From contig NZ_CALMAW010000118.1 of NCBI RefSeq assembly GCF_937859915.1, forward strand, positions 25,677 through 89,676: a stretch of DNA of 64,000 nt, read 5' to 3'. This stretch comes from an uncultured Sphingomonas sp. (GTDB lineage Bacteria > Pseudomonadota > Alphaproteobacteria > Sphingomonadales > Sphingomonadaceae). Both the position numbers and the translations under genes were made by a program. Positions 1 to 64,000 of this stretch are shown in pieces. How positions within the stretch are numbered: position 1 is the stretch's first letter; each line of letters begins with the position of its first letter. The notes under the pieces are model-generated. The model did not search any database, was not told the DNA's origin, and was given only the letters and a program-made list of their open reading frames with translations.

Positions 1-2215
1 CCAGATCGTCGACACCGCGTCGGGCCGCGCCGATCGCTCCTTCCAGCAGATCATCATCCGCGGCTTCACCCCGGCGGTGGCGACGCTGCCGACGACCTCG
101 ATCTTCATCGACGGCGTGCCCGTCTCGACCGCCACCGCGGTGCAGAACATCGAGGATCCCGAGCGGGTCGAAGTGCTCAAGGGCCCGCAAAGCGCCTATT
201 TCGGCCGCCAGACCTTCGCCGGCGCGGTCAACGTCGTGACCAAGGATCCGACCTCGGAGTTCAGCGGCACGGTCGACGGCTCGCTCGGCACGCACAACAA
301 TCACGACGCGCAGATCGCGGTCAGCGGCCCGATCCTCAAGGACGACATCCTCGGCTTCCGCGCCAGCTATCGCGACTGGGCGAAGGACGGCTCCTACAAG
401 AATGCCGGCGATCCCAGCCAGACGCTGGGCGACCAGCGCACCCGCAGCGCGACCCTGTCGCTGGTGTTCAAGCCGACGTCGAACTTCAAGGCGAAAGCCT
501 TCGGCATGTATTCGACCAACAATGACGGGCCGAGCGCGACCGGCCTGATCTCGGCCTATCAGGTAACCAACGGGGCCGGCCAGACGATCCTCGCCAACCA
601 GTCCAACTGCACGCTGACCGGGCGCACCTCGACCGGCGCCGCAATCGCCAATCCCTATGTCTGCGGTACGCTGCCGTCGCTGTCGACCAACCAGCCCTCG
701 GCCACGACCGTGCTCAACCCGACGGTCCAAAACTACCTCAACAGCTCGGTCGGGCGCGTGATCGACCCGAGCGACGGCGTGCACGACTATGGCCTGCGCA
801 GCCGCTATTATCATCTCCATCTCGCGATGAGCTAGGCGATCCCGGATACCGGCATCACGCTGTCCTCGCTCACCGGCTACAATAATGAGCGCAAGAGCGA
901 GCTCTCCGACCTGTCGGACGTCTATGACGTCAGCTCGCCGGTGACCAATCCGAAGGCCGGGTCCGAGACCTATTACGACTATCCCTATCTGGTCGAATAT
1001 GTGAACCGCGACTTCTCGCAGGAACTGCGCGCCAGCCTCGACAAGGGCCCGTTCCGCGCGACCGCGGGCGTGAGCTATCTCAACGCCTTCTTCCAGAGCG
1101 GCGGCGGCGGCAGCCCGGCGATCCCGGTCTCGATCACCAGCGGCGCGACGCGCTCGAAGACCTATGGCGGCTTCTTCGGCCTCGCCTATGACATCACCTC
1201 GAAGCTGACGATCAACTTCGACGGCCGGTATCAGATGGACGACCTGATCGCGTTCGCCAAGCCGGGCGGCGTGACGCTGACCTCGAGCACCTTCGCACCC
1301 GCCGGCACCTATGCCGCCGGCAGCAAGCTGGTCGAGAAGAAATATTACAACTTCATGCCGCGCGCGATCCTGAACTACCAGATCACGCCGCATACCCTGG
1401 CCTATGCGTCCTATTCGAAGGGCATCAACCCGGGCCTGTTCACCACCGTCTTCCTCAGTCAGCCGGCGGCAACGCAGGCGGCCGCGGCGGCGGCGGGCTT
1501 CCAGATCGCGGTCAAGCCCGAGAAGCTCGACAATTACGAGGTCGGCCTCAAGGGCAAGCTGTTCGACAACAAGGTCCGCTACGCGCTCAGTGCCTATTAC
1601 GGGATCTGGTCGAACCAGATCAACCAGCTCAACATCATCGTGCCGGTCAACAACATCCCGACGACGCTGTCGGGCTATGCCAATACCGGCAAGGTCCGCA
1701 TGCGCGGCATCGAGGGCGAGTTCGCCTTCTTCCCGACCTCGCGTCTGTCGCTCAACCTGAGCGGCGCGATCAACGACAGCTATATTCTCAAGCTGACCAA
1801 CTATACCGTCACCAGCCTGACCGGCGTCACCAACTATCGTGGCAAGCAGAATCCGCTGACCTCGAAATATTCGGCGGCGGCGTCGGCGGAATATGACGTT
1901 CCGCTGCCGATCTACGACGGCCTGGCCGCGTTCGGGCGCGTCGACTTCACCTACAAGTCGGGCGTCTTTACCGATGCTGCGAACATCACGCGGACGCCGG
2001 ACATGAACCAGGTCGATCTCCACGCCGGCGTGCGGAGCAAGGCGATCACCGTCGAGGCCTATGTCTCCAACCTGTTCAACAACAAGGCCTATGGCAGCGC
2101 GATCGACTATTACGCGTTCAGCGCCAACCTGTCGCATCTGGCTTATAATTCGGGCGTCGCGGTGTCGCTGCGCGATCTGCGGACGGTCGGCATGCACATC
2201 CGCTACGCCTTCTGA
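1..2215 (+). pseudogene. TonB-dependent receptor interrupted by an in-frame TAG; 5' end outside window
   Basis: This is an outer-membrane TonB-dependent receptor of the kind that imports large or scarce nutrients. The visible part begins inside the plug domain, with IIIRGFTP, then FIDGVPV and VEVLKGPQSAYFGRQTFAGA, followed by a long beta-barrel ending in the usual aromatic residue (HIRYAF). At 833-835 a TAG stop interrupts the barrel. The frame is open on both sides and reads AIPDTGITLSSLTGYN straight after it, so a single substitution (for example TGG to TAG) explains the break; there is no frameshift. The gene is therefore either a recent pseudogene, a sequencing error or a readthrough case. 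Two M24 peptidase genes follow in the same orientation, so peptide-derived substrates are possible, but the ligand cannot be read from the sequence. Confidence 0.85.
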
Positions 2216-2228
2216 TCCGAACCCGGGC

Positions 2229-2248
2229 CCCGCGCAGGTCGGCGCGGG
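2229..2248 (+). terminator. Possible hairpin terminator after the first receptor
   Basis: A seven-base-pair GC stem (CCCGCGC with GCGCGGG) lies 14 bases after the receptor stop. There is no clear T-run, so intrinsic termination is only a possibility. Confidence 0.3.
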
Positions 2249-2362
2249 CCCCTCGGGCAAGAGTGTGTGACGACGGCGATCCGCCTGACGAGCAGTCGTC
2301 GGGCGGATCGTTCATAGGCGGCCCGGTCTGCTAGGGCGGCGGGACATGAGAGAGGTGTGGCG

Positions 2363-3595
2363 ATGGCGTTACCGAATCCGCTGATCAACCGCGACCGCGC
2401 CGAGCAGGTGATGGACCTGTTCGGAGTCTCGGCGCTGATCCTCGCCGAGCCGATGAACGTCTATCATGCAACCGGCTTCTGGCCGCAGACCGTCGCGATG
2501 GGGCAGGCGGGGATATCCTTCGCGATCGTGCCGCGCGACCGCACCAGCCCGGTCCGGCTCGTCACCAGCCAGTTCGTCCATTATCTCTACGATCTCGACG
2601 CGCCGCCCCGCGATCATGCGCTGCAGATGATCCTGTACACCGCGCCCGACGGCATCGAGGGTAACGCCGCGCCGCCCTTCTTCTTCGCCGAGGCGGTGGA
2701 CGGCACGCCCGACCCCTATGATCGATTTCCGCGGGCCGCGACCGCGGCGATGGTCGCCGCGCAGGCGCCGTCTATAAACGCGACGCAGGCGCTGCTCACA
2801 GCACTGGCCGAGATGGCCGTCGCGGGGCTTGTCGGCACCGATTCCGGCATCCCGGAACAATTGTTCGGCGGTCGCTTCCGCTATCGTGCCGCCGATCCGC
2901 TGTTGCGCCGGATCCGGATGATCAAGACTGCGGCCGAGATCGCGCTGATGCGCCATGCCGCGACCAACAATGCCGAGGCGGCGCGCAGCGTGATCTCGGG
3001 CATGGCGATCGGGGACAGCTATGACGACCTCCGCCGCGGCTTCTTCGCCGAGACCGGGCGGCGCGGCGGCATCCCGATGTTCATCTCGACCGACAGCATG
3101 CCGGTGCGCCAGCGCGACGGCTTCATCCGCGAAGGCCGCTCCTTCGCGATCGATGCGGTCAGCCATTATGCCGGCTATCACGGCGATTATGGCCGCACCG
3201 TCTTCGTCGGCACGCCGGGCGCGACCGTCCGCCGCGCGCTCGACGCGGCGATCACCGCCAATGAGGCGATTGCGGCGGCGCTGCGCCCCGGCCTGCGCTA
3301 TTCGGACGTGACCCGGATCGGACGCGAGGCGGTCGCCAAGGCCGGGTACAGCATCACCGTCGCCTGCGGCGCGTACAGCGTCGGGCTGCTCCACACCGAC
3401 GAGGCCTTTAAGGATGACGGGCTCGCGTTCAGCAAGGCCGACCATCTCATCGAGGAGAACATGATCCTGTCGGTCGACTGCCCGACGCTGCAGGTCGATG
3501 CGGCGGGCAATGTCCATCTCGAGGATCTGTGGCTGATCACCGCCGAGGGGTGCGAGCCGCTGTACGAGCGCGACGAGCCGTTCATCCAGATCTGA
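2363..3595 (+). CDS. M24 family metallopeptidase (aminopeptidase P/creatinase-like), copy 1
   Basis: A pita-bread-fold M24 enzyme of 410 residues. An N-terminal creatinase-type domain (LINRDRAEQVMDLFGV, then MNVYHATGFWPQ) precedes the catalytic domain. Metal-ligand candidates are visible in IDAVSHYAGYHGDYGRT (two Asp), VGLLHTDE (His) and VHLEDLW (Glu). Where most M24 peptidases have the first glutamate (a TIEPG-like motif) this protein reads LSVDCP, with Asp. The ATG at 2363 is preferred over the GTG at 2357 because GAGAGAGG at 2348-2355 is well spaced from it. It lies downstream of the broken receptor and 38 bases before a paralogue, probably in one operon. The likely role is cytoplasmic cleavage of Xaa-Pro-like peptides or a related C-N bond; the exact substrate is unknown. 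Confidence 0.85.
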   Translation: MALPNPLINRDRAEQVMDLFGVSALILAEPMNVYHATGFWPQTVAMGQAGISFAIVPRDRTSPVRLVTSQFVHYLYDLDAPPRDHALQMILYTAPDGIEGNAAPPFFFAEAVDGTPDPYDRFPRAATAAMVAAQAPSINATQALLTALAEMAVAGLVGTDSGIPEQLFGGRFRYRAADPLLRRIRMIKTAAEIALMRHAATNNAEAARSVISGMAIGDSYDDLRRGFFAETGRRGGIPMFISTDSMPVRQRDGFIREGRSFAIDAVSHYAGYHGDYGRTVFVGTPGATVRRALDAAITANEAIAAALRPGLRYSDVTRIGREAVAKAGYSITVACGAYSVGLLHTDEAFKDDGLAFSKADHLIEENMILSVDCPTLQVDAAGNVHLEDLWLITAEGCEPLYERDEPFIQI

Positions 3596-3633
3596 GCGGG
3601 CGGCCGCGGCGCCGACTATCCAAGGAAGATACG

Positions 3634-4854
3634 ATGTCCCTGCCTACCCCGTTGATCAACCGCGACCGGGCGGAGCAGGTGATGGCGCAGTTCGGCGTCG
3701 GTGCGCTGGTGCTCGCCGATCCGATGAACGTCTATTATGCGACGGGATTCTGGCCGCAGACTCTGGTGATGGGCCATATCGGCTCGACGGTCGCGGTGGT
3801 GCCCGCCGACCGGACCAAGCCGGTGGTGATGGTGACCGCGCAATTCCTCCATTATTTCTTCGATCTCGACGCGGTGCCTGCGGGCAGTCCGCTCCACATC
3901 CTGCTCTACACCGCGCCCGATCAGGACGGCGAGGGTGCGCTGCCGCCGTTTTTCTTCCGCGCGGCGGCGGACGGGGTTCCCGACGCGCATGAGCGGGCGA
4001 CGCGCGAGACCACCACCGCGCATCTCGCGGATCATCCCGCCTTCGCCAGCGCGACCCGCGCGCTGCAGGCGGCGCTCGACGGCGTGGTCGGCGATCTCGC
4101 CTCGGACGATCTCGTCGCGCAGGCGCTGCTCGGCGGCGCGTTCGTCCCCGCCGGTCCGCTGCTGCGACGCATCCGGATGATCAAGTCGCCGCACGAGATC
4201 GGGCTGATGCGGATCGCCGCGCGCTGCAATCGCGACGCGGCCCATGCCGCGGTCGCCTCCGTCGGGCGGGGGGCGCGCTATATCGACCTCCAGCGCGCCT
4301 TCTTTCGCGAGACCGGCGCACGCGGCGGCAAACCGGTGTTCATCTCGACCGACCACAGCAGCTATCGCAACCGCGAGGGCGTTATCCGCGAGGGCCGCGC
4401 CTTCTCGATCGACGCGGTCGCCAGCTATGCGGGCTATCATGGCGATTATGGGCGCACCGTGCTCGTCGGCGAGCCGCAGCCCGCGCTCCGCCGCGCGCTC
4501 GATGCCGCGATCCTGTGCAACGATGCGGTATCGGCCGCGCTACGCCCCGGGCTGCGCTATTCGGACATCATCCGGATCGGGCAGGAGACGCTGGTCCAGC
4601 ACGGCCACGACATATTGACGCCGTCGGCGCCGCACAGCGTCGGGCTGCTGCACACCGACGAGGCGTTCAAGGACGATGCGCTGACCTTCGTGAAGGCGGA
4701 CCATCTGATCGAGCAGGACATGATCCTCAGCATCGACTGCCCGATGCTGCAGACCGACATGGGCGGCACGGTCCATATGGAGGATCTCTGGCTGGTCACC
4801 GCCGACGGCTGCGAGCCGCTCAACGACCGCGCGGCGCCGTTCATCCGGATCTAG
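3634..4854 (+). CDS. M24 family metallopeptidase (aminopeptidase P/creatinase-like), copy 2
   Basis: A 406-residue paralogue of the preceding gene, by eye more than half identical, with the same blocks (LINRDRAEQVM, NVYYATGFWPQT, LLRRIRMIK, YAGYHGDYGRT, VGLLHTDEAFKDD). The same unusual Asp replaces the first metal-ligand Glu (ILSIDCPML), so the substitution is a shared family property and not decay. The ATG at 3634 is chosen because AAGGAAGA at 3622-3629 is an excellent ribosome site; the open frame runs further upstream into the previous gene without one. The arrangement is a tandem duplication within an operon. Different loops (for example around residues 105-130) suggest the two copies have diverged in substrate. 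Confidence 0.85.
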   Translation: MSLPTPLINRDRAEQVMAQFGVGALVLADPMNVYYATGFWPQTLVMGHIGSTVAVVPADRTKPVVMVTAQFLHYFFDLDAVPAGSPLHILLYTAPDQDGEGALPPFFFRAAADGVPDAHERATRETTTAHLADHPAFASATRALQAALDGVVGDLASDDLVAQALLGGAFVPAGPLLRRIRMIKSPHEIGLMRIAARCNRDAAHAAVASVGRGARYIDLQRAFFRETGARGGKPVFISTDHSSYRNREGVIREGRAFSIDAVASYAGYHGDYGRTVLVGEPQPALRRALDAAILCNDAVSAALRPGLRYSDIIRIGQETLVQHGHDILTPSAPHSVGLLHTDEAFKDDALTFVKADHLIEQDMILSIDCPMLQTDMGGTVHMEDLWLVTADGCEPLNDRAAPFIRI

Positions 4855-4904
4855 CTCCGCCGCGACGTCGCGGGGACGGTCGGACGACCGCCCCCGCCGG
4901 TCGG

Positions 4905-5051
4905 TCAGCGGTGACGCATCGGGCCGTGGTGGATCGGGTGATGCATCATGTGGTGGTGCATCGGACGATGATGATAGGGGCGTGCATCGGCGACGGTGGC
5001 GAAGGCGAGGGTGCTGGCGAGCACGGTCGCCGCGAGAAGGACGGTACGCAT
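4905..5051 (-). CDS. Secreted histidine/methionine-rich mini-protein (48 aa)
   Basis: A small protein with a clear signal peptide (MRTVLLAATVLASTLAFATV, cleavage after ADA), followed by a mature peptide of about 25 residues that is nearly all His, Met, Pro and Arg (for example PMHHHMMHHPIHHGPM). The ATG is preceded by GGAG at good spacing, which supports real translation. His/Met clusters bind copper, nickel or zinc, so a periplasmic metal buffer or chaperone is a reasonable inference. No family is recognised. It stands alone on the minus strand, convergent with the M24 pair and downstream of the glycosyltransferase. Confidence 0.65.
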   Translation of the reverse strand: MRTVLLAATVLASTLAFATVADARPYHHRPMHHHMMHHPIHHGPMRHR

Positions 5052-5143
5052 CTGAAGGATCTCCTGGCGCGCATCGTGCACGCTCCTGGCAGACGCGCCC
5101 CGCTTATGATCGTTCCCCCCGGTGCGTGGACGCACCCAAATTG

Positions 5144-6154
5144 TCAGCGATCGAGGATCGTTCGGTAGAGCGCGAGATAGTCGTCCGCCATCCGGTCGAT
5201 CGAGAAACGATCTTCGACGGCTTGGCGTACCGTCGCGCGGTCGAGCGTGCCGATCCGGTCGAGCGCGGCGCGCGCCTCCTCGGGCGTCTCGACGAGAAAG
5301 CCGGTGACGCCGTGCTCGATCAGTTCGGGCATCGATCCGCGCCGGCTGGCGATGACCGGGGTGCCGCACGCCATCGCCTCGATCACCGACAGGCCGAACG
5401 GCTCGTCGAAGTTGATCAGGTGCAGCAGCGCGTGCGCATGGCCGAGCGCGTGCGTGCGCTGCGTGCCGCCGACGACGCCGTGGAAGGCGATGGCGCCGCC
5501 GTCGACCGCGGGCGCGACGCGCGTCTCATAATAGCCCTGATCCTGGACCAGCCCGTACAGGTCGAGGCGGCGGCCTGCGTGGCACGCGAGCGCGATCGCC
5601 TCCGCGGCGCCCTTGTCGGGGTGGATGCGCCCGAAGAACAGCAGATCGTCGCCGCCGTCGGCCACGAACGGAAAATCCGCGATCGGGATGCCGTGATGGA
5701 TCGTCGCGGCATAGCGCAGCGCCGGGTGGCGGTCCGCCGCGCTGATCGCGACGAAATGCACGCGGTCCTGATAGGGCGCGTACATCGGCAGGATGCGGTC
5801 GGACGAGAAGCCGTGGATCGTCGTCACCATCGGCGTGTCGATCAGCGGCGCGAAGGCGTGCGCGGGAAAATCGGCCTGGTTGTGGATCAGGTCGAACCGG
5901 TCCGCCTGCGCGAACAAATGCGACAAATGGCGATATTCCCACACCTTCGCGTCGATCGCGGGATCCTCGGAGTAAGCGGCGGGGACGACGCCGTCGAGCG
6001 TCGCGCCGGTCAGGCTGTCCAGCGTCGCGAACAGCGTCACATCGACGCCGCGCGCGACCAGCGCCTCGGTGAGCAGGCTGGTGACCAGCTCCCACGGCCC
6101 ATAGCCGCGCGGCGGCGTACGCCACGCGATCGGTGCCAGCATGGCGATCTTCAT
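5144..6154 (-). CDS. Glycosyltransferase family 4 (GT-B fold)
   Basis: A 336-residue retaining GT4 glycosyltransferase. The N-terminal Rossmann half starts MKIAMLAPIAWRTPPRGYGP. The C-terminal donor-binding half holds FFGRIHPDKG and the EX7E region EPFGLSVIEAMACGTPVIAS, typical of nucleotide-sugar GT4 enzymes. Its ATG overlaps the stop of the upstream glucosidase by four bases (ATGA), so the two are translationally coupled. The pairing with a GH13 enzyme suggests storage- or compatible-sugar metabolism (alpha-glucan or trehalose-like), but acceptor and donor cannot be assigned from sequence. Confidence 0.85.
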   Translation of the reverse strand: MKIAMLAPIAWRTPPRGYGPWELVTSLLTEALVARGVDVTLFATLDSLTGATLDGVVPAAYSEDPAIDAKVWEYRHLSHLFAQADRFDLIHNQADFPAHAFAPLIDTPMVTTIHGFSSDRILPMYAPYQDRVHFVAISAADRHPALRYAATIHHGIPIADFPFVADGGDDLLFFGRIHPDKGAAEAIALACHAGRRLDLYGLVQDQGYYETRVAPAVDGGAIAFHGVVGGTQRTHALGHAHALLHLINFDEPFGLSVIEAMACGTPVIASRRGSMPELIEHGVTGFLVETPEEARAALDRIGTLDRATVRQAVEDRFSIDRMADDYLALYRTILDR

Positions 6155-7722
6155 GCGATGATCAGTCCTTCATTGGCGCGCAGCAGGCCGGGCACGGACG
6201 GACCTTCGAGGGTCGAGAGAAGCGGTGTTCCGTGCCAGTCGACGATGGCGTCCTGTGCCGTCAGGTTGAGCAGGATGCGCAGCCGCGCGTCGCCATGCGC
6301 GCGCGCATAGACGAGGACGCCGTCCGGCGCGTCGAGCAGCGACATCGTGCCGACGGACAGCGGCGACTGGGCGCGCCGCAGCCGCAGCAAATCGCGGTAC
6401 AGCTGCAGCATCGCCGTCGGATCGCGGTCCTGCGCGGCGACGTTGCGCGTCCGCCAGTCGGGGTTGAGCGGCAGCCAGGGCTCGGTCGTGCTGAACCCCG
6501 CGAACGGGCTGGCGTCCCACGGCATCGGCGTGCGCGAGCGGTCGCGACCGATGCCGAGGCCGGGCTGGCGCAAATCCTGCGGATCGCGCACCCGGTCGGG
6601 CGGAATCGGCACTTCGCCGATGCCTAGCTCGTCGCCCTGATAGAGCGTCGGCGTGCCGCGCAGCGTCAGCAGCAGCATCGCGGCGACCCGCGCCTGGGCC
6701 TCGCCGATCCGCGCGGCGATGCGCGGCGCGTCGTGGCTGCCGAACACCCAGTTCGGCCAGCCGAAGGCCGGCAGCGACGCCTCATAGTCCGCGATCACCC
6801 GGCGCAGCACCGCCGCGTCCCAGGCATTCTCGACCAGCTGGAAATTGAACGGCAGATGCACTTCGGGCGTGTCGGGCGTGCCGTACCAGCGCGCGTGCCG
6901 GTCGTTGGGCAGGAAGATCTCGCCGACCAGCACGCGGTCGCCATAGCCGTCGGCGAGCGCACGCATCTCGGCGGCGATGGCGTGCGCCTCGGGCTGGTCG
7001 GTCGAATGGCGCTGGAGCAGCCGATCGCGTTCGGTGATGCCGGGGTGCCAGTCGGGATTGACGGGATTGTCGGGGAACCCCTCGGCCTTGACGATATGCC
7101 ACAGCACGTCGATCCGGAAGCCGTCGACGCCGCGATCGAACCAGAAGCGCATCGCGTCGAGCATCGCCGCGCGCAGCGCCGGATTGCGCCAATTGAGGTC
7201 GGGCTGCTCCTTCAGAAAGGCGTGAAGATAATATTGGCCGGTGGCCGCGTCCCATTCCCACGCCGACCCGCCGAAGTCGCTGATCCAATTGTTGGGCGGC
7301 CCGCCGTCCGGACCGGGATCGCGCCAGATATACCAGTCGCGCCTGGGATCGCTGCGTGACGAACGGCTCGCCTGGAACCAGGGGTGCTGGTCCGAACTGT
7401 GGTTGGGCACGAAATCGAGCAGCAGTTTCAAGCCCCGCGCATGGACCGCGGCGAGCAGCCGGTCGAACGCGGCGAGATCGCCGAACATCGGCGCGATCCC
7501 GACATAGTCGGCGACGTCATAGCCGAAGTCGGCCATCGGCGAGGGGAAGATCGGCGACAGCCAGATCGCGTCGACGCCGAGCGTCGCGACATGGTCGAGC
7601 CGGGCCTCGATGCCGGCGAGATCGCCGATGCCGTCGCCGTCGCTGTCCTGGAAGGAGCGCGGATAGATCTGGTAGATGGTGCCGCGCTGCCACCAGGGCG
7701 CATCCGTCTCGTCGTTCGTCAT
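6151..7722 (-). CDS. GH13 alpha-glucosidase (oligo-1,6-glucosidase/maltase-like)
   Basis: A 523-residue cytoplasmic GH13 hydrolase. Conserved blocks appear in order: WWQRGTIYQIYPRSFQDSDG at the N-terminus, DFVPNHSS, the nucleophile block GFRIDVLWH, the acid/base block VGEIF, and the third acidic block as GSHDAPR (usually NHD). A C-terminal all-beta domain follows. The usual length is about 530-550 residues, so it is full length. The ATG at 7722 is preceded by GGAAG; the frame is open further upstream but lacks a ribosome site. It sits between a MetX-like hydrolase (26-base gap upstream) and the coupled GT4 gene, probably one three-gene operon. It likely releases glucose from small alpha-glucosides. 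Alternative: a trehalose- or sucrose-active GH13 relative. Confidence 0.88.
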   Translation of the reverse strand: MTNDETDAPWWQRGTIYQIYPRSFQDSDGDGIGDLAGIEARLDHVATLGVDAIWLSPIFPSPMADFGYDVADYVGIAPMFGDLAAFDRLLAAVHARGLKLLLDFVPNHSSDQHPWFQASRSSRSDPRRDWYIWRDPGPDGGPPNNWISDFGGSAWEWDAATGQYYLHAFLKEQPDLNWRNPALRAAMLDAMRFWFDRGVDGFRIDVLWHIVKAEGFPDNPVNPDWHPGITERDRLLQRHSTDQPEAHAIAAEMRALADGYGDRVLVGEIFLPNDRHARWYGTPDTPEVHLPFNFQLVENAWDAAVLRRVIADYEASLPAFGWPNWVFGSHDAPRIAARIGEAQARVAAMLLLTLRGTPTLYQGDELGIGEVPIPPDRVRDPQDLRQPGLGIGRDRSRTPMPWDASPFAGFSTTEPWLPLNPDWRTRNVAAQDRDPTAMLQLYRDLLRLRRAQSPLSVGTMSLLDAPDGVLVYARAHGDARLRILLNLTAQDAIVDWHGTPLLSTLEGPSVPGLLRANEGLIIA

Positions 7723-7748
7723 CGGATGCTTCCAGCGTTCTTGGCGAC

Positions 7749-8840
7749 CTAGCGTTCCGTCCGCGCCATCAGCTCGGCGAGATCCGCCGTCCAGTTGACT
7801 GCCCACGTGTGGGTGCCGTGGCCATGCGTGTCCGCGGTCTCGGGCACCAGCCGGAAGCGCGCATGCGGCATCCGCCGGACCGCCTGCTGCGGATAGTCGA
7901 GGTTGCGCGGGTTGATGAAATCATCCGCCGAATTGATCCACGTCATCGGCGCGGTGATCGTCTCGAGCCGGCCCCAGGGATCGTAGCTGCGCGAGGAATC
8001 GACCTGGTAGATCAGGTCGTTGGCGTCGATCTGCGGGAGCGCTTTCGCGACGCGATCCTCGGCGAAGTGCGCGGCGGCGTCGCGGTTCGGATAGAGTTTC
8101 TGATAGTTGAGCGGTGCGGCGCCGGCGATGAACAGGATCGACTCCGCGGCGCGCAGGCCCTGCTGGGGTTCGCCGACATAGTCGCCATGCTGCCAGGCCG
8201 GATCGGCCTCGATGTCGTCGATCAGCAGCTGGCGCCACATGCGGTTGAGCCCGGCCAGCTCGACCGGTTCGCAGGCGAGCGGCATCAGCGCGCGGGCGAA
8301 GTCTGGATGCGTCTCGCCCCAGACGAAGGCGTGCATGCAGCCCATCGAGGTGCCCATGATCAGCCGGGCATGCGCTATGCCCAGCCCCTTGGTCAGCAAG
8401 CGATATTGCGCCTCGACCATGTCGTCATAATCATAGTGCGGGAACGTCATCCGCAGCCCGTCCGAGGGTTTGGACGATTGTCCGTGGCCGATATTGTCGG
8501 GCAGGATGATCCAGTAGCGGCGGATGTCGAGCGGCTGGCCGGGTCCGTAGAGCTGGTCGGCGAATTGCGGACTGAGGAATTGCCGGCCGGTACCGCCGGT
8601 GCCGTGCAGCACCATCACCGCATTGTCGATCGCGCCGCTGGCGTCGCGATGCGGCTGTCCCAGCGTCGTATAATGGATGCGCAGCGTCGACAGCGTGGCG
8701 CCCGACCGGAACCGGAAATCGGGGATGTCATACTCGGCGTCCCGCGTCGGCCAGCTCCGCGTCGGCGGTGTCGTGGGGGCGAGCGGCGCCGAGGCCTTGG
8801 TCGGGGTGGCGGCAAGCAGAGCCAGCGCAAGCAGGAGCAT
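7749..8840 (-). CDS. Exported alpha/beta hydrolase, MetX (homoserine acetyltransferase)-like
   Basis: A 363-residue alpha/beta hydrolase with an N-terminal signal sequence (MLLLALALLAATPTKASAP). The oxyanion region is VLHGTGGTG, the nucleophile elbow is MGTSMGCMHAF, a downstream acid is likely in SADDFINP, and the catalytic His is in HGHGTH. The fold and motif order match the MetX-like hydrolases, but the signal peptide argues against a role in methionine synthesis, so it is more likely a periplasmic esterase or acyltransferase of unknown substrate. GGAAGGGA precedes the ATG. It is the first gene of the minus-strand GH13/GT4 group. Confidence 0.8.
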   Translation of the reverse strand: MLLLALALLAATPTKASAPLAPTTPPTRSWPTRDAEYDIPDFRFRSGATLSTLRIHYTTLGQPHRDASGAIDNAVMVLHGTGGTGRQFLSPQFADQLYGPGQPLDIRRYWIILPDNIGHGQSSKPSDGLRMTFPHYDYDDMVEAQYRLLTKGLGIAHARLIMGTSMGCMHAFVWGETHPDFARALMPLACEPVELAGLNRMWRQLLIDDIEADPAWQHGDYVGEPQQGLRAAESILFIAGAAPLNYQKLYPNRDAAAHFAEDRVAKALPQIDANDLIYQVDSSRSYDPWGRLETITAPMTWINSADDFINPRNLDYPQQAVRRMPHARFRLVPETADTHGHGTHTWAVNWTADLAELMARTER

Positions 8841-9117
8841 CGAGATCCCTTCCGGTCGTGAGCAGCGATCCGCTGGTCCGCGATCACGGCTATCGCAAAA
8901 ACCGTGCAGCGTCCAAGCGGCCTGGGCCCGCCGACCCCGGATCGGCGCGGGTGCCTCGCAGTCGGCGCCGGCATGGCGTGGACGCGCTGGCGGCGATCAC
9001 ACCGACATTGGGCGACGCGCAAAATCGTATCGAGGATCGGAACGCCGCGCCATGGGTTGGATCGACGACCGTCGGACGAGCCGCTATTGGCGTGCGGGGT
9101 GCTCAGCGAGGTAGGTC

Positions 9118-11565
9118 GTGCAGAAGTTTGATGCGTCGTTTCTGGCCGGGGGCGGCGAGATGGGCGTTTTGTTGCGGGCAACCGACTGGTCCGCGACGCC
9201 GCTCGGGGCGGCCGAGACCTGGCCGTCCACGCTGCGGTCGATGCTTTCGGCGCTGCTCAATTCGCCGATACTGGGTGCGGTGCTCTGGGGGCCGGAGCTG
9301 CTGTTCCTCTACAACGACGCCTATGTGCCGTCGCTCGCCGATCGCCACCCCGCGGCCTTGGGACGCCCGGTGTCCGAGGTGTGGGGGGACGCCTGGGCGC
9401 AGGTGTCTGCCCCCTTCTATCATTGTCTCGCAACCGGCGAGGGCTTCAAGAGCGAGGACGTCGTGCTGCCGATCGTGCGCCACGGCGTGCGCGAGACGAC
9501 CTATTGGGATTTCAGCGCGACCGCGATCCGCGACGACCAGGGCGCGATCGTCGGGCTGCTCAACCAGGGATTCGAGACCACGCAGCGGATCCGCGCGCAG
9601 CGCGAGCTGATCTCGGCCGAGGCCTCGTCGGCGCAGGTGCTCGATGCGACGTCCGAGGCCTTTTACGCGGTCGATCGCAACGGGGTGACGACGCTGTGCA
9701 ACACCGCGTTCGTCAAGATGCTGGGCTTCGACAACAAGGCGGATGTGATCGGCCGCGCGCTTCACGGCCTCATCCACCATTCACACCCCGGCGGCGCCCA
9801 TTATGACCGTGTCGACTGCCCGATCTACCAGGCCGCGGCGAGCGGCATCGCGGCGTTCGTCGACGACGAGCTGTTCTTCCGGCTCGACGGCACCGCCTTC
9901 CCGGTCGAGTATCGCGCCGAGCCGATCGTCGTCGACGGCGTGCTGACCGGCGCGATCTGCACCTTCTCCGACGTCACCGAACGCCGCGCCACCCAGGCGG
10001 CGCTGGCGCAGCTCAACGAGACGCTCGAACAGCAGGTCGTCGCGCGCACCGCCGAGCGCGACCGGATGTGGGAGACCTCGCTCGACCTGCTGCTGATCCT
10101 CGATTTCGACGGCGTGCTCCGCCGCGTCAATCCGGCCTGGACGACGATCCTCGGCTATGCCCCGCACGAGCTGGTCGGCCACCATACCGTCGAGTTCGTC
10201 ATCCCCGACGATCATGACACGGTCCGCGCCTACACGGCGGCGGCGGCGGGACACAGTCCGCGGATCGAGAATCGCTGCCGCCACAAGGACGGCTCGATCC
10301 GCTGGATCTCCTGGGTCGCCGCCCCCGCCGGCGGCATGACCTATGCGACCGGCCGCGACGTCACGCTCGACAAGGCGCGCGCCGAGGAACTCGCCGAAAC
10401 GCAGGAGGCGCTGCGCCAGAGCCAGAAGATGGAGGCGGTCGGGCAGCTGACCGGCGGGCTCGCCCACGACTTCAACAATCTGCTGACCGGGGTGATGGGC
10501 AATCTCGAATTGCTCCAGCTGCGCATCGCGCGCGGCCGGTTCGACGACGTCGATCGCTTCATCAACGCAGCGCAGAGCGCCGGGCGCCGCGCCGCCGCGC
10601 TCACCCAGCGGCTGCTCGCCTTCTCGCGCCGGCAGACGCTCGATCCGCGGCCGACCGACGTCAACCGGCTGATCCTCGGCCTGGAAGAGATGCTGAGCCG
10701 CACCGTCGGCCCGGCGAACCGCATCGAGGTGGTCGGCACCGCCGGCTTGTGGACGGCGATGATCGATGCCGGCCAGCTCGAGAACGCGCTGCTCAACCTG
10801 TGCATCAACGCGCGCGACGCGATGCCCGACGGCGGCCGGATCACGATCGAGACCGCCAACAAATGGATGGACGACCGCACCGCGCGTGACCGCGATCTTG
10901 CGCCCGGCCAATATCTGTCGATCTGCGTCACCGACACCGGCACCGGGATGACCGCCGACACGATCAAGCGCGCCTTCGATCCCTTCTACACCACCAAGCC
11001 GATCGGGCAGGGGACCGGGCTCGGCCTGTCGATGATCTACGGCTTCGCGCGGCAATCGGGCGGCCAGGTGCGGATCTATTCCGAGCTCGGGCAGGGGACC
11101 ACGGTGTGCATCTATCTGCCGCGTCACGTCGGCGAGGCGGATCTGCCCGTCGTCCACGACGACGGCGCCGCACCGCATGACGGCGAGGGCGCGACCGTGC
11201 TGGTCGTCGACGACGAGGCGAGCATCCGGCACCTCGTCGACGAGGTGCTCGAGGAGACGGGCTATAGCGTGATCGGCGCCGCCGACGGCGCCGCGGGGAT
11301 CAAGATCCTCCAGTCCGCCAAGCGGATCGATCTGCTGATCACCGACGTCGGCCTGCCCAACGGCATGAACGGCCGCCAGGTCGCGGACGCCGCCCGCGCG
11401 CTGCGGCCCGGGCTCAAAGTGCTGTTCATCACCGGCTATGCCGAGAATGCCGCGGTCGGCAACGGCCATCTCGAACCGGGGATGGAATTGCTGACCAAGC
11501 CCTTCGCGATGAGCGATCTGGTGCGCAAGGTGCAGGAAATGCTCGCGCCTTCGCCCGGCGGCTGA
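9118..11565 (+). CDS. Hybrid sensor histidine kinase with PAS domains and a C-terminal receiver
   Basis: An 815-residue cytoplasmic signalling protein with no obvious membrane segment. Domains in order: an N-terminal PAS-like region (about 1-160), a PAS domain (about 175-300, [16 protein letters not shown]), another PAS domain (about 320-420, [20 protein letters not shown]), HisKA with the phospho-acceptor His near residue 449 ([15 protein letters not shown]), a HATPase with N box and DTGTGM and GTGLGLS G boxes, and a receiver from about 694 (VLVVDDEAS) with phospho-acceptor Asp in LLITDVGLP near 743. GTG at 9118 is the start, preceded by GAGG about five bases away. No cognate regulator or output gene is adjacent, so it is an orphan. 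Light, redox or metabolite sensing by the PAS domains is possible; no residue decides it. Confidence 0.9.
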
Positions 11566-11665
11566 GCGTCGTCGCGCCGAACTTTTTTTGGCGGTGGACC
11601 AGCGCTACGGCGTGACGGCGCGCGCGGAGCATGCGACGACGCCCCGATCTGAGGAGACCATCGCC

Positions 11666-12775
11666 ATGAAGACCCGTGCCGCCGTCGCGTTCGAGGCGAA
11701 GCGCCCGCTCGAGATTGTCGAACTCGATCTCGAGGGCCCCAAGGCCGGCGAGGTGCTGGTCGAGATCATGGCGACGGGCATCTGCCACACCGACGCCTAT
11801 ACGCTCGACGGGCTCGATTCGGAGGGCCTGTTCCCGAGCGTGCTGGGGCATGAGGGCGCCGGCATCGTGCGCGAGGTCGGGGCGGGCGTCACCTCGGTCA
11901 AGCCGGGCGATCATGTCATTCCGCTCTACACCCCGGAATGTCGCCAGTGTAAGGCGTGCCTGTCGGGCAAGACCAACCTCTGCACCGCGATCCGCGCCAC
12001 CCAGGGCAAGGGGCTGATGCCCGACGGCACGACGCGCTTCTCCTACAAGGGCGCGCCGATCTTTCATTATATGGGCTGCTCGACCTTCTCCAACTTCACC
12101 GTGCTGCCCGAGATCGCGGTCGCCAAGATCCGCGACGACGCGCCGTTCAAGACCAGCTGCTACGTCGGCTGCGGCGTCACCACCGGTGTCGGCGCGGTGG
12201 TCAACACCGCCAAGGTCCAGGTCGGCGACACGGTGATCGTGTTCGGGCTCGGCGGGATCGGGCTCAACGTGCTGCAGGGCGCGCGGCTGGCGGGGGCGGG
12301 GATGATCGTCGGCGTCGACATCAATCCCGACCGCGAGGCCTGGGGCACGCGCTTCGGCATGACCCACTTCGTCAATCCCAAGACCGTCGAGGGCGACATC
12401 GTCGCGCATCTCGTCGCGCTGACCGACGGCGGCGCGGACTATACGTTCGACTGCACCGGCAACACGAATGTGATGCGCCAGGCGCTCGAGGCCTGTCACC
12501 GCGGCTGGGGCACCTCGATCGTGATCGGCGTGGCCGAGGCGGGCAAGGAGATCTCCACCCGCCCGTTCCAGCTCGTCACCGGGCGCAACTGGCGCGGCAC
12601 CGCGTTCGGCGGCGCCAAGGGGCGCACCGACGTCCCCAAGATCGTCGACTGGTACATGAACGGCAAGATCGAGATCGACCCGATGATCACCCATGTGCTG
12701 ACGCTCGACGACATCAACAGGGGATTCGAGCTGATGCACGCCGGCGAGAGCATCAGGAGCGTGGTGGTCTACTGA
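11666..12775 (+). CDS. frmA: S-(hydroxymethyl)glutathione dehydrogenase / class III alcohol dehydrogenase
   Basis: A 369-residue zinc enzyme that oxidises S-hydroxymethylglutathione, formed from formaldehyde and glutathione, to S-formylglutathione. The catalytic zinc site is visible in [12 protein letters not shown] and GHEGAGIV, the four structural zinc cysteines in [15 protein letters not shown], and the NAD-binding loop in [12 protein letters not shown]. The length is normal for class III ADH. The ATG at 11666 follows GAGGAG at 11651-11656; the frame is open upstream but without a ribosome site. The next gene is S-formylglutathione hydrolase, giving the complete two-step pathway to formate. 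Confidence 0.95.
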
Positions 12776-12782
12776 CATCCCG

Positions 12783-12866
12783 AGTCACCCCGGCGTCCGA
12801 GCCGGGGTCTCGCTTCTTCGTTGAGGCGGTCTGGGCAGCGGAAGCCCCGGTCGAGGCTGGGGTGAC
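12783..12866. repeat. Imperfect intergenic inverted repeat (GTCACCCC...GGGGTGAC)
   Basis: The left part begins GTCACCCCGGCGTCCGAG and the right part ends GGCTGGGGTGAC; each also folds on itself. It fills most of the gap between the two formaldehyde genes. Related GTCACCC-type palindromes occur at 15487-15515 and 29235-29264, so this is a dispersed repeat family. It could act as an RNA processing or attenuation signal inside the operon. Confidence 0.6.
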
Positions 12867-12888
12867 GAAGAGATTGCAAGGGAAACGC

Positions 12889-13725
12889 ATGGACACGCTA
12901 TCGACCAATATGGCGTTCGGCGGCACGCAGGGCGTGTACCGCCACGCTTCGTCCGCGACGGGCACCGACATGACCTTCTCGGTCTACATCCCGCCGCACG
13001 CCGAGGGGACGACATTGCCGGTGGTCTGGTATCTATCGGGCCTGACCTGCACCCACGCCAACGTCACCGACAAGGGCGAGTATCGCGCCGCCTGCGCCGA
13101 GCTCGGGCTGATCTTCGTCGCACCCGACACCTCGCCGCGCGGCGAGGGCGTCGCCGACGATCCCGACGGCGCCTATGATTTCGGGCTCGGCGCGGGCTTC
13201 TACCTCGACGCCACCGAGCCGCCGTTCGCGGCCCAGTATCGGATGGCGTCCTACATCACCGCGGAATTGCCCGCGCTCGTTGCGGCACACTTCCCTGCGG
13301 ATATGGCCCGCCAGTCGATCATGGGCCATTCGATGGGCGGCCACGGCGCGCTGACCCTGGGGCTGACCCATCCCGACCGCTACCGCGCGATCTCGGCCTT
13401 CGCGCCGATCGTCGCGCCGAGCCAGGTGCCCTGGGGCCGCAAGGCGTTCGGCGGCTATCTCGGCGCCGATCCCGCGGCCTGGCGCCGCCACGACGCGGTC
13501 GCGCTGATCGAGGATGGCGCGCGGGTGCCGGCGCTGCTCGTCGACCAGGGTGACGCGGATAAATTTCTGTCCGAGCAACTCCGGCCGGCGCTGCTGGCGC
13601 ACGCCTGCGCCGCGGCCGGGATCGACCTCGAGCTGCGGATCCAGCCCGGCTACGACCATAGCTATTATTTCATCTCGACCTTCATGGCCGAGCATCTCCG
13701 TTGGCACGCCGCGCGGCTAAGATAA
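12889..13725 (+). CDS. fghA: S-formylglutathione hydrolase
   Basis: A 278-residue esterase-D family serine hydrolase that releases formate and glutathione from S-formylglutathione. The nucleophile elbow is GHSMGGHGAL, the acid is in DQGDADKFL and the catalytic His in GYDHSYYF; the N-terminal VWYLSGLTCTHAN block is diagnostic of the family. The ATG at 12889 is supported by AAGGGAAA at 12878-12885. It lies 113 bases behind frmA in the same direction, separated only by an inverted repeat, and completes glutathione-dependent formaldehyde detoxification. Confidence 0.95.
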   Translation: MDTLSTNMAFGGTQGVYRHASSATGTDMTFSVYIPPHAEGTTLPVVWYLSGLTCTHANVTDKGEYRAACAELGLIFVAPDTSPRGEGVADDPDGAYDFGLGAGFYLDATEPPFAAQYRMASYITAELPALVAAHFPADMARQSIMGHSMGGHGALTLGLTHPDRYRAISAFAPIVAPSQVPWGRKAFGGYLGADPAAWRRHDAVALIEDGARVPALLVDQGDADKFLSEQLRPALLAHACAAAGIDLELRIQPGYDHSYYFISTFMAEHLRWHAARLR

Positions 13726-13735
13726 GTCTCGATAC

Positions 13736-13783
13736 CGTCATTGCGAGCCGCACCCCCGGGCCGGGCCCGGGGTCGCCATGACG
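13736..13783. repeat. Palindromic intergenic element (CGTCATTGCGA...CATGACG)
   Basis: Outer arms CGTCAT and ATGACG enclose an inner GC palindrome around CCCCGGGCCGGGCCCGGGG. It lies between the convergent fghA and DUF2252 genes, so it may act as a two-way terminator; it resembles bacterial REP-type repeats. Confidence 0.5.
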
Positions 13784-13799
13784 CGTTCGGGAAGATCGA

Positions 13800-14999
13800 C
13801 TACGCCGCCAGCGCGTAGCGCCGACAATGGTCGAGATAGGCCGCCTCGTGCGTGCCGGCGAGCGAGACCACGCTTTCCCACAGCCAGGTCGGCGCGTCGA
13901 TCGATCCGGCGCGGTCGGTGTCGAGCAGGGCCAGCCAGTCGCGCCGCGTCGCGTCGTCCATCTGCCGGGCGTGCGCCTTGCCGACGACGAAGGCGAGATA
14001 GCGCGCGGCCTTGACCGCCTCGCTATGGCCGAACTGCTCGATCTCGATCTTGAGGTCCTGCGGCGCGAGCTCGCGGATGAACAGCGAGCGGCCGAGCATC
14101 CGCACCGGGATGATGCGGTCGCCGAGATGCGGCGACAGCGCACGGGCGGCGGCGGCGACGCGGTCGCCATTGTCCTTGGGCATCTTGGCGCCGGGGCTCG
14201 CGGGGGCGATCGGTGCGGTCGCCTCCTTGAGGTCGACCAGCGCATAGTCCGATCGGCCCTTGGCGTTCTTGAGCCCGAGGATCGCGGCGAAGCGCCATAG
14301 CCCCAGCGAGCTGCAGCCCTTCATCCAATAGGCGGCATCGACCAGCCGGACCTCGCGGTCGAGGTCCTTATGATCCAGCGACAGCACAAGGTTGGCGACG
14401 CCTGGATCCTCGAACACGTCCTTGAGCGCGGCGCGCTCCTTGGCGTCGAGCGCCCAGAATTTGCGCCCGAGCGGGATCGTCGGTTCGACCGCGTCGAGGC
14501 GTTCGCGGGCGAGATGCCGCCAGCGCCGCCCGATCGCCCGCTTGCGCACCGAGGTGACGACCTCGGGCTCGGGGCCGGATGCGCCGCTGGTCGGGTCCTG
14601 CATCGCCGCGGCATAGCCCTCGATCATCGCCTCGATCATCCGCGCCGTGGTGACGCCGGGGAGGTCGGAGCCGCGCGCGGCGGTCGCCAGCGACAGGCCG
14701 AGCCGGATCAAATCGTGCGCGGGGTTGCCGATCACCGCCTGGTCGAGATCGCGGATCTGCACCTCGACGCGACCGTCGCCCGCGGCGATCGGGCCGAGAT
14801 TGCCGAGATGGCAGTCCCCGCAGATCCAGATCGACGGCCCCTGCGGCACCCGCCGCGCGCTCGGCGAGGCGGCGAGCCATTCGTAGAATTTGGCGGTGTT
14901 GCCGCGGACATAGGCATGCGCCGAGCGCGCCATCTTGAGCGTGCGCTTGGCCTCGAGGATGGTCGCGCGTTCGGTGATGTCGGGCGTGGGCTGGGGCAT
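13800..14999 (-). CDS. DUF2252 family protein
   Basis: A 399-residue protein with the DUF2252 signature. Kinase-like blocks are visible: ICGDCHLGNLGPI (resembling the HGDxHxxN loop of aminoglycoside phosphotransferases) followed by IRDLDQAVIGNPAHDLIRL (resembling the metal-binding DFD region). A small-molecule kinase-like fold is thus likely, but no substrate is established for the family. The ATG at 14999 (MPQPTPD) is chosen; GAGGA lies about 11 bases upstream, and the longer open frame overlaps the divergent small gene. It shares a divergent region with the acidic protein at 15149 and lies beside dps and catalase, consistent with general stress expression (inference). Confidence 0.75.
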   Translation of the reverse strand: MPQPTPDITERATILEAKRTLKMARSAHAYVRGNTAKFYEWLAASPSARRVPQGPSIWICGDCHLGNLGPIAAGDGRVEVQIRDLDQAVIGNPAHDLIRLGLSLATAARGSDLPGVTTARMIEAMIEGYAAAMQDPTSGASGPEPEVVTSVRKRAIGRRWRHLARERLDAVEPTIPLGRKFWALDAKERAALKDVFEDPGVANLVLSLDHKDLDREVRLVDAAYWMKGCSSLGLWRFAAILGLKNAKGRSDYALVDLKEATAPIAPASPGAKMPKDNGDRVAAAARALSPHLGDRIIPVRMLGRSLFIRELAPQDLKIEIEQFGHSEAVKAARYLAFVVGKAHARQMDDATRRDWLALLDTDRAGSIDAPTWLWESVVSLAGTHEAAYLDHCRRYALAA

Positions 15000-15148
15000 G
15001 CTGGCAATTGTCCTCGATAGATGAACGCTCAACGACCGGCGCGGCGGTTCGGCTTCGTTTAGGCCATATATTTCAGGGTGATGGTCCAGGACCGAATGCC
15101 GCGCGTTCAGATGTCGCAAGCCCGATGCCGGGCGACAGGAGATGCGAT

Positions 15149-15457
15149 ATGGCGACGACACTCAAGGCCCATTTCGAGACGCGGCGCGACGCCGACATGA
15201 CAGTCGAGCGGCTGGTCCAGGAATTCGGCGTCGAGCGCACCGATATCTTCGTCACCACCACCGGCGGCGAGAACAGTGCGGGCGAAGAGACGGCGGGATC
15301 GGACGGCGAGGCCGGGCAGCCGGCTCCCGAGGCGCGCGACGATGCGGCGCTGCATGGCCCGATCGAGGTCTCGGTCGATCTCGAGGACGAGGGCAAGGTC
15401 GCGGATGTCCGGTCGGCCTTCGCCGAATTCGGTGCCGCGGATCTGGCGGAAGGCTGA
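15149..15457 (+). CDS. Small acidic protein, possibly stress-related (102 aa)
   Basis: A 102-residue soluble protein. The start is ATG 15149 with AGGAG at 15138-15142. The N-terminal segment (LKAHFETRRDADMTVERLVQ then ERTDIFVTTT) and the C-terminal segment (IEVSVDLEDEGKVADVRSAF) look like two beta-alpha units joined by an acidic, low-complexity linker (residues 40-70). The N-terminal pattern resembles the general-stress YflT-like fold, but this is a weak visual match. Its position between DUF2252 and dps fits a stress regulon; function unknown. Confidence 0.7.
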   Translation: MATTLKAHFETRRDADMTVERLVQEFGVERTDIFVTTTGGENSAGEETAGSDGEAGQPAPEARDDAALHGPIEVSVDLEDEGKVADVRSAFAEFGAADLAEG

Positions 15458-15486
15458 GCGACACGATCTATCGGATCAGCAGCCCT

Positions 15487-15515
15487 CGTCACCCTGGCCT
15501 TGCGCCGGGGTGACG
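15487..15515. repeat. GTCACCC/GGGTGAC palindrome
   Basis: CGTCACCC and GGGTGACG arms surround an imperfect GC core. It belongs to the same dispersed type as 12783-12866 and 29235-29264. Confidence 0.5.
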
Positions 15516-15522
15516 GGGTTGT

Positions 15523-15552
15523 GGCCGCTGCGTCACCGACGACGCAGCGGCC
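15523..15552. terminator. Bidirectional hairpin between the acidic protein gene and dps
   Basis: A perfect 12-base-pair stem, GGCCGCTGCGTC with GACGCAGCGGCC, and a six-base loop. It lies between two convergent genes. On the plus strand TTAG follows; no long T-run is present in either direction. Confidence 0.6.
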
Positions 15553-15557
15553 TTAGC

Positions 15558-16151
15558 TCATTTGTCGGCGCGCAGCAGCGCGGTCTCGGCGAGATGCTCG
15601 GCGATGAACCAGACCTGCGGCTCGTTGGTGCGGATCACATTGCTGACGAGCAGGTCGTTGGTGCCGTCGTCACCCGATTCGTCGGCCTGGTCGGCGCCCT
15701 CATGCGCCTGGCGCAGGATGATCTCATGCGCCTCGAGCAGACGCGACAGCTGCGTCGGCACGTCCTCGCGGCCCTTGGGTGGGCGGGGGATCTTGGTCAT
15801 CTCGGCGACATCGGGTGCCATCGCGATGCTGATCCCGCCGAGCGCCATGATCCGCTCGGCGATCATGTCGACGAGCTCGACCTGCGCCTCATAGTGCGTG
15901 TCGAGCAGCAGATGGAGCTGGTAGAAGGTCGCGCCCGACATCTGCCAATGATGCTTCTTGTACATGTCGCGGAGCGTCATCGTGTCGGCGAGCATCTGGT
16001 TGAGCGTCGCGACGCTCTGCGTCCGCGCATTGTCCTCGAGCGCGAGCGGCAGGTTCTTGAGCGTGCCATAGGGCTGGATTTCGCGATATTCGACCTTGTA
16101 CTGCGGCTGGGCCTCGGTCGTCGGTTTCGCTGCGGCGGGTTTCCTGGCCAT
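15558..16151 (-). CDS. dps: Dps-family ferritin-like DNA-protection protein
   Basis: A 197-residue Dps protein that stores iron and consumes peroxide, forming a dodecamer. The ferroxidase pattern is intact: KKHHWQMSG (His 68), QLH (His 80), then LLDTHYEAQ (Asp 84, Glu 88). The N-terminal tail is Lys/Ala-rich (MARKPAAAKP), as in DNA-binding Dps proteins. It is slightly longer than the usual 155-180 residues because of both tails, the C-terminal part containing an acidic loop (ADESGDDGTND). The ATG at 16151 follows GGAAGGGAA. It is next to catalase on the same strand but separated by about 134 bases, so probably an independent unit of an oxidative-stress block. Confidence 0.93.
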   Translation of the reverse strand: MARKPAAAKPTTEAQPQYKVEYREIQPYGTLKNLPLALEDNARTQSVATLNQMLADTMTLRDMYKKHHWQMSGATFYQLHLLLDTHYEAQVELVDMIAERIMALGGISIAMAPDVAEMTKIPRPPKGREDVPTQLSRLLEAHEIILRQAHEGADQADESGDDGTNDLLVSNVIRTNEPQVWFIAEHLAETALLRADK

Positions 16152-16285
16152 GTCTGTTTTCCCTTCCCGGACGGCAGGATGCGCCGCCAATTGGTGCTGC
16201 TCAAACGGCACCGGCGCGATTAAGTGCCGATGCCGTTGAGACATTTGATGGTGCCGCCGCCGGGCGAACCCAGCGGCGGTGGTCG

Positions 16286-18430
16286 TCAGGCCGCGGCGGG
16301 CGCGAGAAAGGCCGCGGCGTCGAGATCGGTGGTCAGTTCGCGATCCCACAGGCGAAGCTGCCCGCAGGTCTTGACGAACGTCTTGGCGTCGGCGGCCTTG
16401 CCGAGCTCGATCAGCCCCGCGTCCATGTCGTCCTCGCCGATCCCGGCCTTGTCGATCAGCGGTAGCGCATCGGCGGTATAGCCGATGAACTTGCTGTGCC
16501 CGAAGGCGTCGCTGACGAAGTCCTTGGCGGTCTTGTCCTTGGCGAGCATCGCCGCGCCATCGACCGACAGCACCAGCGCGACGGCATCATAGAGGATCGA
16601 CGGTCCGCCATCGATCTTCTGCTTGCCCTCGACCAGCGTGCCGTCGTCGAGCGTCGCACCCGCGACCTTGGGGGTGATGATCTCGTACACCGCCTTGGCA
16701 GCGACGACCGCATCGATCAGCGCGGTGACGATCGCCGCCTCGGCGCCGTCGGTGACGAGAATGCCGAGCTTGCGGCCCTCGAAACTGCCCTTGGCGGTCT
16801 TGGCGATGCTGAGCGCATCGGACGGCGGCAGGTCGGTGCGCGTCTCGACCGCGGCGGGGGCCGGCGCCGGCATCGCCTTGAGGCCGAGACCGGTCGCGAC
16901 GGTCTGCGCGAGCTTCGCGTCGATGTTGAGCAGATGCCCGACCATCAGCTCGCGGATATCGACGCGCTCGACCTTGGAGAGCTCGAACACCAGCGCGTCG
17001 CCGATATGCTTCTGCTCGATGTCGGTCTGGCTGATGAAGAACTGACGCGCCTGGCTATAATGGTCGGCGAAGCTCGCCGAGCGCACCTGCGCCTTGCGAC
17101 CGGTCTCCTCGGCGGCGAAATGCTTGTAGCCGGTGGTCGGGCTCTCGCGCGGGCCGGCCCAGCTGTTTGGCTCGTAATTGGCGCGACCCTTGGGGTTGCG
17201 CATCGCCATGTGGCCGTCCTGCTGGAAATTGTTCACCGGCACATGCGGCTGGTTGATCGGGATGTGCGTGAAGTTCGGGCCGCCGAGGCGCTTGAGCTGC
17301 GTGTCGAGATAGGAGAAATTGCGGCCCTGGAGCAGCGGATCGTTGGTGAAACCGATGCCGGGTACGACATTCTGCGTGCAGAAGGCGACCTGCTCGGTCT
17401 CGGCGAAGAAATTGTCGACGACGCGGTCGAGCACGAAGCTGCCGATGATCTTGAGCGGGATCTGGTCCTCGGGGATCAGCTTGGTCGAATCGAGCACGTC
17501 GAACTCGAACTTGTCCGCGAACTCGTCGTCGAACAGCTGGACGCCAAGCTCCCACTCGGGCGGCGTGCCCATCGTGATCGCGTCCCACAGGTCGCGGCGG
17601 TGATAGTCGGGATCGGCCCCGTTGATCTTGACCGCCTCGTTCCACAGTACCGACTGCAGCCCGAGCTTGGGCTTCCAGATGAACTTGACGTAGGTGCCCT
17701 TGCCCTCGGCGTCGATCAGCCGGAAGGTGTGGACCCCGAAGCCCTCGATCATGCGGAACGAGCGCGGGATCGTGCGGTCGGACATGATCCACATGATCAT
17801 GTGCATCGATTCCGGGGTCAGCGAGATGAAGTCCCAGAAATTGTCATGCGCGGTCTGCGCCTGCGGGAAGCCGCGATCGGGTTCCTGCTTGGCGGCGTGG
17901 ATCAGATCGGGGAATTTGATCGCATCTTGGATGAAGAACACCGGGATGTTGTTGCCGACGAGGTCCCAATTGCCCTCCTTGGTGTAGAATTTCATCGAGA
18001 AGCCGCGCACGTCGCGCGCCAGATCGGGCGAGCCCTTGTTGCCCGACACGGTCGAGAAGCGGACGAACATCGGGGTCTTCTCGCCGACCTCGGACAGGAT
18101 CTTGGCGGTGGTGATGTCCCCGAGCGATTCGGTCAGCGTGAAGGTGCCGTGCGCGCCGAAGCCGCGGGCATGGACGACACGCTCGGGGATACGCTCATGA
18201 TCGAAGTGGAAGATCTTCTCGCGGAAGTGGAAATCCTCGAGCAGCGCAGGGCCGCGCGCGCCGACCTTGAGATGATTCTGGTCGTCGGCGACCGGAATGC
18301 CCTGCTGTGTGGTCAGCACCTCGCCGTCGGCACCGGCGATCTGGTGGGTCTCGCCCCCTTCGCCGATGATCGTCTCGAAACTGGTCGCCTGCGATGCAGC
18401 GCCCGTATCCTTGCCCAATGTCTTTGCCAT
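16286..18430 (-). CDS. katE: Large-subunit monofunctional catalase with C-terminal DJ-1/PfpI-like domain (HPII type)
   Basis: A 714-residue clade-2 haem catalase decomposing hydrogen peroxide. The distal His is His 87 ([13 protein letters not shown]), the distal Asn is in [13 protein letters not shown] (about 160) and the proximal haem-ligand Tyr is Tyr 374 (NFSYLDTQ). A class-I glutamine-amidotransferase-like domain follows from about residue 565 ([15 protein letters not shown]), as in E. coli HPII. The ATG at 18430 is chosen because AGAGGG lies 10 bases upstream; a GTG eight codons earlier has no well-spaced site. Its neighbours (dps, aldo/keto reductase, an ankyrin protein) point to oxidative-stress defence. 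Confidence 0.95.
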
Positions 18431-18687
18431 GATCCGCGAACCCTCTGTGTGCACCTCTCAAAAGCGCACGCGCGTCGAGAGAGTTGCCGGATAATCGGGA
18501 ATGTTAACCTAGAGCATAACGATTGTCCGCTGCCCACCGTGCCCGGTCGGTAGGCCTGCCGAGATCGCATCATCGCGTCGCGGTTTCCGCACCGCGCGCG
18601 CGTTTGTGGGGTCCGGCTGCGCAACCTCGACGGGTGCGGAACATTGGGAGCGGCGGGACGATCGCTATCGCCATTCAAGGAGACGTG

Positions 18688-19677
<990 letters not shown>

Positions 19678-19683
19678 AGCGTG

Positions 19684-19708
19684 CGCGGCCGCTCCGGCGG
19701 CCGCGTTT
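19684..19708. terminator. Hairpin terminator between convergent genes
   Basis: A perfect nine-base-pair stem CGCGGCCGC / GCGGCCGCG with a four-base loop, followed by TTT. It lies seven bases after the aldo/keto reductase stop and before the convergent ankyrin gene. Confidence 0.65.
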
Positions 19709-19726
19709 CGCCCGTTCAGCGGGGCG

Positions 19727-20269
19727 TCATCCCTTCGTCCGCCCGCCGGCGGCCGCGATCGCGGCGACCATCGGCGCATTGCCCTGTGCCTCGGCGACCG
19801 ACGCCGCGCTGTTGCCGGCCGCGTCGGTCACGCCCGGATCGGCGCCGGCGGCGAGCAGCATGTCGACGATCGCGGCGTGCCCGAACAGCGCGGCCATCAT
19901 CAGCGCGGTTTGGCCGGACTCGTTACGCAAGTTCACGTCGGCGCCGGCCTCGATCAGCAGCGCGGCGATCTGCGGATAGCCTTTGAAGGCGACCCCCATC
20001 AGCGCGCTGTTGCCGCGCGCGGAGTCGACGAGATCGACCGAGCCGCCGCGGGCGAGCAGCAAGGCCGTCGTCGTCGCCTGGCCGCTGTAGCTGGCGAGGA
20101 TCAGCGGCGTGAACCCCTTCGCGTCGCGCGCATTTACGGCGACGCCGGCGTGCAGCAGCGCCGGGATCACGTCGTCGCGACCACTCCGCGCGGCATCCAT
20201 CATCAGTTCGACCAGCCGCTCGGGGGAGGGCAGCGGCCGGGGTTCGTCCGAGGAAACGGTGTCGGTCAT
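19727..20269 (-). CDS. Ankyrin-repeat protein
   Basis: A 180-residue protein of about four ankyrin repeats (GFTPLILASYSGQATTTALL; GNSALMGVAFKGYPQIAALL; GQTALMMAALFGHAAIVDML; a degenerate last unit). No signal peptide or membrane segment is seen, so it is cytoplasmic. The ATG at 20269 has GGAG seven bases upstream. Ankyrin proteins encoded beside catalases (for example AnkB with KatB in Pseudomonas aeruginosa) support catalase function. Here an aldo/keto reductase lies between this gene and katE and all three are not co-directional, so a similar role is only a suggestion. Confidence 0.85.
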   Translation of the reverse strand: MTDTVSSDEPRPLPSPERLVELMMDAARSGRDDVIPALLHAGVAVNARDAKGFTPLILASYSGQATTTALLLARGGSVDLVDSARGNSALMGVAFKGYPQIAALLIEAGADVNLRNESGQTALMMAALFGHAAIVDMLLAAGADPGVTDAAGNSAASVAEAQGNAPMVAAIAAAGGRTKG

Positions 20270-20447
20270 GGTCTGGCTCCGCATTCGGCCGGCCTATCCG
20301 ATCGATCGTGCCGGAAACCGTCCAGCCGGGATTCGGTTCATCGCGCCTTTTCAACGCCGCCACGATCGGTTGCGGGAGCTCGCCGCTTTGCTTGCGTTCG
20401 GCGGTGGCGCCTTTCATGACGTCGATGTCCTGCAAGCGGAGACGGAT

Positions 20448-21167
20448 ATGGCGTGCTTTGTCCTGGTGCATGGCGGCGGTCATGGCGGCTGGTGCTACGC
20501 AAAGGTTGCAGCGCTGCTGCGCGCGGCCGGGCACGACGTCTATACGCCCACGCTGACCGGGCTCGGCGAACGCAAGCATCTGCTGACGGTCGATACCGAT
20601 TTGTCGACGCATGTCGCCGACATCGTCAACACGCTCGTCTATGAGGATCTGCGCGACGTGCTTCTAGTCGGGCACAGCTATGGCGGGATGGTGATCACCG
20701 GCGTTGCTGACCGCGCGCCCGAACGCATCCGCGAGCTGGTCTATCTGGATGCGGCGCATCCCCGCGACGGTGAGTCGCTGGTCGATACCGCGCCGCAGGC
20801 GATGGCGTTCGCGCGGGCGTCGGCACGGATCGTCGACGGCATCGAACTCGCGATGTGGCCGACCGAGGAGATGATCGCGGCGATGGGGTGCCACGATCCC
20901 GCCGACGTCGCCTTGCTGCGGGCGCGGATGATGCCGCATCCATGGAAGGCGTTCGAGGAGCGGCTGCGCTTCGTCAATGGCGAGGCCGCGGCGCGGCTGC
21001 CGCGGACGAACGTCAACTGCAGCGCGTCGCTGCAGCACAGCTCGCCCGACGACCGCGCTCGGCAATGCGACGGGCATCGCAATGTCGAGATCGATACCGG
21101 CCATGATCTGATGATCACCGAGCCGCGGCGGGTCGCGGATATCCTGCTCGACGTCGCCGGCAGCTGA
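20448..21167 (+). CDS. Alpha/beta hydrolase (plant esterase/salicylate-esterase-like)
   Basis: A 239-residue soluble alpha/beta hydrolase. The oxyanion region FVLVHGGGHGGWCY and the segment LTGLGERKHLLT are typical of the HNL/methyl-esterase-like branch. The nucleophile elbow is VGHSYGGMV, the acid is probably in the segment before the end, and the catalytic His is in DTGHDLMI. GGAG precedes the ATG at 20448. It stands alone between the ankyrin gene and the cupin gene; substrate unknown. Confidence 0.82.
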   Translation: MACFVLVHGGGHGGWCYAKVAALLRAAGHDVYTPTLTGLGERKHLLTVDTDLSTHVADIVNTLVYEDLRDVLLVGHSYGGMVITGVADRAPERIRELVYLDAAHPRDGESLVDTAPQAMAFARASARIVDGIELAMWPTEEMIAAMGCHDPADVALLRARMMPHPWKAFEERLRFVNGEAAARLPRTNVNCSASLQHSSPDDRARQCDGHRNVEIDTGHDLMITEPRRVADILLDVAGS

Positions 21168-21198
21168 TCGTGGCGCGTCGGCGCCTATCCGTCGTGCC

Positions 21199-22212
21199 TC
21201 ACGTGCCGCGCAGCATCTGCATCACGCGGGCGCGGATCCGGCCATAATTGTCGGGGCGTAGCGGGCCGAGCAGGCCGTGCTTCTCGGGCGGCAGATGCGC
21301 GAGCGGATGGCCGTCGCTGCGAAACACATAATGGTCGAAGTGGGATCGCCAGGCGGCCCGTTCGGGCGCGGGCCGCTCGGCGATCGCGATCATCGCCAGC
21401 AGCAGCGTCGCATAGGGCGCATCGGGTCCGGCGCTGAACGCGTCCCACCAATGATTGACCAGGCCGTTGAAACCGCTGGTGGCGTCGACCTGATGCCACC
21501 ATAATTTCGGCAGATACAGCGCGTCGCCGGGGTCGAGGTCGGCGATGATCGCCTGATCGGCGATGGTCGTGAAACGCGGGAAGCGCGGATCGCTGCGCGG
21601 CGCCGAGGTGGCGAGGCTGGTCGGTTGGCCCGCCATGGTGTGGTCGATCGGACCGACATACAGATCGCCGATTGCCTCGGGTGGATAGAGCGTGAAGCGG
21701 CGTCGACCCGCGACCACGCAGGCGAGGTTGTCGAGCGTGTCATAATGCGTCGCGATCGTCGAGGCATGCCCCAGCCAGATCCGCGCACTGCTGGGCTGCG
21801 ACAGCAGCGCTGGCCGATTGGCAGCCGAGAAGCCGGGCAGATAGGCGTTGATCGGTAGCGAGCCGACGTACAGCGAGGGTGCTGCCGGGTCGTCGCGCGG
21901 GGCGAGCATGGCGGCCAGCGCGTCGGCGAAGCGCATCCGCCGCCGGATGAAGTTGAAGCCGTCCGGCGCATCGCCATAATCATAGCGGCCGGCGATGCCC
22001 GGCGGCCCGACAAAGGCCTCGACCTCGGCACCCGCGTCGAACGGCGAGAGATAGGCGGCGAGCGCGGCGGTGCCCTGCGCCGCGGCGGCCACCACCGGCC
22101 AGTCGCGGGCGAGGCCGCGCAGGATGACGGGCCGACACGGCGAGACGATGTCACGCAGGAAGGCGTCCGGTCCGGCAACGCCCGCGGCGTCGATCTCGGG
22201 CGCCGTCGCCAT
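21199..22212 (-). CDS. Cupin-like (JmjC/cupin_8) protein
   Basis: A 337-residue protein with a JmjC-type double-stranded beta-helix. The Fe(II) facial triad is visible as HYD in TIATHYDTLDNL and a distal His in LPKLWWHQVDA, so it is probably an Fe(II)/2-oxoglutarate-dependent hydroxylase. The N-terminal block (SPCRPVILRGLARDWP) matches cupin_8 proteins. It starts one base after the stop of sapC, so the two are co-translated. In sphingomonads and caulobacters such genes recur with SapC, tryptophan-halogenase-like and TonB-receptor genes, as here. The substrate of the set is unknown. Confidence 0.82.
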   Translation of the reverse strand: MATAPEIDAAGVAGPDAFLRDIVSPCRPVILRGLARDWPVVAAAAQGTAALAAYLSPFDAGAEVEAFVGPPGIAGRYDYGDAPDGFNFIRRRMRFADALAAMLAPRDDPAAPSLYVGSLPINAYLPGFSAANRPALLSQPSSARIWLGHASTIATHYDTLDNLACVVAGRRRFTLYPPEAIGDLYVGPIDHTMAGQPTSLATSAPRSDPRFPRFTTIADQAIIADLDPGDALYLPKLWWHQVDATSGFNGLVNHWWDAFSAGPDAPYATLLLAMIAIAERPAPERAAWRSHFDHYVFRSDGHPLAHLPPEKHGLLGPLRPDNYGRIRARVMQMLRGT

Positions 22213-22213
22213 C

Positions 22214-22939
22214 TCAAAGCACCCCGGCGCCAAGCGGGGCGGCATCGCCCGCCAGTCGCGCATTCTTGATCGTCGCAAGCCGGGCGATATTGCGAAACGA
22301 GGCGATGATCAGATAGATCAGCTGGAGATAGCCGCGGTGAAACAGGTCCACTATGACCTCGTCGTCGAGACCGCGCAGGCGATCCTGGCTGATCGTATAG
22401 AGGCCCTGGAGCGTCCGGCGGCTGCCGTCGTCGAAGCTCAGGCCGATGTCGACGGGCTCGACCAGCTTGTGGTCGAGCACCATATGGATGAACGCCTCTG
22501 TCGGTTCGGCCCCGGCGCGGAAGGTGCCGAGCGCGGCGATGATCCGCTGGAGCGGCGACGCGGGTTCGCCGTCCGGCGTGAACAGCGCGTCGCCGTCGAG
22601 ATCGGCGGTCACGCGCGGGCTGTCCAGATCGACCGCGAGGCCGGCCTCGCCGATGTAGAAGCCGGTTCGCGTGCGATCGAACGGGCAGTGGCCGAGCGTG
22701 ATACCCTCGGGGCCGTCGAACAGGTCCTCGCCTGGGTCGATGCCCAGCATTGCGCCGCAAAAGAAGCGCCCGGTTTCCGGGTCCTTGGACAGCAGGATAG
22801 GCAGATCGCCGGCCAGCAGGGGGATTTCGACCGTCACGATCGGGCTGAACCGCTCGGCGGCGCATCCCCGGCCCAAAGGCTTCGCGATCAGGCGGAGATG
22901 ACGATGATGAGCGCTATCAAGCGTGACGATATTCGGCAT
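22214..22939 (-). CDS. SapC family protein
   Basis: A 241-residue SapC-family protein. Its N-terminus (MPNIVTLDSAHHRHLRL) and core (VTVEIPLLAGDLPILLSKDP, then GFYIGEAGL) fit the family, whose name derives from an S-layer secretion gene but whose biochemical role is not settled. No signal peptide is seen. GGAGAG lies five bases before the ATG at 22939. It is the first gene of a two-gene minus-strand unit with the cupin gene, divergent from the TonB receptor/halogenase pair across a 374-base regulatory region. Confidence 0.85.
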   Translation of the reverse strand: MPNIVTLDSAHHRHLRLIAKPLGRGCAAERFSPIVTVEIPLLAGDLPILLSKDPETGRFFCGAMLGIDPGEDLFDGPEGITLGHCPFDRTRTGFYIGEAGLAVDLDSPRVTADLDGDALFTPDGEPASPLQRIIAALGTFRAGAEPTEAFIHMVLDHKLVEPVDIGLSFDDGSRRTLQGLYTISQDRLRGLDDEVIVDLFHRGYLQLIYLIIASFRNIARLATIKNARLAGDAAPLGAGVL

Positions 22940-23070
22940 TGTCTCTCCGTTGATTTGATATCCCACCCGCGCGACTCTTGCGGTCGCCCTGTGACCAAGT
23001 CCCTGTTTCGCAAGTCACGCTGCAATGCGACACAGTCAGAAATATTTCAAAGATGACCAATTCGAGTATT

Positions 23071-23082
23071 GATAGCGCTAAC
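23071..23082. promoter_or_regulatory. Candidate LacI-family operator in the sapC / TonB receptor divergent region
   Basis: GATAGCGCTAAC has a perfect TAGCGCTA core, like LacI-family operators known upstream of sugar-regulated TonB receptors in alphaproteobacteria. It lies in the 22940-23313 gap, positioned to control both divergent units. No LacI-type gene is in the window. The rest of this gap holds no convincing gene; an AT-rich stretch at 23040-23070 is a likely promoter area. Confidence 0.5.
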
Positions 23083-23313
23083 GTCGCGGCGTATCCAGAG
23101 CGCAGATAGTCTTCTGGGGAGGAGAATCGGCGGCTGCGCAAGACCGCCTGCGTCTACAGCCATAGCATAGCGACAATAAACGGCAGGTCCGAAGAGGCTT
23201 GTCGTGACCAGGGAGGATGCGACTGCCGGCCGACGACCAGTCGGGTGCGCGAGCACTTGCGCGCGAATGACACGGCAGCGTGTGTTTGTCAGACCGCACA
23301 CGGGAGAGGGAAC

Positions 23314-26300
23314 GTGGCTCAGGCTCACGACATCATCATGACGCGTCATCGGCAGCCGGCAGCGCGGCGCAATGCCCTGCTGTGGGGGGCGTCGTTGCTC
23401 GCACTAGGCTATGCCGCCAGCAGCGCGAGCGCGCAGGCCGCGCCGCAAAACGGCACCGCCCCGCCGACATCGCTCGGCGCCTCGGTCAACAGTGCGCCGC
23501 CCACCGGAACGGGCGTCGCGCCGGTCGACAATGGCACCGCGACCGACAGCGATTCCGCCGCCGCCGCCGGGGCACCCAAAAGCGCCGCGACCTCGCCGTC
23601 GGATTCGCAGCGCAATGGCGAGATCGTCGTCACCGGTCTGCGCGGTTCGCTCCAGCGCAATCTCGACATCAAGCGCGAGTCCGCCGGGATCGTCGATGCG
23701 ATCTCGGCCGAGGACATCGGCAAATTCCCGGACTCCAACGTCGCCGCCGCGCTCCAGCGCGTGCCGGGCGTGTCGGTCAGCCGCGGCACGACCAGCCTCG
23801 GCGGCCTGCCCGGCACCACCGGCGATGCCACCGCGATCACCGTGCGCGGCTTCGGACCCGAGTTCAACGAGACGCTCTATGACGGCCGGCCGGTGTCGTC
23901 GGGCACGAGCAAGCGCAATTTCGATTTCAGCACCGTCGGCGCCGATTTCGTCGGCGAGCTCGACATCCTCAAGACCCCCGACGCGGCGCTGACCGCGGGC
24001 GCGATCGGCGCGACGATCAACATCAAATATCCCAAGCCCTTCGATCATCCCGGCCTGCGCATCGCGGGGTCGGCATCGGGCTCGATCAACGACGGCGCGG
24101 GCAAGGTCGCGCCCGCGGGCGGGCTGCTGGTCAGCGACACGTTCGACGACGACAAGTTCGGCATCCTCGCCGACGTGATCTACACGCAGCACAAGACCGA
24201 GACCAACCACATCAACAACCAGGGCTGGGAGGGCGGCTATTACGCCGCCTGCCAGCTCACCCCGACCTGCACCGACGCGCAGCTCGCCAACAAGACGATC
24301 CCCGGCTTCTACAGCCAGGATTACGGCATCTATCAAGAGCATACCACCGACACCCGGATCGACGGCCGGATCGCGCTGCAATGGCGGCCGAGCGACAATC
24401 TGCTGTTCACCGTCGACGACAATTATTCGCGCGAGAAGGTGCGGGCGGATCAATATGGCGACAGCGTCTGGTTCAACCAGGGCAATCTGCGCGACGTGCA
24501 GCTGGATTCGAACGGCACGACGCTCAACTTCATGCAGACCAACTCGCCGACCGACTTCCAGGGGCAGATCAACCAGCAGGTGCTGCAGAACAACCAGCTC
24601 GGCGCCAACGTCAAATGGGACGCGACCGACCATCTGAGCGTCGTCGCCGACGGCAGCCGGTCGCGCTCGTGGCTCAACCCCGACGGCCAGTTCAGCAGCC
24701 TCGACGTCGACGTCGGCTATGGCGGCACCAACGCCAGCACGATCGGGCTCGTCAACAACGGGTCGAGCGGCATACCGACGCCGACCGGGATCGGCCCCGA
24801 TGGCAATGCCGCGAACTTCCTCGGCAACGGGATCATCGGCTCGCACGTCGTGCCGATCACCAGCCAGCGCAACCGCGACACGGTGACGCAAGGGCGGCTC
24901 GAGGCGGCGTGGAACCAGGACGGGCTCAAGATCCGGCTCGGCGGCCAATATGTGAAGGACGTGTTCCAGCTGTCGAACTACGACACCTTCACCAACAATT
25001 TCTGGCAGGCCTATTCGGGCTACGGCCCGGCCAGCGGTTCGGCGACGGGCGTCGCGCTGCCGTCCAACCTGTTCAGCGGCAGCTTCAGCACGGCCGGTTT
25101 CATCCCGGGCTTCTCGGGCGGCGGCGGTCTGCCGCCCCGCGTGCTGATGTTCGATCCCTATGCGGTGCTCAGCTATCTACAGGGGCTGGGCAATCCGCAG
25201 ACGATGAACATCCCGGGCTATAATTACAGTTCGGTCAACGGCTTCACCGGCACCTACGACACGGTGCTCAACCCGGCGAGCTACCAGCGGATCAGCGAGC
25301 AGACCTGGTCGGGCTATCTGACGATCAAGCAGGACACGCATATCGGCGCCATGCCCTTCCACATCAATCTGGGCGCGCGCGAGGAGGTGACCAAGGTCGT
25401 GTCGGCGGGGCTCGGGCAGCTGCCGACGTCGCTCGCGATCCAGCCCGGCGACATCACCGCCTTCCTGATCACCTATACGCCGACCACCGCGGTCTCGACG
25501 ACGCACAAATATTCCTATTTCCTGCCCAATCTCGATCTCGGGCTCGAGGTGACCGACAAGCTCAAGCTGCGCTTCGACGCGTCTCGAACGCTGACCCGGC
25601 CGGCGCTGAGCCTGCTTACCCCCGTGCTCAACGTGCCCAACACGCAGCGCGTCGGCGCCCTGGTCGCAACCGGCGGCAATCCCAAACTCAATCCCTATCT
25701 CGCCGACAATTTCGACGTCGGTGCGGAATGGTATTATCGCCGCAACAGCTATGTGTCGGTCGATCTGTTCGCCAAGCGCGTCACCAACTTCATCGTCGGC
25801 GGCTCGATCCAGGAGCCGATCAACGGCGTCATCGATCCGACCACCGGGCAGCCGGGATCGTTCACCGTGACGCGGCAGGTCAACGGCCCCTCGGCGGTGA
25901 TCAAGGGGGTCGAGCTCGCGGTCCAGCACGTCTTCGCGGACACCGGCTTCGGCTTCACCGCCAACGCCACCTTCGTCGAGACCAACAAGAAATATGATCC
26001 CAAGAACCTCACCGTCAGCGGCTTCGCGGTGACCGGTCTGGCCAATTCTGCCAATTTCGTCGGCTTCTACGACAAGAACGGGTTCCAGGCGCGCGTCGCG
26101 GTCAATTGGCGCGACGAATATCTCGACCATTTCGGCCAGACCCAGAATAATTCGGCGTTCGGCACCGAGCCGACCTTCGTCAATGCCAGCACGCAGGTCG
26201 ATTTCAGCAGCAGCTACGACATCAGCAAGCGGATCAACCTGTTCTTCGAGGCGCTCAACCTCAATGACGAGACTCTGGTCACGCACGGGCGCTACAAGAA

Positions 26301-26364
26301 CCAGATCCTCGACGCCTTCCGCTATGGCCGCCGCTTCACCGTCGGCGTGCACTTCCGTTTATAG
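23314..26364 (+). CDS. TonB-dependent receptor (Xanthomonas-Caulobacter TIGR01782 type)
   Basis: A 1016-residue outer-membrane receptor. The signal sequence is LLWGASLLALGYAASSASA. A Ser/Ala/Thr-rich linker (about 45-125) precedes the TonB box EIVVTGLRGSL, and the plug reads AISAEDIGKFPDSNVAAALQ, characteristic of TIGR01782 receptors that often import carbohydrates. The barrel ends RRFTVGVHFRL. GTG at 23314 is chosen because GGGAGAGG at 23302-23309 is correctly spaced; the ATG at 23338 is an alternative without a ribosome site. It is followed, after a strong terminator, by a flavin halogenase-like gene and is divergent from sapC/cupin, with a LacI-type operator in the shared region, suggesting sugar-type control. 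Confidence 0.93.
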   Translation: MAQAHDIIMTRHRQPAARRNALLWGASLLALGYAASSASAQAAPQNGTAPPTSLGASVNSAPPTGTGVAPVDNGTATDSDSAAAAGAPKSAATSPSDSQRNGEIVVTGLRGSLQRNLDIKRESAGIVDAISAEDIGKFPDSNVAAALQRVPGVSVSRGTTSLGGLPGTTGDATAITVRGFGPEFNETLYDGRPVSSGTSKRNFDFSTVGADFVGELDILKTPDAALTAGAIGATINIKYPKPFDHPGLRIAGSASGSINDGAGKVAPAGGLLVSDTFDDDKFGILADVIYTQHKTETNHINNQGWEGGYYAACQLTPTCTDAQLANKTIPGFYSQDYGIYQEHTTDTRIDGRIALQWRPSDNLLFTVDDNYSREKVRADQYGDSVWFNQGNLRDVQLDSNGTTLNFMQTNSPTDFQGQINQQVLQNNQLGANVKWDATDHLSVVADGSRSRSWLNPDGQFSSLDVDVGYGGTNASTIGLVNNGSSGIPTPTGIGPDGNAANFLGNGIIGSHVVPITSQRNRDTVTQGRLEAAWNQDGLKIRLGGQYVKDVFQLSNYDTFTNNFWQAYSGYGPASGSATGVALPSNLFSGSFSTAGFIPGFSGGGGLPPRVLMFDPYAVLSYLQGLGNPQTMNIPGYNYSSVNGFTGTYDTVLNPASYQRISEQTWSGYLTIKQDTHIGAMPFHINLGAREEVTKVVSAGLGQLPTSLAIQPGDITAFLITYTPTTAVSTTHKYSYFLPNLDLGLEVTDKLKLRFDASRTLTRPALSLLTPVLNVPNTQRVGALVATGGNPKLNPYLADNFDVGAEWYYRRNSYVSVDLFAKRVTNFIVGGSIQEPINGVIDPTTGQPGSFTVTRQVNGPSAVIKGVELAVQHVFADTGFGFTANATFVETNKKYDPKNLTVSGFAVTGLANSANFVGFYDKNGFQARVAVNWRDEYLDHFGQTQNNSAFGTEPTFVNASTQVDFSSSYDISKRINLFFEALNLNDETLVTHGRYKNQILDAFRYGRRFTVGVHFRL

Positions 26365-26378
26365 GGCCCCCTCCTGGC

Positions 26379-26412
26379 GGGGAGCCGATCCTGGTCGGCT
26401 CCCCGGCTTTTT
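26379..26412 (+). terminator. Rho-independent terminator after the TonB receptor
   Basis: A perfect ten-base-pair stem GGGGAGCCGA / TCGGCTCCCC with a six-base loop, then GGC and TTTTT. It is 14 bases after the receptor stop and 28 before the halogenase start, so it likely sets a stoichiometric difference between receptor and halogenase. Confidence 0.88.
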
Positions 26413-26439
26413 GACGGTATTGCGGGAGCAGCTCGGCCG

Positions 26440-28002
26440 ATGCAGGATGGCAGCATGATCACGCCGGTGCGCGATATCGTCATCGTCGGCGGGGGCACCG
26501 CGGGCTGGCTGACCGCGGGTGTGATCGCCGCGCGGCACAAGGCGCGGATCGCGGCGGGCCGTGTGTCCGTGACGCTGGTCGAAAGTCCCAACGTGCCGAT
26601 CATCGGGGTGGGCGAGGGGACGTGGCCGACGCTGCGCGCGACGCTCGAGAAGATCGGCGTGTCCGAGACCGACTTCTTCCGCGAGTGCGACGCCGCCTTC
26701 AAACAAGGCGCCAAGTTCGCGCGCTGGGCGACGGGGGCCGACGACGACGCCTATTATCATCCGCTCATGCTGCCGCAGGGCTTCACCCAGTTCAATCTCG
26801 CCCCGCATTGGCTGCAGGACGGACAGGGCCGCAGCTTCTGCGACGCGGTGTGCGCACAGGGGCAATTGTGCGAGGACGGGCTTGCCCCCAAGATGATCAC
26901 CACGCCCGAATATGAGGCGGTGGCGAACTACGCTTATCATCTCGATGCCGGCAAGTTCGCGCCTTTCCTCCAGAAACATTGCACGACCAAACTGGGCGTC
27001 CGCCATATCCTCGCCGATGTCGGCGAGGTTCGCCTGGCGGAGAATGGCGACATCGCCTGCGTCGTCACCGCGCAGGCCGGCGCCATCGACGGCGACCTGT
27101 TCGTCGACTGCACCGGCTTTTCGGCGCTGCTGCTCGGCAAGACGCTCGGCGTCCCGTTCCGCGACTGCGGCGACGTGCTGCTCTGCGACACCGCGCTGGC
27201 GGTGCAGGTGCCGTACGCCACCCCCGACGATCCGATCGCCTCGCACACCATCTCGACCGCGCAGCAGGCCGGCTGGATCTGGGATATCGGGCTGCCGACG
27301 CGGCGCGGCGTCGGCTATGTCTATTCGAGCCGGCACAGCGGCGAGGCGGACGCCGAGGCCGAGTTGCGGCGCTATATCGGCCCGGCACATGCCGCGCTGC
27401 CGATCCGCAAGATCGCGATCCGCTCGGGGCATCGCGAGATCTTCTGGTCGCGCAACTGCGTCGCGGTCGGGCTCGCGGCGGGCTTCCTCGAGCCGCTCGA
27501 GGCCTCGGCGATCGTGCTCGTCGAACTGTCCGCCAAGCTGATCGCCGAGCAGATGCCGGCCTGCCGCGAGGTGATGGACATCGTGGCGGCACGCTTCAAC
27601 GAGGTCACCACCTATCGCTGGGGCCGGATCATCGATTTCCTCAAGCTCCATTATGTGCTCAGCAAGCGCACCGACAGCCGCTTCTGGACCGACAATGTCG
27701 ATCCCGCCACGGTGCCGCCGCGATTGCAGACATTGCTGCGCCTGTGGACCTACCAATCGCCTTGGTTCTTCGACGAATTCGATCGGCTCGAGGAGGTGTT
27801 CCCGGCTGCGAGCTACCAATATGTCCTCTACGGCATGGGGTTTCGCACCGAGGTCGATCCGCTCGATGTCGTCGACGGCGCGGGCACCGCCGCGCGGCTG
27901 CGGCGCGAGACCGAGGCGACGACGCAGTCGCTGCGGCGGCAGATGCCGCGAAACCGGGATCTGATCCGCAAGATCCGCGACTATGGCCTGCAGACGATCT
28001 GA
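26440..28002 (+). CDS. Tryptophan 7-halogenase-like flavin-dependent enzyme
   Basis: A 520-residue FAD-dependent halogenase-family protein. The dinucleotide motif is VIVGGGTAGWLTAG (about 10-24). The active-site Lys region is AFKQGAKFARW (about 88-95), corresponding to the Lys that forms the reactive chloramine or guides HOCl in PrnA/RebH. The halogenase signature WxWxI appears as GWIWDIGLP (about 279). The start is ATG 26440 (GGGAG 11 bases upstream) or ATG 26455 (AGGATGG closer). Homologues in TonB-receptor/SapC loci of sphingomonads and caulobacters are common, but a halogenated product has not been shown for most; the real substrate is unknown. Lies downstream of the receptor terminator. 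Confidence 0.85.
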   Translation: MQDGSMITPVRDIVIVGGGTAGWLTAGVIAARHKARIAAGRVSVTLVESPNVPIIGVGEGTWPTLRATLEKIGVSETDFFRECDAAFKQGAKFARWATGADDDAYYHPLMLPQGFTQFNLAPHWLQDGQGRSFCDAVCAQGQLCEDGLAPKMITTPEYEAVANYAYHLDAGKFAPFLQKHCTTKLGVRHILADVGEVRLAENGDIACVVTAQAGAIDGDLFVDCTGFSALLLGKTLGVPFRDCGDVLLCDTALAVQVPYATPDDPIASHTISTAQQAGWIWDIGLPTRRGVGYVYSSRHSGEADAEAELRRYIGPAHAALPIRKIAIRSGHREIFWSRNCVAVGLAAGFLEPLEASAIVLVELSAKLIAEQMPACREVMDIVAARFNEVTTYRWGRIIDFLKLHYVLSKRTDSRFWTDNVDPATVPPRLQTLLRLWTYQSPWFFDEFDRLEEVFPAASYQYVLYGMGFRTEVDPLDVVDGAGTAARLRRETEATTQSLRRQMPRNRDLIRKIRDYGLQTI

Positions 28003-28075
28003 TCACGACCCGCATCGATGGACAGGGCAGGCGGTGACTGATAAATCAGGGGTCTCGATATAGGGGTGCATGACT

Positions 28076-28429
28076 ATGCCGGTGACGGGTATTGGCGGCC
28101 TCTTCTTCCGCGCCGCGGATCCCGGCGCGCTGTCGGCCTGGTACAAGGCGCGTTTCGGCATCGATTACGGGCGCGAGACCTGGCATCAGGCGGCCGGTCC
28201 GACGGTGTTCGCGCCATTTGCCAGCTCGACCGACTATTTTCCGGCGGACAAGCAATGGATGCTCAATCTCCGCGTCACCGATCTTGAGGGCGTGCTCGGC
28301 GATCTCGCGGCGGCCGGGGTCGCGATCCAGCGGGATCCCGAATGGGATTCGCCCGACACCGGCCGCTTCGCGCGGATCCAGGATCCCGAGGGCAATGTGA
28401 TCGAATTGTGGGAGCCGCCGGCCGATTAG
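28076..28429 (+). CDS. VOC-family (glyoxalase/bleomycin-resistance fold) protein
   Basis: A 117-residue single VOC domain. It shows the two beta-alpha-beta-beta-beta modules, GIGGLFFRAADPGALSAWYK and MLNLRVTDLEGVLGDLAAAG, ending in the family signature RIQDPEGNVIELWEP with a metal-binding Glu. ATG 28076 is preferred because AGGGG at 28062-28066 is nine bases away; ATG 28070 is too close. The protein is probably a dioxygenase, glyoxalase or small-molecule binding protein; substrate unknown. Its stop overlaps that of the convergent downstream gene. Confidence 0.8.
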   Translation: MPVTGIGGLFFRAADPGALSAWYKARFGIDYGRETWHQAAGPTVFAPFASSTDYFPADKQWMLNLRVTDLEGVLGDLAAAGVAIQRDPEWDSPDTGRFARIQDPEGNVIELWEPPAD

Positions 28430-29142
28430 GGCTTGCGCGCCAGCCAGATGACGTGGCGCGGCGCATCGGCATAGTCGTTCGCCGCCAGGTCGAATTCCTC
28501 GACCGCGAAGCCGGCATCCTCGAGCCGATCGAAGAAGTCGCGGTCCGGATAGGACGACCAGACGGCGAGGATGCCGCCCGGCCGGAGCGCGTCGCGCGCG
28601 GCGCGCAGTCCCCAATTGCAATAGAGCCGGTCGTTGAGCAGGTCGATCAGCCCGTCCGGGCCATTGTCGACGTCGAGCAGGATGCCGTCGAACGCCGCCG
28701 GATTGCGCACGATCACATCGTGCACGTCGGCAATTTCGAGCGACACGCGCGGATCGTCGAGCCTGCCCTCGAACAGATGCGCGAGCGGCCCCGCCGCCCA
28801 CGCCGCGACCTCGGGCACGAGCTCGGCGACGCGGATCGAGGCGGCGGGCGTCGTCGCGGCGAGCGCGGCGGCGAGGGTGAAGCCCATGCCGAGCCCGCCG
28901 ATCAGCAGCCGGACGTCGGGGAGCGCGAGCCGGTCGCAGACCATGCGGGCGAGGCCCTGTTCGGAGGCGCTGTCCCAGCTCCCCATCAATTGCTCGCGAC
29001 CGTACATGATCGCGAACTCCCCGTCGCGGCGCATCAGCCGCAATTGCCCGCCGTCGGGCAGCGCGGCGGTGTCGACGAGGATCGCCCATGTGTCGTCGTC
29101 TTCGAACCAGATCGGCTCCGGCGTGGCGCTTTCGAGGGTCAT
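28426..29142 (-). CDS. Spermidine synthase-like class I methyltransferase-fold protein
   Basis: A 238-residue protein of the spermine/spermidine synthase fold. The nucleotide-binding motif is LLIGGLGMGFTLAAAL, an acidic residue follows the next strand (AELVPEV), and the active-site strand reads DGILLDVDNGPDGL. It is shorter than SpeE (about 280-300), and the polyamine-synthase signature is not complete, so a different aminopropyl- or methyl-transfer reaction is possible. It converges with the VOC gene, the stop codons overlapping. Confidence 0.75.
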   Translation of the reverse strand: MTLESATPEPIWFEDDDTWAILVDTAALPDGGQLRLMRRDGEFAIMYGREQLMGSWDSASEQGLARMVCDRLALPDVRLLIGGLGMGFTLAAALAATTPAASIRVAELVPEVAAWAAGPLAHLFEGRLDDPRVSLEIADVHDVIVRNPAAFDGILLDVDNGPDGLIDLLNDRLYCNWGLRAARDALRPGGILAVWSSYPDRDFFDRLEDAGFAVEEFDLAANDYADAPRHVIWLARKP

Positions 29143-29234
29143 GACGGCGCCTTGTATGCGCCCGTACGCGGGCGGCGGATAATGGGAACGGGCGAAGGCG
29201 CGAGCGCTGAATAGGCGTGACAGAGATCAACCGA

Positions 29235-29264
29235 CCGTCACCCGGCCTCGAGCCGGGGTGACGG
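29235..29264. repeat. CCGTCACCC/GGGTGACGG palindrome between two minus-strand genes
   Basis: A near-perfect inverted repeat, CCGTCACCCGG facing CCGGGGTGACGG, 11 bases beyond the M28 peptidase stop. It could serve as its terminator and belongs to the same repeat family as 12783-12866. Confidence 0.55.
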
Positions 29265-29275
29265 TGGATGGGTTG

Positions 29276-30928
29276 CTACGGACGATCGCCGGCGCTGGTG
29301 GTGCGCGCCGCGCGGAATTCGCTGTCGGCGCTCCAGTTCGGCCATTCGCGGCTGGTGACGAGCTTCTGCCCGACGTCGTAGACCAGGGTCAGCGTCTGCG
29401 TCACGCCCTGCCAGTTCCAGTCGGCATGCCACTCGTCCGAGGGCTGGTGATAATGGTCGCGGACATAGGTCTGGGCGAGCGCATTGCCACGCGCCTTGCC
29501 GCCCTCGACGAGGTCGCGACCCGATTCGACGCTGACCGCGGGCACGCCGCGCTTGGCGAAGGAGAAATGGTCCGAGCGGTAGAAATGCCCGGCGGCGGGA
29601 TCGGGATCGGGGGTGAAGGCGAGGCCGAGCGGCTTGCCCGCCGCGACCAGATCGTCGAGCAGGCCGAGCTTGGCGCTGCCCGAGATGGTGAAATCATGCG
29701 CGGCGCCGCTGACCGAGAGCGCGTCCATATTGATGTCGGCGACGGTGCGCCCGAGCGGATAGACGGGGTTCGCGGCATAATATTCGGAGCCGAGCAGGCC
29801 CTTCTCCTCCGCGGTCACCGCCATGAACACGACCGAGCGATCCGGCTTGGGCGCGTGTGCGAAGGCGCGGCCGAGTTCGATCAGCGCGCTGATCCCGGTG
29901 CCGTTGTCGATCGCGCCATTATAGATGCGGTCGCCGCGCGCATCGGGGGCGCCGATGCCGAGATGGTCCCAATGCGCGGTGTAGAGCAGCGTCTCGTCGG
30001 GGTGGGTCGTACCGGCGACGCGGCCGAGGATGTTGTGCGAGCGGATCACGCCGACGTCGGCGGCATAATGCGCGTCGAGCGTCGCCTTGAGCGGCACCGG
30101 CTTGAAGTCCTGGCGCTGCGCGGCGCGCTTCTCGGCGTCGAAGTCGAGCCCGGCGGCCTGGAACAGCTTGACCGCGAGATCGCGCTGGATCCACGCCTCG
30201 AGCGGGGCATGCGCCGCCTTGGGATCGGCGCGGACGATGTCGAACTGCGGGTTGGTGTTGGAATTCTTGACCGTCGCCCAACCGTAGGCGGCGGGAGCGG
30301 TCTCGTGGACGATCAGCACGCCGGCGGCGCCCTGCCGCGCGGCCTCCTCATATTTGTAGGTCCAGCGGCCATAATAGGTCATCGCCTTGCCGCCGAACGC
30401 GCCTTCGCCGGTCTCGAAATCGGGGTCGTTGACGAGCACGACCGCGATCTTGCCGTGGAGGTCGACGCCCTTGAAGTCGTTCCACTGCCGCTCGGGTGCG
30501 GTGACGCCGTAGCCGACGAACACCAGCGGCGCCTTGGCGAGGTCGACCTGCTTGGCGCCGTCGAGCGGCGCGCGCACCGCGATCTCGCTGCCCTGGGTGA
30601 GCGGCATCGCGGTGCCGCCGATCGTCATGGCGAGCTGCGGCTGGCCGACGATCTCCGAGCGCAGCAGCGGCACCTCCTGTGTCCACTGGCGCTTGCCGCC
30701 GACGATCGCACCGCCCGGTGCGAGCCCGGCCGCCTGCATCTGCTGGATGATATAGGCGACGGTCTTCTGCTCGGCGGGGGTCGCCGGACCACGGCCCTCG
30801 AACGCATCGGACGACAGCGTCTTGTCGACCGCCGACAGCCGTTCGGCGCTGAACGTCGGCGGCGGGGCGGCGGCGGCGAGGGCGAGCGGCGAGATGGCGG
30901 CGAGGAGGAGGGCCCAGTTGGTACGCAT
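29276..30928 (-). CDS. Exported M28 family zinc aminopeptidase with PA domain
   Basis: A 550-residue secreted or periplasmic peptidase. The signal peptide is MRTNWALLLAAISPLALAAAA. A PA-type insert (about 140-270; GKIAVVLVNDPDF and GVLIVHET) lies before the catalytic domain. Zinc ligands and the base appear in order: TAHWDH, AIDNGTG, TAEEKGLLGSEYY, ADINMDAL and RDHYHQPSDEW. The length fits PA-M28 peptidases. The ATG at 30928 gives a clean signal peptide, although the ribosome site is weak. It is divergent from the thiamine operon. It probably degrades peptides in the periplasm. Confidence 0.9.
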   Translation of the reverse strand: MRTNWALLLAAISPLALAAAAPPPTFSAERLSAVDKTLSSDAFEGRGPATPAEQKTVAYIIQQMQAAGLAPGGAIVGGKRQWTQEVPLLRSEIVGQPQLAMTIGGTAMPLTQGSEIAVRAPLDGAKQVDLAKAPLVFVGYGVTAPERQWNDFKGVDLHGKIAVVLVNDPDFETGEGAFGGKAMTYYGRWTYKYEEAARQGAAGVLIVHETAPAAYGWATVKNSNTNPQFDIVRADPKAAHAPLEAWIQRDLAVKLFQAAGLDFDAEKRAAQRQDFKPVPLKATLDAHYAADVGVIRSHNILGRVAGTTHPDETLLYTAHWDHLGIGAPDARGDRIYNGAIDNGTGISALIELGRAFAHAPKPDRSVVFMAVTAEEKGLLGSEYYAANPVYPLGRTVADINMDALSVSGAAHDFTISGSAKLGLLDDLVAAGKPLGLAFTPDPDPAAGHFYRSDHFSFAKRGVPAVSVESGRDLVEGGKARGNALAQTYVRDHYHQPSDEWHADWNWQGVTQTLTLVYDVGQKLVTSREWPNWSADSEFRAARTTSAGDRP

Positions 30929-31061
30929 CGGTGACGGTCCGTTCGTCAGAGTGAGGCGCGACCGTAGCGGACGCGGTCCGCCGCGCAAGCATGGCGATCG
31001 CCGCTGCCCGTCGCGCACAATAAGACTTTCCAGCGCGCATCGGACCGCCTAGACGGCGCGT

Positions 31062-31153
31062 ATCCCCGGGGGGCCGCTCATGCGCGGCTGAGAGGTGGGC
31101 AGCAGCCCACGACCCGCTGAACCTGATCCGGCTAACACCGGCGTAGGGAGGGT
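31062..31153 (+). promoter_or_regulatory. TPP (thiamine pyrophosphate) riboswitch
   Basis: All conserved THI-box parts are present: GCGCGGCTGAGA at 31082-31093, ACCCGCTGAACCTGATCCGG at 31112-31131, then CTAACACCGGCGTAGGGAGG to 31151. The P3-type hairpin is GTGGGC/GCCCAC. The 3' AGGGAGGG (31145-31152) closes P1 but can also pair with CCCTCC at 31172-31177. CCCTCC can alternatively pair with GGAG at 31182-31185. This suggests a switch controlling translation initiation: TPP bound would hide the ribosome site, TPP free would expose it. It heads the receptor/kinase-like/PnuT-like operon. The aptamer is certain by motif; the mechanism is inferred. Confidence 0.95.
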
Positions 31154-31198
31154 CCGCGGCCGGTCCGTTGTCCCTCCATGTGGAGCGGAAGCGAGACG

Positions 31199-31228
31199 AT
31201 GGCTGACGACAACCTTCATGACTGTTGA
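31199..31228 (+). CDS. Putative nine-codon leader ORF overlapping the receptor start
   Basis: ATG at 31199 is well placed behind GGAAG at 31187-31191 and encodes MADDNLHDC before TGA at 31226-31228. It overlaps the receptor ATG at 31218 in another frame. The receptor ATG itself has no clear ribosome site, so translation may be coupled through this leader. An alternative is a small frameshift that separates a MADDN start from the receptor. Confidence 0.3.
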   Translation: MADDNLHDC

Positions 31229-33539
31229 AAATGGCGCGCGCGGTCTCGGGGCGCTGTATAGAGGTGCGGCCTGGCGCGCGCTGGCGATGCCCGCGCTGCT
31301 CCTCGCCTCCTCCGCCCATGCCGCCGCCGCGCCCGACGACACGGATCCCGCGAGCATCCGTGTCGTCGGGCGTCCTGATCCCGAGGGGCTGCTGCCGGCG
31401 CAGGCCGCACCGAAGGCGGTCAGCGCGATCTCGGCGGACTTCATTTCCAAGCAGGCGCCGACGCTCAACGCCTTCCAGCTCGTCAGCCTGCTCCCCGGCG
31501 CGAACGTGTCGTCGAGCGATCCCTACGGCCTGTCGGTGAGCTCGAGCCTGACGCTGCGCGGGCTCGGGCAGGACGAGATCGGCGTGCTGATGGAAGGCGC
31601 GCCGCAGAACGACATCGGCTATTATTACGCCTATCCCTCCCAGCTCGCCGACGCCGAGAACATCCGCCAGATCAGCCTGTCGCAGGGCGCGGTGGACATC
31701 GACTCCCCGACCGTGGGCGGGGCGGGCGGGCTGCTGTCGCTGTCGCTCGACGACCCGCACGCGCGGCGCGGCGCGCTGGTCGATCTGTCGCTCGGCTCCT
31801 ATGCCGAGCGCCGCGCCTTCGTCCGGCTCGACAGCGGGACGATCGGGGCGACCGGGCTCAAGGCGTTCCTGTCCTATTCGTACAACCGCGCCGACAATTG
31901 GCGCGGCGCGGGCTTCGACACCCGCAGCCACGTCGACGCCAAGCTGCTCGACGAATGGGGCGACGGCAACCGTGCCAGCGTCTCGGTGTCGTTCAACGAC
32001 GCCGACACCTCGACCTATCCGAGCCCGACGCTCGCCGACTGGCAGGCCGAGGGGCGCGGCTTCAACTACGACAAGCACTATAGCGACGGCGACACCAATT
32101 ACTGGCGGCTCTACCGCAGCCCGTTCCGCAACATCTATGTGTCCGCGCCGGTGCATGTCGCGCTCAGCGACCGGCTGACGCTCGACAGCACGAGCTATGT
32201 GCAGTTCGGCTACGGCAATTCGCCTTACGGCACGACGCTGGGCGAGACGGGCAATTATCTCGGGACCGAGGCGCTCGCGCCGATCGCGCTGCCCGGCGCG
32301 GAGGGCGGCGAGGCGACGGTGCTCGGCAATTTCACCGGCAACCAGTTCCGCGCGGGCAATGTCAGCAAGCTCGGCCTCCACCTCGGCGCGCATCGGCTCG
32401 TCGCGGGCCTGTGGTTCGACGACGGCACCGATCACGACGTCCAATCCTATACGGCGATCAATGCCGACGGCCACCCGACCGACCCGTGGGGCTATGCCGA
32501 CAACGCGATCCGCACCAACGACGGCCGGCTGCTCGCCTATGAGAATGAGCGTACCCGCACCGTCACCAAGGGCTTCTTTCTCGCCGACAGCATCGCGGTG
32601 ACGCCGCGGCTGACGCTCGACATCGGCTTCAAGGGCGTCGACGTGCTCCACCATGGCCGCAATGATCTGCCCGGCCCGCAATCGAGGGTGCGCTTCGACA
32701 GCTTCGCCGCGCTGCCGCGTGTGGCCGCCCACTACCAGATCGACGACCGCCAACAGATCTTCGCCAACGTCACGACGAACTTCCGCGCGCCCGACGAATA
32801 TACGCTCTACAACAGCTATGACGGCGGCGAGATCAGCGGGCAGGGGACGACCAAGCTCAAGAATGAATATTCGGTCTCGGAGGAGCTCGGCTACCGCTAT
32901 ATCGGCGCGAACCTCTCGGCGTCGCTGACCGCCTTCCACTATCATTTCCGCAACCGACAGCTGGCGACCGTGATCGACGACGGCGGCGCGCTGATCAACT
33001 CGACGATCAACGCCGGCCGCCAGACCAGCTACGGGCTCGACGGCGAGATCGACTATCGGCCCGCCAAGGGCGTCAGCCTCTACGTCTCGGGCGAATATCT
33101 GCATGCGCGGATCGACGACGACCTGCCCGTCGACGGCGACTATCTGCCGACCAGGGGCAAGCATGCGGTGTCGAGCCCGACCGTCCAGCTCGGGCTCGGC
33201 GGCACCTATGACGACGGCCGGCTGTTCGGCAGCGCCGCGCTCAAATATGTCGGCCGGCAATATGCCACCTTCACCAACGACGAGAGCATCATGGGCTATG
33301 CGACGCTCGACCTGTCGGTCGGCGTGCATCTCGCAGGACTGATCGATGCGCAGCGCACCGATCTGCGGCTCAACCTGATCAACGCGACCAACCCGCATGT
33401 GCTCTCGGGCGTCGAGGCGATCAGCACCAACGCGCAGGACACGGTCGGCCGCAACGGCACGCCGATCGCCGGATCGCCGCCGGCTTATTATGTCGGCAGC
33501 GGACGGGCGCTGGTCGCGACGGTGTCGCGGGCCTTCTAG
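31218..33539 (+). CDS. TPP-riboswitch-controlled TonB-dependent receptor (probable thiamine receptor)
   Basis: A 773-residue outer-membrane receptor. The signal sequence core is ALAMPALLLASSAHAAAA. The plug contains LTLRGLGQDEIGVLMEGAPQ and IRQISLSQGAVDIDSPTVGG, followed by a barrel ending LVATVSRAF. The TPP riboswitch just upstream and the PnuT-like permease downstream identify it as a thiamine or thiamine-phosphate receptor of the kind reported as riboswitch-regulated outer-membrane receptors (OMR1-type). Substrate assignment rests on context. ATG 31218 is the only reasonable in-frame start, although the good ribosome site belongs to an overlapping nine-codon ORF. The next gene begins 52 bases after the stop. 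Confidence 0.9.
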   Translation: MTVENGARGLGALYRGAAWRALAMPALLLASSAHAAAAPDDTDPASIRVVGRPDPEGLLPAQAAPKAVSAISADFISKQAPTLNAFQLVSLLPGANVSSSDPYGLSVSSSLTLRGLGQDEIGVLMEGAPQNDIGYYYAYPSQLADAENIRQISLSQGAVDIDSPTVGGAGGLLSLSLDDPHARRGALVDLSLGSYAERRAFVRLDSGTIGATGLKAFLSYSYNRADNWRGAGFDTRSHVDAKLLDEWGDGNRASVSVSFNDADTSTYPSPTLADWQAEGRGFNYDKHYSDGDTNYWRLYRSPFRNIYVSAPVHVALSDRLTLDSTSYVQFGYGNSPYGTTLGETGNYLGTEALAPIALPGAEGGEATVLGNFTGNQFRAGNVSKLGLHLGAHRLVAGLWFDDGTDHDVQSYTAINADGHPTDPWGYADNAIRTNDGRLLAYENERTRTVTKGFFLADSIAVTPRLTLDIGFKGVDVLHHGRNDLPGPQSRVRFDSFAALPRVAAHYQIDDRQQIFANVTTNFRAPDEYTLYNSYDGGEISGQGTTKLKNEYSVSEELGYRYIGANLSASLTAFHYHFRNRQLATVIDDGGALINSTINAGRQTSYGLDGEIDYRPAKGVSLYVSGEYLHARIDDDLPVDGDYLPTRGKHAVSSPTVQLGLGGTYDDGRLFGSAALKYVGRQYATFTNDESIMGYATLDLSVGVHLAGLIDAQRTDLRLNLINATNPHVLSGVEAISTNAQDTVGRNGTPIAGSPPAYYVGSGRALVATVSRAF

Positions 33540-33591
33540 CGATGAGGGGCCGCGCCTATACGCACGCGCTGCCGATCCGGGCAGACCGCGG

Positions 33592-34743
33592 ATGAGCAGC
33601 GTGGCGCCGCCCTCGAGCCATCTCGTCCACGGCATGGGGCTGGCGCTCGAGACGCCGCGCTGGCCGGCGATCACGACCGCGGAGGCGGACGCGATCCTGC
33701 GCCGCTTCCCCGCAGCCGGCCGACTGGTCGGGCTGCGCTGGCATTCGCCGCGGCCCTTCTCGGCTGCGACGCTCGTCCAGACCAGCCGCGGCGAATTCCT
33801 GCTCAAGCGGCATCACCACCGGCTGCGCGACGCCGCCGGTCTGGCCGAGGAACATGCCTTCATCGCACATCTTGGCGCCGCGGGCCTTTCCGTGCCGGAC
33901 ATCCTGACGGCGGACAGCGGGGCGACGGCCGTGATCGCGGGGGACTGGAGCTACGAGCTGCACCGCAAGGCGCCGGGCGCCGACCTCTATCGCGACCGCC
34001 CCTCCTGGACGCCCTTCCTGTCGCACGACCATGCGCGCGCCGCCGGCGCGGCGCTGGCCCGGACGCATCGCGCGGCGCGCGACTTCGCCGCGCCCGCACG
34101 ACCGCCGCGGCCGCTGGTCGCCAGTTTCACGATCCTGCCTGCCGCCGACCCACAAGCTGCCGCCGATGCCTATGTCGCGGCGCGGCCGGCGCTCGCGGCG
34201 TTCCTGGCGCCGCGGGCGTGGCAGGCGCGGATCGCGCAGCTGATCGACGCGCTGGGCGAAGGGCTGGCGGACCGCCTGGCCAACCAGCCGTCGCTTTGGA
34301 CGCATAACGACTGGCATCCCTCCAACCTGCTCTGGTCCCGCGACGGCGCGGTCCGGACCCTGTTCGACTTCGGGCTGGCGACGCGGACCTGCGCGGTCCA
34401 TGATCTGGCCACCGCGATCGAGCGGACCGCCATCGCCTGGCTGGACCTGGGGAACGGGCGCGACGACACCATCGCCGACGCCGATGCCGCGGCAGCCCTG
34501 ATCGCCGGATATCGGACCGAGCTTCCGCTGAGCAACGACGATGTCGAGACGGTCGCGCGTCTGCTGCCGCTCGTTCATGTCGAATTCGCGCTGTCCGAGA
34601 TCGACTATTTCACGGCTATCCTCGCCGATCCGGACCAGGCGGCGCTGGCGTGGGACGGCTATCTGATCGGCCATGCCGACTGGTTTTGCTCGACCCCGGG
34701 GCACGCATTTCTCGCGCAGCTGACCATCGCGGCGTCGGCCTGA
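33592..34743 (+). CDS. Phosphotransferase (APH/choline kinase fold), candidate thiamine kinase
   Basis: A 383-residue kinase-like protein. The N-terminal lobe carries EFLLKRHHHR (Lys for ATP). The catalytic loop is THNDWHPSNLLW, with Asp and Asn in the HxDxxxxN pattern, and the metal-binding motif is FDFGLATR. The fold covers aminoglycoside, choline, homoserine and thiamine kinases. Because it sits between a TPP-riboswitch-controlled receptor and a PnuT-like permease (whose start overlaps its stop), phosphorylation of imported thiamine, trapping it as thiamine phosphate, is the best inference. ATG 33592 lacks a strong ribosome site, so the start is moderately sure. Confidence 0.8.
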   Translation: MSSVAPPSSHLVHGMGLALETPRWPAITTAEADAILRRFPAAGRLVGLRWHSPRPFSAATLVQTSRGEFLLKRHHHRLRDAAGLAEEHAFIAHLGAAGLSVPDILTADSGATAVIAGDWSYELHRKAPGADLYRDRPSWTPFLSHDHARAAGAALARTHRAARDFAAPARPPRPLVASFTILPAADPQAAADAYVAARPALAAFLAPRAWQARIAQLIDALGEGLADRLANQPSLWTHNDWHPSNLLWSRDGAVRTLFDFGLATRTCAVHDLATAIERTAIAWLDLGNGRDDTIADADAAAALIAGYRTELPLSNDDVETVARLLPLVHVEFALSEIDYFTAILADPDQAALAWDGYLIGHADWFCSTPGHAFLAQLTIAASA

Positions 34744-35303
34744 TGTCGTGGCTCGAGATCGTCGCGGTCGTCATCAGCTTCCTCGGAATCTGGTTTACCG
34801 CGAAGCGGTGGATGCTGTGCTGGCCGATCAACCTGCTGGCCTGCGCGCTGTACTTCGCGCTGTTCCTGGACGTGCGGCTCTATGCCGACATGGTGCTGCA
34901 GGCGCTGTTCGGCGCCGCAATCGTCTATGGCTGGATCGCCTGGGCATCGGGGAAAGCGAGCGGCGGCGATATTGCGGTCGCGCGGCTCGCGCCAGCGCCC
35001 GCGCTCGGCGGATTGCTGGCCGGCGCGGTCGGCGCCGTCGCGATCGGTTGGTTCACCAGCCGCCACACCAATGCGGCGCTGCCCTGGACCGACGCGACGC
35101 TGAGCAGTTTCAGCCTCGTCGCCCAATATTGGACGGCGCGCCGCCACGCCGCGAGTTGGCTGCTCTGGATCGTGGTCGACATCGCCTATGTCGGGATGTT
35201 CCTGTTCAAGGGGTTGCTGCTCACCGCCGGTCTCTATGCTGCGATGGTCGCACTCGCGGGGTTCGGCTATGCGCGGTGGCGGAACGCGGCGACGTCCGCC
35301 TAG
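34743..35303 (+). CDS. pnuT: PnuC-family transporter, probably PnuT (thiamine uptake)
   Basis: A 186-residue membrane protein with about six to seven hydrophobic segments. The PnuC-type pattern is clear: KRWMLCWPINLLACALYFAL, then LYADMVLQALFGAAIVYGWI and WLLWIVVDIAYVGMFL. PnuC proteins carry nicotinamide riboside, while those in TPP-riboswitch operons (PnuT) are linked to thiamine. The start overlaps the stop of the kinase-like gene (TGATG), so the two are coupled. Energy-independent facilitated transport, pulled by the upstream kinase, is the usual model for the family. Confidence 0.88.
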   Translation: MSWLEIVAVVISFLGIWFTAKRWMLCWPINLLACALYFALFLDVRLYADMVLQALFGAAIVYGWIAWASGKASGGDIAVARLAPAPALGGLLAGAVGAVAIGWFTSRHTNAALPWTDATLSSFSLVAQYWTARRHAASWLLWIVVDIAYVGMFLFKGLLLTAGLYAAMVALAGFGYARWRNAATSA

Positions 35304-35367
35304 CCGGTAGGACGGGCCGTTCCCGAACCGCTCGACGATCGCACCCATTTCTGCGATCGAGGCCGCG

Positions 35368-35874
35368 ATGGCGACTTCCAATCGACTGCGGCGATCCGCG
35401 CGGATCATCATGCTCGACGAGGCGGGACGCGTGCTGCTGCTCCGCTTCGCCATCCCGCGCAAGAGCGGCCCCTATCGCTTCTGGGCAACGCCGGGCGGCG
35501 AGGTCGAGCCCGGCGAGGCGCTTCTCGCGGCGGCGCAGCGCGAACTGCTAGAGGAGCTCGGCCTCTCGCTGCCGCTTACCGGGCCGGTGCACCACGCCGC
35601 GGGCGTGTTCGAGTTCAAGCATGAGGTGGTCGACAATCGCGACGTCTTCTACCTTGCGCGCTTCGTGGGCGGACCGATCAGCCTGGGCGGCATCGACGAG
35701 GCCGAGCGATCGGTCCTGCAAGACTGGCGGTGGTGGAGCGCCGCGGAGATCGAGGCGAGCGCCGACCCGATCTATCCGCCCGATCTCGCGAGCGTGGTTC
35801 GTGCGCTAGGCGGCGATATGGAACGGGTTGTTGGCGGCGCTGCGCCGACCGACGACGATCGCCTGTCCCGATAG
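35368..35874 (+). CDS. NUDIX hydrolase
   Basis: A 168-residue NUDIX enzyme. The NUDIX box is complete (GGEVEPGEALLAAAQRELLE followed by ELGL), meeting G-x5-E-x7-R-E-U-x-E-E-x-G-U. It hydrolyses a nucleoside-diphosphate-linked substrate. It starts 64 bases after pnuT in the same direction with GAGG upstream of ATG 35368, so it may be the fourth gene of the thiamine operon. Some fungal thiamine pyrophosphokinases carry NUDIX domains, which makes a thiamine-related role conceivable; a nucleotide-housekeeping role is equally possible. Confidence 0.85.
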   Translation: MATSNRLRRSARIIMLDEAGRVLLLRFAIPRKSGPYRFWATPGGEVEPGEALLAAAQRELLEELGLSLPLTGPVHHAAGVFEFKHEVVDNRDVFYLARFVGGPISLGGIDEAERSVLQDWRWWSAAEIEASADPIYPPDLASVVRALGGDMERVVGGAAPTDDDRLSR

Positions 35875-35939
35875 CGGCGCCGGGAGCGAGCGCGACCAAC
35901 GCGCCGACGCTGCGGGGCGAGCCCCGCACGCGCGTCGCG

Positions 35940-36164
35940 TCAGATCAGCTTGGACACTTCCCAGACGATCGGCGCCCAGAGCAGGGCGGAAAGCGGTACG
36001 GCGAGCAACAGACCCCTGATGGCGCCGCCTTCGGGGCGCGCCGCCGGCTCGGAGACATGCTGCGGAAGCGCCATCGATCGGGGTTGGGCCGACCGTGCGC
36101 GCCGCCGGGGCGCGCGCGAGATCGGCGCATAGCTCACCCTGAGATTGTAATCGGCTTGTGCCAT
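35940..36164 (-). CDS. Small protein with one C-terminal membrane segment (74 aa)
   Basis: A 74-residue protein. A basic N-terminal half (PISRAPRRRARSAQPRSMAL) is followed by one hydrophobic segment, IRGLLLAVPLSALLWAPIVW. The strong site GAGGAGAGG four bases before the ATG at 36164 supports real expression. It resembles small inner-membrane proteins with a positive cytoplasmic tail; no family is recognised. Confidence 0.65.
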   Translation of the reverse strand: MAQADYNLRVSYAPISRAPRRRARSAQPRSMALPQHVSEPAARPEGGAIRGLLLAVPLSALLWAPIVWEVSKLI

Positions 36165-36297
36165 ATTGCCTCTCCTCGCTTGCTTTCGTTGATCGATTAA
36201 CCATCAAGGAGAAAGTTGGTTGCAAGGGGGCCGCGGCCGTCCTGCCCGGTTAGGCCAGCGCTGCTGGCATGCGGCACGCAGACGTCGAGCTTTGCCG

Positions 36298-36738
36298 CTA
36301 TTGGCGACCGTTCACCCGGTCCCAATAGGTGAAGGCGCGATCGATCTTCTCGGCGAGCGGCGAGCGGCGGGGCGGCGCTTCCGGAAGCGCGGGCGTGGTA
36401 TCCGGGCGGCGAGACTGCGGGAAGATGCCATCGACGAGCGTTTCGCTCGCCTTGGCGGCGGCGACGTCGTCGGGGGACAGGATCTGCAGGAATTCGCAGC
36501 CGACATCTGTTCCGGCGCGGCGCACCGCGCGGGCGGCGCGCACGCCGATGCCCGCGATGCCGATCGTCATCATCATGCCCGGCTGGATCTCGATCGCCCC
36601 CGACAGAAGACAGCCGGTCGTCGAGAGATCGACCAGTTCGACGTCGATCGGCAGATCGTCGATCGCGCGCAGCGTAGACGGTCGGGCAACCATGTCCCGG
36701 CTGGCCCGGTCGATCCGAATATGCCCGATAATCGCCAT
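36298..36738 (-). CDS. PilZ domain protein
   Basis: A 146-residue protein with a PilZ-like domain: ELVDLSTTGCLLSG matches the DLS.GG-type c-di-GMP loop and MMMTIGIAGIGVRAARAVRR the following strands. An Arg-rich pre-loop (RASRDMVARPS) may be the RxxxR-type element. The C-terminal 50 residues (Pro-rich, then AEKIDRAFTYWDRV) lie outside the domain. The start is ATG 36738; an in-frame ATG 16 codons earlier has no ribosome site. It likely responds to cyclic di-GMP; the partner is unknown. Confidence 0.75.
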   Translation of the reverse strand: MAIIGHIRIDRASRDMVARPSTLRAIDDLPIDVELVDLSTTGCLLSGAIEIQPGMMMTIGIAGIGVRAARAVRRAGTDVGCEFLQILSPDDVAAAKASETLVDGIFPQSRRPDTTPALPEAPPRRSPLAEKIDRAFTYWDRVNGRQ

Positions 36739-37062
36739 ACACCACCCGAACTGATAGCCGCAGTCGCCGTTCGGCCTAGGGCCCAATGGTAACCGCGACG
36801 TTAACTTGCAAGCCGTTGCACAGCCTTCATTACTGTAACATGGACCGCCCTACCGCATGAATAGGGCTGCAACAATCGCGCAGCGACCGGCGCGACCGGC
36901 GCACGGCCCATCGCATCGCAGCCGTGCCAATGCGACGGCGTTCGAAGTGATGGCGTGCGCGGATCATCGTGCCGCGTATCCAGCGGCGCGGCGGGGCTGG
37001 ACGGCCGCGCAAATCCCGGTATCGCGCGAAAGGCGGGCAAGCGTTGCGCGGAGAATGATCTG

Positions 37063-38313
37063 ATGGCCTTTCCGATAGATGCCGTTCGCGCACAATTTCC
37101 GGCGCTGGCCGTGTCGGACGACGGGCGGCCGCGGCTCTATTTCGACGCGCCCGGCGGCACGCAGGTCTGTCTCGCCGCGATCGAGGCGATCGGTCACCAT
37201 CTTCGCGCCGGCACCGCCAATCTCGGCGGGCCGTTCGCAACCTCGCTCGCCTGCGGCGCGCTCAGCCGCGCGGCGCATGCCGCGGCGGCCGACCTGATCG
37301 GCGGCGATGCCGACGAGATCGCCTTCGGCCCCAACATGACCACGCTGACGCTCGCCCTGTCGCGCGCGCTCGCGCAGTCCTGGCAGGCCGGCGACGAGAT
37401 CGTGCTGACCCGGCTCGATCACGACGCCAATGTCGCGCCGTGGCTGCTCGCCGCGCGCGACCGCGACGTCACCGTCCGCTGGCTCGATTTCGACCTCGAT
37501 AGCGGCGCCTTGCGCTGCGACGATCTCGCCGCGCTGCTGTCGTCGAGGACGAGGCTGGTCGCGATCGGCGGGGCCAGCAACGCGCTCGGAACGCTCAATG
37601 ACGTCGCCGCGATCGTCGAGATCGTGCGGCGCGGCAGCGATGCCTTGATCTTCGTCGATGCGGTGCAGTCGGTGCCGCATGTGCCGACCGACGTCGCCGC
37701 GCTCGGCTGCGACTTCCTCGCCTGCTCGCCCTATAAATTCTTCGGTCCGCATATGGGCGTGCTGTGGGGCCGCACCGCGGAAATGGCGAAGATCGCGGCC
37801 TACAAGGTCCGGCCGGCGACCGAGCAGCCGGCGGCGCTGCGCTTCGAGACGGGGACGCCGTCGTTCGAGGCGCAGGCCGGGCTGGTCGCCACGGTCGACT
37901 ATCTTGCGACATTACGTCCCCCGCTGCCCGTGGCGGGCGATCGACGGACCGCGTTGCGCGCGGCGATGACCGCCTGCGCCGACTATGAGGCCGGCTTGAC
38001 GCAGCGCCTGCTCGACGGCCTGTCGCGTGTCGCCGGGCTGCGGCTCTACGGGCCGCCAGGCGTCGCAGGGCGGGTGCCGACCTTCGCCTTCACGATCGCC
38101 GGCCAGGCCCCGTCCGCCGTTGCCGCGCAGCTCGCGGCGCACGGAATCCACGCCTGGGCCGGCCATTTCTACGCGGTCGAGGCGATCCGGCGGCTCGGCC
38201 TTGCGGACAGCGGCGGGCTCGTCCGCGTCGGGCTGTGCCACTACAACACCGCTGCCGAGGTCGACCGGCTGGTCGAGGTGCTGGTCGCGATCGGGCGCGG
38301 GCGCGTCGCATGA
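37063..38313 (+). CDS. Class V aminotransferase (cysteine desulfurase-like PLP enzyme)
   Basis: A 416-residue fold-type-I PLP enzyme. The N-terminal YFDAPGGTQVCLAAIEAI and the PLP-phosphate region GPNMTTLTLALSRALA precede the PLP Asp in FVDAVQSVPHVPTDV and the Schiff-base Lys in LACSPYKFFGPHMG. The family includes cysteine desulfurases and other class V enzymes; no mobile catalytic Cys loop is clearly seen, so another lyase or transaminase activity is possible. GGAGA is placed before ATG 37063. Its stop overlaps the start of the next PLP gene (ATGA), implying linked steps. Confidence 0.85.
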   Translation: MAFPIDAVRAQFPALAVSDDGRPRLYFDAPGGTQVCLAAIEAIGHHLRAGTANLGGPFATSLACGALSRAAHAAAADLIGGDADEIAFGPNMTTLTLALSRALAQSWQAGDEIVLTRLDHDANVAPWLLAARDRDVTVRWLDFDLDSGALRCDDLAALLSSRTRLVAIGGASNALGTLNDVAAIVEIVRRGSDALIFVDAVQSVPHVPTDVAALGCDFLACSPYKFFGPHMGVLWGRTAEMAKIAAYKVRPATEQPAALRFETGTPSFEAQAGLVATVDYLATLRPPLPVAGDRRTALRAAMTACADYEAGLTQRLLDGLSRVAGLRLYGPPGVAGRVPTFAFTIAGQAPSAVAAQLAAHGIHAWAGHFYAVEAIRRLGLADSGGLVRVGLCHYNTAAEVDRLVEVLVAIGRGRVA

Positions 38314-39392
38314 CCGAGGCCGATCATGAGGCGAAGCAAGGCTGCACGCACTTTCTGTCGCAGCATGTCCCCGTTGCCCCGCGGACGCTGCTCGCGACGC
38401 TGGCGGCGCATCCGGCCGCGGCCGCGCGCGCCGACGTCTATGGCGAGGGCGGGGCGGTCGGCCTGCTCGAACAGCGCGTCGTCGCGCTGCTGGGCAAGCC
38501 GAGCGGGCAGTTCTTCATCAAAGGCGTGACCGCGCAATTGTGCGTGCTGCGCGCCTATGCCGAGGCACGGGGCACGCGCAACGTCGTGATCCATCCGCTG
38601 AGCCATCTCGACCATGACGAGAGCCACGCGATCGAGCGTGTCGCCGATCTCACCGCGATCCGGCTCGGGCGGCATGCGCCGTTCACCGTCGCGGATCTCG
38701 AGCGGGTCGACGTGCCGCTCGCCGCCGTCGTCGTCGAGCTGCCGCTGCGGCGGGCGGGCTATCTGCTGCCCGATTACGACGCGCTCGTAGCGATCGCCGC
38801 CTGGTGCCGGGCGCAGCGCGTGCCGCTGCATATCGACGGCGCGCGGCTCTGGGAGGCGGCCGCCGGCTACGGCGTCCCGCTCGACCGGATAGCCGCGCTG
38901 GCGGACAGCCTCTATGTGTCCTTCTACAAGGGTCTGGGCGGGCTCGGCGGCGCGCTGGTGGCGGGATCGACGGCATTCATCGCATCGCTGGCGGCATGGA
39001 AGACACGCTATGGCGGCGATCTCTACACCGCCTATCCGCAGGCGATATCGGCGCTCATCGGACTCGATCTGCAGCTGCCGCGCATGCCCGACTATGTCGC
39101 ACGCGCCCGCGCGCTCGCGAAAGGGCTCCAGTCGTTGCCGGATATCCTTCTCCAGCCACAGATACCGCACGGCAATGCCTTCCAGATCTGGATGCCCGGC
39201 GATCCCGCGGCCCTGGCGGACCGCCATCGTGCCTTTGCGCGCGCGCACAGAGTGTGGCTGTTCGGCGGGTTCCAGCCGACCGCGCTGGCGAGCCATGCGA
39301 TGGCCGAAATCGTCATCGGCGACGGCTCGGATCAATATTCGATCGAGCAGGCGGTCGGCTGGATCGGCGCGTTCCTGAAGCAGCGCGACTGA
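38310..39392 (+). CDS. Threonine aldolase-type beta-eliminating lyase (PLP enzyme)
   Basis: A 360-residue fold-type-I PLP enzyme. The active-site strand LHIDGARLWEAAAGYG holds the PLP Asp-Arg pair and VSFYKGLGGLGGAL the Schiff-base Lys, as in low-specificity threonine aldolases and beta-eliminating lyases. HLDHDESHAIE corresponds to the His that stacks on PLP. Translationally coupled to the class V gene (ATGA), which suggests both handle the same amino-acid pathway; the identity of the substrate is unknown. Confidence 0.88.
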   Translation: MTEADHEAKQGCTHFLSQHVPVAPRTLLATLAAHPAAAARADVYGEGGAVGLLEQRVVALLGKPSGQFFIKGVTAQLCVLRAYAEARGTRNVVIHPLSHLDHDESHAIERVADLTAIRLGRHAPFTVADLERVDVPLAAVVVELPLRRAGYLLPDYDALVAIAAWCRAQRVPLHIDGARLWEAAAGYGVPLDRIAALADSLYVSFYKGLGGLGGALVAGSTAFIASLAAWKTRYGGDLYTAYPQAISALIGLDLQLPRMPDYVARARALAKGLQSLPDILLQPQIPHGNAFQIWMPGDPAALADRHRAFARAHRVWLFGGFQPTALASHAMAEIVIGDGSDQYSIEQAVGWIGAFLKQRD

Positions 39393-39453
39393 ACGATCCG
39401 CGCCGCCACGATAAATGTTGCAGTCACCCCACGAAGTCCGCAATCTCAACAGC

Positions 39454-40758
39454 ATGAAACAACCGCTCCTTGCTTTGCTGCTGGTCGCCGCCGCGCCCGC
39501 CCCCGATCCTGCCGCGCTGCGCGCCACCATCACCAAGCTGGTGGCGTTCGGCACGCGCCACACCCTGTCGACGACGACCGATCCCAAGCGCGGCATCGGT
39601 GCGGCGCGGCATTGGGTGTCGGGGCGGATGGACGCGATCGGCGCGGCGTGTGGCCATTGCCTCGCGGTCGAGACGATCGGCGCGACCGTGTCGGGCCCGC
39701 GCGCACCCGCCGGGGTTCGGGTGGAGGACGTGATCGCGGTGCAGAAGGGGACGGGCGATCCCGATCGCGTGGTGATCGTTCAGGGCCATATCGACAGCCG
39801 CGTCAACGATGTGATGGACGCGACCAGCGACGCGCCCGGCGCCAATGACGACGCCTCGGGCGTGGCGCTGGTGCTCGAGGCGGCGCGTCTGCTGTCGCGT
39901 GAGAAATTCCCGGCGACGATCGTCTATGCGGTGCTGTCCGGCGAGGAACAGGGCCTGTGGGGCGGCAAGCTGCTCGCCGACACCGCGCACGCGCGCGGCT
40001 GGAAGGTCGCCGCCGTGCTCAACAACGACATCGTCGGCAACACCCACGGCATCGGCGGCGAGCATGTCGACGATGCCGTGCGCGTGTTCAGCGAGGGGAT
40101 CGAGGCGGCCGCCGACGCCAAGGGCGTCAAGCAGCAGCGTGCGATCGGTGGCGAGGACGACTCCCCGTCGCGCGCGCTCGCTAAGGCGATCGTCCAGGTC
40201 GCCTCGGCCGACAAGGCGATCGGGCTCGACGTCATCGCGGTGCGCCGGCCGGACCGGTTCCAGCGCGGCGGCGACCATATCCCCTTCCTCGAGGCGGGCT
40301 ATCCCGCGGTGCGCTTCACCGAGGCTACCGAGGATTATGACCGGCAGCACCAGCTGGTCCGCACCGAGAACGGTCGCCGCTACGGCGACACGATCGAGTT
40401 CGTCGACTTCCCCTATCTGGCGCGGGTGACCGCGCTCAACGTCGCGACGCTGCGGCAGCTGGTGCGCGCGCCGGCGGCGCCCGCCGACGTCACCATCGCC
40501 GGCGCGCTCGCCGACGACACGCATGTCGCCTGGAGCCCGGTGCCGGGCGCCACCGGCTACCGCGTCCGCTGGCGCCGCGCCGACCGCTTCGTCTGGACCG
40601 ACATGCGCGATCTGCCCGCCTCGGCGACCGCGGCCGACCTGCCGCACGTCAACATCGACGACCATTTCTTCGGCGTCTCGGCGCTCGGCATGGGCGCGGA
40701 AAGCCTGGTGAGCTTCGCCGGTGTCCCCCCGCGCCCGGCGCCGGGCGCGACCAAATAA
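39454..40758 (+). CDS. Exported M28 family peptidase with fibronectin-like C-terminal domain
   Basis: A 434-residue secreted zinc peptidase. The signal sequence is MKQPLLALLLVAAAPAP. Ligands and base lie in VQGHIDSR, GANDDASGVA, SGEEQGLWG, NNDIVGN and DRQHQL. After about residue 345 a fibronectin type III-like beta domain follows (DVTIAGALADDTHVAWSPVP). The ATG at 39454 is chosen for the signal peptide. It is the second M28-family peptidase in the window and is adjacent to an M1 peptidase on the opposite strand, consistent with a peptide-scavenging life style. Confidence 0.88.
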   Translation: MKQPLLALLLVAAAPAPDPAALRATITKLVAFGTRHTLSTTTDPKRGIGAARHWVSGRMDAIGAACGHCLAVETIGATVSGPRAPAGVRVEDVIAVQKGTGDPDRVVIVQGHIDSRVNDVMDATSDAPGANDDASGVALVLEAARLLSREKFPATIVYAVLSGEEQGLWGGKLLADTAHARGWKVAAVLNNDIVGNTHGIGGEHVDDAVRVFSEGIEAAADAKGVKQQRAIGGEDDSPSRALAKAIVQVASADKAIGLDVIAVRRPDRFQRGGDHIPFLEAGYPAVRFTEATEDYDRQHQLVRTENGRRYGDTIEFVDFPYLARVTALNVATLRQLVRAPAAPADVTIAGALADDTHVAWSPVPGATGYRVRWRRADRFVWTDMRDLPASATAADLPHVNIDDHFFGVSALGMGAESLVSFAGVPPRPAPGATK

Positions 40759-40810
40759 TTGAGCCCCCTGTGACGCTCGCTCAGAATGTAAAGGCCGGCG
40801 CCCTTTCTTC

Positions 40811-40896
40811 CGTCATGCTGAACTTGTTTCAGCATCCCGCCTCTTCAAGACTTCGCGCTTATTGGGGCGGGATCCTGAAACGAGTTCAGGATGACG
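40811..40896. repeat. Long imperfect inverted repeat with 31-base arms
   Basis: The left arm (40811-40841, beginning CGTCATGCTGAACTTG) and the right arm (40866-40896, ending GTTCAGGATGACG) are complementary at 28 of 31 positions, separated by 24 bases. Each arm has its own inner palindrome around CTGAA/TTCAG. It lies between two convergent peptidase genes and may form a cruciform or a two-way terminator; the form matches small non-coding repeats common in sphingomonads. Confidence 0.75.
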
Positions 40897-40908
40897 GTCT
40901 ATGGTCGT

Positions 40909-42762
40909 TCAGGACAGGATCTTGTCGATCGCGGCGGCGGTGAGCGGATGATAGGTCGGGCGGGCGTGCGCATAGATGCGCCGCGCGATCGGCTTGCCCC
41001 AGTCGCCCTGCGATTCGAGATCGCGGTAGAGCGGCACGATCAGCAGCTGGCGGCCGACGCTGCCGAGATACTGGTCGAGCGCGGGCACGATCGGATCGTA
41101 GCGGTTGCCGATCGCCAGCGCGAACCAGGCCGAGCGCAGATAGGCATTGGGTGAGGTGGACAGGGCGAAACCCTTGTCCATCTCGGCGAGGCGCGCGGCG
41201 GTCTGCGTGCGCGGCAGGCTGTCGAGGAAGCGCAGCCATTCCTGCGTCGACCAATGCGTCGTGTCGATCGAGGCCACCGGCGCGCCCTTGTCGAAGGCGG
41301 CGACGACGGTGTCGATCCGCGCCAGCGTCGCCGAGCGGACATGCACCGCATTGTCGGGCAGCCCTGGCTGATACGCCCAGCGATCGAGCTGGAGGCTGGC
41401 CTCGAGCGCGGCATCGCCCTTGATCAGATGGGCGCGCAGGTCGGCGAGGAAGCCGGCGGTCGTCTGCGGCTGGAAGGCGTGGCGATCGAAATAGCCCTTG
41501 AGATAGGCGTCCCAGCGCGGCCGGCCGACCGCCTGTTCGATCGTGCGCAGAAAGGTCGAGCCCTTGTTATAGTCCATCTCGCCATAGGCGCCCTCGGGAT
41601 CGCCGTGCAGCCTCGTGCCGGGCGCATTCGGGCCGCCGGCGGCCTTGATGTCGCGCTGGAGATTGTCCCACGACAGGTCGGCGAGCGTCGCGGCGCGTTC
41701 CTTGCCGTAGACCGCCTCGTCGATGCGGTTCTCGAAATAGACGGTGAAGCCCTCGTTGAGCCACGAGTCCGACCAGGTCGCGTTGGTCACCAGATTGCCC
41801 GACCAGCTGTGCGCGAGCTCGTGCGCGATCACGTCGACGTTGGACTTGTCGCCGGTGATGATCGTCGGCGTCGCGAAGGTCAGCGTCGGATTCTCCATCC
41901 CGCCGAACGGGAAGGAGGGCGGCAGCACGAGCACGTCGTAGCGGCCCCAGCGATAGGGGCCGTAGAGCGCCTCCGCGGCATCGACCATCTTCTCGGTGTC
42001 GGTGAGCTCATGCGCTGCGCGATCGAGCATCGTCGGCTCGGTGTAGACGCCGGTGCGCCCGGCCAGCGGACGGAAGGCGAGGTCGCCGACCGCGAGCGCG
42101 ATCAGATAGGGCGGGACATTATGGTCCATCCGGAAGCGATAGCTGTGCCGGCCGGGGCCGGCGGGCTCGCCGTCCGGGGTCAGCCGCTCGGCGCTCATCA
42201 CCGCGCTCAGCTCCTGCGGGACGGTGATCTTCGCGGTCCAGCTCTGGCGGATGCCGGGGCTGTCCTGCGTCGGGATCCAGCTGCGGTTGTTGATCGATTC
42301 ACCCTGGCTGAACAGATAGGGTTTCGCCTTGCCCGCGGTCAGCGCCGGGGTGAGCCATTGCAGCGCGCCCGCGTCGGGGCTCGAGCGATAGCGGATCACG
42401 ATTTTCCGCGCGGCGCCGATCTCGACGGTCAGCGGCGCGCCCTTGTACGGATCGCTGGCGCCGACCGACCAGTGCAGCGGACGGCCCGCCGTGTCGGTGA
42501 TGCTCGCGATCGCCAGCTTGCTGTCGTCGAGCACGATCCGCGTCGCGCCGGGTGCGGCGAGGATGTCGAGCGTCGCGGTGCCCGCCATCGTGTGCGTCGA
42601 AAAATCGGCGGCGAGATCGAGATCGACATGGACGACGCGCGCGACCTGCGGCTCGGCATAGCTGAGCGCGTCGTGCGCCTCGGGCGTCGTCAGGATCGGC
42701 GAGGGCGGATCGGCCGCTGCGATCAGCGGGAGCAGCGAGACGGCGGCGAGGAGAGAGCGCAT
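40909..42762 (-). CDS. Exported M1 family metallopeptidase (leukotriene A4 hydrolase-like)
   Basis: A 617-residue zinc aminopeptidase. The signal sequence is MRSLLAAVSLLPLIAAA. The exopeptidase motif FGGMENPTL is followed by the zinc site HELAHSWSGNLVTNATW and the third ligand in LNEGFTVYFE. A catalytic Tyr region (YNKGSTFLRTIEQ) and a C-terminal alpha-helical domain of the leukotriene-A4-hydrolase type complete it. GAAGG precedes the ATG at 42762. It probably cleaves N-terminal residues from peptides in the periplasm, convergent with the M28 peptidase. Confidence 0.92.
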   Translation of the reverse strand: MRSLLAAVSLLPLIAAADPPSPILTTPEAHDALSYAEPQVARVVHVDLDLAADFSTHTMAGTATLDILAAPGATRIVLDDSKLAIASITDTAGRPLHWSVGASDPYKGAPLTVEIGAARKIVIRYRSSPDAGALQWLTPALTAGKAKPYLFSQGESINNRSWIPTQDSPGIRQSWTAKITVPQELSAVMSAERLTPDGEPAGPGRHSYRFRMDHNVPPYLIALAVGDLAFRPLAGRTGVYTEPTMLDRAAHELTDTEKMVDAAEALYGPYRWGRYDVLVLPPSFPFGGMENPTLTFATPTIITGDKSNVDVIAHELAHSWSGNLVTNATWSDSWLNEGFTVYFENRIDEAVYGKERAATLADLSWDNLQRDIKAAGGPNAPGTRLHGDPEGAYGEMDYNKGSTFLRTIEQAVGRPRWDAYLKGYFDRHAFQPQTTAGFLADLRAHLIKGDAALEASLQLDRWAYQPGLPDNAVHVRSATLARIDTVVAAFDKGAPVASIDTTHWSTQEWLRFLDSLPRTQTAARLAEMDKGFALSTSPNAYLRSAWFALAIGNRYDPIVPALDQYLGSVGRQLLIVPLYRDLESQGDWGKPIARRIYAHARPTYHPLTAAAIDKILS

Positions 42763-42955
42763 GACGAGACCTTCGACCCAGAGACGACGCATGGCTAGAG
42801 CGTATCCACCGCCATCGTGCAATCGTAAGCGCGCCCGTCCTCGATCGTCATCGCAGCGGAAGCCGGGACGACGAAGACATCCGATGGCCGATCCGCGCTA
42901 CCCGAGGCGCGCCGAGGCGGGATCACCGACCGGTACGAGGATGCGCCGGCGCCGC

Positions 42956-43450
42956 TCAGCGCCGCAGCGCGCCCGCGAACGGCGCCAGCGTGCCGTCATT
43001 GGGGAGCGGCGCGATGCCGAGCAGCGTCATCACCAGCGGATAGACGTCGACATTGTCGAAGCCGGGCAGCACCGCCGGCACGAAGTCCGGGCCGTTGGCG
43101 ATGAAGATCGCCTGCATCTCCGGCGCGGCGGGATCGAAGCCGTGCCCGCCCTTGTCGGGGTCCTTGCCGTCGCCGGGCGGCCCGTTGGCGATCGTCCAGC
43201 CGATGTCGGCCAAGCAGATGATGTCGGGGACGCGCGGATTGCGGCCGTAATGAAAGCGCGCGGGCAGCGCCGCCTTCGGCCAGCAGTGGACATGATCATG
43301 GGCGCCGGCCAGCGCCGCGGTCAGCTCCGCCCCGTGCCCCGCGACGGCATCGACCCCGGCATAAGGACCGCCGGTGATCCAGCGATAGCTGCCCGCCGGC
43401 GCGATCCGGTCGAGGCGGACGACGCGATCCGGGCTGATCGCGGCATCGCC
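42956..43450 (-). pseudogene. 3' remnant of an NPP-type (alkaline phosphatase superfamily) phosphodiesterase
   Basis: About 165 C-terminal residues of an ectonucleotide pyrophosphatase/phosphodiesterase-like protein: SYRWITGGPYAGVDAVAGHG, PDIICLADIGWTI, a metal-binding His in KGGHGFDPAAPEMQAIFIAN and the conserved end FDNVDVYPLVMTLLG. The N-terminal catalytic half, including the nucleophile Thr or Ser, is missing. Upstream its frame runs into a truncated DUF5690 gene without any start, so it cannot be made as a working enzyme. This is best explained by a deletion that joined the two genes near 43435-43465. Confidence 0.72.
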
Positions 43451-44142
43451 CCGTCCATCGGCGTGCGCGGGGTGCGCTCGATCTCGTCCTGCGCGTCGGG
43501 TGGCGGCAGCTGCGCCAGCGCCCAGACCGAAGCCAGCAGCAGCGGCGCAAACAGCAGGCCGGTGGCGGCGGGCATCCAGCGTTCGCTTGCCCAGCCGCCG
43601 ACGAGCAGCGCCTCGCCCGCCGACTTGACCACGCCCGAGGAGAGGATGAACGTCGCGCACAGCATTGCGCCGAGCACCTCGGACAGTCGCCGGCCTTCGA
43701 GGAAGCCGAACACCAGCCCCCAGATCATGCCTAGCGCAAGGCCGTTGAGGAAGAGTGCGGCGACACCGACGATTGCGGGCAGAACGGCGAAACCGAGCAG
43801 CGCCAATTCGGCGATGCCGATCAGCAGCAGGATCGCGCCGGCGCGCCGCGCGGGCGGCATCTCGGAGACGACCTTCACCCCGATGATCTTGGACAGCGCG
43901 TATCCCGCGACCTGGGCGATGACGAGCGTGATCTTGAAGTCGATCGCGAACGGCCAGCCCGCGACATGCGCATAGCCCGCCGCCGAGAAGGGCTTGCGAT
44001 AGGCGTACATCGCGAAATAGGTCAGGAAGGCCGACAGCCCGCCGTACAGCGCGAACAGCGTCGGTGGCGCTGTGCGCAGCCAGCGCATCACCGCGCCTTC
44101 GCGGATCGGCGGCGGCGCGAAGGCGGCGGCGACGGCGGTCAT
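43321..44142 (-). pseudogene. DUF5690 family membrane protein, 3' truncated
   Basis: An MFS-like membrane protein. It starts at ATG 44142 and shows six to seven transmembrane segments (for example TLFALYGGLSAFLTYFAMYA; IGIAELALLGFAVLPAIVGV), but family-type sequence ends at about residue 230 (DEIERTPRTPMD) near 43450. The frame then runs about 40 residues out of frame through the NPP remnant to a stop at 43321. DUF5690 proteins are expected to be roughly 400 residues, so nearly half is missing. Its start overlaps the phnX stop (ATGA), so it was part of the phosphonate operon, plausibly as a transporter. Confidence 0.72.
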
Positions 44143-44951
44143 GCCGGGGGTCGCTGCCCGTCGGCGATCCGCGCGGCGATCGTCTCGAGCACCGGCCAGA
44201 GATCGGCGACGCTGTCGACGACATAATCCGCACCGGCGTCGCGCAGCGCATCGGAGGCGGCCCCGATCTGCCGCGCCTGCTCATCCTGCGGCAGCGCCAG
44301 CAGCTCGTCATAGGTCAGCCCGATGCCATTGCCCGAGGCCGCGACACCGACCGTCCAGCTTCCCGCCGCCTTGCCCTCGCCGATCCCGACCGTCGCGTCG
44401 TCGACCTTCACGCAGGACCAGGCAGGCCAGACGCCGAGCTCGACCAAGGCCTTCCACAGCATCAGCGGGGAGGGGCGCCCCGCCGCGGTCTCGCCGGAGC
44501 AGACGAGGACGTCGGGGGCATAGCCTTGCGCGGCGGCAAGCGGCAGGATGTCCGCCATCATCTCGCGCGTGTAGCCCGTGCAGGAGGCGATCGGCACATT
44601 GTGCGCGCGCAGCCGCTCGACGAGCGCAAGCGCGCCGGGGATCAACGCGGCGCAGTCGCGCGCCGCCGCGCGCATGATCGGCGCGACCGCATCGTGGAGC
44701 CGCGTGACGTCGGTCTCGTCCGGCGCGACACCATGCGCCGCGCGCCACTCGCGATCGACGCGCGGCATCGCCAGGATCGCTCGGATATGATCGCGTTTGG
44801 CGCGGCCCATCTCGGCGCGGGCTTCGGCCTCGGTGATCGGCACGCCCGCCTGCTCGAACAGGCGGAGCAGCGCGACGACCGGCGCGCGGCTGCCATGATC
44901 GATCATCGTCCCCGCCCAGTCGAGGATGACGGCTCGGATCGCAAACGTCAT
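44139..44951 (-). CDS. phnX: Phosphonoacetaldehyde hydrolase (phosphonatase)
   Basis: A 270-residue HAD-superfamily enzyme that cleaves the C-P bond of phosphonoacetaldehyde to acetaldehyde and phosphate. The nucleophile Asp 11 is in the diagnostic ILDWAGTMIDHGS, and Lys 52 in EMGRAKRDH is the Schiff-base lysine specific to phosphonatases. A later acidic loop is in CVKVDDATVGIGEG. The length is normal (about 265-280). The start overlaps the stop of the upstream flavoprotein (ATGA) and the stop overlaps the start of DUF5690. It is the core enzyme of the phosphonate cluster. Confidence 0.93.
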   Translation of the reverse strand: MTFAIRAVILDWAGTMIDHGSRAPVVALLRLFEQAGVPITEAEARAEMGRAKRDHIRAILAMPRVDREWRAAHGVAPDETDVTRLHDAVAPIMRAAARDCAALIPGALALVERLRAHNVPIASCTGYTREMMADILPLAAAQGYAPDVLVCSGETAAGRPSPLMLWKALVELGVWPAWSCVKVDDATVGIGEGKAAGSWTVGVAASGNGIGLTYDELLALPQDEQARQIGAASDALRDAGADYVVDSVADLWPVLETIAARIADGQRPPA

Positions 44952-46114
44952 GCATCGGCTCCCATGGTCTGATTGGTGATGGCCTGGTCGATCAGGCCAC
45001 CGATCACCTCTTCGGCAAGCGCAAAGCCGGTCGACGCGCCGGTGCCGCTGGTCACGACGACGAGCCGTACGCCCTCGGCGGGCGTCTCGACGAGGCTGTG
45101 GGTCCGCGCCGAGGCATAGGTGCCGATCCACCGTTCGGTCACCGGCGGGACGGTGCCGAACAGGGCGGCGAATTCGTCGAGGATGAGGCGCTCGACGGTC
45201 TCGGATGCGAACGGATCGGGGGTCTGCGCATAATCGTGGCTGTCGCCGACGATCAGGCTGCCGTCGGCGCCCTGCGCGACGATCAGGTGGATACCGTGCG
45301 CGAGATGCGCGGGTTGCTCCGCCTCGAGCCGCGTCCGCAACGCGGCGGCCTCGGGCAGCGCGGCATAGCCGAGATAGCGCACCAGGCTGAGATCGGACAT
45401 CAGCGTCGCGGGCAGGCGGTAACCCGGCGAGGCGAGCCGCAGCATCTGCAGCTTGCAGCGGGTCAGCCCGCCCTTCGCCAGCGTCTCGGGGAACAGGGTC
45501 GCGAGATCGTCGCCGGGGCAGACCACGATCGCCTCGGCATGGAGGGTGCCGGCGCTGGTCTCGATACGACCGGTGCCGACGCCGTGCACCGCAACACCGC
45601 GCCGGATCGTGACGCGCCCGCTCGCCTCGAGCCACCGTGCGAGCGCGGGAACCGCATCACGCGACTCGACGCGCAGGTCGACCGGGCTGAACAATCCGCC
45701 CGCGAGGCGGGCCAGCGTCGCCGGGCCCAGCCGGGCCTGCGTGGCGGCGCGATCGAGCCGGATGCAGTCCTCGGCCATGTCGGTGCGCAAAAAGGCATCA
45801 AGCACCGCCTCGGCCTCGGGTCGCTGTGCGACCATCAGAAGGCCCTGCTGCTCGATCGCGATCCCCGCCGGTCCGGCCACCTCCGCCCAGATCGCGCGCG
45901 ACCGGCGCGCGCGCCGCCAGACCGCGCCCTGTTCCTGTCCGGTCACGGTGACGAAGCCAAAATTGCGGACCGAGGCGCCATTGGCCTGCGCGTCGCGGTC
46001 GAGCACGATCACGCGCAGACCACGGCGGCTCGCGGCAAGCGCATGCGCGAGCCCGACAATGCCGGCGCCGACTATGGCAACATCGAACGAGGTTTCGGGC
46101 AAGCGCCTCTCCAC
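44948..46114 (-). CDS. FAD-dependent oxidoreductase of phosphonate clusters (TIGR03364-like)
   Basis: A 388-residue DAO-fold flavoenzyme. The FAD motif is VAIVGAGIVGLAHALAASRRG, and SVRNFGFVTVTGQ matches flavoproteins of phosphonate loci. Context (phnX downstream, an HD-domain oxygenase and LysR gene divergent) points to oxidation of an aminoethylphosphonate derivative, such as an N-methylated one, to feed phosphonoacetaldehyde to PhnX. The start is uncertain: GTG 46114 opens the frame, but TTG 46102 has GGAGAGG perfectly placed. A LysR-type site lies about 75 bases upstream. Confidence 0.85.
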   Translation of the reverse strand: MERRLPETSFDVAIVGAGIVGLAHALAASRRGLRVIVLDRDAQANGASVRNFGFVTVTGQEQGAVWRRARRSRAIWAEVAGPAGIAIEQQGLLMVAQRPEAEAVLDAFLRTDMAEDCIRLDRAATQARLGPATLARLAGGLFSPVDLRVESRDAVPALARWLEASGRVTIRRGVAVHGVGTGRIETSAGTLHAEAIVVCPGDDLATLFPETLAKGGLTRCKLQMLRLASPGYRLPATLMSDLSLVRYLGYAALPEAAALRTRLEAEQPAHLAHGIHLIVAQGADGSLIVGDSHDYAQTPDPFASETVERLILDEFAALFGTVPPVTERWIGTYASARTHSLVETPAEGVRLVVVTSGTGASTGFALAEEVIGGLIDQAITNQTMGADA

Positions 46115-46187
46115 ATCACATATCCAGGGATGGGTTCCGTGTCGGCCGATCGCGCGGTCCGCGCCAAGTCATTGCACGAATGTCGCA

Positions 46188-46204
46188 CATAGGCGGCATC
46201 TATG
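46188..46204. promoter_or_regulatory. Candidate LysR-type regulator binding site
   Basis: CATAG-N7-CTATG, meeting the T-N11-A rule with dyad symmetry, lies midway between the divergent flavoprotein gene and the LysR gene, the classical position for autoregulation and control of the target operon. Confidence 0.6.
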
Positions 46205-46258
46205 CGGCGTGGCAGCAATCGTCACGGATCCGTCACGGCGTCGCGATAGCGCCCGGGC

Positions 46259-47182
46259 ATGGCGGCAAGCTATCAGCATCTTCGGGCGTTCCACGCGATC
46301 GCGGTCGAGCGCGGCGTGTCGCGCGCCGCGCGGCGCCTCAACGTCTCGCAGCCGACGCTGTCGCAGCAGCTGAAGGCGCTCGAGGCCCGGCATGCGGTCT
46401 CGCTGTTCGAAAATCGCAAGTCGCCGCTCAAGCTCAGCCCCGCGGGTCGCGACCTGTTCACGCTCACGCAAAGGCTGTTCGCCACCGCCTCGGACATTGA
46501 CGATATGCTTGGCGAGACCTCGGGGCTGACCGGCGGCGTGCTGCGCCTCGGTGCCGATTCCCCGCTCTATGCGGCGCGGGTGGTCGACCGCTTCCGGAAA
46601 AGCCATCCGCAGACCGGCGTGCAGGTGCGCATGGGCAACGCCAAGGAGGTCATGCAATGGCTGAGCGAGGCGCAGATCGATGCGGCGCTGGCGAGCGATC
46701 CGCCGGGCGATGCGATGTTCAGCTATGATCCGCTCTATACCGATCGACTGAGCTGCGCGGTGCCGATCGGTCATCGCCTCGCCGTGCTCGACGCCATCCC
46801 GGTCGCGGCGTTCGCCGACGAGGTGCTGCTGTCGCGCGAGCCAACGTCGAAGACGCGCGCCTTCACCGAACGCGTGCTCGCGGATGCCGGGATCGTGCCG
46901 GCGACAATCCTCGAATTCCAGGGCCGCGAGACGATCCGCGAGGCGATCGCGCTGGGCCTGGGTATCAGCATCTTCTTCGCCTCGGAATGTCCCCCGGACC
47001 GGCGTATCTGCTATCGCCCGCTCGACACCGGCCGCGACACCTACGAACTGCGCGGCTTCCTGCTCTGCCAGAGCGAACGCCGCCGCAGCAGCCTGATGCG
47101 CGCGCTCAAGCAGGTCGTGTGTGATATCCGCGAGCGGGCGCCCCTATCGGGCGACGCCCACTGCCAGAAGATGCCGTCATGA
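46259..47182 (+). CDS. LysR-family regulator of the phosphonate cluster
   Basis: A 307-residue LysR regulator. The winged-helix N-terminal domain reads SYQHLRAFHAIAVERGVSRA with the recognition helix in RRLNVSQPTLSQQLKALEAR. The effector domain begins about residue 90 (GGVLRLGADSPLYAA). It is divergent from the phnX operon across a region with a T-N11-A site and overlaps the start of the HD-domain gene by four bases. It likely responds to a phosphonate-derived co-inducer such as aminoethylphosphonate (inference). Confidence 0.9.
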   Translation: MAASYQHLRAFHAIAVERGVSRAARRLNVSQPTLSQQLKALEARHAVSLFENRKSPLKLSPAGRDLFTLTQRLFATASDIDDMLGETSGLTGGVLRLGADSPLYAARVVDRFRKSHPQTGVQVRMGNAKEVMQWLSEAQIDAALASDPPGDAMFSYDPLYTDRLSCAVPIGHRLAVLDAIPVAAFADEVLLSREPTSKTRAFTERVLADAGIVPATILEFQGRETIREAIALGLGISIFFASECPPDRRICYRPLDTGRDTYELRGFLLCQSERRRSSLMRALKQVVCDIRERAPLSGDAHCQKMPS

Positions 47183-47733
47183 GCCCTGTGTCCAGCATCG
47201 ACGAAATCGTCGCGCTCTACGCGCTGCGCGGCGGACGGACCTATGGCGAAGGCGTGACGCAGACCGAACATGCGCTGCAGTGCGCGATGCAGGCAGAGGC
47301 CGCGGGGGCGTCGCCGCACCTCGTTATCGCATCGCTACTCCATGATATCGGGCATCTGCTCGTCGATCCGGACGATCTGACCGTCGACGACCGCCACGAG
47401 CAGGCGGGCGCCCGGGCGCTCGAGACGCTGTTTCATCCCGCCGTGTCCGATCCCGTCGCGCTGCACGTGTCGGCCAAGCGCTACCTCTGCCGTACCGAGC
47501 CGACATATCTGTCGGGATTGAGCCGTGCATCGCGGACGTCGCTTGCCCTTCAGGGCGGCGCCTTCGACGAGGCCGAGGCACGCGCCTTCGAGCGCCTGCC
47601 GCATTGGCGGGACGCCGTCTCGCTTCGCCGCTTCGACGACATGGGCAAGCGCGACGAGTCCGCGAACCGCGTGTTCGTCGACTATATCCCCCTGATGCGT
47701 GAGCTTGCGATCGCTCCGGCGCGCGGCGCCTAG
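47179..47733 (+). CDS. HD-domain oxygenase-like protein of phosphonate degradation (PhnZ-like)
   Basis: A 184-residue HD-domain protein similar in layout to the mixed-valent di-iron oxygenase PhnZ, which cleaves 2-amino-1-hydroxyethylphosphonate to glycine and phosphate. The metal-ligand pattern is visible: TEHALQ (His 31), LLHDIGHLL (His 55, Asp 56), DRHEQAG (His 73), LHVSAKRY (His 96) and RFDDMGK (Asp about 153-154). The TYGEGVTQ segment supplies the Tyr and Glu near the substrate pocket. The ATG at 47179 overlaps the LysR stop (ATGA). Whether it acts on the PhnZ substrate or a related phosphonate is not decided. Confidence 0.85.
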   Translation: MSPVSSIDEIVALYALRGGRTYGEGVTQTEHALQCAMQAEAAGASPHLVIASLLHDIGHLLVDPDDLTVDDRHEQAGARALETLFHPAVSDPVALHVSAKRYLCRTEPTYLSGLSRASRTSLALQGGAFDEAEARAFERLPHWRDAVSLRRFDDMGKRDESANRVFVDYIPLMRELAIAPARGA

Positions 47734-47970
47734 TCGCGTCGCGAGGCGGCGGGCCGGCCGCCATGCCTTGCTGCTCCGCAAGCGGTCGAACGCGCAACAG
47801 TCAGCCGTCTCAATTCCTAGCGATGACGAGTGACAGCGGTATGACATCGCAGCACAATCGGCCATAGTTCTGATCTATGCATGCCATTCAGCCAAAGACT
47901 TGGCATTGCGGCGCCGATTCAGACGAGAGGCGCCCCAGGGTTCGTAATTATACGACTTGGGGGCGTTATC

Positions 47971-50622
47971 ATGAAGGCCGACTATCTCATTTCCTGTGCG
48001 CTCGTCGCATTGCTGGGTACGACTGCGGCGCACGCCGCCGACACCGCGACCGCGGCGACCGCAGCGACAGCGGCTGACGCTCCGGCGCCCGAAATTGCCA
48101 ATGGCGACATCGTCGTCACGGCGCAGCGCCGCACCGAGAGCATCCAGAAGGTGCCGTTGACCGTCCAGGCGTTCAGCGGGGACACGCTGTCCAAGCTCAA
48201 TGTCACGACCTTCAACGACTTGCTCAAATATACCCCCAACGTCACTTTCAGCAGCAACGGCCCCGGCTCGGGCGCGATCTTCATGCGCGGCCTGTCGACC
48301 GGCTTTGCGGGCAACCAGTCGTCGGCGACGATCGCCTACTTCCCCAACGTCGCGCTGTATCTCGACGATCAGTCGATGCAGTTCCCGGCGCGCAACGCCG
48401 ATGTCTACATGGCGGACATGGAGCGCGTCGAAGTGCTCGAGGGGCCGCAGGGCACGCTGTTCGGCGGCGGCGCCGAGGCGGGCGCGGTGCGCTATATCAC
48501 CAACAAGCCCAATCTCGACAAGTTCGGCGGGCATATCGAGGGCAGCGCGGGCGGCACCGTCGGCGGCGCGCCCAACGGCTCGTTCAACGCCACGATCAAC
48601 GTCCCCATCATCCAGGACAAGCTGGCGATCCGCGCCGTCGTCTATGACGACCACCGCGGCGGCTATATCGACAACGTGCCGAGCACCTTCACCCGCGCCG
48701 ATACGGACACGGGCAACCACTATCTCAACAATGGCGGCAAGACCCTGCCGGCGAGCCAGCAGTCTAACGACGGCCAGTATAACAATTACGCCCTGGCGAA
48801 GAATAATTTCAATCCGGTCGATTATACCGGCGGCCGCGTCTCCGCGAAATGGGCGATCGACACCGATTGGGACCTGCTGATCTCCGAGAGCTACCAGAAG
48901 ATGGATGCCGAAGGGACCTTCGCCACCTATCCCACGGGCTCCGACTTCCAGCCGCTCGGCAAGCTGCAGACGACGGTGTTCACACCGAGCTACAACAAGG
49001 ACAAATATACCAATACCGCCTGGACGCTCAACGGCAAGATCGGCGACCTCAAGCTCGTCTACACAGGCGCCTATATGGACCGCCACATCGAGACTCAGCA
49101 GGACTATTCCAACTATTCGCGTACCGGCGGCGGCATGTATTATCAGTGCACCGGCGGCAGCACGGGCTGGGGCACGGGGGCGCCCTTCTGCTACTCGCCG
49201 GTCGCCTATTGGCACGATACCGTCAAGAATACGCATCTGAGCAACGAGGTACGCCTCTCGACCCCCGAAGACAAGCGCATCCGCCTGATCGTCGGCGCCT
49301 ATGAAGAGCGCTTCCGCATCAAGGACGTGATGAATTTCGACTATAAGACCATTCCAACCTGCACGACCTCGCTGATCGCGACGGCTGCCGCCTGTTCGGG
49401 CGTGGTGCAGACCGTCCCGGGCTCGACTGCCAACCAGCCGGGCCTCGAGCCCAACAACACCGCGTTCGGCGAGGACGTGCAGCGGGGCTACGACCAATAT
49501 GCCTTCTTCGGCTCGGTCGATTTCGACATCCTGCCCAATCTCACGCTCACCGCCGGCACCCGCTATTATCATTATAAGGAGTTCGAGGTCGGTTCCCAGT
49601 TCGAGACCTATGCGAGCAATTGCTACGAGACGCTCGTCTGCACGGTCGCCGGGTCCGGCAACGTCAATATCGACGCGAGCAACGACCATGTCGTCTATCA
49701 TGGCTTCAAGAGCCGTGCGTCGCTGTCGTGGAAGCCGTTCGACCACACGCTGGTCTATGCGACCTTCAGCCAGGGCTTCCGCCCGGGCGGCTTCAACCGG
49801 GCGACCAAGCTGATCCTGCCCGACGTCAACGGCACCGCGCAGCTGCTGCGCCCCAACGGCTACAAGCCGGACACGCTTACGAACTATGAGGTCGGTCTCA
49901 AGACCGATCTCTTCGATCACAAGGTCCAGCTCAACCTCTCAGCCTATTATATGGACTGGGACAATGTGCAGATCGGTTTCTTCAATCCGGCCGGCGGCTT
50001 CGGCAACACCAGCTTCGTGACCAACGGTGCCAATTTCCACGTCAAGGGCATCGAGGCCCAGGTCGTCGCCCGGCCGATCTCGGGGTTCAGCGTGCAACTC
50101 GGCGCGACCTACAATGACAGCAAGCAGGTCTCCTCGCCTTGCTTCATCTCGAACGTCACGGGGTCGACCAGCTTCGGCAAGTGCATCACCTCCTATTACA
50201 GCAACGGTGCCGCCATACCGCTGCAGAGCCCGTTCGGCTCGGAAGGGTCGAGCCTGCCCTACGCACCGCATGTGCAGGCCGATCTGCGCGCGCGCTACGA
50301 ATGGACGGGTGCAGCCCGTCTCGGCTATTTCGTATCGGGCGGGGTCTCCTATACCGGGCCCACTTACAACCAGCCTTCGACCTATCCGTCGGGCGAGGGC
50401 GTGTTGATCCCGGGCACGACGCTGCTGCGTTACCGGATGTCGGGCTATGCCCTGCTCGACGCCTCGGTGGGCATCCAGCGCGACGCCTGGACAGCGTCGC
50501 TGTTCGGCGAAAATCTGAGCAACAGCCACGCCAGCACCTTCACCTCGTCGGCCCAGTTCATCAAGTCCGAGGTGGTAGTCCGCCCGATGACCTACGGTCT
50601 GCGGATCGGCTACACCTTCTGA
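47971..50622 (+). CDS. TonB-dependent receptor
   Basis: An 883-residue outer-membrane receptor. The signal peptide is MKADYLISCALVALLGTTAA, followed by an Ala/Thr-rich linker and the TonB box DIVVTAQRRTESIQKVPL. The plug contains IFMRGLSTGF and VEVLEGPQGTLFGGGAEAGA, and the barrel ends TYGLRIGYTF. GGGGG lies before the ATG at 47971; the frame is open upstream without a ribosome site. It is 237 bases downstream of the phosphonate HD gene in the same direction, so a link to phosphonate or aromatic-compound uptake is possible but unproven. A hairpin follows its stop. Confidence 0.93.
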   Translation: MKADYLISCALVALLGTTAAHAADTATAATAATAADAPAPEIANGDIVVTAQRRTESIQKVPLTVQAFSGDTLSKLNVTTFNDLLKYTPNVTFSSNGPGSGAIFMRGLSTGFAGNQSSATIAYFPNVALYLDDQSMQFPARNADVYMADMERVEVLEGPQGTLFGGGAEAGAVRYITNKPNLDKFGGHIEGSAGGTVGGAPNGSFNATINVPIIQDKLAIRAVVYDDHRGGYIDNVPSTFTRADTDTGNHYLNNGGKTLPASQQSNDGQYNNYALAKNNFNPVDYTGGRVSAKWAIDTDWDLLISESYQKMDAEGTFATYPTGSDFQPLGKLQTTVFTPSYNKDKYTNTAWTLNGKIGDLKLVYTGAYMDRHIETQQDYSNYSRTGGGMYYQCTGGSTGWGTGAPFCYSPVAYWHDTVKNTHLSNEVRLSTPEDKRIRLIVGAYEERFRIKDVMNFDYKTIPTCTTSLIATAAACSGVVQTVPGSTANQPGLEPNNTAFGEDVQRGYDQYAFFGSVDFDILPNLTLTAGTRYYHYKEFEVGSQFETYASNCYETLVCTVAGSGNVNIDASNDHVVYHGFKSRASLSWKPFDHTLVYATFSQGFRPGGFNRATKLILPDVNGTAQLLRPNGYKPDTLTNYEVGLKTDLFDHKVQLNLSAYYMDWDNVQIGFFNPAGGFGNTSFVTNGANFHVKGIEAQVVARPISGFSVQLGATYNDSKQVSSPCFISNVTGSTSFGKCITSYYSNGAAIPLQSPFGSEGSSLPYAPHVQADLRARYEWTGAARLGYFVSGGVSYTGPTYNQPSTYPSGEGVLIPGTTLLRYRMSGYALLDASVGIQRDAWTASLFGENLSNSHASTFTSSAQFIKSEVVVRPMTYGLRIGYTF

Positions 50623-50636
50623 CGATCGGATGATGC

Positions 50637-50662
50637 GAGGGCAGGGGCCGACACCTGCCCTC
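50637..50662 (+). terminator. Hairpin after the TonB receptor
   Basis: A perfect nine-base-pair stem GAGGGCAGG / CCTGCCCTC with an eight-base loop, 14 bases after the receptor stop. It has no T-run. Confidence 0.5.
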
Positions 50663-50962
50663 CTATCGGGACCGACAAGCGATCCGCGAGGCTCGTGTCG
50701 CGACCGCGCGACATGTCCTGACGCTCATTCGCGGCGGCGATCGCCAGGCGCGTGAACCGATACCGCCTGCTTGGCGGTGATCATGGCGCGGCGCATCGCC
50801 GCAACGGGGCGGCGGTCGACGCCGCTTCGCTGGCCGGCGAGCAGCAGCATGCCGGTCCGGCGTCGACCAAGCGCGCACGTGCTTGAATAGGTCGGTGATG
50901 ATGCTTGCCGCCGGACGCGGACCGTGACACCCCTTGGTGCCGCACCCTGAAAGGACTTCGGC
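50663..50962. other. 300-base stretch without a convincing gene
   Basis: Short open frames exist on both strands but have no ribosome site, no recognisable motif and Arg/Ser-rich noise-like composition. The last 20 bases hold AAAGGAC, the ribosome site of the DUF4126 gene. Confidence 0.5.
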
Positions 50963-51418
50963 ATGATCGTCCTCGCCTTCGTCATCGGCATCGTCGCGGG
51001 ATTGCGCGCGATGATGGCACCCGCCGCCGCCGCCTGGGCCGCCTCGGCGGGCCGACTTCAGCTCGACGGCAGCTGGCTTGCCTTCCTTGGCTACCGGTTC
51101 ACTCCTTGGATCCTCTCGCTGCTCGCGGTGGGCGAGCTGGTGACCGACCAGTTGCCGTCGACGCCGAGCCGCAAGGTGCCGGTGCAGTTCGGTGCGCGGC
51201 TGGTGACCGGCAGCGTCGCCGGCGCGGCGATCGGCAGCGGCGTGGGCTCGTGGTTCATGGGGCTGCTGCTCGGTCTCTTGGGCGCGGTGATCGGCACGCT
51301 GGGCGGTGCGGCGCTGCGCGGCAGGATGGCAGCCGCGTTCGGCAGCGATCGGCCGGCCGCGCTGATTGAGGATGCGGTCGCAATCCTGGGCTCGGCCGCG
51401 GTCGTGCTGCTGCTGTGA
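50963..51418 (+). CDS. DUF4126 family small membrane protein
   Basis: A 151-residue inner-membrane protein with four hydrophobic segments (IVLAFVIGIVAGLRAMMAPA; LLAVGELVTDQLP; GARLVTGSVAGAAIG; LLLGLLGAVIGTLGGAALRG). GLRAMMAPAAAAWA is the DUF4126 start pattern. AAAGGAC is well spaced before the ATG. It overlaps the start of the flavoprotein that follows (GTGA), so the two are translated together. Function unknown. Confidence 0.82.
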   Translation: MIVLAFVIGIVAGLRAMMAPAAAAWAASAGRLQLDGSWLAFLGYRFTPWILSLLAVGELVTDQLPSTPSRKVPVQFGARLVTGSVAGAAIGSGVGSWFMGLLLGLLGAVIGTLGGAALRGRMAAAFGSDRPAALIEDAVAILGSAAVVLLL

Positions 51419-52800
51419 GCCGCGCCTTCGACGCGATCATCGTTGGCGCGGGGCAGGCGGGGCCGCCGCTCGCCGGACGGCTGACCGCGGCGGGGATGAA
51501 GGTCGCGCTGATCGAGCGCAAGCTGGTCGGCGGCACCTGCGTCAACACCGGCTGCATGCCGACGAAGACGCTGGTCGCCAGCGCCTATGCCGCCCACCTC
51601 GCGCGGCGCGCGGCCGAGTTCGGCGTCTCGACGGGGGCGGTCGGCATCGACATGCCCGCGGTCGCCGCGCGTGCTGAGAAGGTGGTGACCAAGGCGCGGA
51701 CGAGCAACGAACAATGGCTGGAGAGCATGGAGGGGCTCACCTTCCTGCGCGGCCACGCGCGCTTCACGGCGCCCGGCGTTATCGAGGTCGACGGCGAGGC
51801 CCTCACCGCGCCGCGCATCTTCCTCAATGTCGGCGGGCGCGCGACCGTGCCCGACATGCCGGGAGTCGGCGACGTGCCGCACCTCGACAACACCGACATG
51901 GTCGTGCTCGACCGCGTTCCCGATCATCTGGTGGTGGTGGGCGGCAGCTATGTCGGGCTGGAATTCGCGCAGATGTACCGGCGCTTCGGCGCGGCGGTGA
52001 CGGTTGTCGAGCGTGGCGAGCGGCTGATCGCGCATGAGGACGCCGACGCGTCGGACGCGGTGCGCGACATATTGCAGGATGAGGGTATCGTCGTGCGTAC
52101 CGGCGCCGACTGTATCGGTTTCGAGGCTCACCCGCGGGGCGTGTCGGTGTCGGTCGACTGCGCGTCGGGCGAGCCCGCCGTGATCGGCAGCCATGTACTG
52201 CTCGCGGTCGGGCGGCGGCCGAACACCGACGATCTGGGCCTGGAGGTCGCCGGCGTCGCGACCGACTCCCGCGGTTACATCGAGGTGGACGACCGGTTGC
52301 AGACTAATGTCGCGGGCATCTGGGCGCTGGGCGATTGCAACGGCCGGGGCGCTTTCACCCACACCGCCTACAATGATTTCGAGATCGTCGCCGCCAACCT
52401 CCTCGACGGCGAAGACCGGAAGGTCAGCCAGAGGCTGCTTGGCTATGCGCTCTACACCGATCCGCCGCTCGGCCGCGTCGGCCTGAGCGAGGCCGAGGCC
52501 CGCCGGAGCGGCCGGCCACTGCTGGTCTCCAAGCGGCCGATGACGCGGGTCGGGCGGGCCGTCGAAAAGGGCGAGACCAAGGGCTTCATCAAGATCGTCG
52601 CCGACGCCGAAACGCAGCGTATCCTCGGCGCCGCGATCCTGGGCACCGGCGGCGATGAGGCGATCCACGGCATCCTCGACATGATGAACGCCGATCAGCC
52701 GATCGCGGCGCTGCGATGGGCCGTGCCGATCCACCCCACCGTGTCCGAGCTGATCCCCACCGTCCTGCTCGGGCTCGCCCCTTCGAAGCAGGAACCGTAA
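51415..52800 (+). CDS. Class I pyridine nucleotide-disulfide oxidoreductase, mercuric-reductase-like
   Basis: A 461-residue FAD/NAD(P)H flavoprotein. The FAD motif is IVGAGQAGPPLAGRL, the redox disulfide is GGTCVNTGCMPTKTL (two Cys separated by four residues), the NAD(P)H motif is VVGGSYVGLEFAQMYRRFG, and the interface domain ends IPIHPTVSELIPT (His-Pro plus Glu). It lacks both the N-terminal metal-binding domain and the C-terminal Cys pair of MerA, so mercury reduction is unlikely; other disulfide or quinone substrates fit better. GTG start overlaps the DUF4126 stop. Confidence 0.85.
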   Translation: MSRAFDAIIVGAGQAGPPLAGRLTAAGMKVALIERKLVGGTCVNTGCMPTKTLVASAYAAHLARRAAEFGVSTGAVGIDMPAVAARAEKVVTKARTSNEQWLESMEGLTFLRGHARFTAPGVIEVDGEALTAPRIFLNVGGRATVPDMPGVGDVPHLDNTDMVVLDRVPDHLVVVGGSYVGLEFAQMYRRFGAAVTVVERGERLIAHEDADASDAVRDILQDEGIVVRTGADCIGFEAHPRGVSVSVDCASGEPAVIGSHVLLAVGRRPNTDDLGLEVAGVATDSRGYIEVDDRLQTNVAGIWALGDCNGRGAFTHTAYNDFEIVAANLLDGEDRKVSQRLLGYALYTDPPLGRVGLSEAEARRSGRPLLVSKRPMTRVGRAVEKGETKGFIKIVADAETQRILGAAILGTGGDEAIHGILDMMNADQPIAALRWAVPIHPTVSELIPTVLLGLAPSKQEP

Positions 52801-52914
52801 CCGACTGCTCCCGCCGCGCGCTACCGCGCCTTGAGCCGCGGCGCTGCGCGCCTGGCAATGACGGGCAGTCGGGATTGCTTCCGCCCCACTAGCCAGCGCG
52901 CCAGACCGGCATGC

Positions 52915-55900
52915 CTAGAACATGACGCCTAAGGTCAGCCGCCCCGCATTGTCCGAGCCCGCGCCGCCCATCAGGCCGGTGTAGCCGGCGCTGATGCGAA
53001 GCTTGGGGGCGGGCTGCCAGGCGATGTCGGCGCTTGCGGCGGCGGCGTCGCGCGAGAGACCGGCGCCGGTCACCGCGAAGGCGCCGGCGGTGCCCGCAAA
53101 GCTCAGGATCGCGGTCGGATCGATGCGGCCATAGGCGCGCTGCCAGGCGATCCCGGCATGGACCGAGACCGCCGCGACCACGGGCGTCTCGATCTTGAGG
53201 CCGACGTCGGAGAATTGCACCGAGTCGGTGTGGCGCGCGCCGTCGAGCGCAGTCGCGCCACCGGTCTCGGCGAAGCCGTCGGTGTGGACGCGGTAGGCCG
53301 ACCCGCCGACGAACGGCTGGACCGTGCCGCCGCCCAGCGGCAGCGCGTAGCCGAGCTCGCCGAAGCCGTGCAGCGTGTCGCCGTCATAGCGCGCGTCGTC
53401 CAGATCGGAGAAGCCGCCGAACGACAGCGAACGCCGGGTGTCGATCCGCCCCCAATCATAGCCGATGCCGAAGCGCGCGCGCAGCGCGCCATAAGCGCCG
53501 CCGGCATAGGCGAGCACGTGGCCGGTGCGCAGCCGCGCCGAACTGCCGCGGTCGTCGACGGTCAGCTTGGTGTGGGTATAGCCGCCGGCGACGCCGATCC
53601 GCAGGCTGCCGAGCAGCGCGATGTCGTAGCCGCCGATGCCGCCATAGGTGTTGCGCTCGGTGTCGGCCGCGCCTTGCCGGCCATTGTCCTCGCCGTGATT
53701 GCCGAGGAACTGGCCCCACAGCCCCGATGGCTGGGCGGCACCGGTGTCGAGCCGGCCGATCGCGGCGCCCTCGACGAGCATCGCGTCGTGGACCATCGCG
53801 GTCCGTGCCGAGGCGTGGACCTCGCCCGACAGCTGCGACAGCGCGCTGCGGACGCCCGCGTCCGACGGATCGAGCGTCAGCGCGGCATAGGCGGCGTTGC
53901 CGGTGCCGAGCGCGCCGAACACGCCGGCGACATTGGCCTGGTTGGGATTGACCGCGAGCGTCTGCAGCGAGGCGCCGGTGCGTGCGAGATCGACGAACAC
54001 GCTGTTGGCGGTGCTGCCGAGCCGCAATTCGGTGCCGTTCACCGGCGTCTGCGCGAGCGTGTAGCTGCCGGTGATGCCGCCGGTCGCGGTGAGCAGCAGA
54101 TAGCGCGTGCCGATCAGCAGATCGCCCGCGCCGCGCGCGACCGTGATCGTCGCGGCGCTGCCGATCGTCGCCGTGCCCCCGACCGCGATCCGGCTGCTGA
54201 TCGCGCCGGGCAGGATGGTGGCCGCATAGGTCGAGCCGGCCTGCTGGTTGAGGGTGCCCGTGATCACGAGCGTGCCGACGCCGGGCGCCAGCACGCCGCC
54301 GCCATTGACCGTCGCCGACGCGATCTGGCCAGTGCCGGCGAGCTTCGCCCCCTGTTCGACGGTCACCGCCGAGGCCAGCGTACCATTGAGCAGCAGCGTG
54401 CCGTTGACGACGTCGGTCCGCCCGGTGAAGCTTTGCGAGCCGATCGTCAGCACGCCCGCGCCGGTCTTCTCGAGCAGACCGGTGCCCGCGAGCGACGCGG
54501 TCAGCGTGCCGTCGGTCGGCTGGTTGACGATCAGCGCGCCATTGTCGGCGATCGATCCGATCAGCACCGCCGCAGGGCCTGTCAGCGCGGCGCCGGCATC
54601 GATGCTGGTGCCGTTGGTGAACGTCGAGGCGCCGGTCAGCGTCCAGACGCCCGATGCGACGTCGAGATGCTCGAAATTGGTCGCGCCGGCGAAGCTGCCG
54701 AAGCCGGTGCCGGCGAGCGTGACCTGATCGGTGCCCGCGCCGCCGTCGACGCTGCCGATGATCGTCGATCCGGGGAGAAGGGTGAGTTGGTCGTTGCCCG
54801 CACCCATGCTGATCGCGACGCCGTTGCCGCCGCTGATCGTCCCCGAATTGACGATCGTGTCGTTGAAATTGCCGACCAACGTGATGCCCGCCCCGGTGAC
54901 ACCGCGGATCGTGCCCGCATTGGTGATGCTGGTGGCACCCGCAGCCGATCCGCCCGCGCCGTCGTCGACGAGGATGCCGTTGCCCTGGCCGCTGATCAGC
55001 GCCCCGGCATTGTTGACGACGGTGCCGCCGCCGATCGCGATGCCTTCGCTCGAATTGGGATTGCCGCCCTTGTCGACACCCGCGGCGCCGGTGCCCTGGA
55101 TGATACCTGAGTTGGTGATGTTGGCGATGAAATCGATGTCGACGCCGTCGCCATCGCCGTTGGCGCTGACGCCGTTATAGGCGCCGGTGATCGTACCGAA
55201 ATTGACCACCGTGCCATTGCCGTCCGATCCGACCCCCGAGCCGTTGCGACCGGTGATCGAGCCGAAGTTGGTGACGGTGAGCCCGGTGCTGCTGGTGATG
55301 CCGTGGCGCTCGCCGGAGATCACGCCGGTCGTCTCGTTGATGACGGTGGCGGTGTGCGCCTGCATGTCGATGCCGTCGTTGCTGTCGTCGAGCACGCCGT
55401 CGGCGAAGATCGTGCCGGCATTGTCGATGATCGAGCCCTGGCCCGAGCGGATGCCGTCGGCGCCGAAGCTCTGGATCACGCCGCCGGCGAGATTGTTGAT
55501 CCGCACCGTCGCGCCTGGCGTCGTGATCGCGTCGAAATCGATCGCCTGGCCGCCGTTGGTGGTCTTGATCGTGCCCGCATTGTTGACGGTGATCGTGCCC
55601 TGGCTGACGTCGAGATTCACGCGGAACGCATCGTCCTGCGAGGTGATCAGCGCGCCCGCGGCGTTGGTGAGCGTGATCGTGCGCGGCAGTGCGGTGCCCG
55701 AGACGTTGATCGCGCGACCACCGCTGGCGGTCGACTGGATCGTGCCGCCATTGGTGATGACCACGCCGGTCGCGGCGGTCTTCTCGGTCACCGCGGGATC
55801 GGCCGGAGACACGATCGCGCCGCCCGCTTGGACGGTCAGCGTGTCGGTGCCGCCGACGGTCTGCTGCGCGGTTGCGGTGGTGCCGCTGGCGACCACGATC

Positions 55901-55989
55901 GCCGCCGCATCGGCGGGCGTCGTGGCGACCGCGATCGCAAGCAGGCTGGAGACCGCGCCGGACAGGCCGACGATGTGCCGATTCCGCAT
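52915..55989 (-). CDS. Autotransporter (type Va) with beta-helical passenger
   Basis: A 1024-residue outer-membrane autotransporter. The signal peptide is LSGAVSSLLAIAVATTPADA. A passenger of repetitive N-A/S-G-T-I strands (NNAGTIKTTNG, NAGTIFADGV, NSGTISGGNGV, about 40-640) predicts a right-handed beta-helix. An autotransporter barrel domain from about 745 (SGLWGQFLGNHGED) ends GRLTLGVMF, with terminal Phe as for BAM-inserted barrels. No protease motif is seen in the passenger, so an adhesin or surface structure is likely. It lies 78 bases beyond virB11 on the same strand but is probably independent. Confidence 0.9.
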   Translation of the reverse strand: MRNRHIVGLSGAVSSLLAIAVATTPADAAAIVVASGTTATAQQTVGGTDTLTVQAGGAIVSPADPAVTEKTAATGVVITNGGTIQSTASGGRAINVSGTALPRTITLTNAAGALITSQDDAFRVNLDVSQGTITVNNAGTIKTTNGGQAIDFDAITTPGATVRINNLAGGVIQSFGADGIRSGQGSIIDNAGTIFADGVLDDSNDGIDMQAHTATVINETTGVISGERHGITSSTGLTVTNFGSITGRNGSGVGSDGNGTVVNFGTITGAYNGVSANGDGDGVDIDFIANITNSGIIQGTGAAGVDKGGNPNSSEGIAIGGGTVVNNAGALISGQGNGILVDDGAGGSAAGATSITNAGTIRGVTGAGITLVGNFNDTIVNSGTISGGNGVAISMGAGNDQLTLLPGSTIIGSVDGGAGTDQVTLAGTGFGSFAGATNFEHLDVASGVWTLTGASTFTNGTSIDAGAALTGPAAVLIGSIADNGALIVNQPTDGTLTASLAGTGLLEKTGAGVLTIGSQSFTGRTDVVNGTLLLNGTLASAVTVEQGAKLAGTGQIASATVNGGGVLAPGVGTLVITGTLNQQAGSTYAATILPGAISSRIAVGGTATIGSAATITVARGAGDLLIGTRYLLLTATGGITGSYTLAQTPVNGTELRLGSTANSVFVDLARTGASLQTLAVNPNQANVAGVFGALGTGNAAYAALTLDPSDAGVRSALSQLSGEVHASARTAMVHDAMLVEGAAIGRLDTGAAQPSGLWGQFLGNHGEDNGRQGAADTERNTYGGIGGYDIALLGSLRIGVAGGYTHTKLTVDDRGSSARLRTGHVLAYAGGAYGALRARFGIGYDWGRIDTRRSLSFGGFSDLDDARYDGDTLHGFGELGYALPLGGGTVQPFVGGSAYRVHTDGFAETGGATALDGARHTDSVQFSDVGLKIETPVVAAVSVHAGIAWQRAYGRIDPTAILSFAGTAGAFAVTGAGLSRDAAAASADIAWQPAPKLRISAGYTGLMGGAGSDNAGRLTLGVMF

Positions 55990-56067
55990 GATGATGTTTC
56001 CCCTTGGATTATTGCGATGCCGGTTAGACCGCGCGCATGACGCCTCGGTGACGCGATCGGTGGATTT

Positions 56068-57042
56068 TCAACGCCGTTCGCGCCCGATCCAGTCGATCGC
56101 GACGATGCCGCGGCGACCGTCGGCGCGGCCGAGTTGGACGATCACGTCGATCATCGATCGCGCATAGGCGAGCGTGTCGTCGCGCCCGAGTCCGAGCCCC
56201 GCCTGCATCACCATCAACACAAGCTGTTCGAGCGCGCCGGCCGGCGAACTGGCGTGAATGGTCGAGAAGGAGCCGGGGTGGCCGGTGTTGATCGCGCGTA
56301 GGAAGCTGACCACCTCGCGGCCGCGCAGCTCGCCGAGCACGATGCGATCGGGCCGCAGCCGGAGCGCCGCCTGGAGCAGATCGTCGGTGCCCGCACGCGA
56401 CTCGCCGAGCTCGCCCTTGACCGCGACCAGACCGAGGCTGTTGGCGTGGCGCAGCTGGATTTCCGGCGTGTCCTCGATCAGCACGATGCGCTCGTGCGCG
56501 GGTACCTCGCGCAGCAGCGCGTTGAGGAAGGTCGTCTTGCCGCTCGACGTGCCGCCGGAGACCAGGATCGTCTGCCGCGCACCGACCGCGCGGACCAGAA
56601 AGCCGACCGGATCGGTCTGCGGATCGGGCCACGCCGTAACGGTCTGCGTGCGCGCAAGCGGGCCGTGATCATAGGCCGAGAGCGGCAGGTCGACGAGGCG
56701 ATGGCGGCGGATCGCGAGCGCCCAGTGCGCGCGCGTGGCGGAGGGCGCGACGAACTGCACGCGCGCGCCGTCGGGCAGGACGGCGGCGAGCAAGGGCTGC
56801 TCGCGATTGACACCCTGATGGCTGATCCGCGCGACCTGCTCGGCGAGGCGGCGCAGGTGGCGATCGTCGAGTGCGGGAAGGTCGATCCGCTCCATGCCGC
56901 GGCCGGCAGCCTCCACCCAGATCTCGCCGGGGCGGTTGATCAATATCTCGCTGACATCCTCGCGCGCGAGCCAGGGCTTGAGCGGCGCCAGATAGGCGTC
57001 GAGATAGACGCCGCCGCCGATCGCTTCGACCGCGCCGCTCAT
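56068..57042 (-). CDS. virB11: Type IV secretion ATPase VirB11
   Basis: A 324-residue hexameric secretion ATPase. The N-terminal domain (ISEILINRPGEIW-like segment: VSEILINRPGEIWVEA) precedes the Walker A SGGTSSGKTTF (about 160-170), the Asp box IVLIEDTPEIQL, the Walker B region RIVLGELRGRE and the His box TGHPGSFSTIHA. The start overlaps the virB10 stop (ATGA). It energises pilus biogenesis and substrate transfer at the inner membrane. It is the last gene of the operon. Confidence 0.95.
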   Translation of the reverse strand: MSGAVEAIGGGVYLDAYLAPLKPWLAREDVSEILINRPGEIWVEAAGRGMERIDLPALDDRHLRRLAEQVARISHQGVNREQPLLAAVLPDGARVQFVAPSATRAHWALAIRRHRLVDLPLSAYDHGPLARTQTVTAWPDPQTDPVGFLVRAVGARQTILVSGGTSSGKTTFLNALLREVPAHERIVLIEDTPEIQLRHANSLGLVAVKGELGESRAGTDDLLQAALRLRPDRIVLGELRGREVVSFLRAINTGHPGSFSTIHASSPAGALEQLVLMVMQAGLGLGRDDTLAYARSMIDVIVQLGRADGRRGIVAIDWIGRERR

Positions 57043-58109
57043 CCGCCCGCGGACGCGGTCGAGAAGTCGAGGTCGCGCGCGGTGAAGACGCGGATCGGCT
57101 GGCCCTGCGGCACGCGCACCGTCGGCGCGATCTTGGTGTCGTTCTGTGCGGCCACCGACGCCGCGCTCTGCCCGCCCGAGACGACCACCGAGGCATTGCT
57201 GATCGCCGACAGCCCGCCGACCACCGAGAGCAGCACCGCCGAGCCGAAGCGCTTGAGGAAATGGCTGTCGACCTTGCCGCCGAGCCCTGATCGGCCCTCG
57301 AAATCGACCGCGGGCGAGCCGAGCGCGACCGACACGCCGTCCGGCCGGATCAGTCGCGACCAGATGACGTAGGCGCGCGTCTGGCCGTCGGCGAGCCCCG
57401 ATTTATATTGGCCGATCAACCGGGAGGAGCGCGGGATGAGCACCTTGCTCCCGTCGAATCCGCGCACGTCGCGGCTGACCACGGCGCGGACATAGCCAGG
57501 CAGATCGGTGTCGATCGCGGTTTCGAGCACGGCGGGGATCAGCGTGCCCTGCGTCACCGTCAGCGATGGACTGCGCATCGGCTCGGCGGTGGCGACGTCG
57601 GACGTGCCGCCGACGCGCAGCGCGAACTGGTCGTTGTCGTCGCCGGTAATCGCCGTCTTGCCGTCGCCAGTCTTGGCGGGGACGGCGGCAGCGATCGACG
57701 CCGTCTGGCCGCCGGGCGCCTGCGAATTGTCGATCACCATCGCGGGCGATGCCGCCGCCGCGACCGCGGGCGCGGACACCTGCGGTGCGGCGAAGGGCAA
57801 CGGCGCGGGGCGCGTCGCCTGGTAGGGGACGACCGGCGCCAGCACGGGCGGCGGCGCGACCGGCGCGAGCATCTCCGGCTTGGGCGCGGGCGGCGTGCGG
57901 TGCGCGCTCATCGACCAGAAGGTGACGCCGCCGAGGAGCAGCGCAATCCCGGCGCCGGCGACGAGGCCGGTCGAATCGGATTTCTTGCCCTGCTGCGCGA
58001 CCAGCGGATAGGCGTTGCGGCTGGCGAGGACGAGGTCGCGCGGCTCGGCATGGAGGCGCGGATCAATGTCCTCGATCGGGCGCAACAGGATCGGGGGACG
58101 CGTGCTCAT
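57039..58109 (-). CDS. virB10: Type IV secretion protein VirB10
   Basis: A 356-residue core-complex protein spanning inner and outer membranes. A short cytoplasmic N-terminus, one membrane segment (TGLVAGAGIALLLGGVTFWS), a Pro-rich periplasmic stretch (about 75-125) and the C-terminal barrel domain (QGTLIPAVLETAIDTDLPGY to GQPIRVFTARDLDF) are in the canonical order. The start overlaps the virB9 stop. Together with VirB9 it forms the core channel; VirB7 is not recognised nearby. Confidence 0.95.
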   Translation of the reverse strand: MSTRPPILLRPIEDIDPRLHAEPRDLVLASRNAYPLVAQQGKKSDSTGLVAGAGIALLLGGVTFWSMSAHRTPPAPKPEMLAPVAPPPVLAPVVPYQATRPAPLPFAAPQVSAPAVAAAASPAMVIDNSQAPGGQTASIAAAVPAKTGDGKTAITGDDNDQFALRVGGTSDVATAEPMRSPSLTVTQGTLIPAVLETAIDTDLPGYVRAVVSRDVRGFDGSKVLIPRSSRLIGQYKSGLADGQTRAYVIWSRLIRPDGVSVALGSPAVDFEGRSGLGGKVDSHFLKRFGSAVLLSVVGGLSAISNASVVVSGGQSAASVAAQNDTKIAPTVRVPQGQPIRVFTARDLDFSTASAGG

Positions 58110-58900
58110 GGTCGGGCGCTCGCGGTCTGCGCGACGCTTGGCTGCGCCGCGGGCTGGGGCGGGATGGCCGGCAGCGCCTGAGGCGCAATCGGTCGCGGCG
58201 AGGGGGTGAGCGTCGCGATCAGCTTGCCTTGGCGCAGCACCAGCTGCGCGGGCACGCCGTCGACCACGACATAGTCGCCTTGCACATGATAATTGACCGG
58301 GCCTTCCTCGCCATTGGGCTCGCGCACCAGGATCGCGGGCATCGCGCTGTCCTTGGGCCAGGCGAGCCACGTCGCCCTGCCGTCGTCGAAGGTGCGCGCC
58401 GGCAGCAGCTGTTTCGCGCCGGCGCTGGTCCAGCCGAAGTTGAGATCGGCGGGGGTCGGCGCGGGTGCCTTGTCGGCGACCTGCGGTGCCGGCTCGGGGG
58501 TCAGCGCCACGGCGGGGACGGGCGGCATCGGTCGCTTGGGTTCGGGCGGATAGGTGAAGCGCATGACATAGACCGGCGTCGCGCCCGGCGAGGCGACGAG
58601 ATCGAACAAATAGGTGCGCTCGTCGGTCACCACGGTCATGTTGGTGTGCGCGGTCGGCTGCATCGGCTTCACGAACAGCAGCGAGGCATGTTTGTTGGGC
58701 GTCACCTGCCAGTCGGCCGAGTCGCCGACCGCGACATTGTCGATATGCTCGTCGGGACCGAATTCGATCGTCGACTGGATGCCGGTGTGGCCGCGGACCA
58801 CGACGATCTGGCCGGGATCGTAGAAGCGCGTCGCGATGCGCGGATCTTTGGCGAGCGCGGGCGTCGCGACCAAGGCGGCGAGCAGCAGGATGCGGTTCAT
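58106..58900 (-). CDS. virB9: Type IV secretion protein VirB9 (TrbG/CagX family)
   Basis: A 264-residue periplasmic core protein with a signal peptide MNRILLLAALVATPALA. The N-terminal domain (DPRIATRFYDPGQIVVVRGH) and the C-terminal domain (LNFGWTSAGAKQLLPARTFD) are as expected. A Pro/Ala-rich tail (about 230-264) is added. It normally pairs with the lipoprotein VirB7, which is not seen here. Overlaps virB6 and virB10 by ATGA junctions. Confidence 0.94.
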   Translation of the reverse strand: MNRILLLAALVATPALAKDPRIATRFYDPGQIVVVRGHTGIQSTIEFGPDEHIDNVAVGDSADWQVTPNKHASLLFVKPMQPTAHTNMTVVTDERTYLFDLVASPGATPVYVMRFTYPPEPKRPMPPVPAVALTPEPAPQVADKAPAPTPADLNFGWTSAGAKQLLPARTFDDGRATWLAWPKDSAMPAILVREPNGEEGPVNYHVQGDYVVVDGVPAQLVLRQGKLIATLTPSPRPIAPQALPAIPPQPAAQPSVAQTASARP

Positions 58901-60093
58901 GACAGGCGGGCCTTGGACGGGGTCTCGGGGCGGGAGCGGAAGCGGCTGCCGACACCCTGAAGACGATTGTCGGTGCGCGGTGCTGCGGCGATCGCGCTGG
59001 TCGGCATGATGGCCATGACGGTGGTACGAACATGCGACGACGGACCGCCCGCGGCGGCGGCGGTGTCGCCTGCGGAGGCTGGCAGCGCCGCCAGCATCGA
59101 GCGCATCCGCTCGCTTGCCGGCGACGCGCTCGCTGATCCGCTCGCGAGCGGCGGCAGGATCGTCGCCATGGGCGCGTGCGATAGCGTCGCGGCGGCGGGC
59201 TCTGGTTGCAGGAAGGGGATGCGCCAGCCGGAGACGATCGTGCCCGCGGTGCGCGCGACGATCAGCATCAGCGCGCTGTAGACGCAGGCGGCGAGGAACA
59301 GCGCGGTCGCGCTGCGTGTCGCGACCTCGCTCGAGTCCATCAAGGCGTTGCGGATCAGCGGCGCGATCAGCGTCAGCGTCGCGCCGCCGATGAGCACGGT
59401 GAACAGCGGCACCAGCGCGCTCGACACCACCGCCTTGAGCCAACCCTCGAACAGCCCGCGCGTGCCGGGAAACAGCACCAGCACGATGAACACCGGTCCC
59501 AGCGCGAGCAGCGCCGCGAGCGCGACCTTGGCGGTGACCAGCACGCCGACGGTGCCGACCAGCAGCATCAGTCCGGATATCCACAGCAGCCCCTGCGCGG
59601 ACAGGATCGAGATGCCGGTGGGCGATGCGCCATTGGCGGTCGCGCCCGCCGCCGAGATCGCGCTCGTCGGCGTCTGCTTGGTGCTGTCAGCGATCGCGGT
59701 AAAGACCATGTCGAGCTTGTCGGCGAAGGCATCGGTGGCGGAGCCGTGGGTGCCCGCGATCATCGTCGCGAGCTGGTCGGGCGCGCCCACCGCCAGCGTC
59801 CAGACGACGTGCTGATAGGCGAGCCACGAGGTCGCGAAGGTCAGCACCAGGCCCAGCGTCAGCATCCGCGGGGTGAGCGCGGCGACGCCGAGCCGGGTGC
59901 GTCCGGTCAGTATCCCGATCGCGAACAGCGCGACATAGAGGGTGAGCAGCCCGGTCAGCGCGGGAAGCAGCGCGCCATGCTCGCCGAACAGCCGGCCGAA
60001 GGCAATCTGCGTGCCCTCGCCGGTGCGGCAGTCGACCGCGCGCAGCGCCTGCGACAGCCCGCCGCCCTCGATGTCGAGCGCCGGGCAGGTCAC
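58897..60093 (-). CDS. virB6: Type IV secretion polytopic membrane protein VirB6 (TrbL/VirB6 family)
   Basis: A 398-residue inner-membrane protein with six to seven transmembrane segments (LTLYVALFAIGILTGRTRLG, LTLGLVLTFATSWLAY, LLWISGLMLLVGTVGVL, ALLALGPVFIVLVLFPGTRG). The loop ALGPVFIVLVLFPGTRGLFE is the VirB6 family block. A Ser/Ala-rich cytoplasmic C-terminal tail (about 320-398) follows. GTG at 60093 overlaps the virB4 stop (GTGA). It follows virB4 directly, with no virB5 between. Confidence 0.9.
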   Translation of the reverse strand: MTCPALDIEGGGLSQALRAVDCRTGEGTQIAFGRLFGEHGALLPALTGLLTLYVALFAIGILTGRTRLGVAALTPRMLTLGLVLTFATSWLAYQHVVWTLAVGAPDQLATMIAGTHGSATDAFADKLDMVFTAIADSTKQTPTSAISAAGATANGASPTGISILSAQGLLWISGLMLLVGTVGVLVTAKVALAALLALGPVFIVLVLFPGTRGLFEGWLKAVVSSALVPLFTVLIGGATLTLIAPLIRNALMDSSEVATRSATALFLAACVYSALMLIVARTAGTIVSGWRIPFLQPEPAAATLSHAPMATILPPLASGSASASPASERMRSMLAALPASAGDTAAAAGGPSSHVRTTVMAIMPTSAIAAAPRTDNRLQGVGSRFRSRPETPSKARLS

Positions 60094-62489
60094 TCCGCCG
60101 CCTCGGAATAGCGGATGGCGTCCGCCGTGGCGGGCCACGGCGTGCCGGTCAGCGCCTCGAACCAGGCGGCGGGCGCGTCGCCATGCGCCTCGCGCAGCCG
60201 ATCGAGCTTGCGGACACTCGCCTCGCGGCCCGAGAGCACGGTGAGCAGATCGGGCTCGCCGCCAAGATCGAGCCGCGCCACCACCGAATGATTGGCGTGG
60301 CGGACGAGAAAGCAGCGGCTGTGCGCGGGCAATTGCCGGATCAGCTCGAGCTCGTGCGCGGACAGGCCGAAGCCCTCGCAATAGTCTTCCGCCCGCGCGC
60401 GTGGATTGGGGGTGAAGATCATCGTCGCGGTCTGCTCGACGATCGCGCTCGCGATGCGGCTGTCGAGCGCATCGCGCGCCGACTGCGTCGCGAAGCCGAC
60501 CAGCGCGTTGCGCTTGCGCAAGGTCTTGAGCCAACCGCGGATGCGCGCGGCGAAGACGGGATCGTCGAGCGCCTTCCAGCCCTCGTCGATCAGGATCATC
60601 GTCGGCTCGCCGTTCAAACGTTCGTCGACGCGGTGGAAGAGGTAGAGCATCGTCGGCGTGCGCAAGGTCGGGCTGTCGAGCAGCGCGGTCATGTCGAAGC
60701 CGAGCGTGCGCGCGTCGAGATCGAGCGCGTCGACCGGATTGTCGAACAGCCAGGCGTGCTCGCCTTGGCCGATCCACGGATCGAGCCGCGAGGGCAGGTC
60801 GCCCATTTCCGGACGGCGCGCGCCGCCGAGCAGTTCGCGGAAATAGCGCAAGCGGCGGAAGGCGGGGTCGGCATCCATGCAGGCGTCGATCGCGGCGGCG
60901 ACCGCGGCGAGTTCGTCGGGGCCTTGCGCGGCGAGCATCAGCCCGAGCCAGTCGCGCAGGAAGCCGCGATTGACTGGGGTGTCGGGTAGCGCGAGCGGGT
61001 TGAAGCCGGTCGGCTGGCCCGGCTGAAGCTGCGCATAATGACCGCCGCAGGCGCGGAGAAATATCTCGGCGCCGCGGTCCTTGTCGAACAGGATCGTGCG
61101 CGGCGCGAACTTCTGCGCCTGCGCGGCGAGGAAGTTGAGCACCACCGTCTTGCCCGAACCCGAGGGGCCGATCACGGTGAAATTGCCGAGGTCGCCCTCG
61201 TGGAAATTGAAGAAATAGGGGGTGGCGCTGGTCGTCTCGAACACGGTCGCGGCGGGGCCCCAGTGATTGCCCTCGGGCTTGCCGAACGGCATGCCGTGCA
61301 GCGACAGGAAGCCGGCCGCATTAGCGGTCGAGATCAGCGCGCGGCGCACCAGATAGGCCTCGTTGCCGGGGAACTGGCCCCAGAAGCAGGGCTCCATGTT
61401 GACGTCCTCGCGGACCGCGACCGCGCCGATGTCGGCGAGCGCGGCACCGGCGGCGGCCATTGCGCCGTCGAGGCTGGCGAGATCGTCGGCGCGGACCATC
61501 AGCGAGAGGTGGTGGTCGCCAAAGCCAGCCTGGCCCGCGCCCAGCGCATCGCGCGCCGTGAGCATCTCGCGGCGTTCGGCGCCGGCTTCCTCGTCGGCCG
61601 AACGGAGGCGGCGGATGGCGAGATCGATCCGCTCGCGTGCGACCTGGCGATCGGCGGGTGCGAAGCTCTCGGTCAGCACCAGTTCGTGCGGCAGGCGCAG
61701 GATGTTGTCGATGAGGCCGGCGCGGGTCGCGTCGGGATAGTCCTTCACCGACAACATGCCGGCAAAATTGCGGCCGCCCGCGCCCGCGGTCTCGATCGCG
61801 TCGAGCCCGAACGAGACGCGCGCATAAGGGATGTGGTGGCCGAGATCGGTCTCCTCGGACGGCAGCAGCACCGGCCGCATCTCACCATTATAGATGGCGG
61901 AGAGCATCTCGAGCGGTTCGGAGCAGAGCCCGCCGACGCCCTGATACGTACCGAGCGGCCGCGCGCCATAAGCCTCGAGCGCCGCGATCAGCGCGGTGGC
62001 GGCGGCGTCGAGCGCGCGCAGGTCGGACGTGTCGGGTTCGGCGGCCTTGCCGGCGAGCTTGCGCTTGATCCGCTCGGGCCAGCCGGTCTTGCCGCGCGCG
62101 GGGCGGCGGACGATGGTCAAGACCTGTTCGTTGACGAACAGCCGGCGGGCATCGAGCCGGCGCTGCCAGCGGTCGTGCAGCAGTGCCGCGAACGGAGCCT
62201 CGGGCACACCGTCGAGCGTCACGGTCACGCGGCGCCGCACGACATGGTGATAGACGACGAAGCGCGCGTCGAGCACCGAGCGCAGCATCGTCTCGCGCAC
62301 CGCGAGGTGATGATCGAGCGCATCGTCGTCCTCGGTTTCGAACGGCAGCCCCGGCACCTGGATCATCCGCATCACCGCGCCGTCGCGCAGCCGCAGCGTC
62401 GTCGCGTCGAGGTGGCGCGCATAGGGCAGACGGTCGCCCGCCTTGGCTTCCTTGGGGCCCCAGGCCGCGGGTCCGGTCCATTTGGTCAT
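60090..62489 (-). CDS. virB4: Type IV secretion ATPase VirB4
   Basis: A 799-residue AAA+ secretion ATPase. The N-terminal VirB4 domain (for example VRRRVTVTLDGVPEAPFAAL) precedes a Walker A GPSGSGKTVVLNF near residue 438 and a Walker B ILIDEGWKAL near 630, then the arginine-finger region QSARDALDSR. The length is normal (about 790-830). It starts ATG 62489, overlapping the virB3 stop. Energises pilin extraction and pilus assembly at the inner membrane. Confidence 0.96.
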   Translation of the reverse strand: MTKWTGPAAWGPKEAKAGDRLPYARHLDATTLRLRDGAVMRMIQVPGLPFETEDDDALDHHLAVRETMLRSVLDARFVVYHHVVRRRVTVTLDGVPEAPFAALLHDRWQRRLDARRLFVNEQVLTIVRRPARGKTGWPERIKRKLAGKAAEPDTSDLRALDAAATALIAALEAYGARPLGTYQGVGGLCSEPLEMLSAIYNGEMRPVLLPSEETDLGHHIPYARVSFGLDAIETAGAGGRNFAGMLSVKDYPDATRAGLIDNILRLPHELVLTESFAPADRQVARERIDLAIRRLRSADEEAGAERREMLTARDALGAGQAGFGDHHLSLMVRADDLASLDGAMAAAGAALADIGAVAVREDVNMEPCFWGQFPGNEAYLVRRALISTANAAGFLSLHGMPFGKPEGNHWGPAATVFETTSATPYFFNFHEGDLGNFTVIGPSGSGKTVVLNFLAAQAQKFAPRTILFDKDRGAEIFLRACGGHYAQLQPGQPTGFNPLALPDTPVNRGFLRDWLGLMLAAQGPDELAAVAAAIDACMDADPAFRRLRYFRELLGGARRPEMGDLPSRLDPWIGQGEHAWLFDNPVDALDLDARTLGFDMTALLDSPTLRTPTMLYLFHRVDERLNGEPTMILIDEGWKALDDPVFAARIRGWLKTLRKRNALVGFATQSARDALDSRIASAIVEQTATMIFTPNPRARAEDYCEGFGLSAHELELIRQLPAHSRCFLVRHANHSVVARLDLGGEPDLLTVLSGREASVRKLDRLREAHGDAPAAWFEALTGTPWPATADAIRYSEAAE

Positions 62490-62761
62490 GGCGTATAGCT
62501 GTTGCAGCCCCAGCGCTTCCAGTTGCGGATGCGCGGGGTCCGGCTGACCTTGGTCAGCCAGAGGTCGAAGATGCGCGGTTCGCGCAGGCAGGCGAGATAG
62601 CCGACGCCGTGGACGAGCAATGCCACCGGCAACGCCCAGAAGCTGCGCGTGATCAGAAACGCCTCGGTGGTGACGCCCATGTTGATCACGAAGAAGCTGT
62701 AGGTCACCCCGCCGAACATCTGTGGTCGCGTCAGCGCGCGGAAGACCGGGGAGCGGTTCAT
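62486..62761 (-). CDS. virB3: Type IV secretion protein VirB3
   Basis: A 91-residue inner-membrane protein with the VirB3 start FRALTRPQMFGGVTYSFFVI and two close hydrophobic segments, ending in a basic C-terminus. It starts one base after the virB2 stop. VirB3 works with VirB4 in pilus biogenesis. Confidence 0.93.
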   Translation of the reverse strand: MNRSPVFRALTRPQMFGGVTYSFFVINMGVTTEAFLITRSFWALPVALLVHGVGYLACLREPRIFDLWLTKVSRTPRIRNWKRWGCNSYTP

Positions 62762-62762
62762 G

Positions 62763-63071
62763 TCAGTGCGCGACCTGCGCGGTCGACTGGATGCCGGTGA
62801 CGATCGCGCCCGCGCCGAACAGCACGAAGCAGCCGATGATCACGGTCGCGCCGAAGCGCCAGTTCATCCGCCCGGTGAGCATCATGAAGCCGACCATCGC
62901 GACCGCGATCACCGCGACCGCGGTCGCGACATTGCCGAGCAAGGTGCCCTGCAGCCAGCCGAGCGCCGCGACGATCGGCCCCGAGCCGGCGGGATTGACC
63001 GCGGCGCTCTGCGCGAAGGCGGCGGTGGGGAGGAGGGCTGCGGCGAGGCCCGCGAGAAAACGCTTGGTCAT
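62763..63071 (-). CDS. virB2: Type IV secretion pilin VirB2 (TrbC family)
   Basis: A 102-residue prepilin. A signal peptide (MTKRFLAGLAAALLPTAAFA) precedes two transmembrane segments (ATAVAVIAVAMVGFMMLTGR and VIIGCFVLFGAGAIVTGI) with the short basic loop between. The start is directly adjacent to the virB1 stop. The mature protein forms the pilus or channel. Confidence 0.93.
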   Translation of the reverse strand: MTKRFLAGLAAALLPTAAFAQSAAVNPAGSGPIVAALGWLQGTLLGNVATAVAVIAVAMVGFMMLTGRMNWRFGATVIIGCFVLFGAGAIVTGIQSTAQVAH

Positions 63072-63725
63072 TTACGGACGTCCTGTGGCGAGGTCCGGCG
63101 TCAGCCGGTCGATGATCGTGGAGACATAGGCGCGGGTCTCGGCGATGGCGGGCAGGCCGCCCGCGCGCAGCACGCGCCCCGGCCCGGCATTATAGGCGGC
63201 GAGCGCACGCTCGACGTCGCCGTCGAACAGGTCGAGCATCTGGCGCAGATAGTGCGCGCCGCCGTCGAGATTGGCGGCGGGATCGCGCGCATCGACGGTG
63301 AGCGCGCGCGCGGTCGAGGGCATCAGTTGCGTGAGCCCGACCGCGCCTTTTGCGCTGACCGCCGCGGGGTGCCAGCGGCTTTCCTGCCAGACCAGTGCGG
63401 CGAGCAATGTCGGGCTGACACGATAGCGCGCCGCGGCGGTCTCGAGCGGCGCGCGCCAGCTGTCGGGCATGACCGGCGCCGCGATCGACGTGAGTGCGCC
63501 GGCCGGAACGGCAAGCGCCACCTTGGCGCCCGTGCCGGCTTCCTCCTCCGTCGCGTCGACCCCCCTCGCGTCGACCCCCGTCGCATCGACCCACGTCACG
63601 TCGGCCCCACCGCCGCGAACACGCACGGCGCCGTCCGCGCCTATTTCCAGCACATCGGCGGACGCCGGCGCAGCCGCGATCTGCAGCAGCATCGTCATCG
63701 CCAATAGTATCGCCGGAAACCGCAC
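63072..63725 (-). CDS. virB1: VirB1-type lytic transglycosylase
   Basis: A 217-residue exported SLT-family murein hydrolase that opens peptidoglycan for the apparatus. The catalytic Glu is in LVWQESRWHP, followed by AKGAVGLTQLMPSTA and ALAAYNAGPGRV. The signal peptide FPAILLAMTMLLQIAAAPAS is clean. GTG at 63725 is preferred, with GGGGCG just upstream; TTG at 63737 and an internal ATG are alternatives. It carries four imperfect five-residue repeats (WVDAT, GVDAR, GVDAT) after the signal peptide. First gene of the operon. Confidence 0.9.
   Translation of the reverse strand: MRFPAILLAMTMLLQIAAAPASADVLEIGADGAVRVRGGGADVTWVDATGVDARGVDATEEEAGTGAKVALAVPAGALTSIAAPVMPDSWRAPLETAAARYRVSPTLLAALVWQESRWHPAAVSAKGAVGLTQLMPSTARALTVDARDPAANLDGGAHYLRQMLDLFDGDVERALAAYNAGPGRVLRAGGLPAIAETRAYVSTIIDRLTPDLATGRP
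63549..63608. repeat. Four tandem 15-base units inside virB1
   Basis: Imperfect units on the plus strand, such as CGTCGCGTCGACCCC and CCTCGCGTCGACCCC, keep the reading frame and encode pentapeptides of the GVDAT type. Copy number may vary by slippage. Confidence 0.8.
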
Positions 63726-63737
63726 GCCGCGCCCCAA

Positions 63738-64000
63738 ATGTCATTCAGAGGAAAGGAGATATCGAGTTCCCCATCGGCAAACCGCATGACAGTTCAGCGT
63801 CATCGCGTTGACGGTTTCGCGAATCGGCGACCTGCGAAATTCTGTAAACGCCGACGACCGGCCGGAAACCCTGGCCACCCGCGACTATGGCGAGATTTAG
63901 TTCCCAGATTAAAAACTGTTAATGGAGACCCGTCATGTCGCTGTCACGATGCGGTGGTGGGTGCCGGCCCAGGGCACGGGGGCCGTGACCTGCAGCATTG
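63738..64000. other. Region upstream of virB1; possible short ORF at the window end
   Basis: It contains the likely virB1 promoter area. An AT-rich stretch (63899-63922) precedes GGAGA at 63924-63928 and ATG at 63935, which encodes only 17 residues (MSLSRCGGGCRPRARGP). A second plus-strand ATG at 63949 stays open to the window end (MRWWVPAQGTGAVTCSI), but without a ribosome site. Either could be a real gene start; neither is convincing. Confidence 0.35.

Follow-up and report, generated by a model that had tools for sequence, protein, structure and literature searches.

A TPP riboswitch-linked receptor, kinase and permease predicted to salvage thiamine in sphingomonads

We identified, in the 64 kb stretch of DNA analyzed here (the window), what is very probably a TPP-repressed operon for thiamine salvage, in which a receptor and a PnuT-type permease would import thiamine and an APH-fold kinase would trap it. 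Behind this reading stand five observations: a TPP riboswitch, the families to which the genes belong, their conserved linkage, a gap in the thiamine pathway, and a kinase fold with intact catalytic residues. Under the proposed mechanism, low cellular TPP would lead the riboswitch to permit expression of the operon, scarce thiamine would cross the outer membrane through the TonB receptor, and the PnuT-type permease would equilibrate it across the inner membrane. The kinase would convert thiamine to thiamine monophosphate (TMP), which could not exit, so that uptake would be drawn forward; ThiL, encoded elsewhere, would then make TPP, and the operon would be shut off.

The riboswitch and genes of the locus

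A scan of the 64 kb with cmscan placed a TPP riboswitch aptamer of family RF00059 at positions 31057 to 31166 on the plus strand, with a score of 66.7 bits (E 6.6e-11) against a gathering score of 54.3, far above chance. Our own model, R1, gave 122.3 bits for the same aptamer, from which R1 was itself partly built. The assembly, which is 80% complete, contains two TPP aptamers, the second of which precedes thiC on contig C40. The aptamer in the window is predicted to bind TPP and thereby to repress the operon.

The first-pass annotation described a TPP riboswitch followed by receptor, kinase-like, PnuT-like and NUDIX genes, and cmscan and Pfam confirm this arrangement, with every element on the plus strand; its extent needs only one correction, the riboswitch starting at 31057, slightly before 31062. 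The predicted thiamine receptor (31218 to 33539) is a TonB-dependent outer-membrane protein with domain PF00593 (1e-33) and plug PF07715 (3.4e-10). We picked its start, the ATG at 31218, by eye, the mechanical open reading frame beginning at 31095, inside the aptamer; from this ATG the N-terminus resembles a signal peptide. The predicted thiamine kinase (33592 to 34743) belongs to the APH-fold family PF01636 (89.2 bits, 4.5e-25). Its stop is overlapped by one base by the start of the PnuC-family permease (34743 to 35303), which matches PF04973 (NMN_transporter) over the full-length domain, positions 1-175 of 175, at 156 bits (1.3e-45), and also matches the solved PnuC 4qtn (E 2.6e-7). The NUDIX hydrolase (35368 to 35874; PF00293, 3.3e-20) is a neighbor outside the conserved unit described below.

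Conservation of the cassette

Of 80 loci from sphingomonad relatives, 79 carry the receptor, kinase and permease genes in this order, all on one strand, and the gaps between tblastn matches are shorter than 40 bases in all but three loci at each junction. A TPP riboswitch lies upstream of the triad in 75 of the 80, a count that includes L084 and L133, also numbered L041 and L006, two loci from which the riboswitch model was built. The three genes are a conserved unit. When we clustered open reading frames within 3 kb of the triad in the 80 loci, no further gene proved to be conserved beside it: the top cluster was present in only 9 loci, and the next in 6-7, mostly from the same strains. Further kinase searches used thresholds of E 1e-15 and E 1e-20. 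No aptamer was found at ten kinase-bearing sphingomonad loci with upstream DNA present (L039, L040, L042-L045, L057, L131, L134 and L135). At L040, genes for an NMT1/THI5-like protein, two 3-mercaptopyruvate-sulfurtransferase-like proteins and an NtaA/DmoA-type FMN monooxygenase lie between or beside the cassette genes.

A second order of the class also has the full triad, at approximately 33-50% identity, in 22 of 30 loci. Ten of the 30 have a TPP riboswitch, eight of them over the gathering score; at L200 and L202 the aptamer has an enlarged stem and scores under it. We also scanned 40 loci with a sequence pattern for enlarged riboswitches that cmscan overlooks; this found again the eight second-order aptamers already known, together with those of L200 and L202, and the strict pattern gave no others. 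No aptamer was found in the remaining 20 loci, some of which end at contig edges (for example, L191 and L206). At L200 and L202, the kinase gene comes after those for an ABC ATPase and permease, and a gene for an NMT1/THI5 binding protein follows the unit of TPP riboswitch and receptor. In these two loci the importer has thus been swapped while the kinase was retained.

The kinase and the pathway gap

Thiamine pyrophosphokinase (TPK) was found in 1 of 124 genomes. The TPK model TIGR01378, which matched in 7 of 14 control genomes, was without a match in 74 genomes, including the window's own (80% complete), and by this measure the cassette is not a TPK operon; a further set of 50 genomes gave the one positive, the cassette-bearing metagenome-assembled genome (MAG) G461. 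ThiL, on the other hand, was found in all 74, in 73 of them over the cut-off, the ThiL of the window's assembly being a fragment at a contig end with 102.7 bits, under the cut-off. None of 30 genomes contained a ThiK over the cut-off, and the weak matches to the ThiK model seen in 13 of them were all far under it. Because TPK is rare, ThiL is present and no ThiK exceeds the cut-off, imported thiamine should need a thiamine kinase, for which the APH-fold protein is the linked candidate.

The cassette-negative genomes in the TPK, ThiL and thiC surveys comprised 20 without a kinase match and 14 without a permease match at E 1e-10. Most cassette genomes (82 of 87) keep thiC, so the cassette is dispensable in them. 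We looked for cassette genomes that have ThiL but make no TMP. Four of the five cassette genomes that lack thiC have thiE over the cut-off, and the fifth, MAG G461, has no thiE over the cut-off but does have TPK; these five are not clean auxotrophs. The cassette-negative genome G053 likewise lacks thiC.

Residues K72, E87, H238, D240, N245 and D259 of the kinase are invariant, with K72, H238, D240, N245 and D259 so counted in 11 and in 47 sequences. We take K72, the HxDxxxxN motif and D259 to be the catalytic Lys, the catalytic motif and the metal-binding Asp, respectively. In an AlphaFold2 model (mean pLDDT 90.6), the kinase fold is complete and its catalytic residues are intact. By fold, the closest structure was homoserine kinase 2ppq, with Z 27.4 and an rmsd of 3.8 across 304 residues; an N-acetylhexosamine kinase was level with it (Z 27.1), and the fold does not name the substrate. 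At a threshold of E 0.001 the kinase profile matched only two solved sequences, 2ppq and the amicoumacin kinase 6sui, both with less than 20% identity to the window kinase, which scored 28-44 bits with two homoserine kinase models whose cut-offs are 256-271.

It had been suggested that this protein may be an unrecognised thiamine kinase. The conserved gene order argues for such an enzyme, as does the want of TPK and ThiK in these genomes; the fold is already known for the thiamine kinase reaction, because E. coli ThiK (YcfN, TIGR02721) is also a PF01636 protein. The two share a predicted reaction and a need for ThiL. However, E. coli thiK sits between lpoB and nagZ with no adjoining transporter, whereas the window kinase adjoins transporter genes; similarity between the proteins was detected only in the catalytic HxDxxxxN region, and TIGR02721 gave no match to the window kinase at E values up to 1. 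What is new is an APH subfamily with no detectable resemblance to the E. coli enzyme. Genomic context and the pathway gap point to a reaction in which it would convert ATP and thiamine to TMP. We found no literature on the kinase or on a similar sphingomonad thiamine operon among open-licence papers, which is weak evidence of absence.

Related systems and alternative readings

The window cassette is best read as a variant of the receptor-PnuT-pyrophosphokinase operon with a different trapping enzyme, the thiamine pyrophosphokinase of that operon being Tnr3. As described in PMC5613172, the OMthi/pnuT/tnr3 system of Bacteroidetes shares with it a TPP riboswitch, a TonB-type outer-membrane transporter, PnuT and a thiamine-phosphorylating enzyme. 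That enzyme is Tnr3, named thiamine pyrophosphorylase in the paper, where the window has an APH-fold kinase predicted to make TMP, with ThiL completing the route. In most of the genomes that the paper surveyed, OMthi, pnuT and tnr3 form one operon; in Bacteroides thetaiotaomicron the thiamine genes are split between BT2390 and BT2396-BT2397. In a strain of that species with biosynthesis deleted, loss of the receptor or PnuT gene raised the thiamine need about tenfold, which speaks for the salvage reading; against it, transcript levels of the receptor gene and pnuT, both next to TPP riboswitches, hardly responded to thiamine (PMC5613172).

None of the features examined separates PnuT from PnuC, the nicotinamide riboside transporter, for this permease, and thiamine is its probable substrate judging from the riboswitch and the neighboring genes. 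Its score with the PnuC equivalog TIGR01528 (63.3 bits, over the cut-off of 42.45) would suit nicotinamide riboside uptake followed by a riboside kinase, as would 11 of 20 loci found with the permease (L046-L056), which have no receptor homolog, kinase homolog or TPP aptamer. Such a reading needs the riboswitch to have been acquired through a chance rearrangement, which is implausible because 75 of 80 relatives show the TPP linkage, as do loci of the second order, and we consider it very improbable. It is unlikely that the compound salvaged, and phosphorylated by the kinase, is instead a precursor or analogue of thiamine (HMP, hydroxyethylthiazole or a degraded pyrimidine). Such salvage would fit the two TPP-controlled loci in which an NMT1/THI5-type ABC importer replaces PnuT, ThiXYZ importers presumably being of this type. 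PMC6593275 lists HMP for ThiXYZ and B1 for the variant ThiXYZ2. The TPP riboswitch by itself cannot distinguish thiamine from its precursors; most loci, however, have a permease of the PnuT/PnuC type. A TonB receptor is, moreover, unusual for precursors this small.

The kinases of L039, L040, L131, L134 and L135 form a separate, well-supported branch free of riboswitches. It is rather unlikely that this branch has turned to a different sulfur-containing ring compound, or to breaking down thiamine, with the riboswitch branch being a non-orthologous thiamine kinase.

The proposal of a complete salvage route is supported for the TPP-controlled receptor, kinase and permease, by their conserved gene order and by genomes that lack TPK and ThiK, and is not supported for the NUDIX enzyme as a fourth component. 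A four-gene operon in which this enzyme cleaves toxic TPP analogues or recycles TPP gains something from its position, 64 bases past the permease on the same strand with no terminator-like site found between them. Nevertheless, searches at E 1e-5 and then E 1e-2 found no homolog of the window's NUDIX protein beside the triad at any of the 80 sphingomonad loci, two of which (L093 and L110) stop at the permease or shortly past it. Another 21 loci yielded one weak match, at L044 (24% identity, E 7.6e-5), approximately 1.3 kb from the permease and on the opposite strand. The 25 listed matches, of 27, to NCBIfam NUDIX models were all far under their cut-offs, and for this reason we assign the enzyme no specific function. 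We rejected a salvage operon that includes the NUDIX gene, which was kept with the triad in none of the 80 loci, and regard either role for it as extremely improbable.

Thiamine salvage by receptor, permease and APH-fold kinase thus predicts the missing vitamin B1 salvage enzyme of sphingomonads, in which ThiL is present, TPK is not and no ThiK exceeds the cut-off. The prediction probably extends to the second order, which likewise yielded no TPK. The receptor-permease-trap design of Bacteroidetes would here be built with a different enzyme.

The TPP-riboswitch cluster and its conservation in sphingomonads

The only Rfam match at gathering score in the 64-kb window is a TPP riboswitch (31057-31166, + strand; 66.7 bits). 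The assembly (G000; 137 contigs, 80% complete) contains two TPP aptamers, the other lying upstream of thiC on contig C40. The window aptamer is followed on the same strand by genes for a TonB-dependent receptor (31218-33539), an APH-family protein, here called the kinase (33592-34743), a PnuC-family permease (34743-35303), and a NUDIX protein (35368-35874), while an M28 peptidase gene lies upstream in divergent orientation. Receptor and kinase genes are 52 bases apart, the kinase stop and the permease start share one base (TGATG), and the NUDIX gene begins 64 bases past the permease. Elsewhere in the window are a VC1184-type cysteine-desulfurase-like protein (36955-38313; TIGR01976 over cut-off) and, next after it, a beta-eliminating-lyase/threonine-aldolase-like protein (38235-39392).

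A protein search of 147 genomes sampled from the order found the kinase in two, the window's own and G132. Using a profile of 11 kinases to scan the species-genome collection, we found at least 264 stretches with relatives, a lower bound because the scan relies on short peptide patterns. The best 80 of these 264 (L057-L136) are mostly titled Sphingomonas, Novosphingobium or Sphingobium; a few are MAGs labelled otherwise. L133 and L084 were taken, from the equal length of their contigs, to be the same loci as L006 (from G132) and L041 (from G230), respectively. In 79 of the 80 the three genes run receptor-kinase-permease on a single strand; the exception is L134, which has no receptor. The contig start truncates the receptor in L071, L065 and L110 each have it as two fragments, and in L093 the permease is cut off at the contig end. 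We built our own covariance model from six aptamers (those of the window, L006, L037, L038 and L041, and the thiC one). In 75 of the 80 loci it gave a match of at least 100 bits upstream of the receptor, and none in L057, L071 (where the upstream region is cut), L131, L134 and L135. The first-pass annotation's grouping of riboswitch, receptor, kinase and permease into one unit is thus borne out.

The NUDIX gene had been proposed as a fourth component of the operon, and here the comparison went the other way: no NUDIX homolog was found in the 80 loci at E 1e-2, with L093 and L110 uninformative since they end at or just past the permease. No gene recurs beside the triad in more than nine of the 80 loci. 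The NUDIX gene is best read as a neighbour.

Loci found through the permease and in another order

Within the family, 84 of 298 genomes have a permease match. Among 20 permease-found loci that we fetched, nine (L037-L045) contain the triad; the other 11 (L046-L056) lack receptor and kinase homologs alike and carry no TPP aptamer. Distant PnuC relatives in the family are therefore not all part of the system. Together with the window and L006 this gives 11 triad loci, of which five (the window, L006, L037, L038 and L041) carry the aptamer. L042-L045, from 1.9-2.1 Mb genomes of one genus, hold a distant cassette (kinase identity 36-41%) with no recognisable riboswitch; CRISPR repeats are also present in L043 and L045.

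In a class-wide sample of 385 genomes, one kinase was found besides the window's own, in G718, a genome of another family and order. The arrangement of its locus is the same: behind a TPP aptamer come a receptor, a kinase and a permease, with 39%, 36% and 35% identity, respectively. The kinase is present in 29 of 200 genomes of that family, and we examined 30 loci (L147, L179-L207) from 29 genomes. The full triad is found in 22 of the 30, counting L179 and L204, where the receptor or kinase is in pieces. The receptor is missing from L186, L187 and L205, the permease from L200 and L202, and both from L203 and L206; L207 is cut past the receptor and kinase. Eight loci (L147, L179-L184 and L193) have an aptamer over the gathering score, L200 and L202 have one below it with an enlarged internal stem, and none was found in the other 20. 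In L200 (5238-11683) and L202 (4968-11021), where there is no PnuT, the aptamer and receptor form a unit with an NMT1/THI5 binding protein behind it, and an ABC ATPase and ABC permease lie 5' of the same kinase. That the importer differs while the kinase is retained fits a kinase acting on the imported compound.

The kinase and the missing step to TPP

Imported thiamine is converted to TPP either in one step by thiamine pyrophosphokinase (TPK) or by the successive action of a thiamine kinase and ThiL. None of 74 sphingomonad-family genomes (40 with the cassette, 34 without) gave a match to the TPK model (TIGR01378), while the same model matched in seven of 14 control genomes. TPK was found in one of 50 further genomes, the MAG G461, among four extra cassette genomes. 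In the second family, it was found in none of 29 kinase-bearing and none of 17 kinase-free genomes. ThiL and ThiK were searched for in sphingomonads: ThiL was found in all 74 genomes (73 over cut-off), and the E. coli thiamine kinase family (ThiK) in none of 30 over cut-off, with weak matches in 13. With TPK absent, ThiL present and no ThiK over cut-off, sphingomonads lack a recognised thiamine kinase, and the APH-fold protein is the linked candidate. Because TPK is also absent from cassette-free genomes, the gap is a lineage trait and on its own shows no tie to the cassette. A separate case is G053, with thiE and thiL and with neither thiC nor TPK found; its locus L148 has a PnuC-type permease with no receptor or kinase homolog nearby.

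The catalytic residues of the kinase are invariant. Among solved structures, its AlphaFold2 model (mean pLDDT 90.6, residues 1-19 poor) comes closest to homoserine kinase 2ppq (Z 27.4, rmsd 3.8 over 304 residues) and, in a tie, to N-acetylhexosamine kinase (Z 27.1); choline kinases follow at about Z 20. Such a predicted fold would be of the right kind for a thiamine kinase, although it does not name the substrate. In a kinase tree from a quick search, with SH-aLRT support only and L042-L045 chosen by us as outgroup, L039, L040, L131, L134 and L135, all without an aptamer, form one group (support 100); the placement of L057 is not settled. Part of the family thus escapes TPP control and may have a different role. 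L040 (5943-14162), a second cassette copy in G385 with no riboswitch, has among or beside its cassette genes an NMT1/THI5-like protein, two 3-mercaptopyruvate-sulfurtransferase-like proteins and an NtaA/DmoA-type FMN monooxygenase, and is possibly a sulfur-compound or thiamine-degradation variant.

Relation to known thiamine salvage systems

The cassette shares its operon design with Bacteroidetes OMthi-pnuT-tnr3, but has an APH-fold kinase in place of the pyrophosphokinase. This kinase is without detectable similarity to E. coli ThiK beyond the catalytic motif. Some observations weigh against a thiamine-salvage role, the aptamer-free kinase group described above among them. Most cassette genomes retain thiC (39 of 40 and 43 of 47), so the cassette normally supplements thiamine synthesis, as in B. 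thetaiotaomicron. In a study of that species (PMC5613172), single transporter deletions are described as without phenotype unless combined with a biosynthesis deletion, and receptor and pnuT transcripts as changing little with thiamine despite their riboswitches. The window cluster is very probably a conserved TPP-riboswitch thiamine-salvage operon with a predicted APH-fold thiamine kinase.
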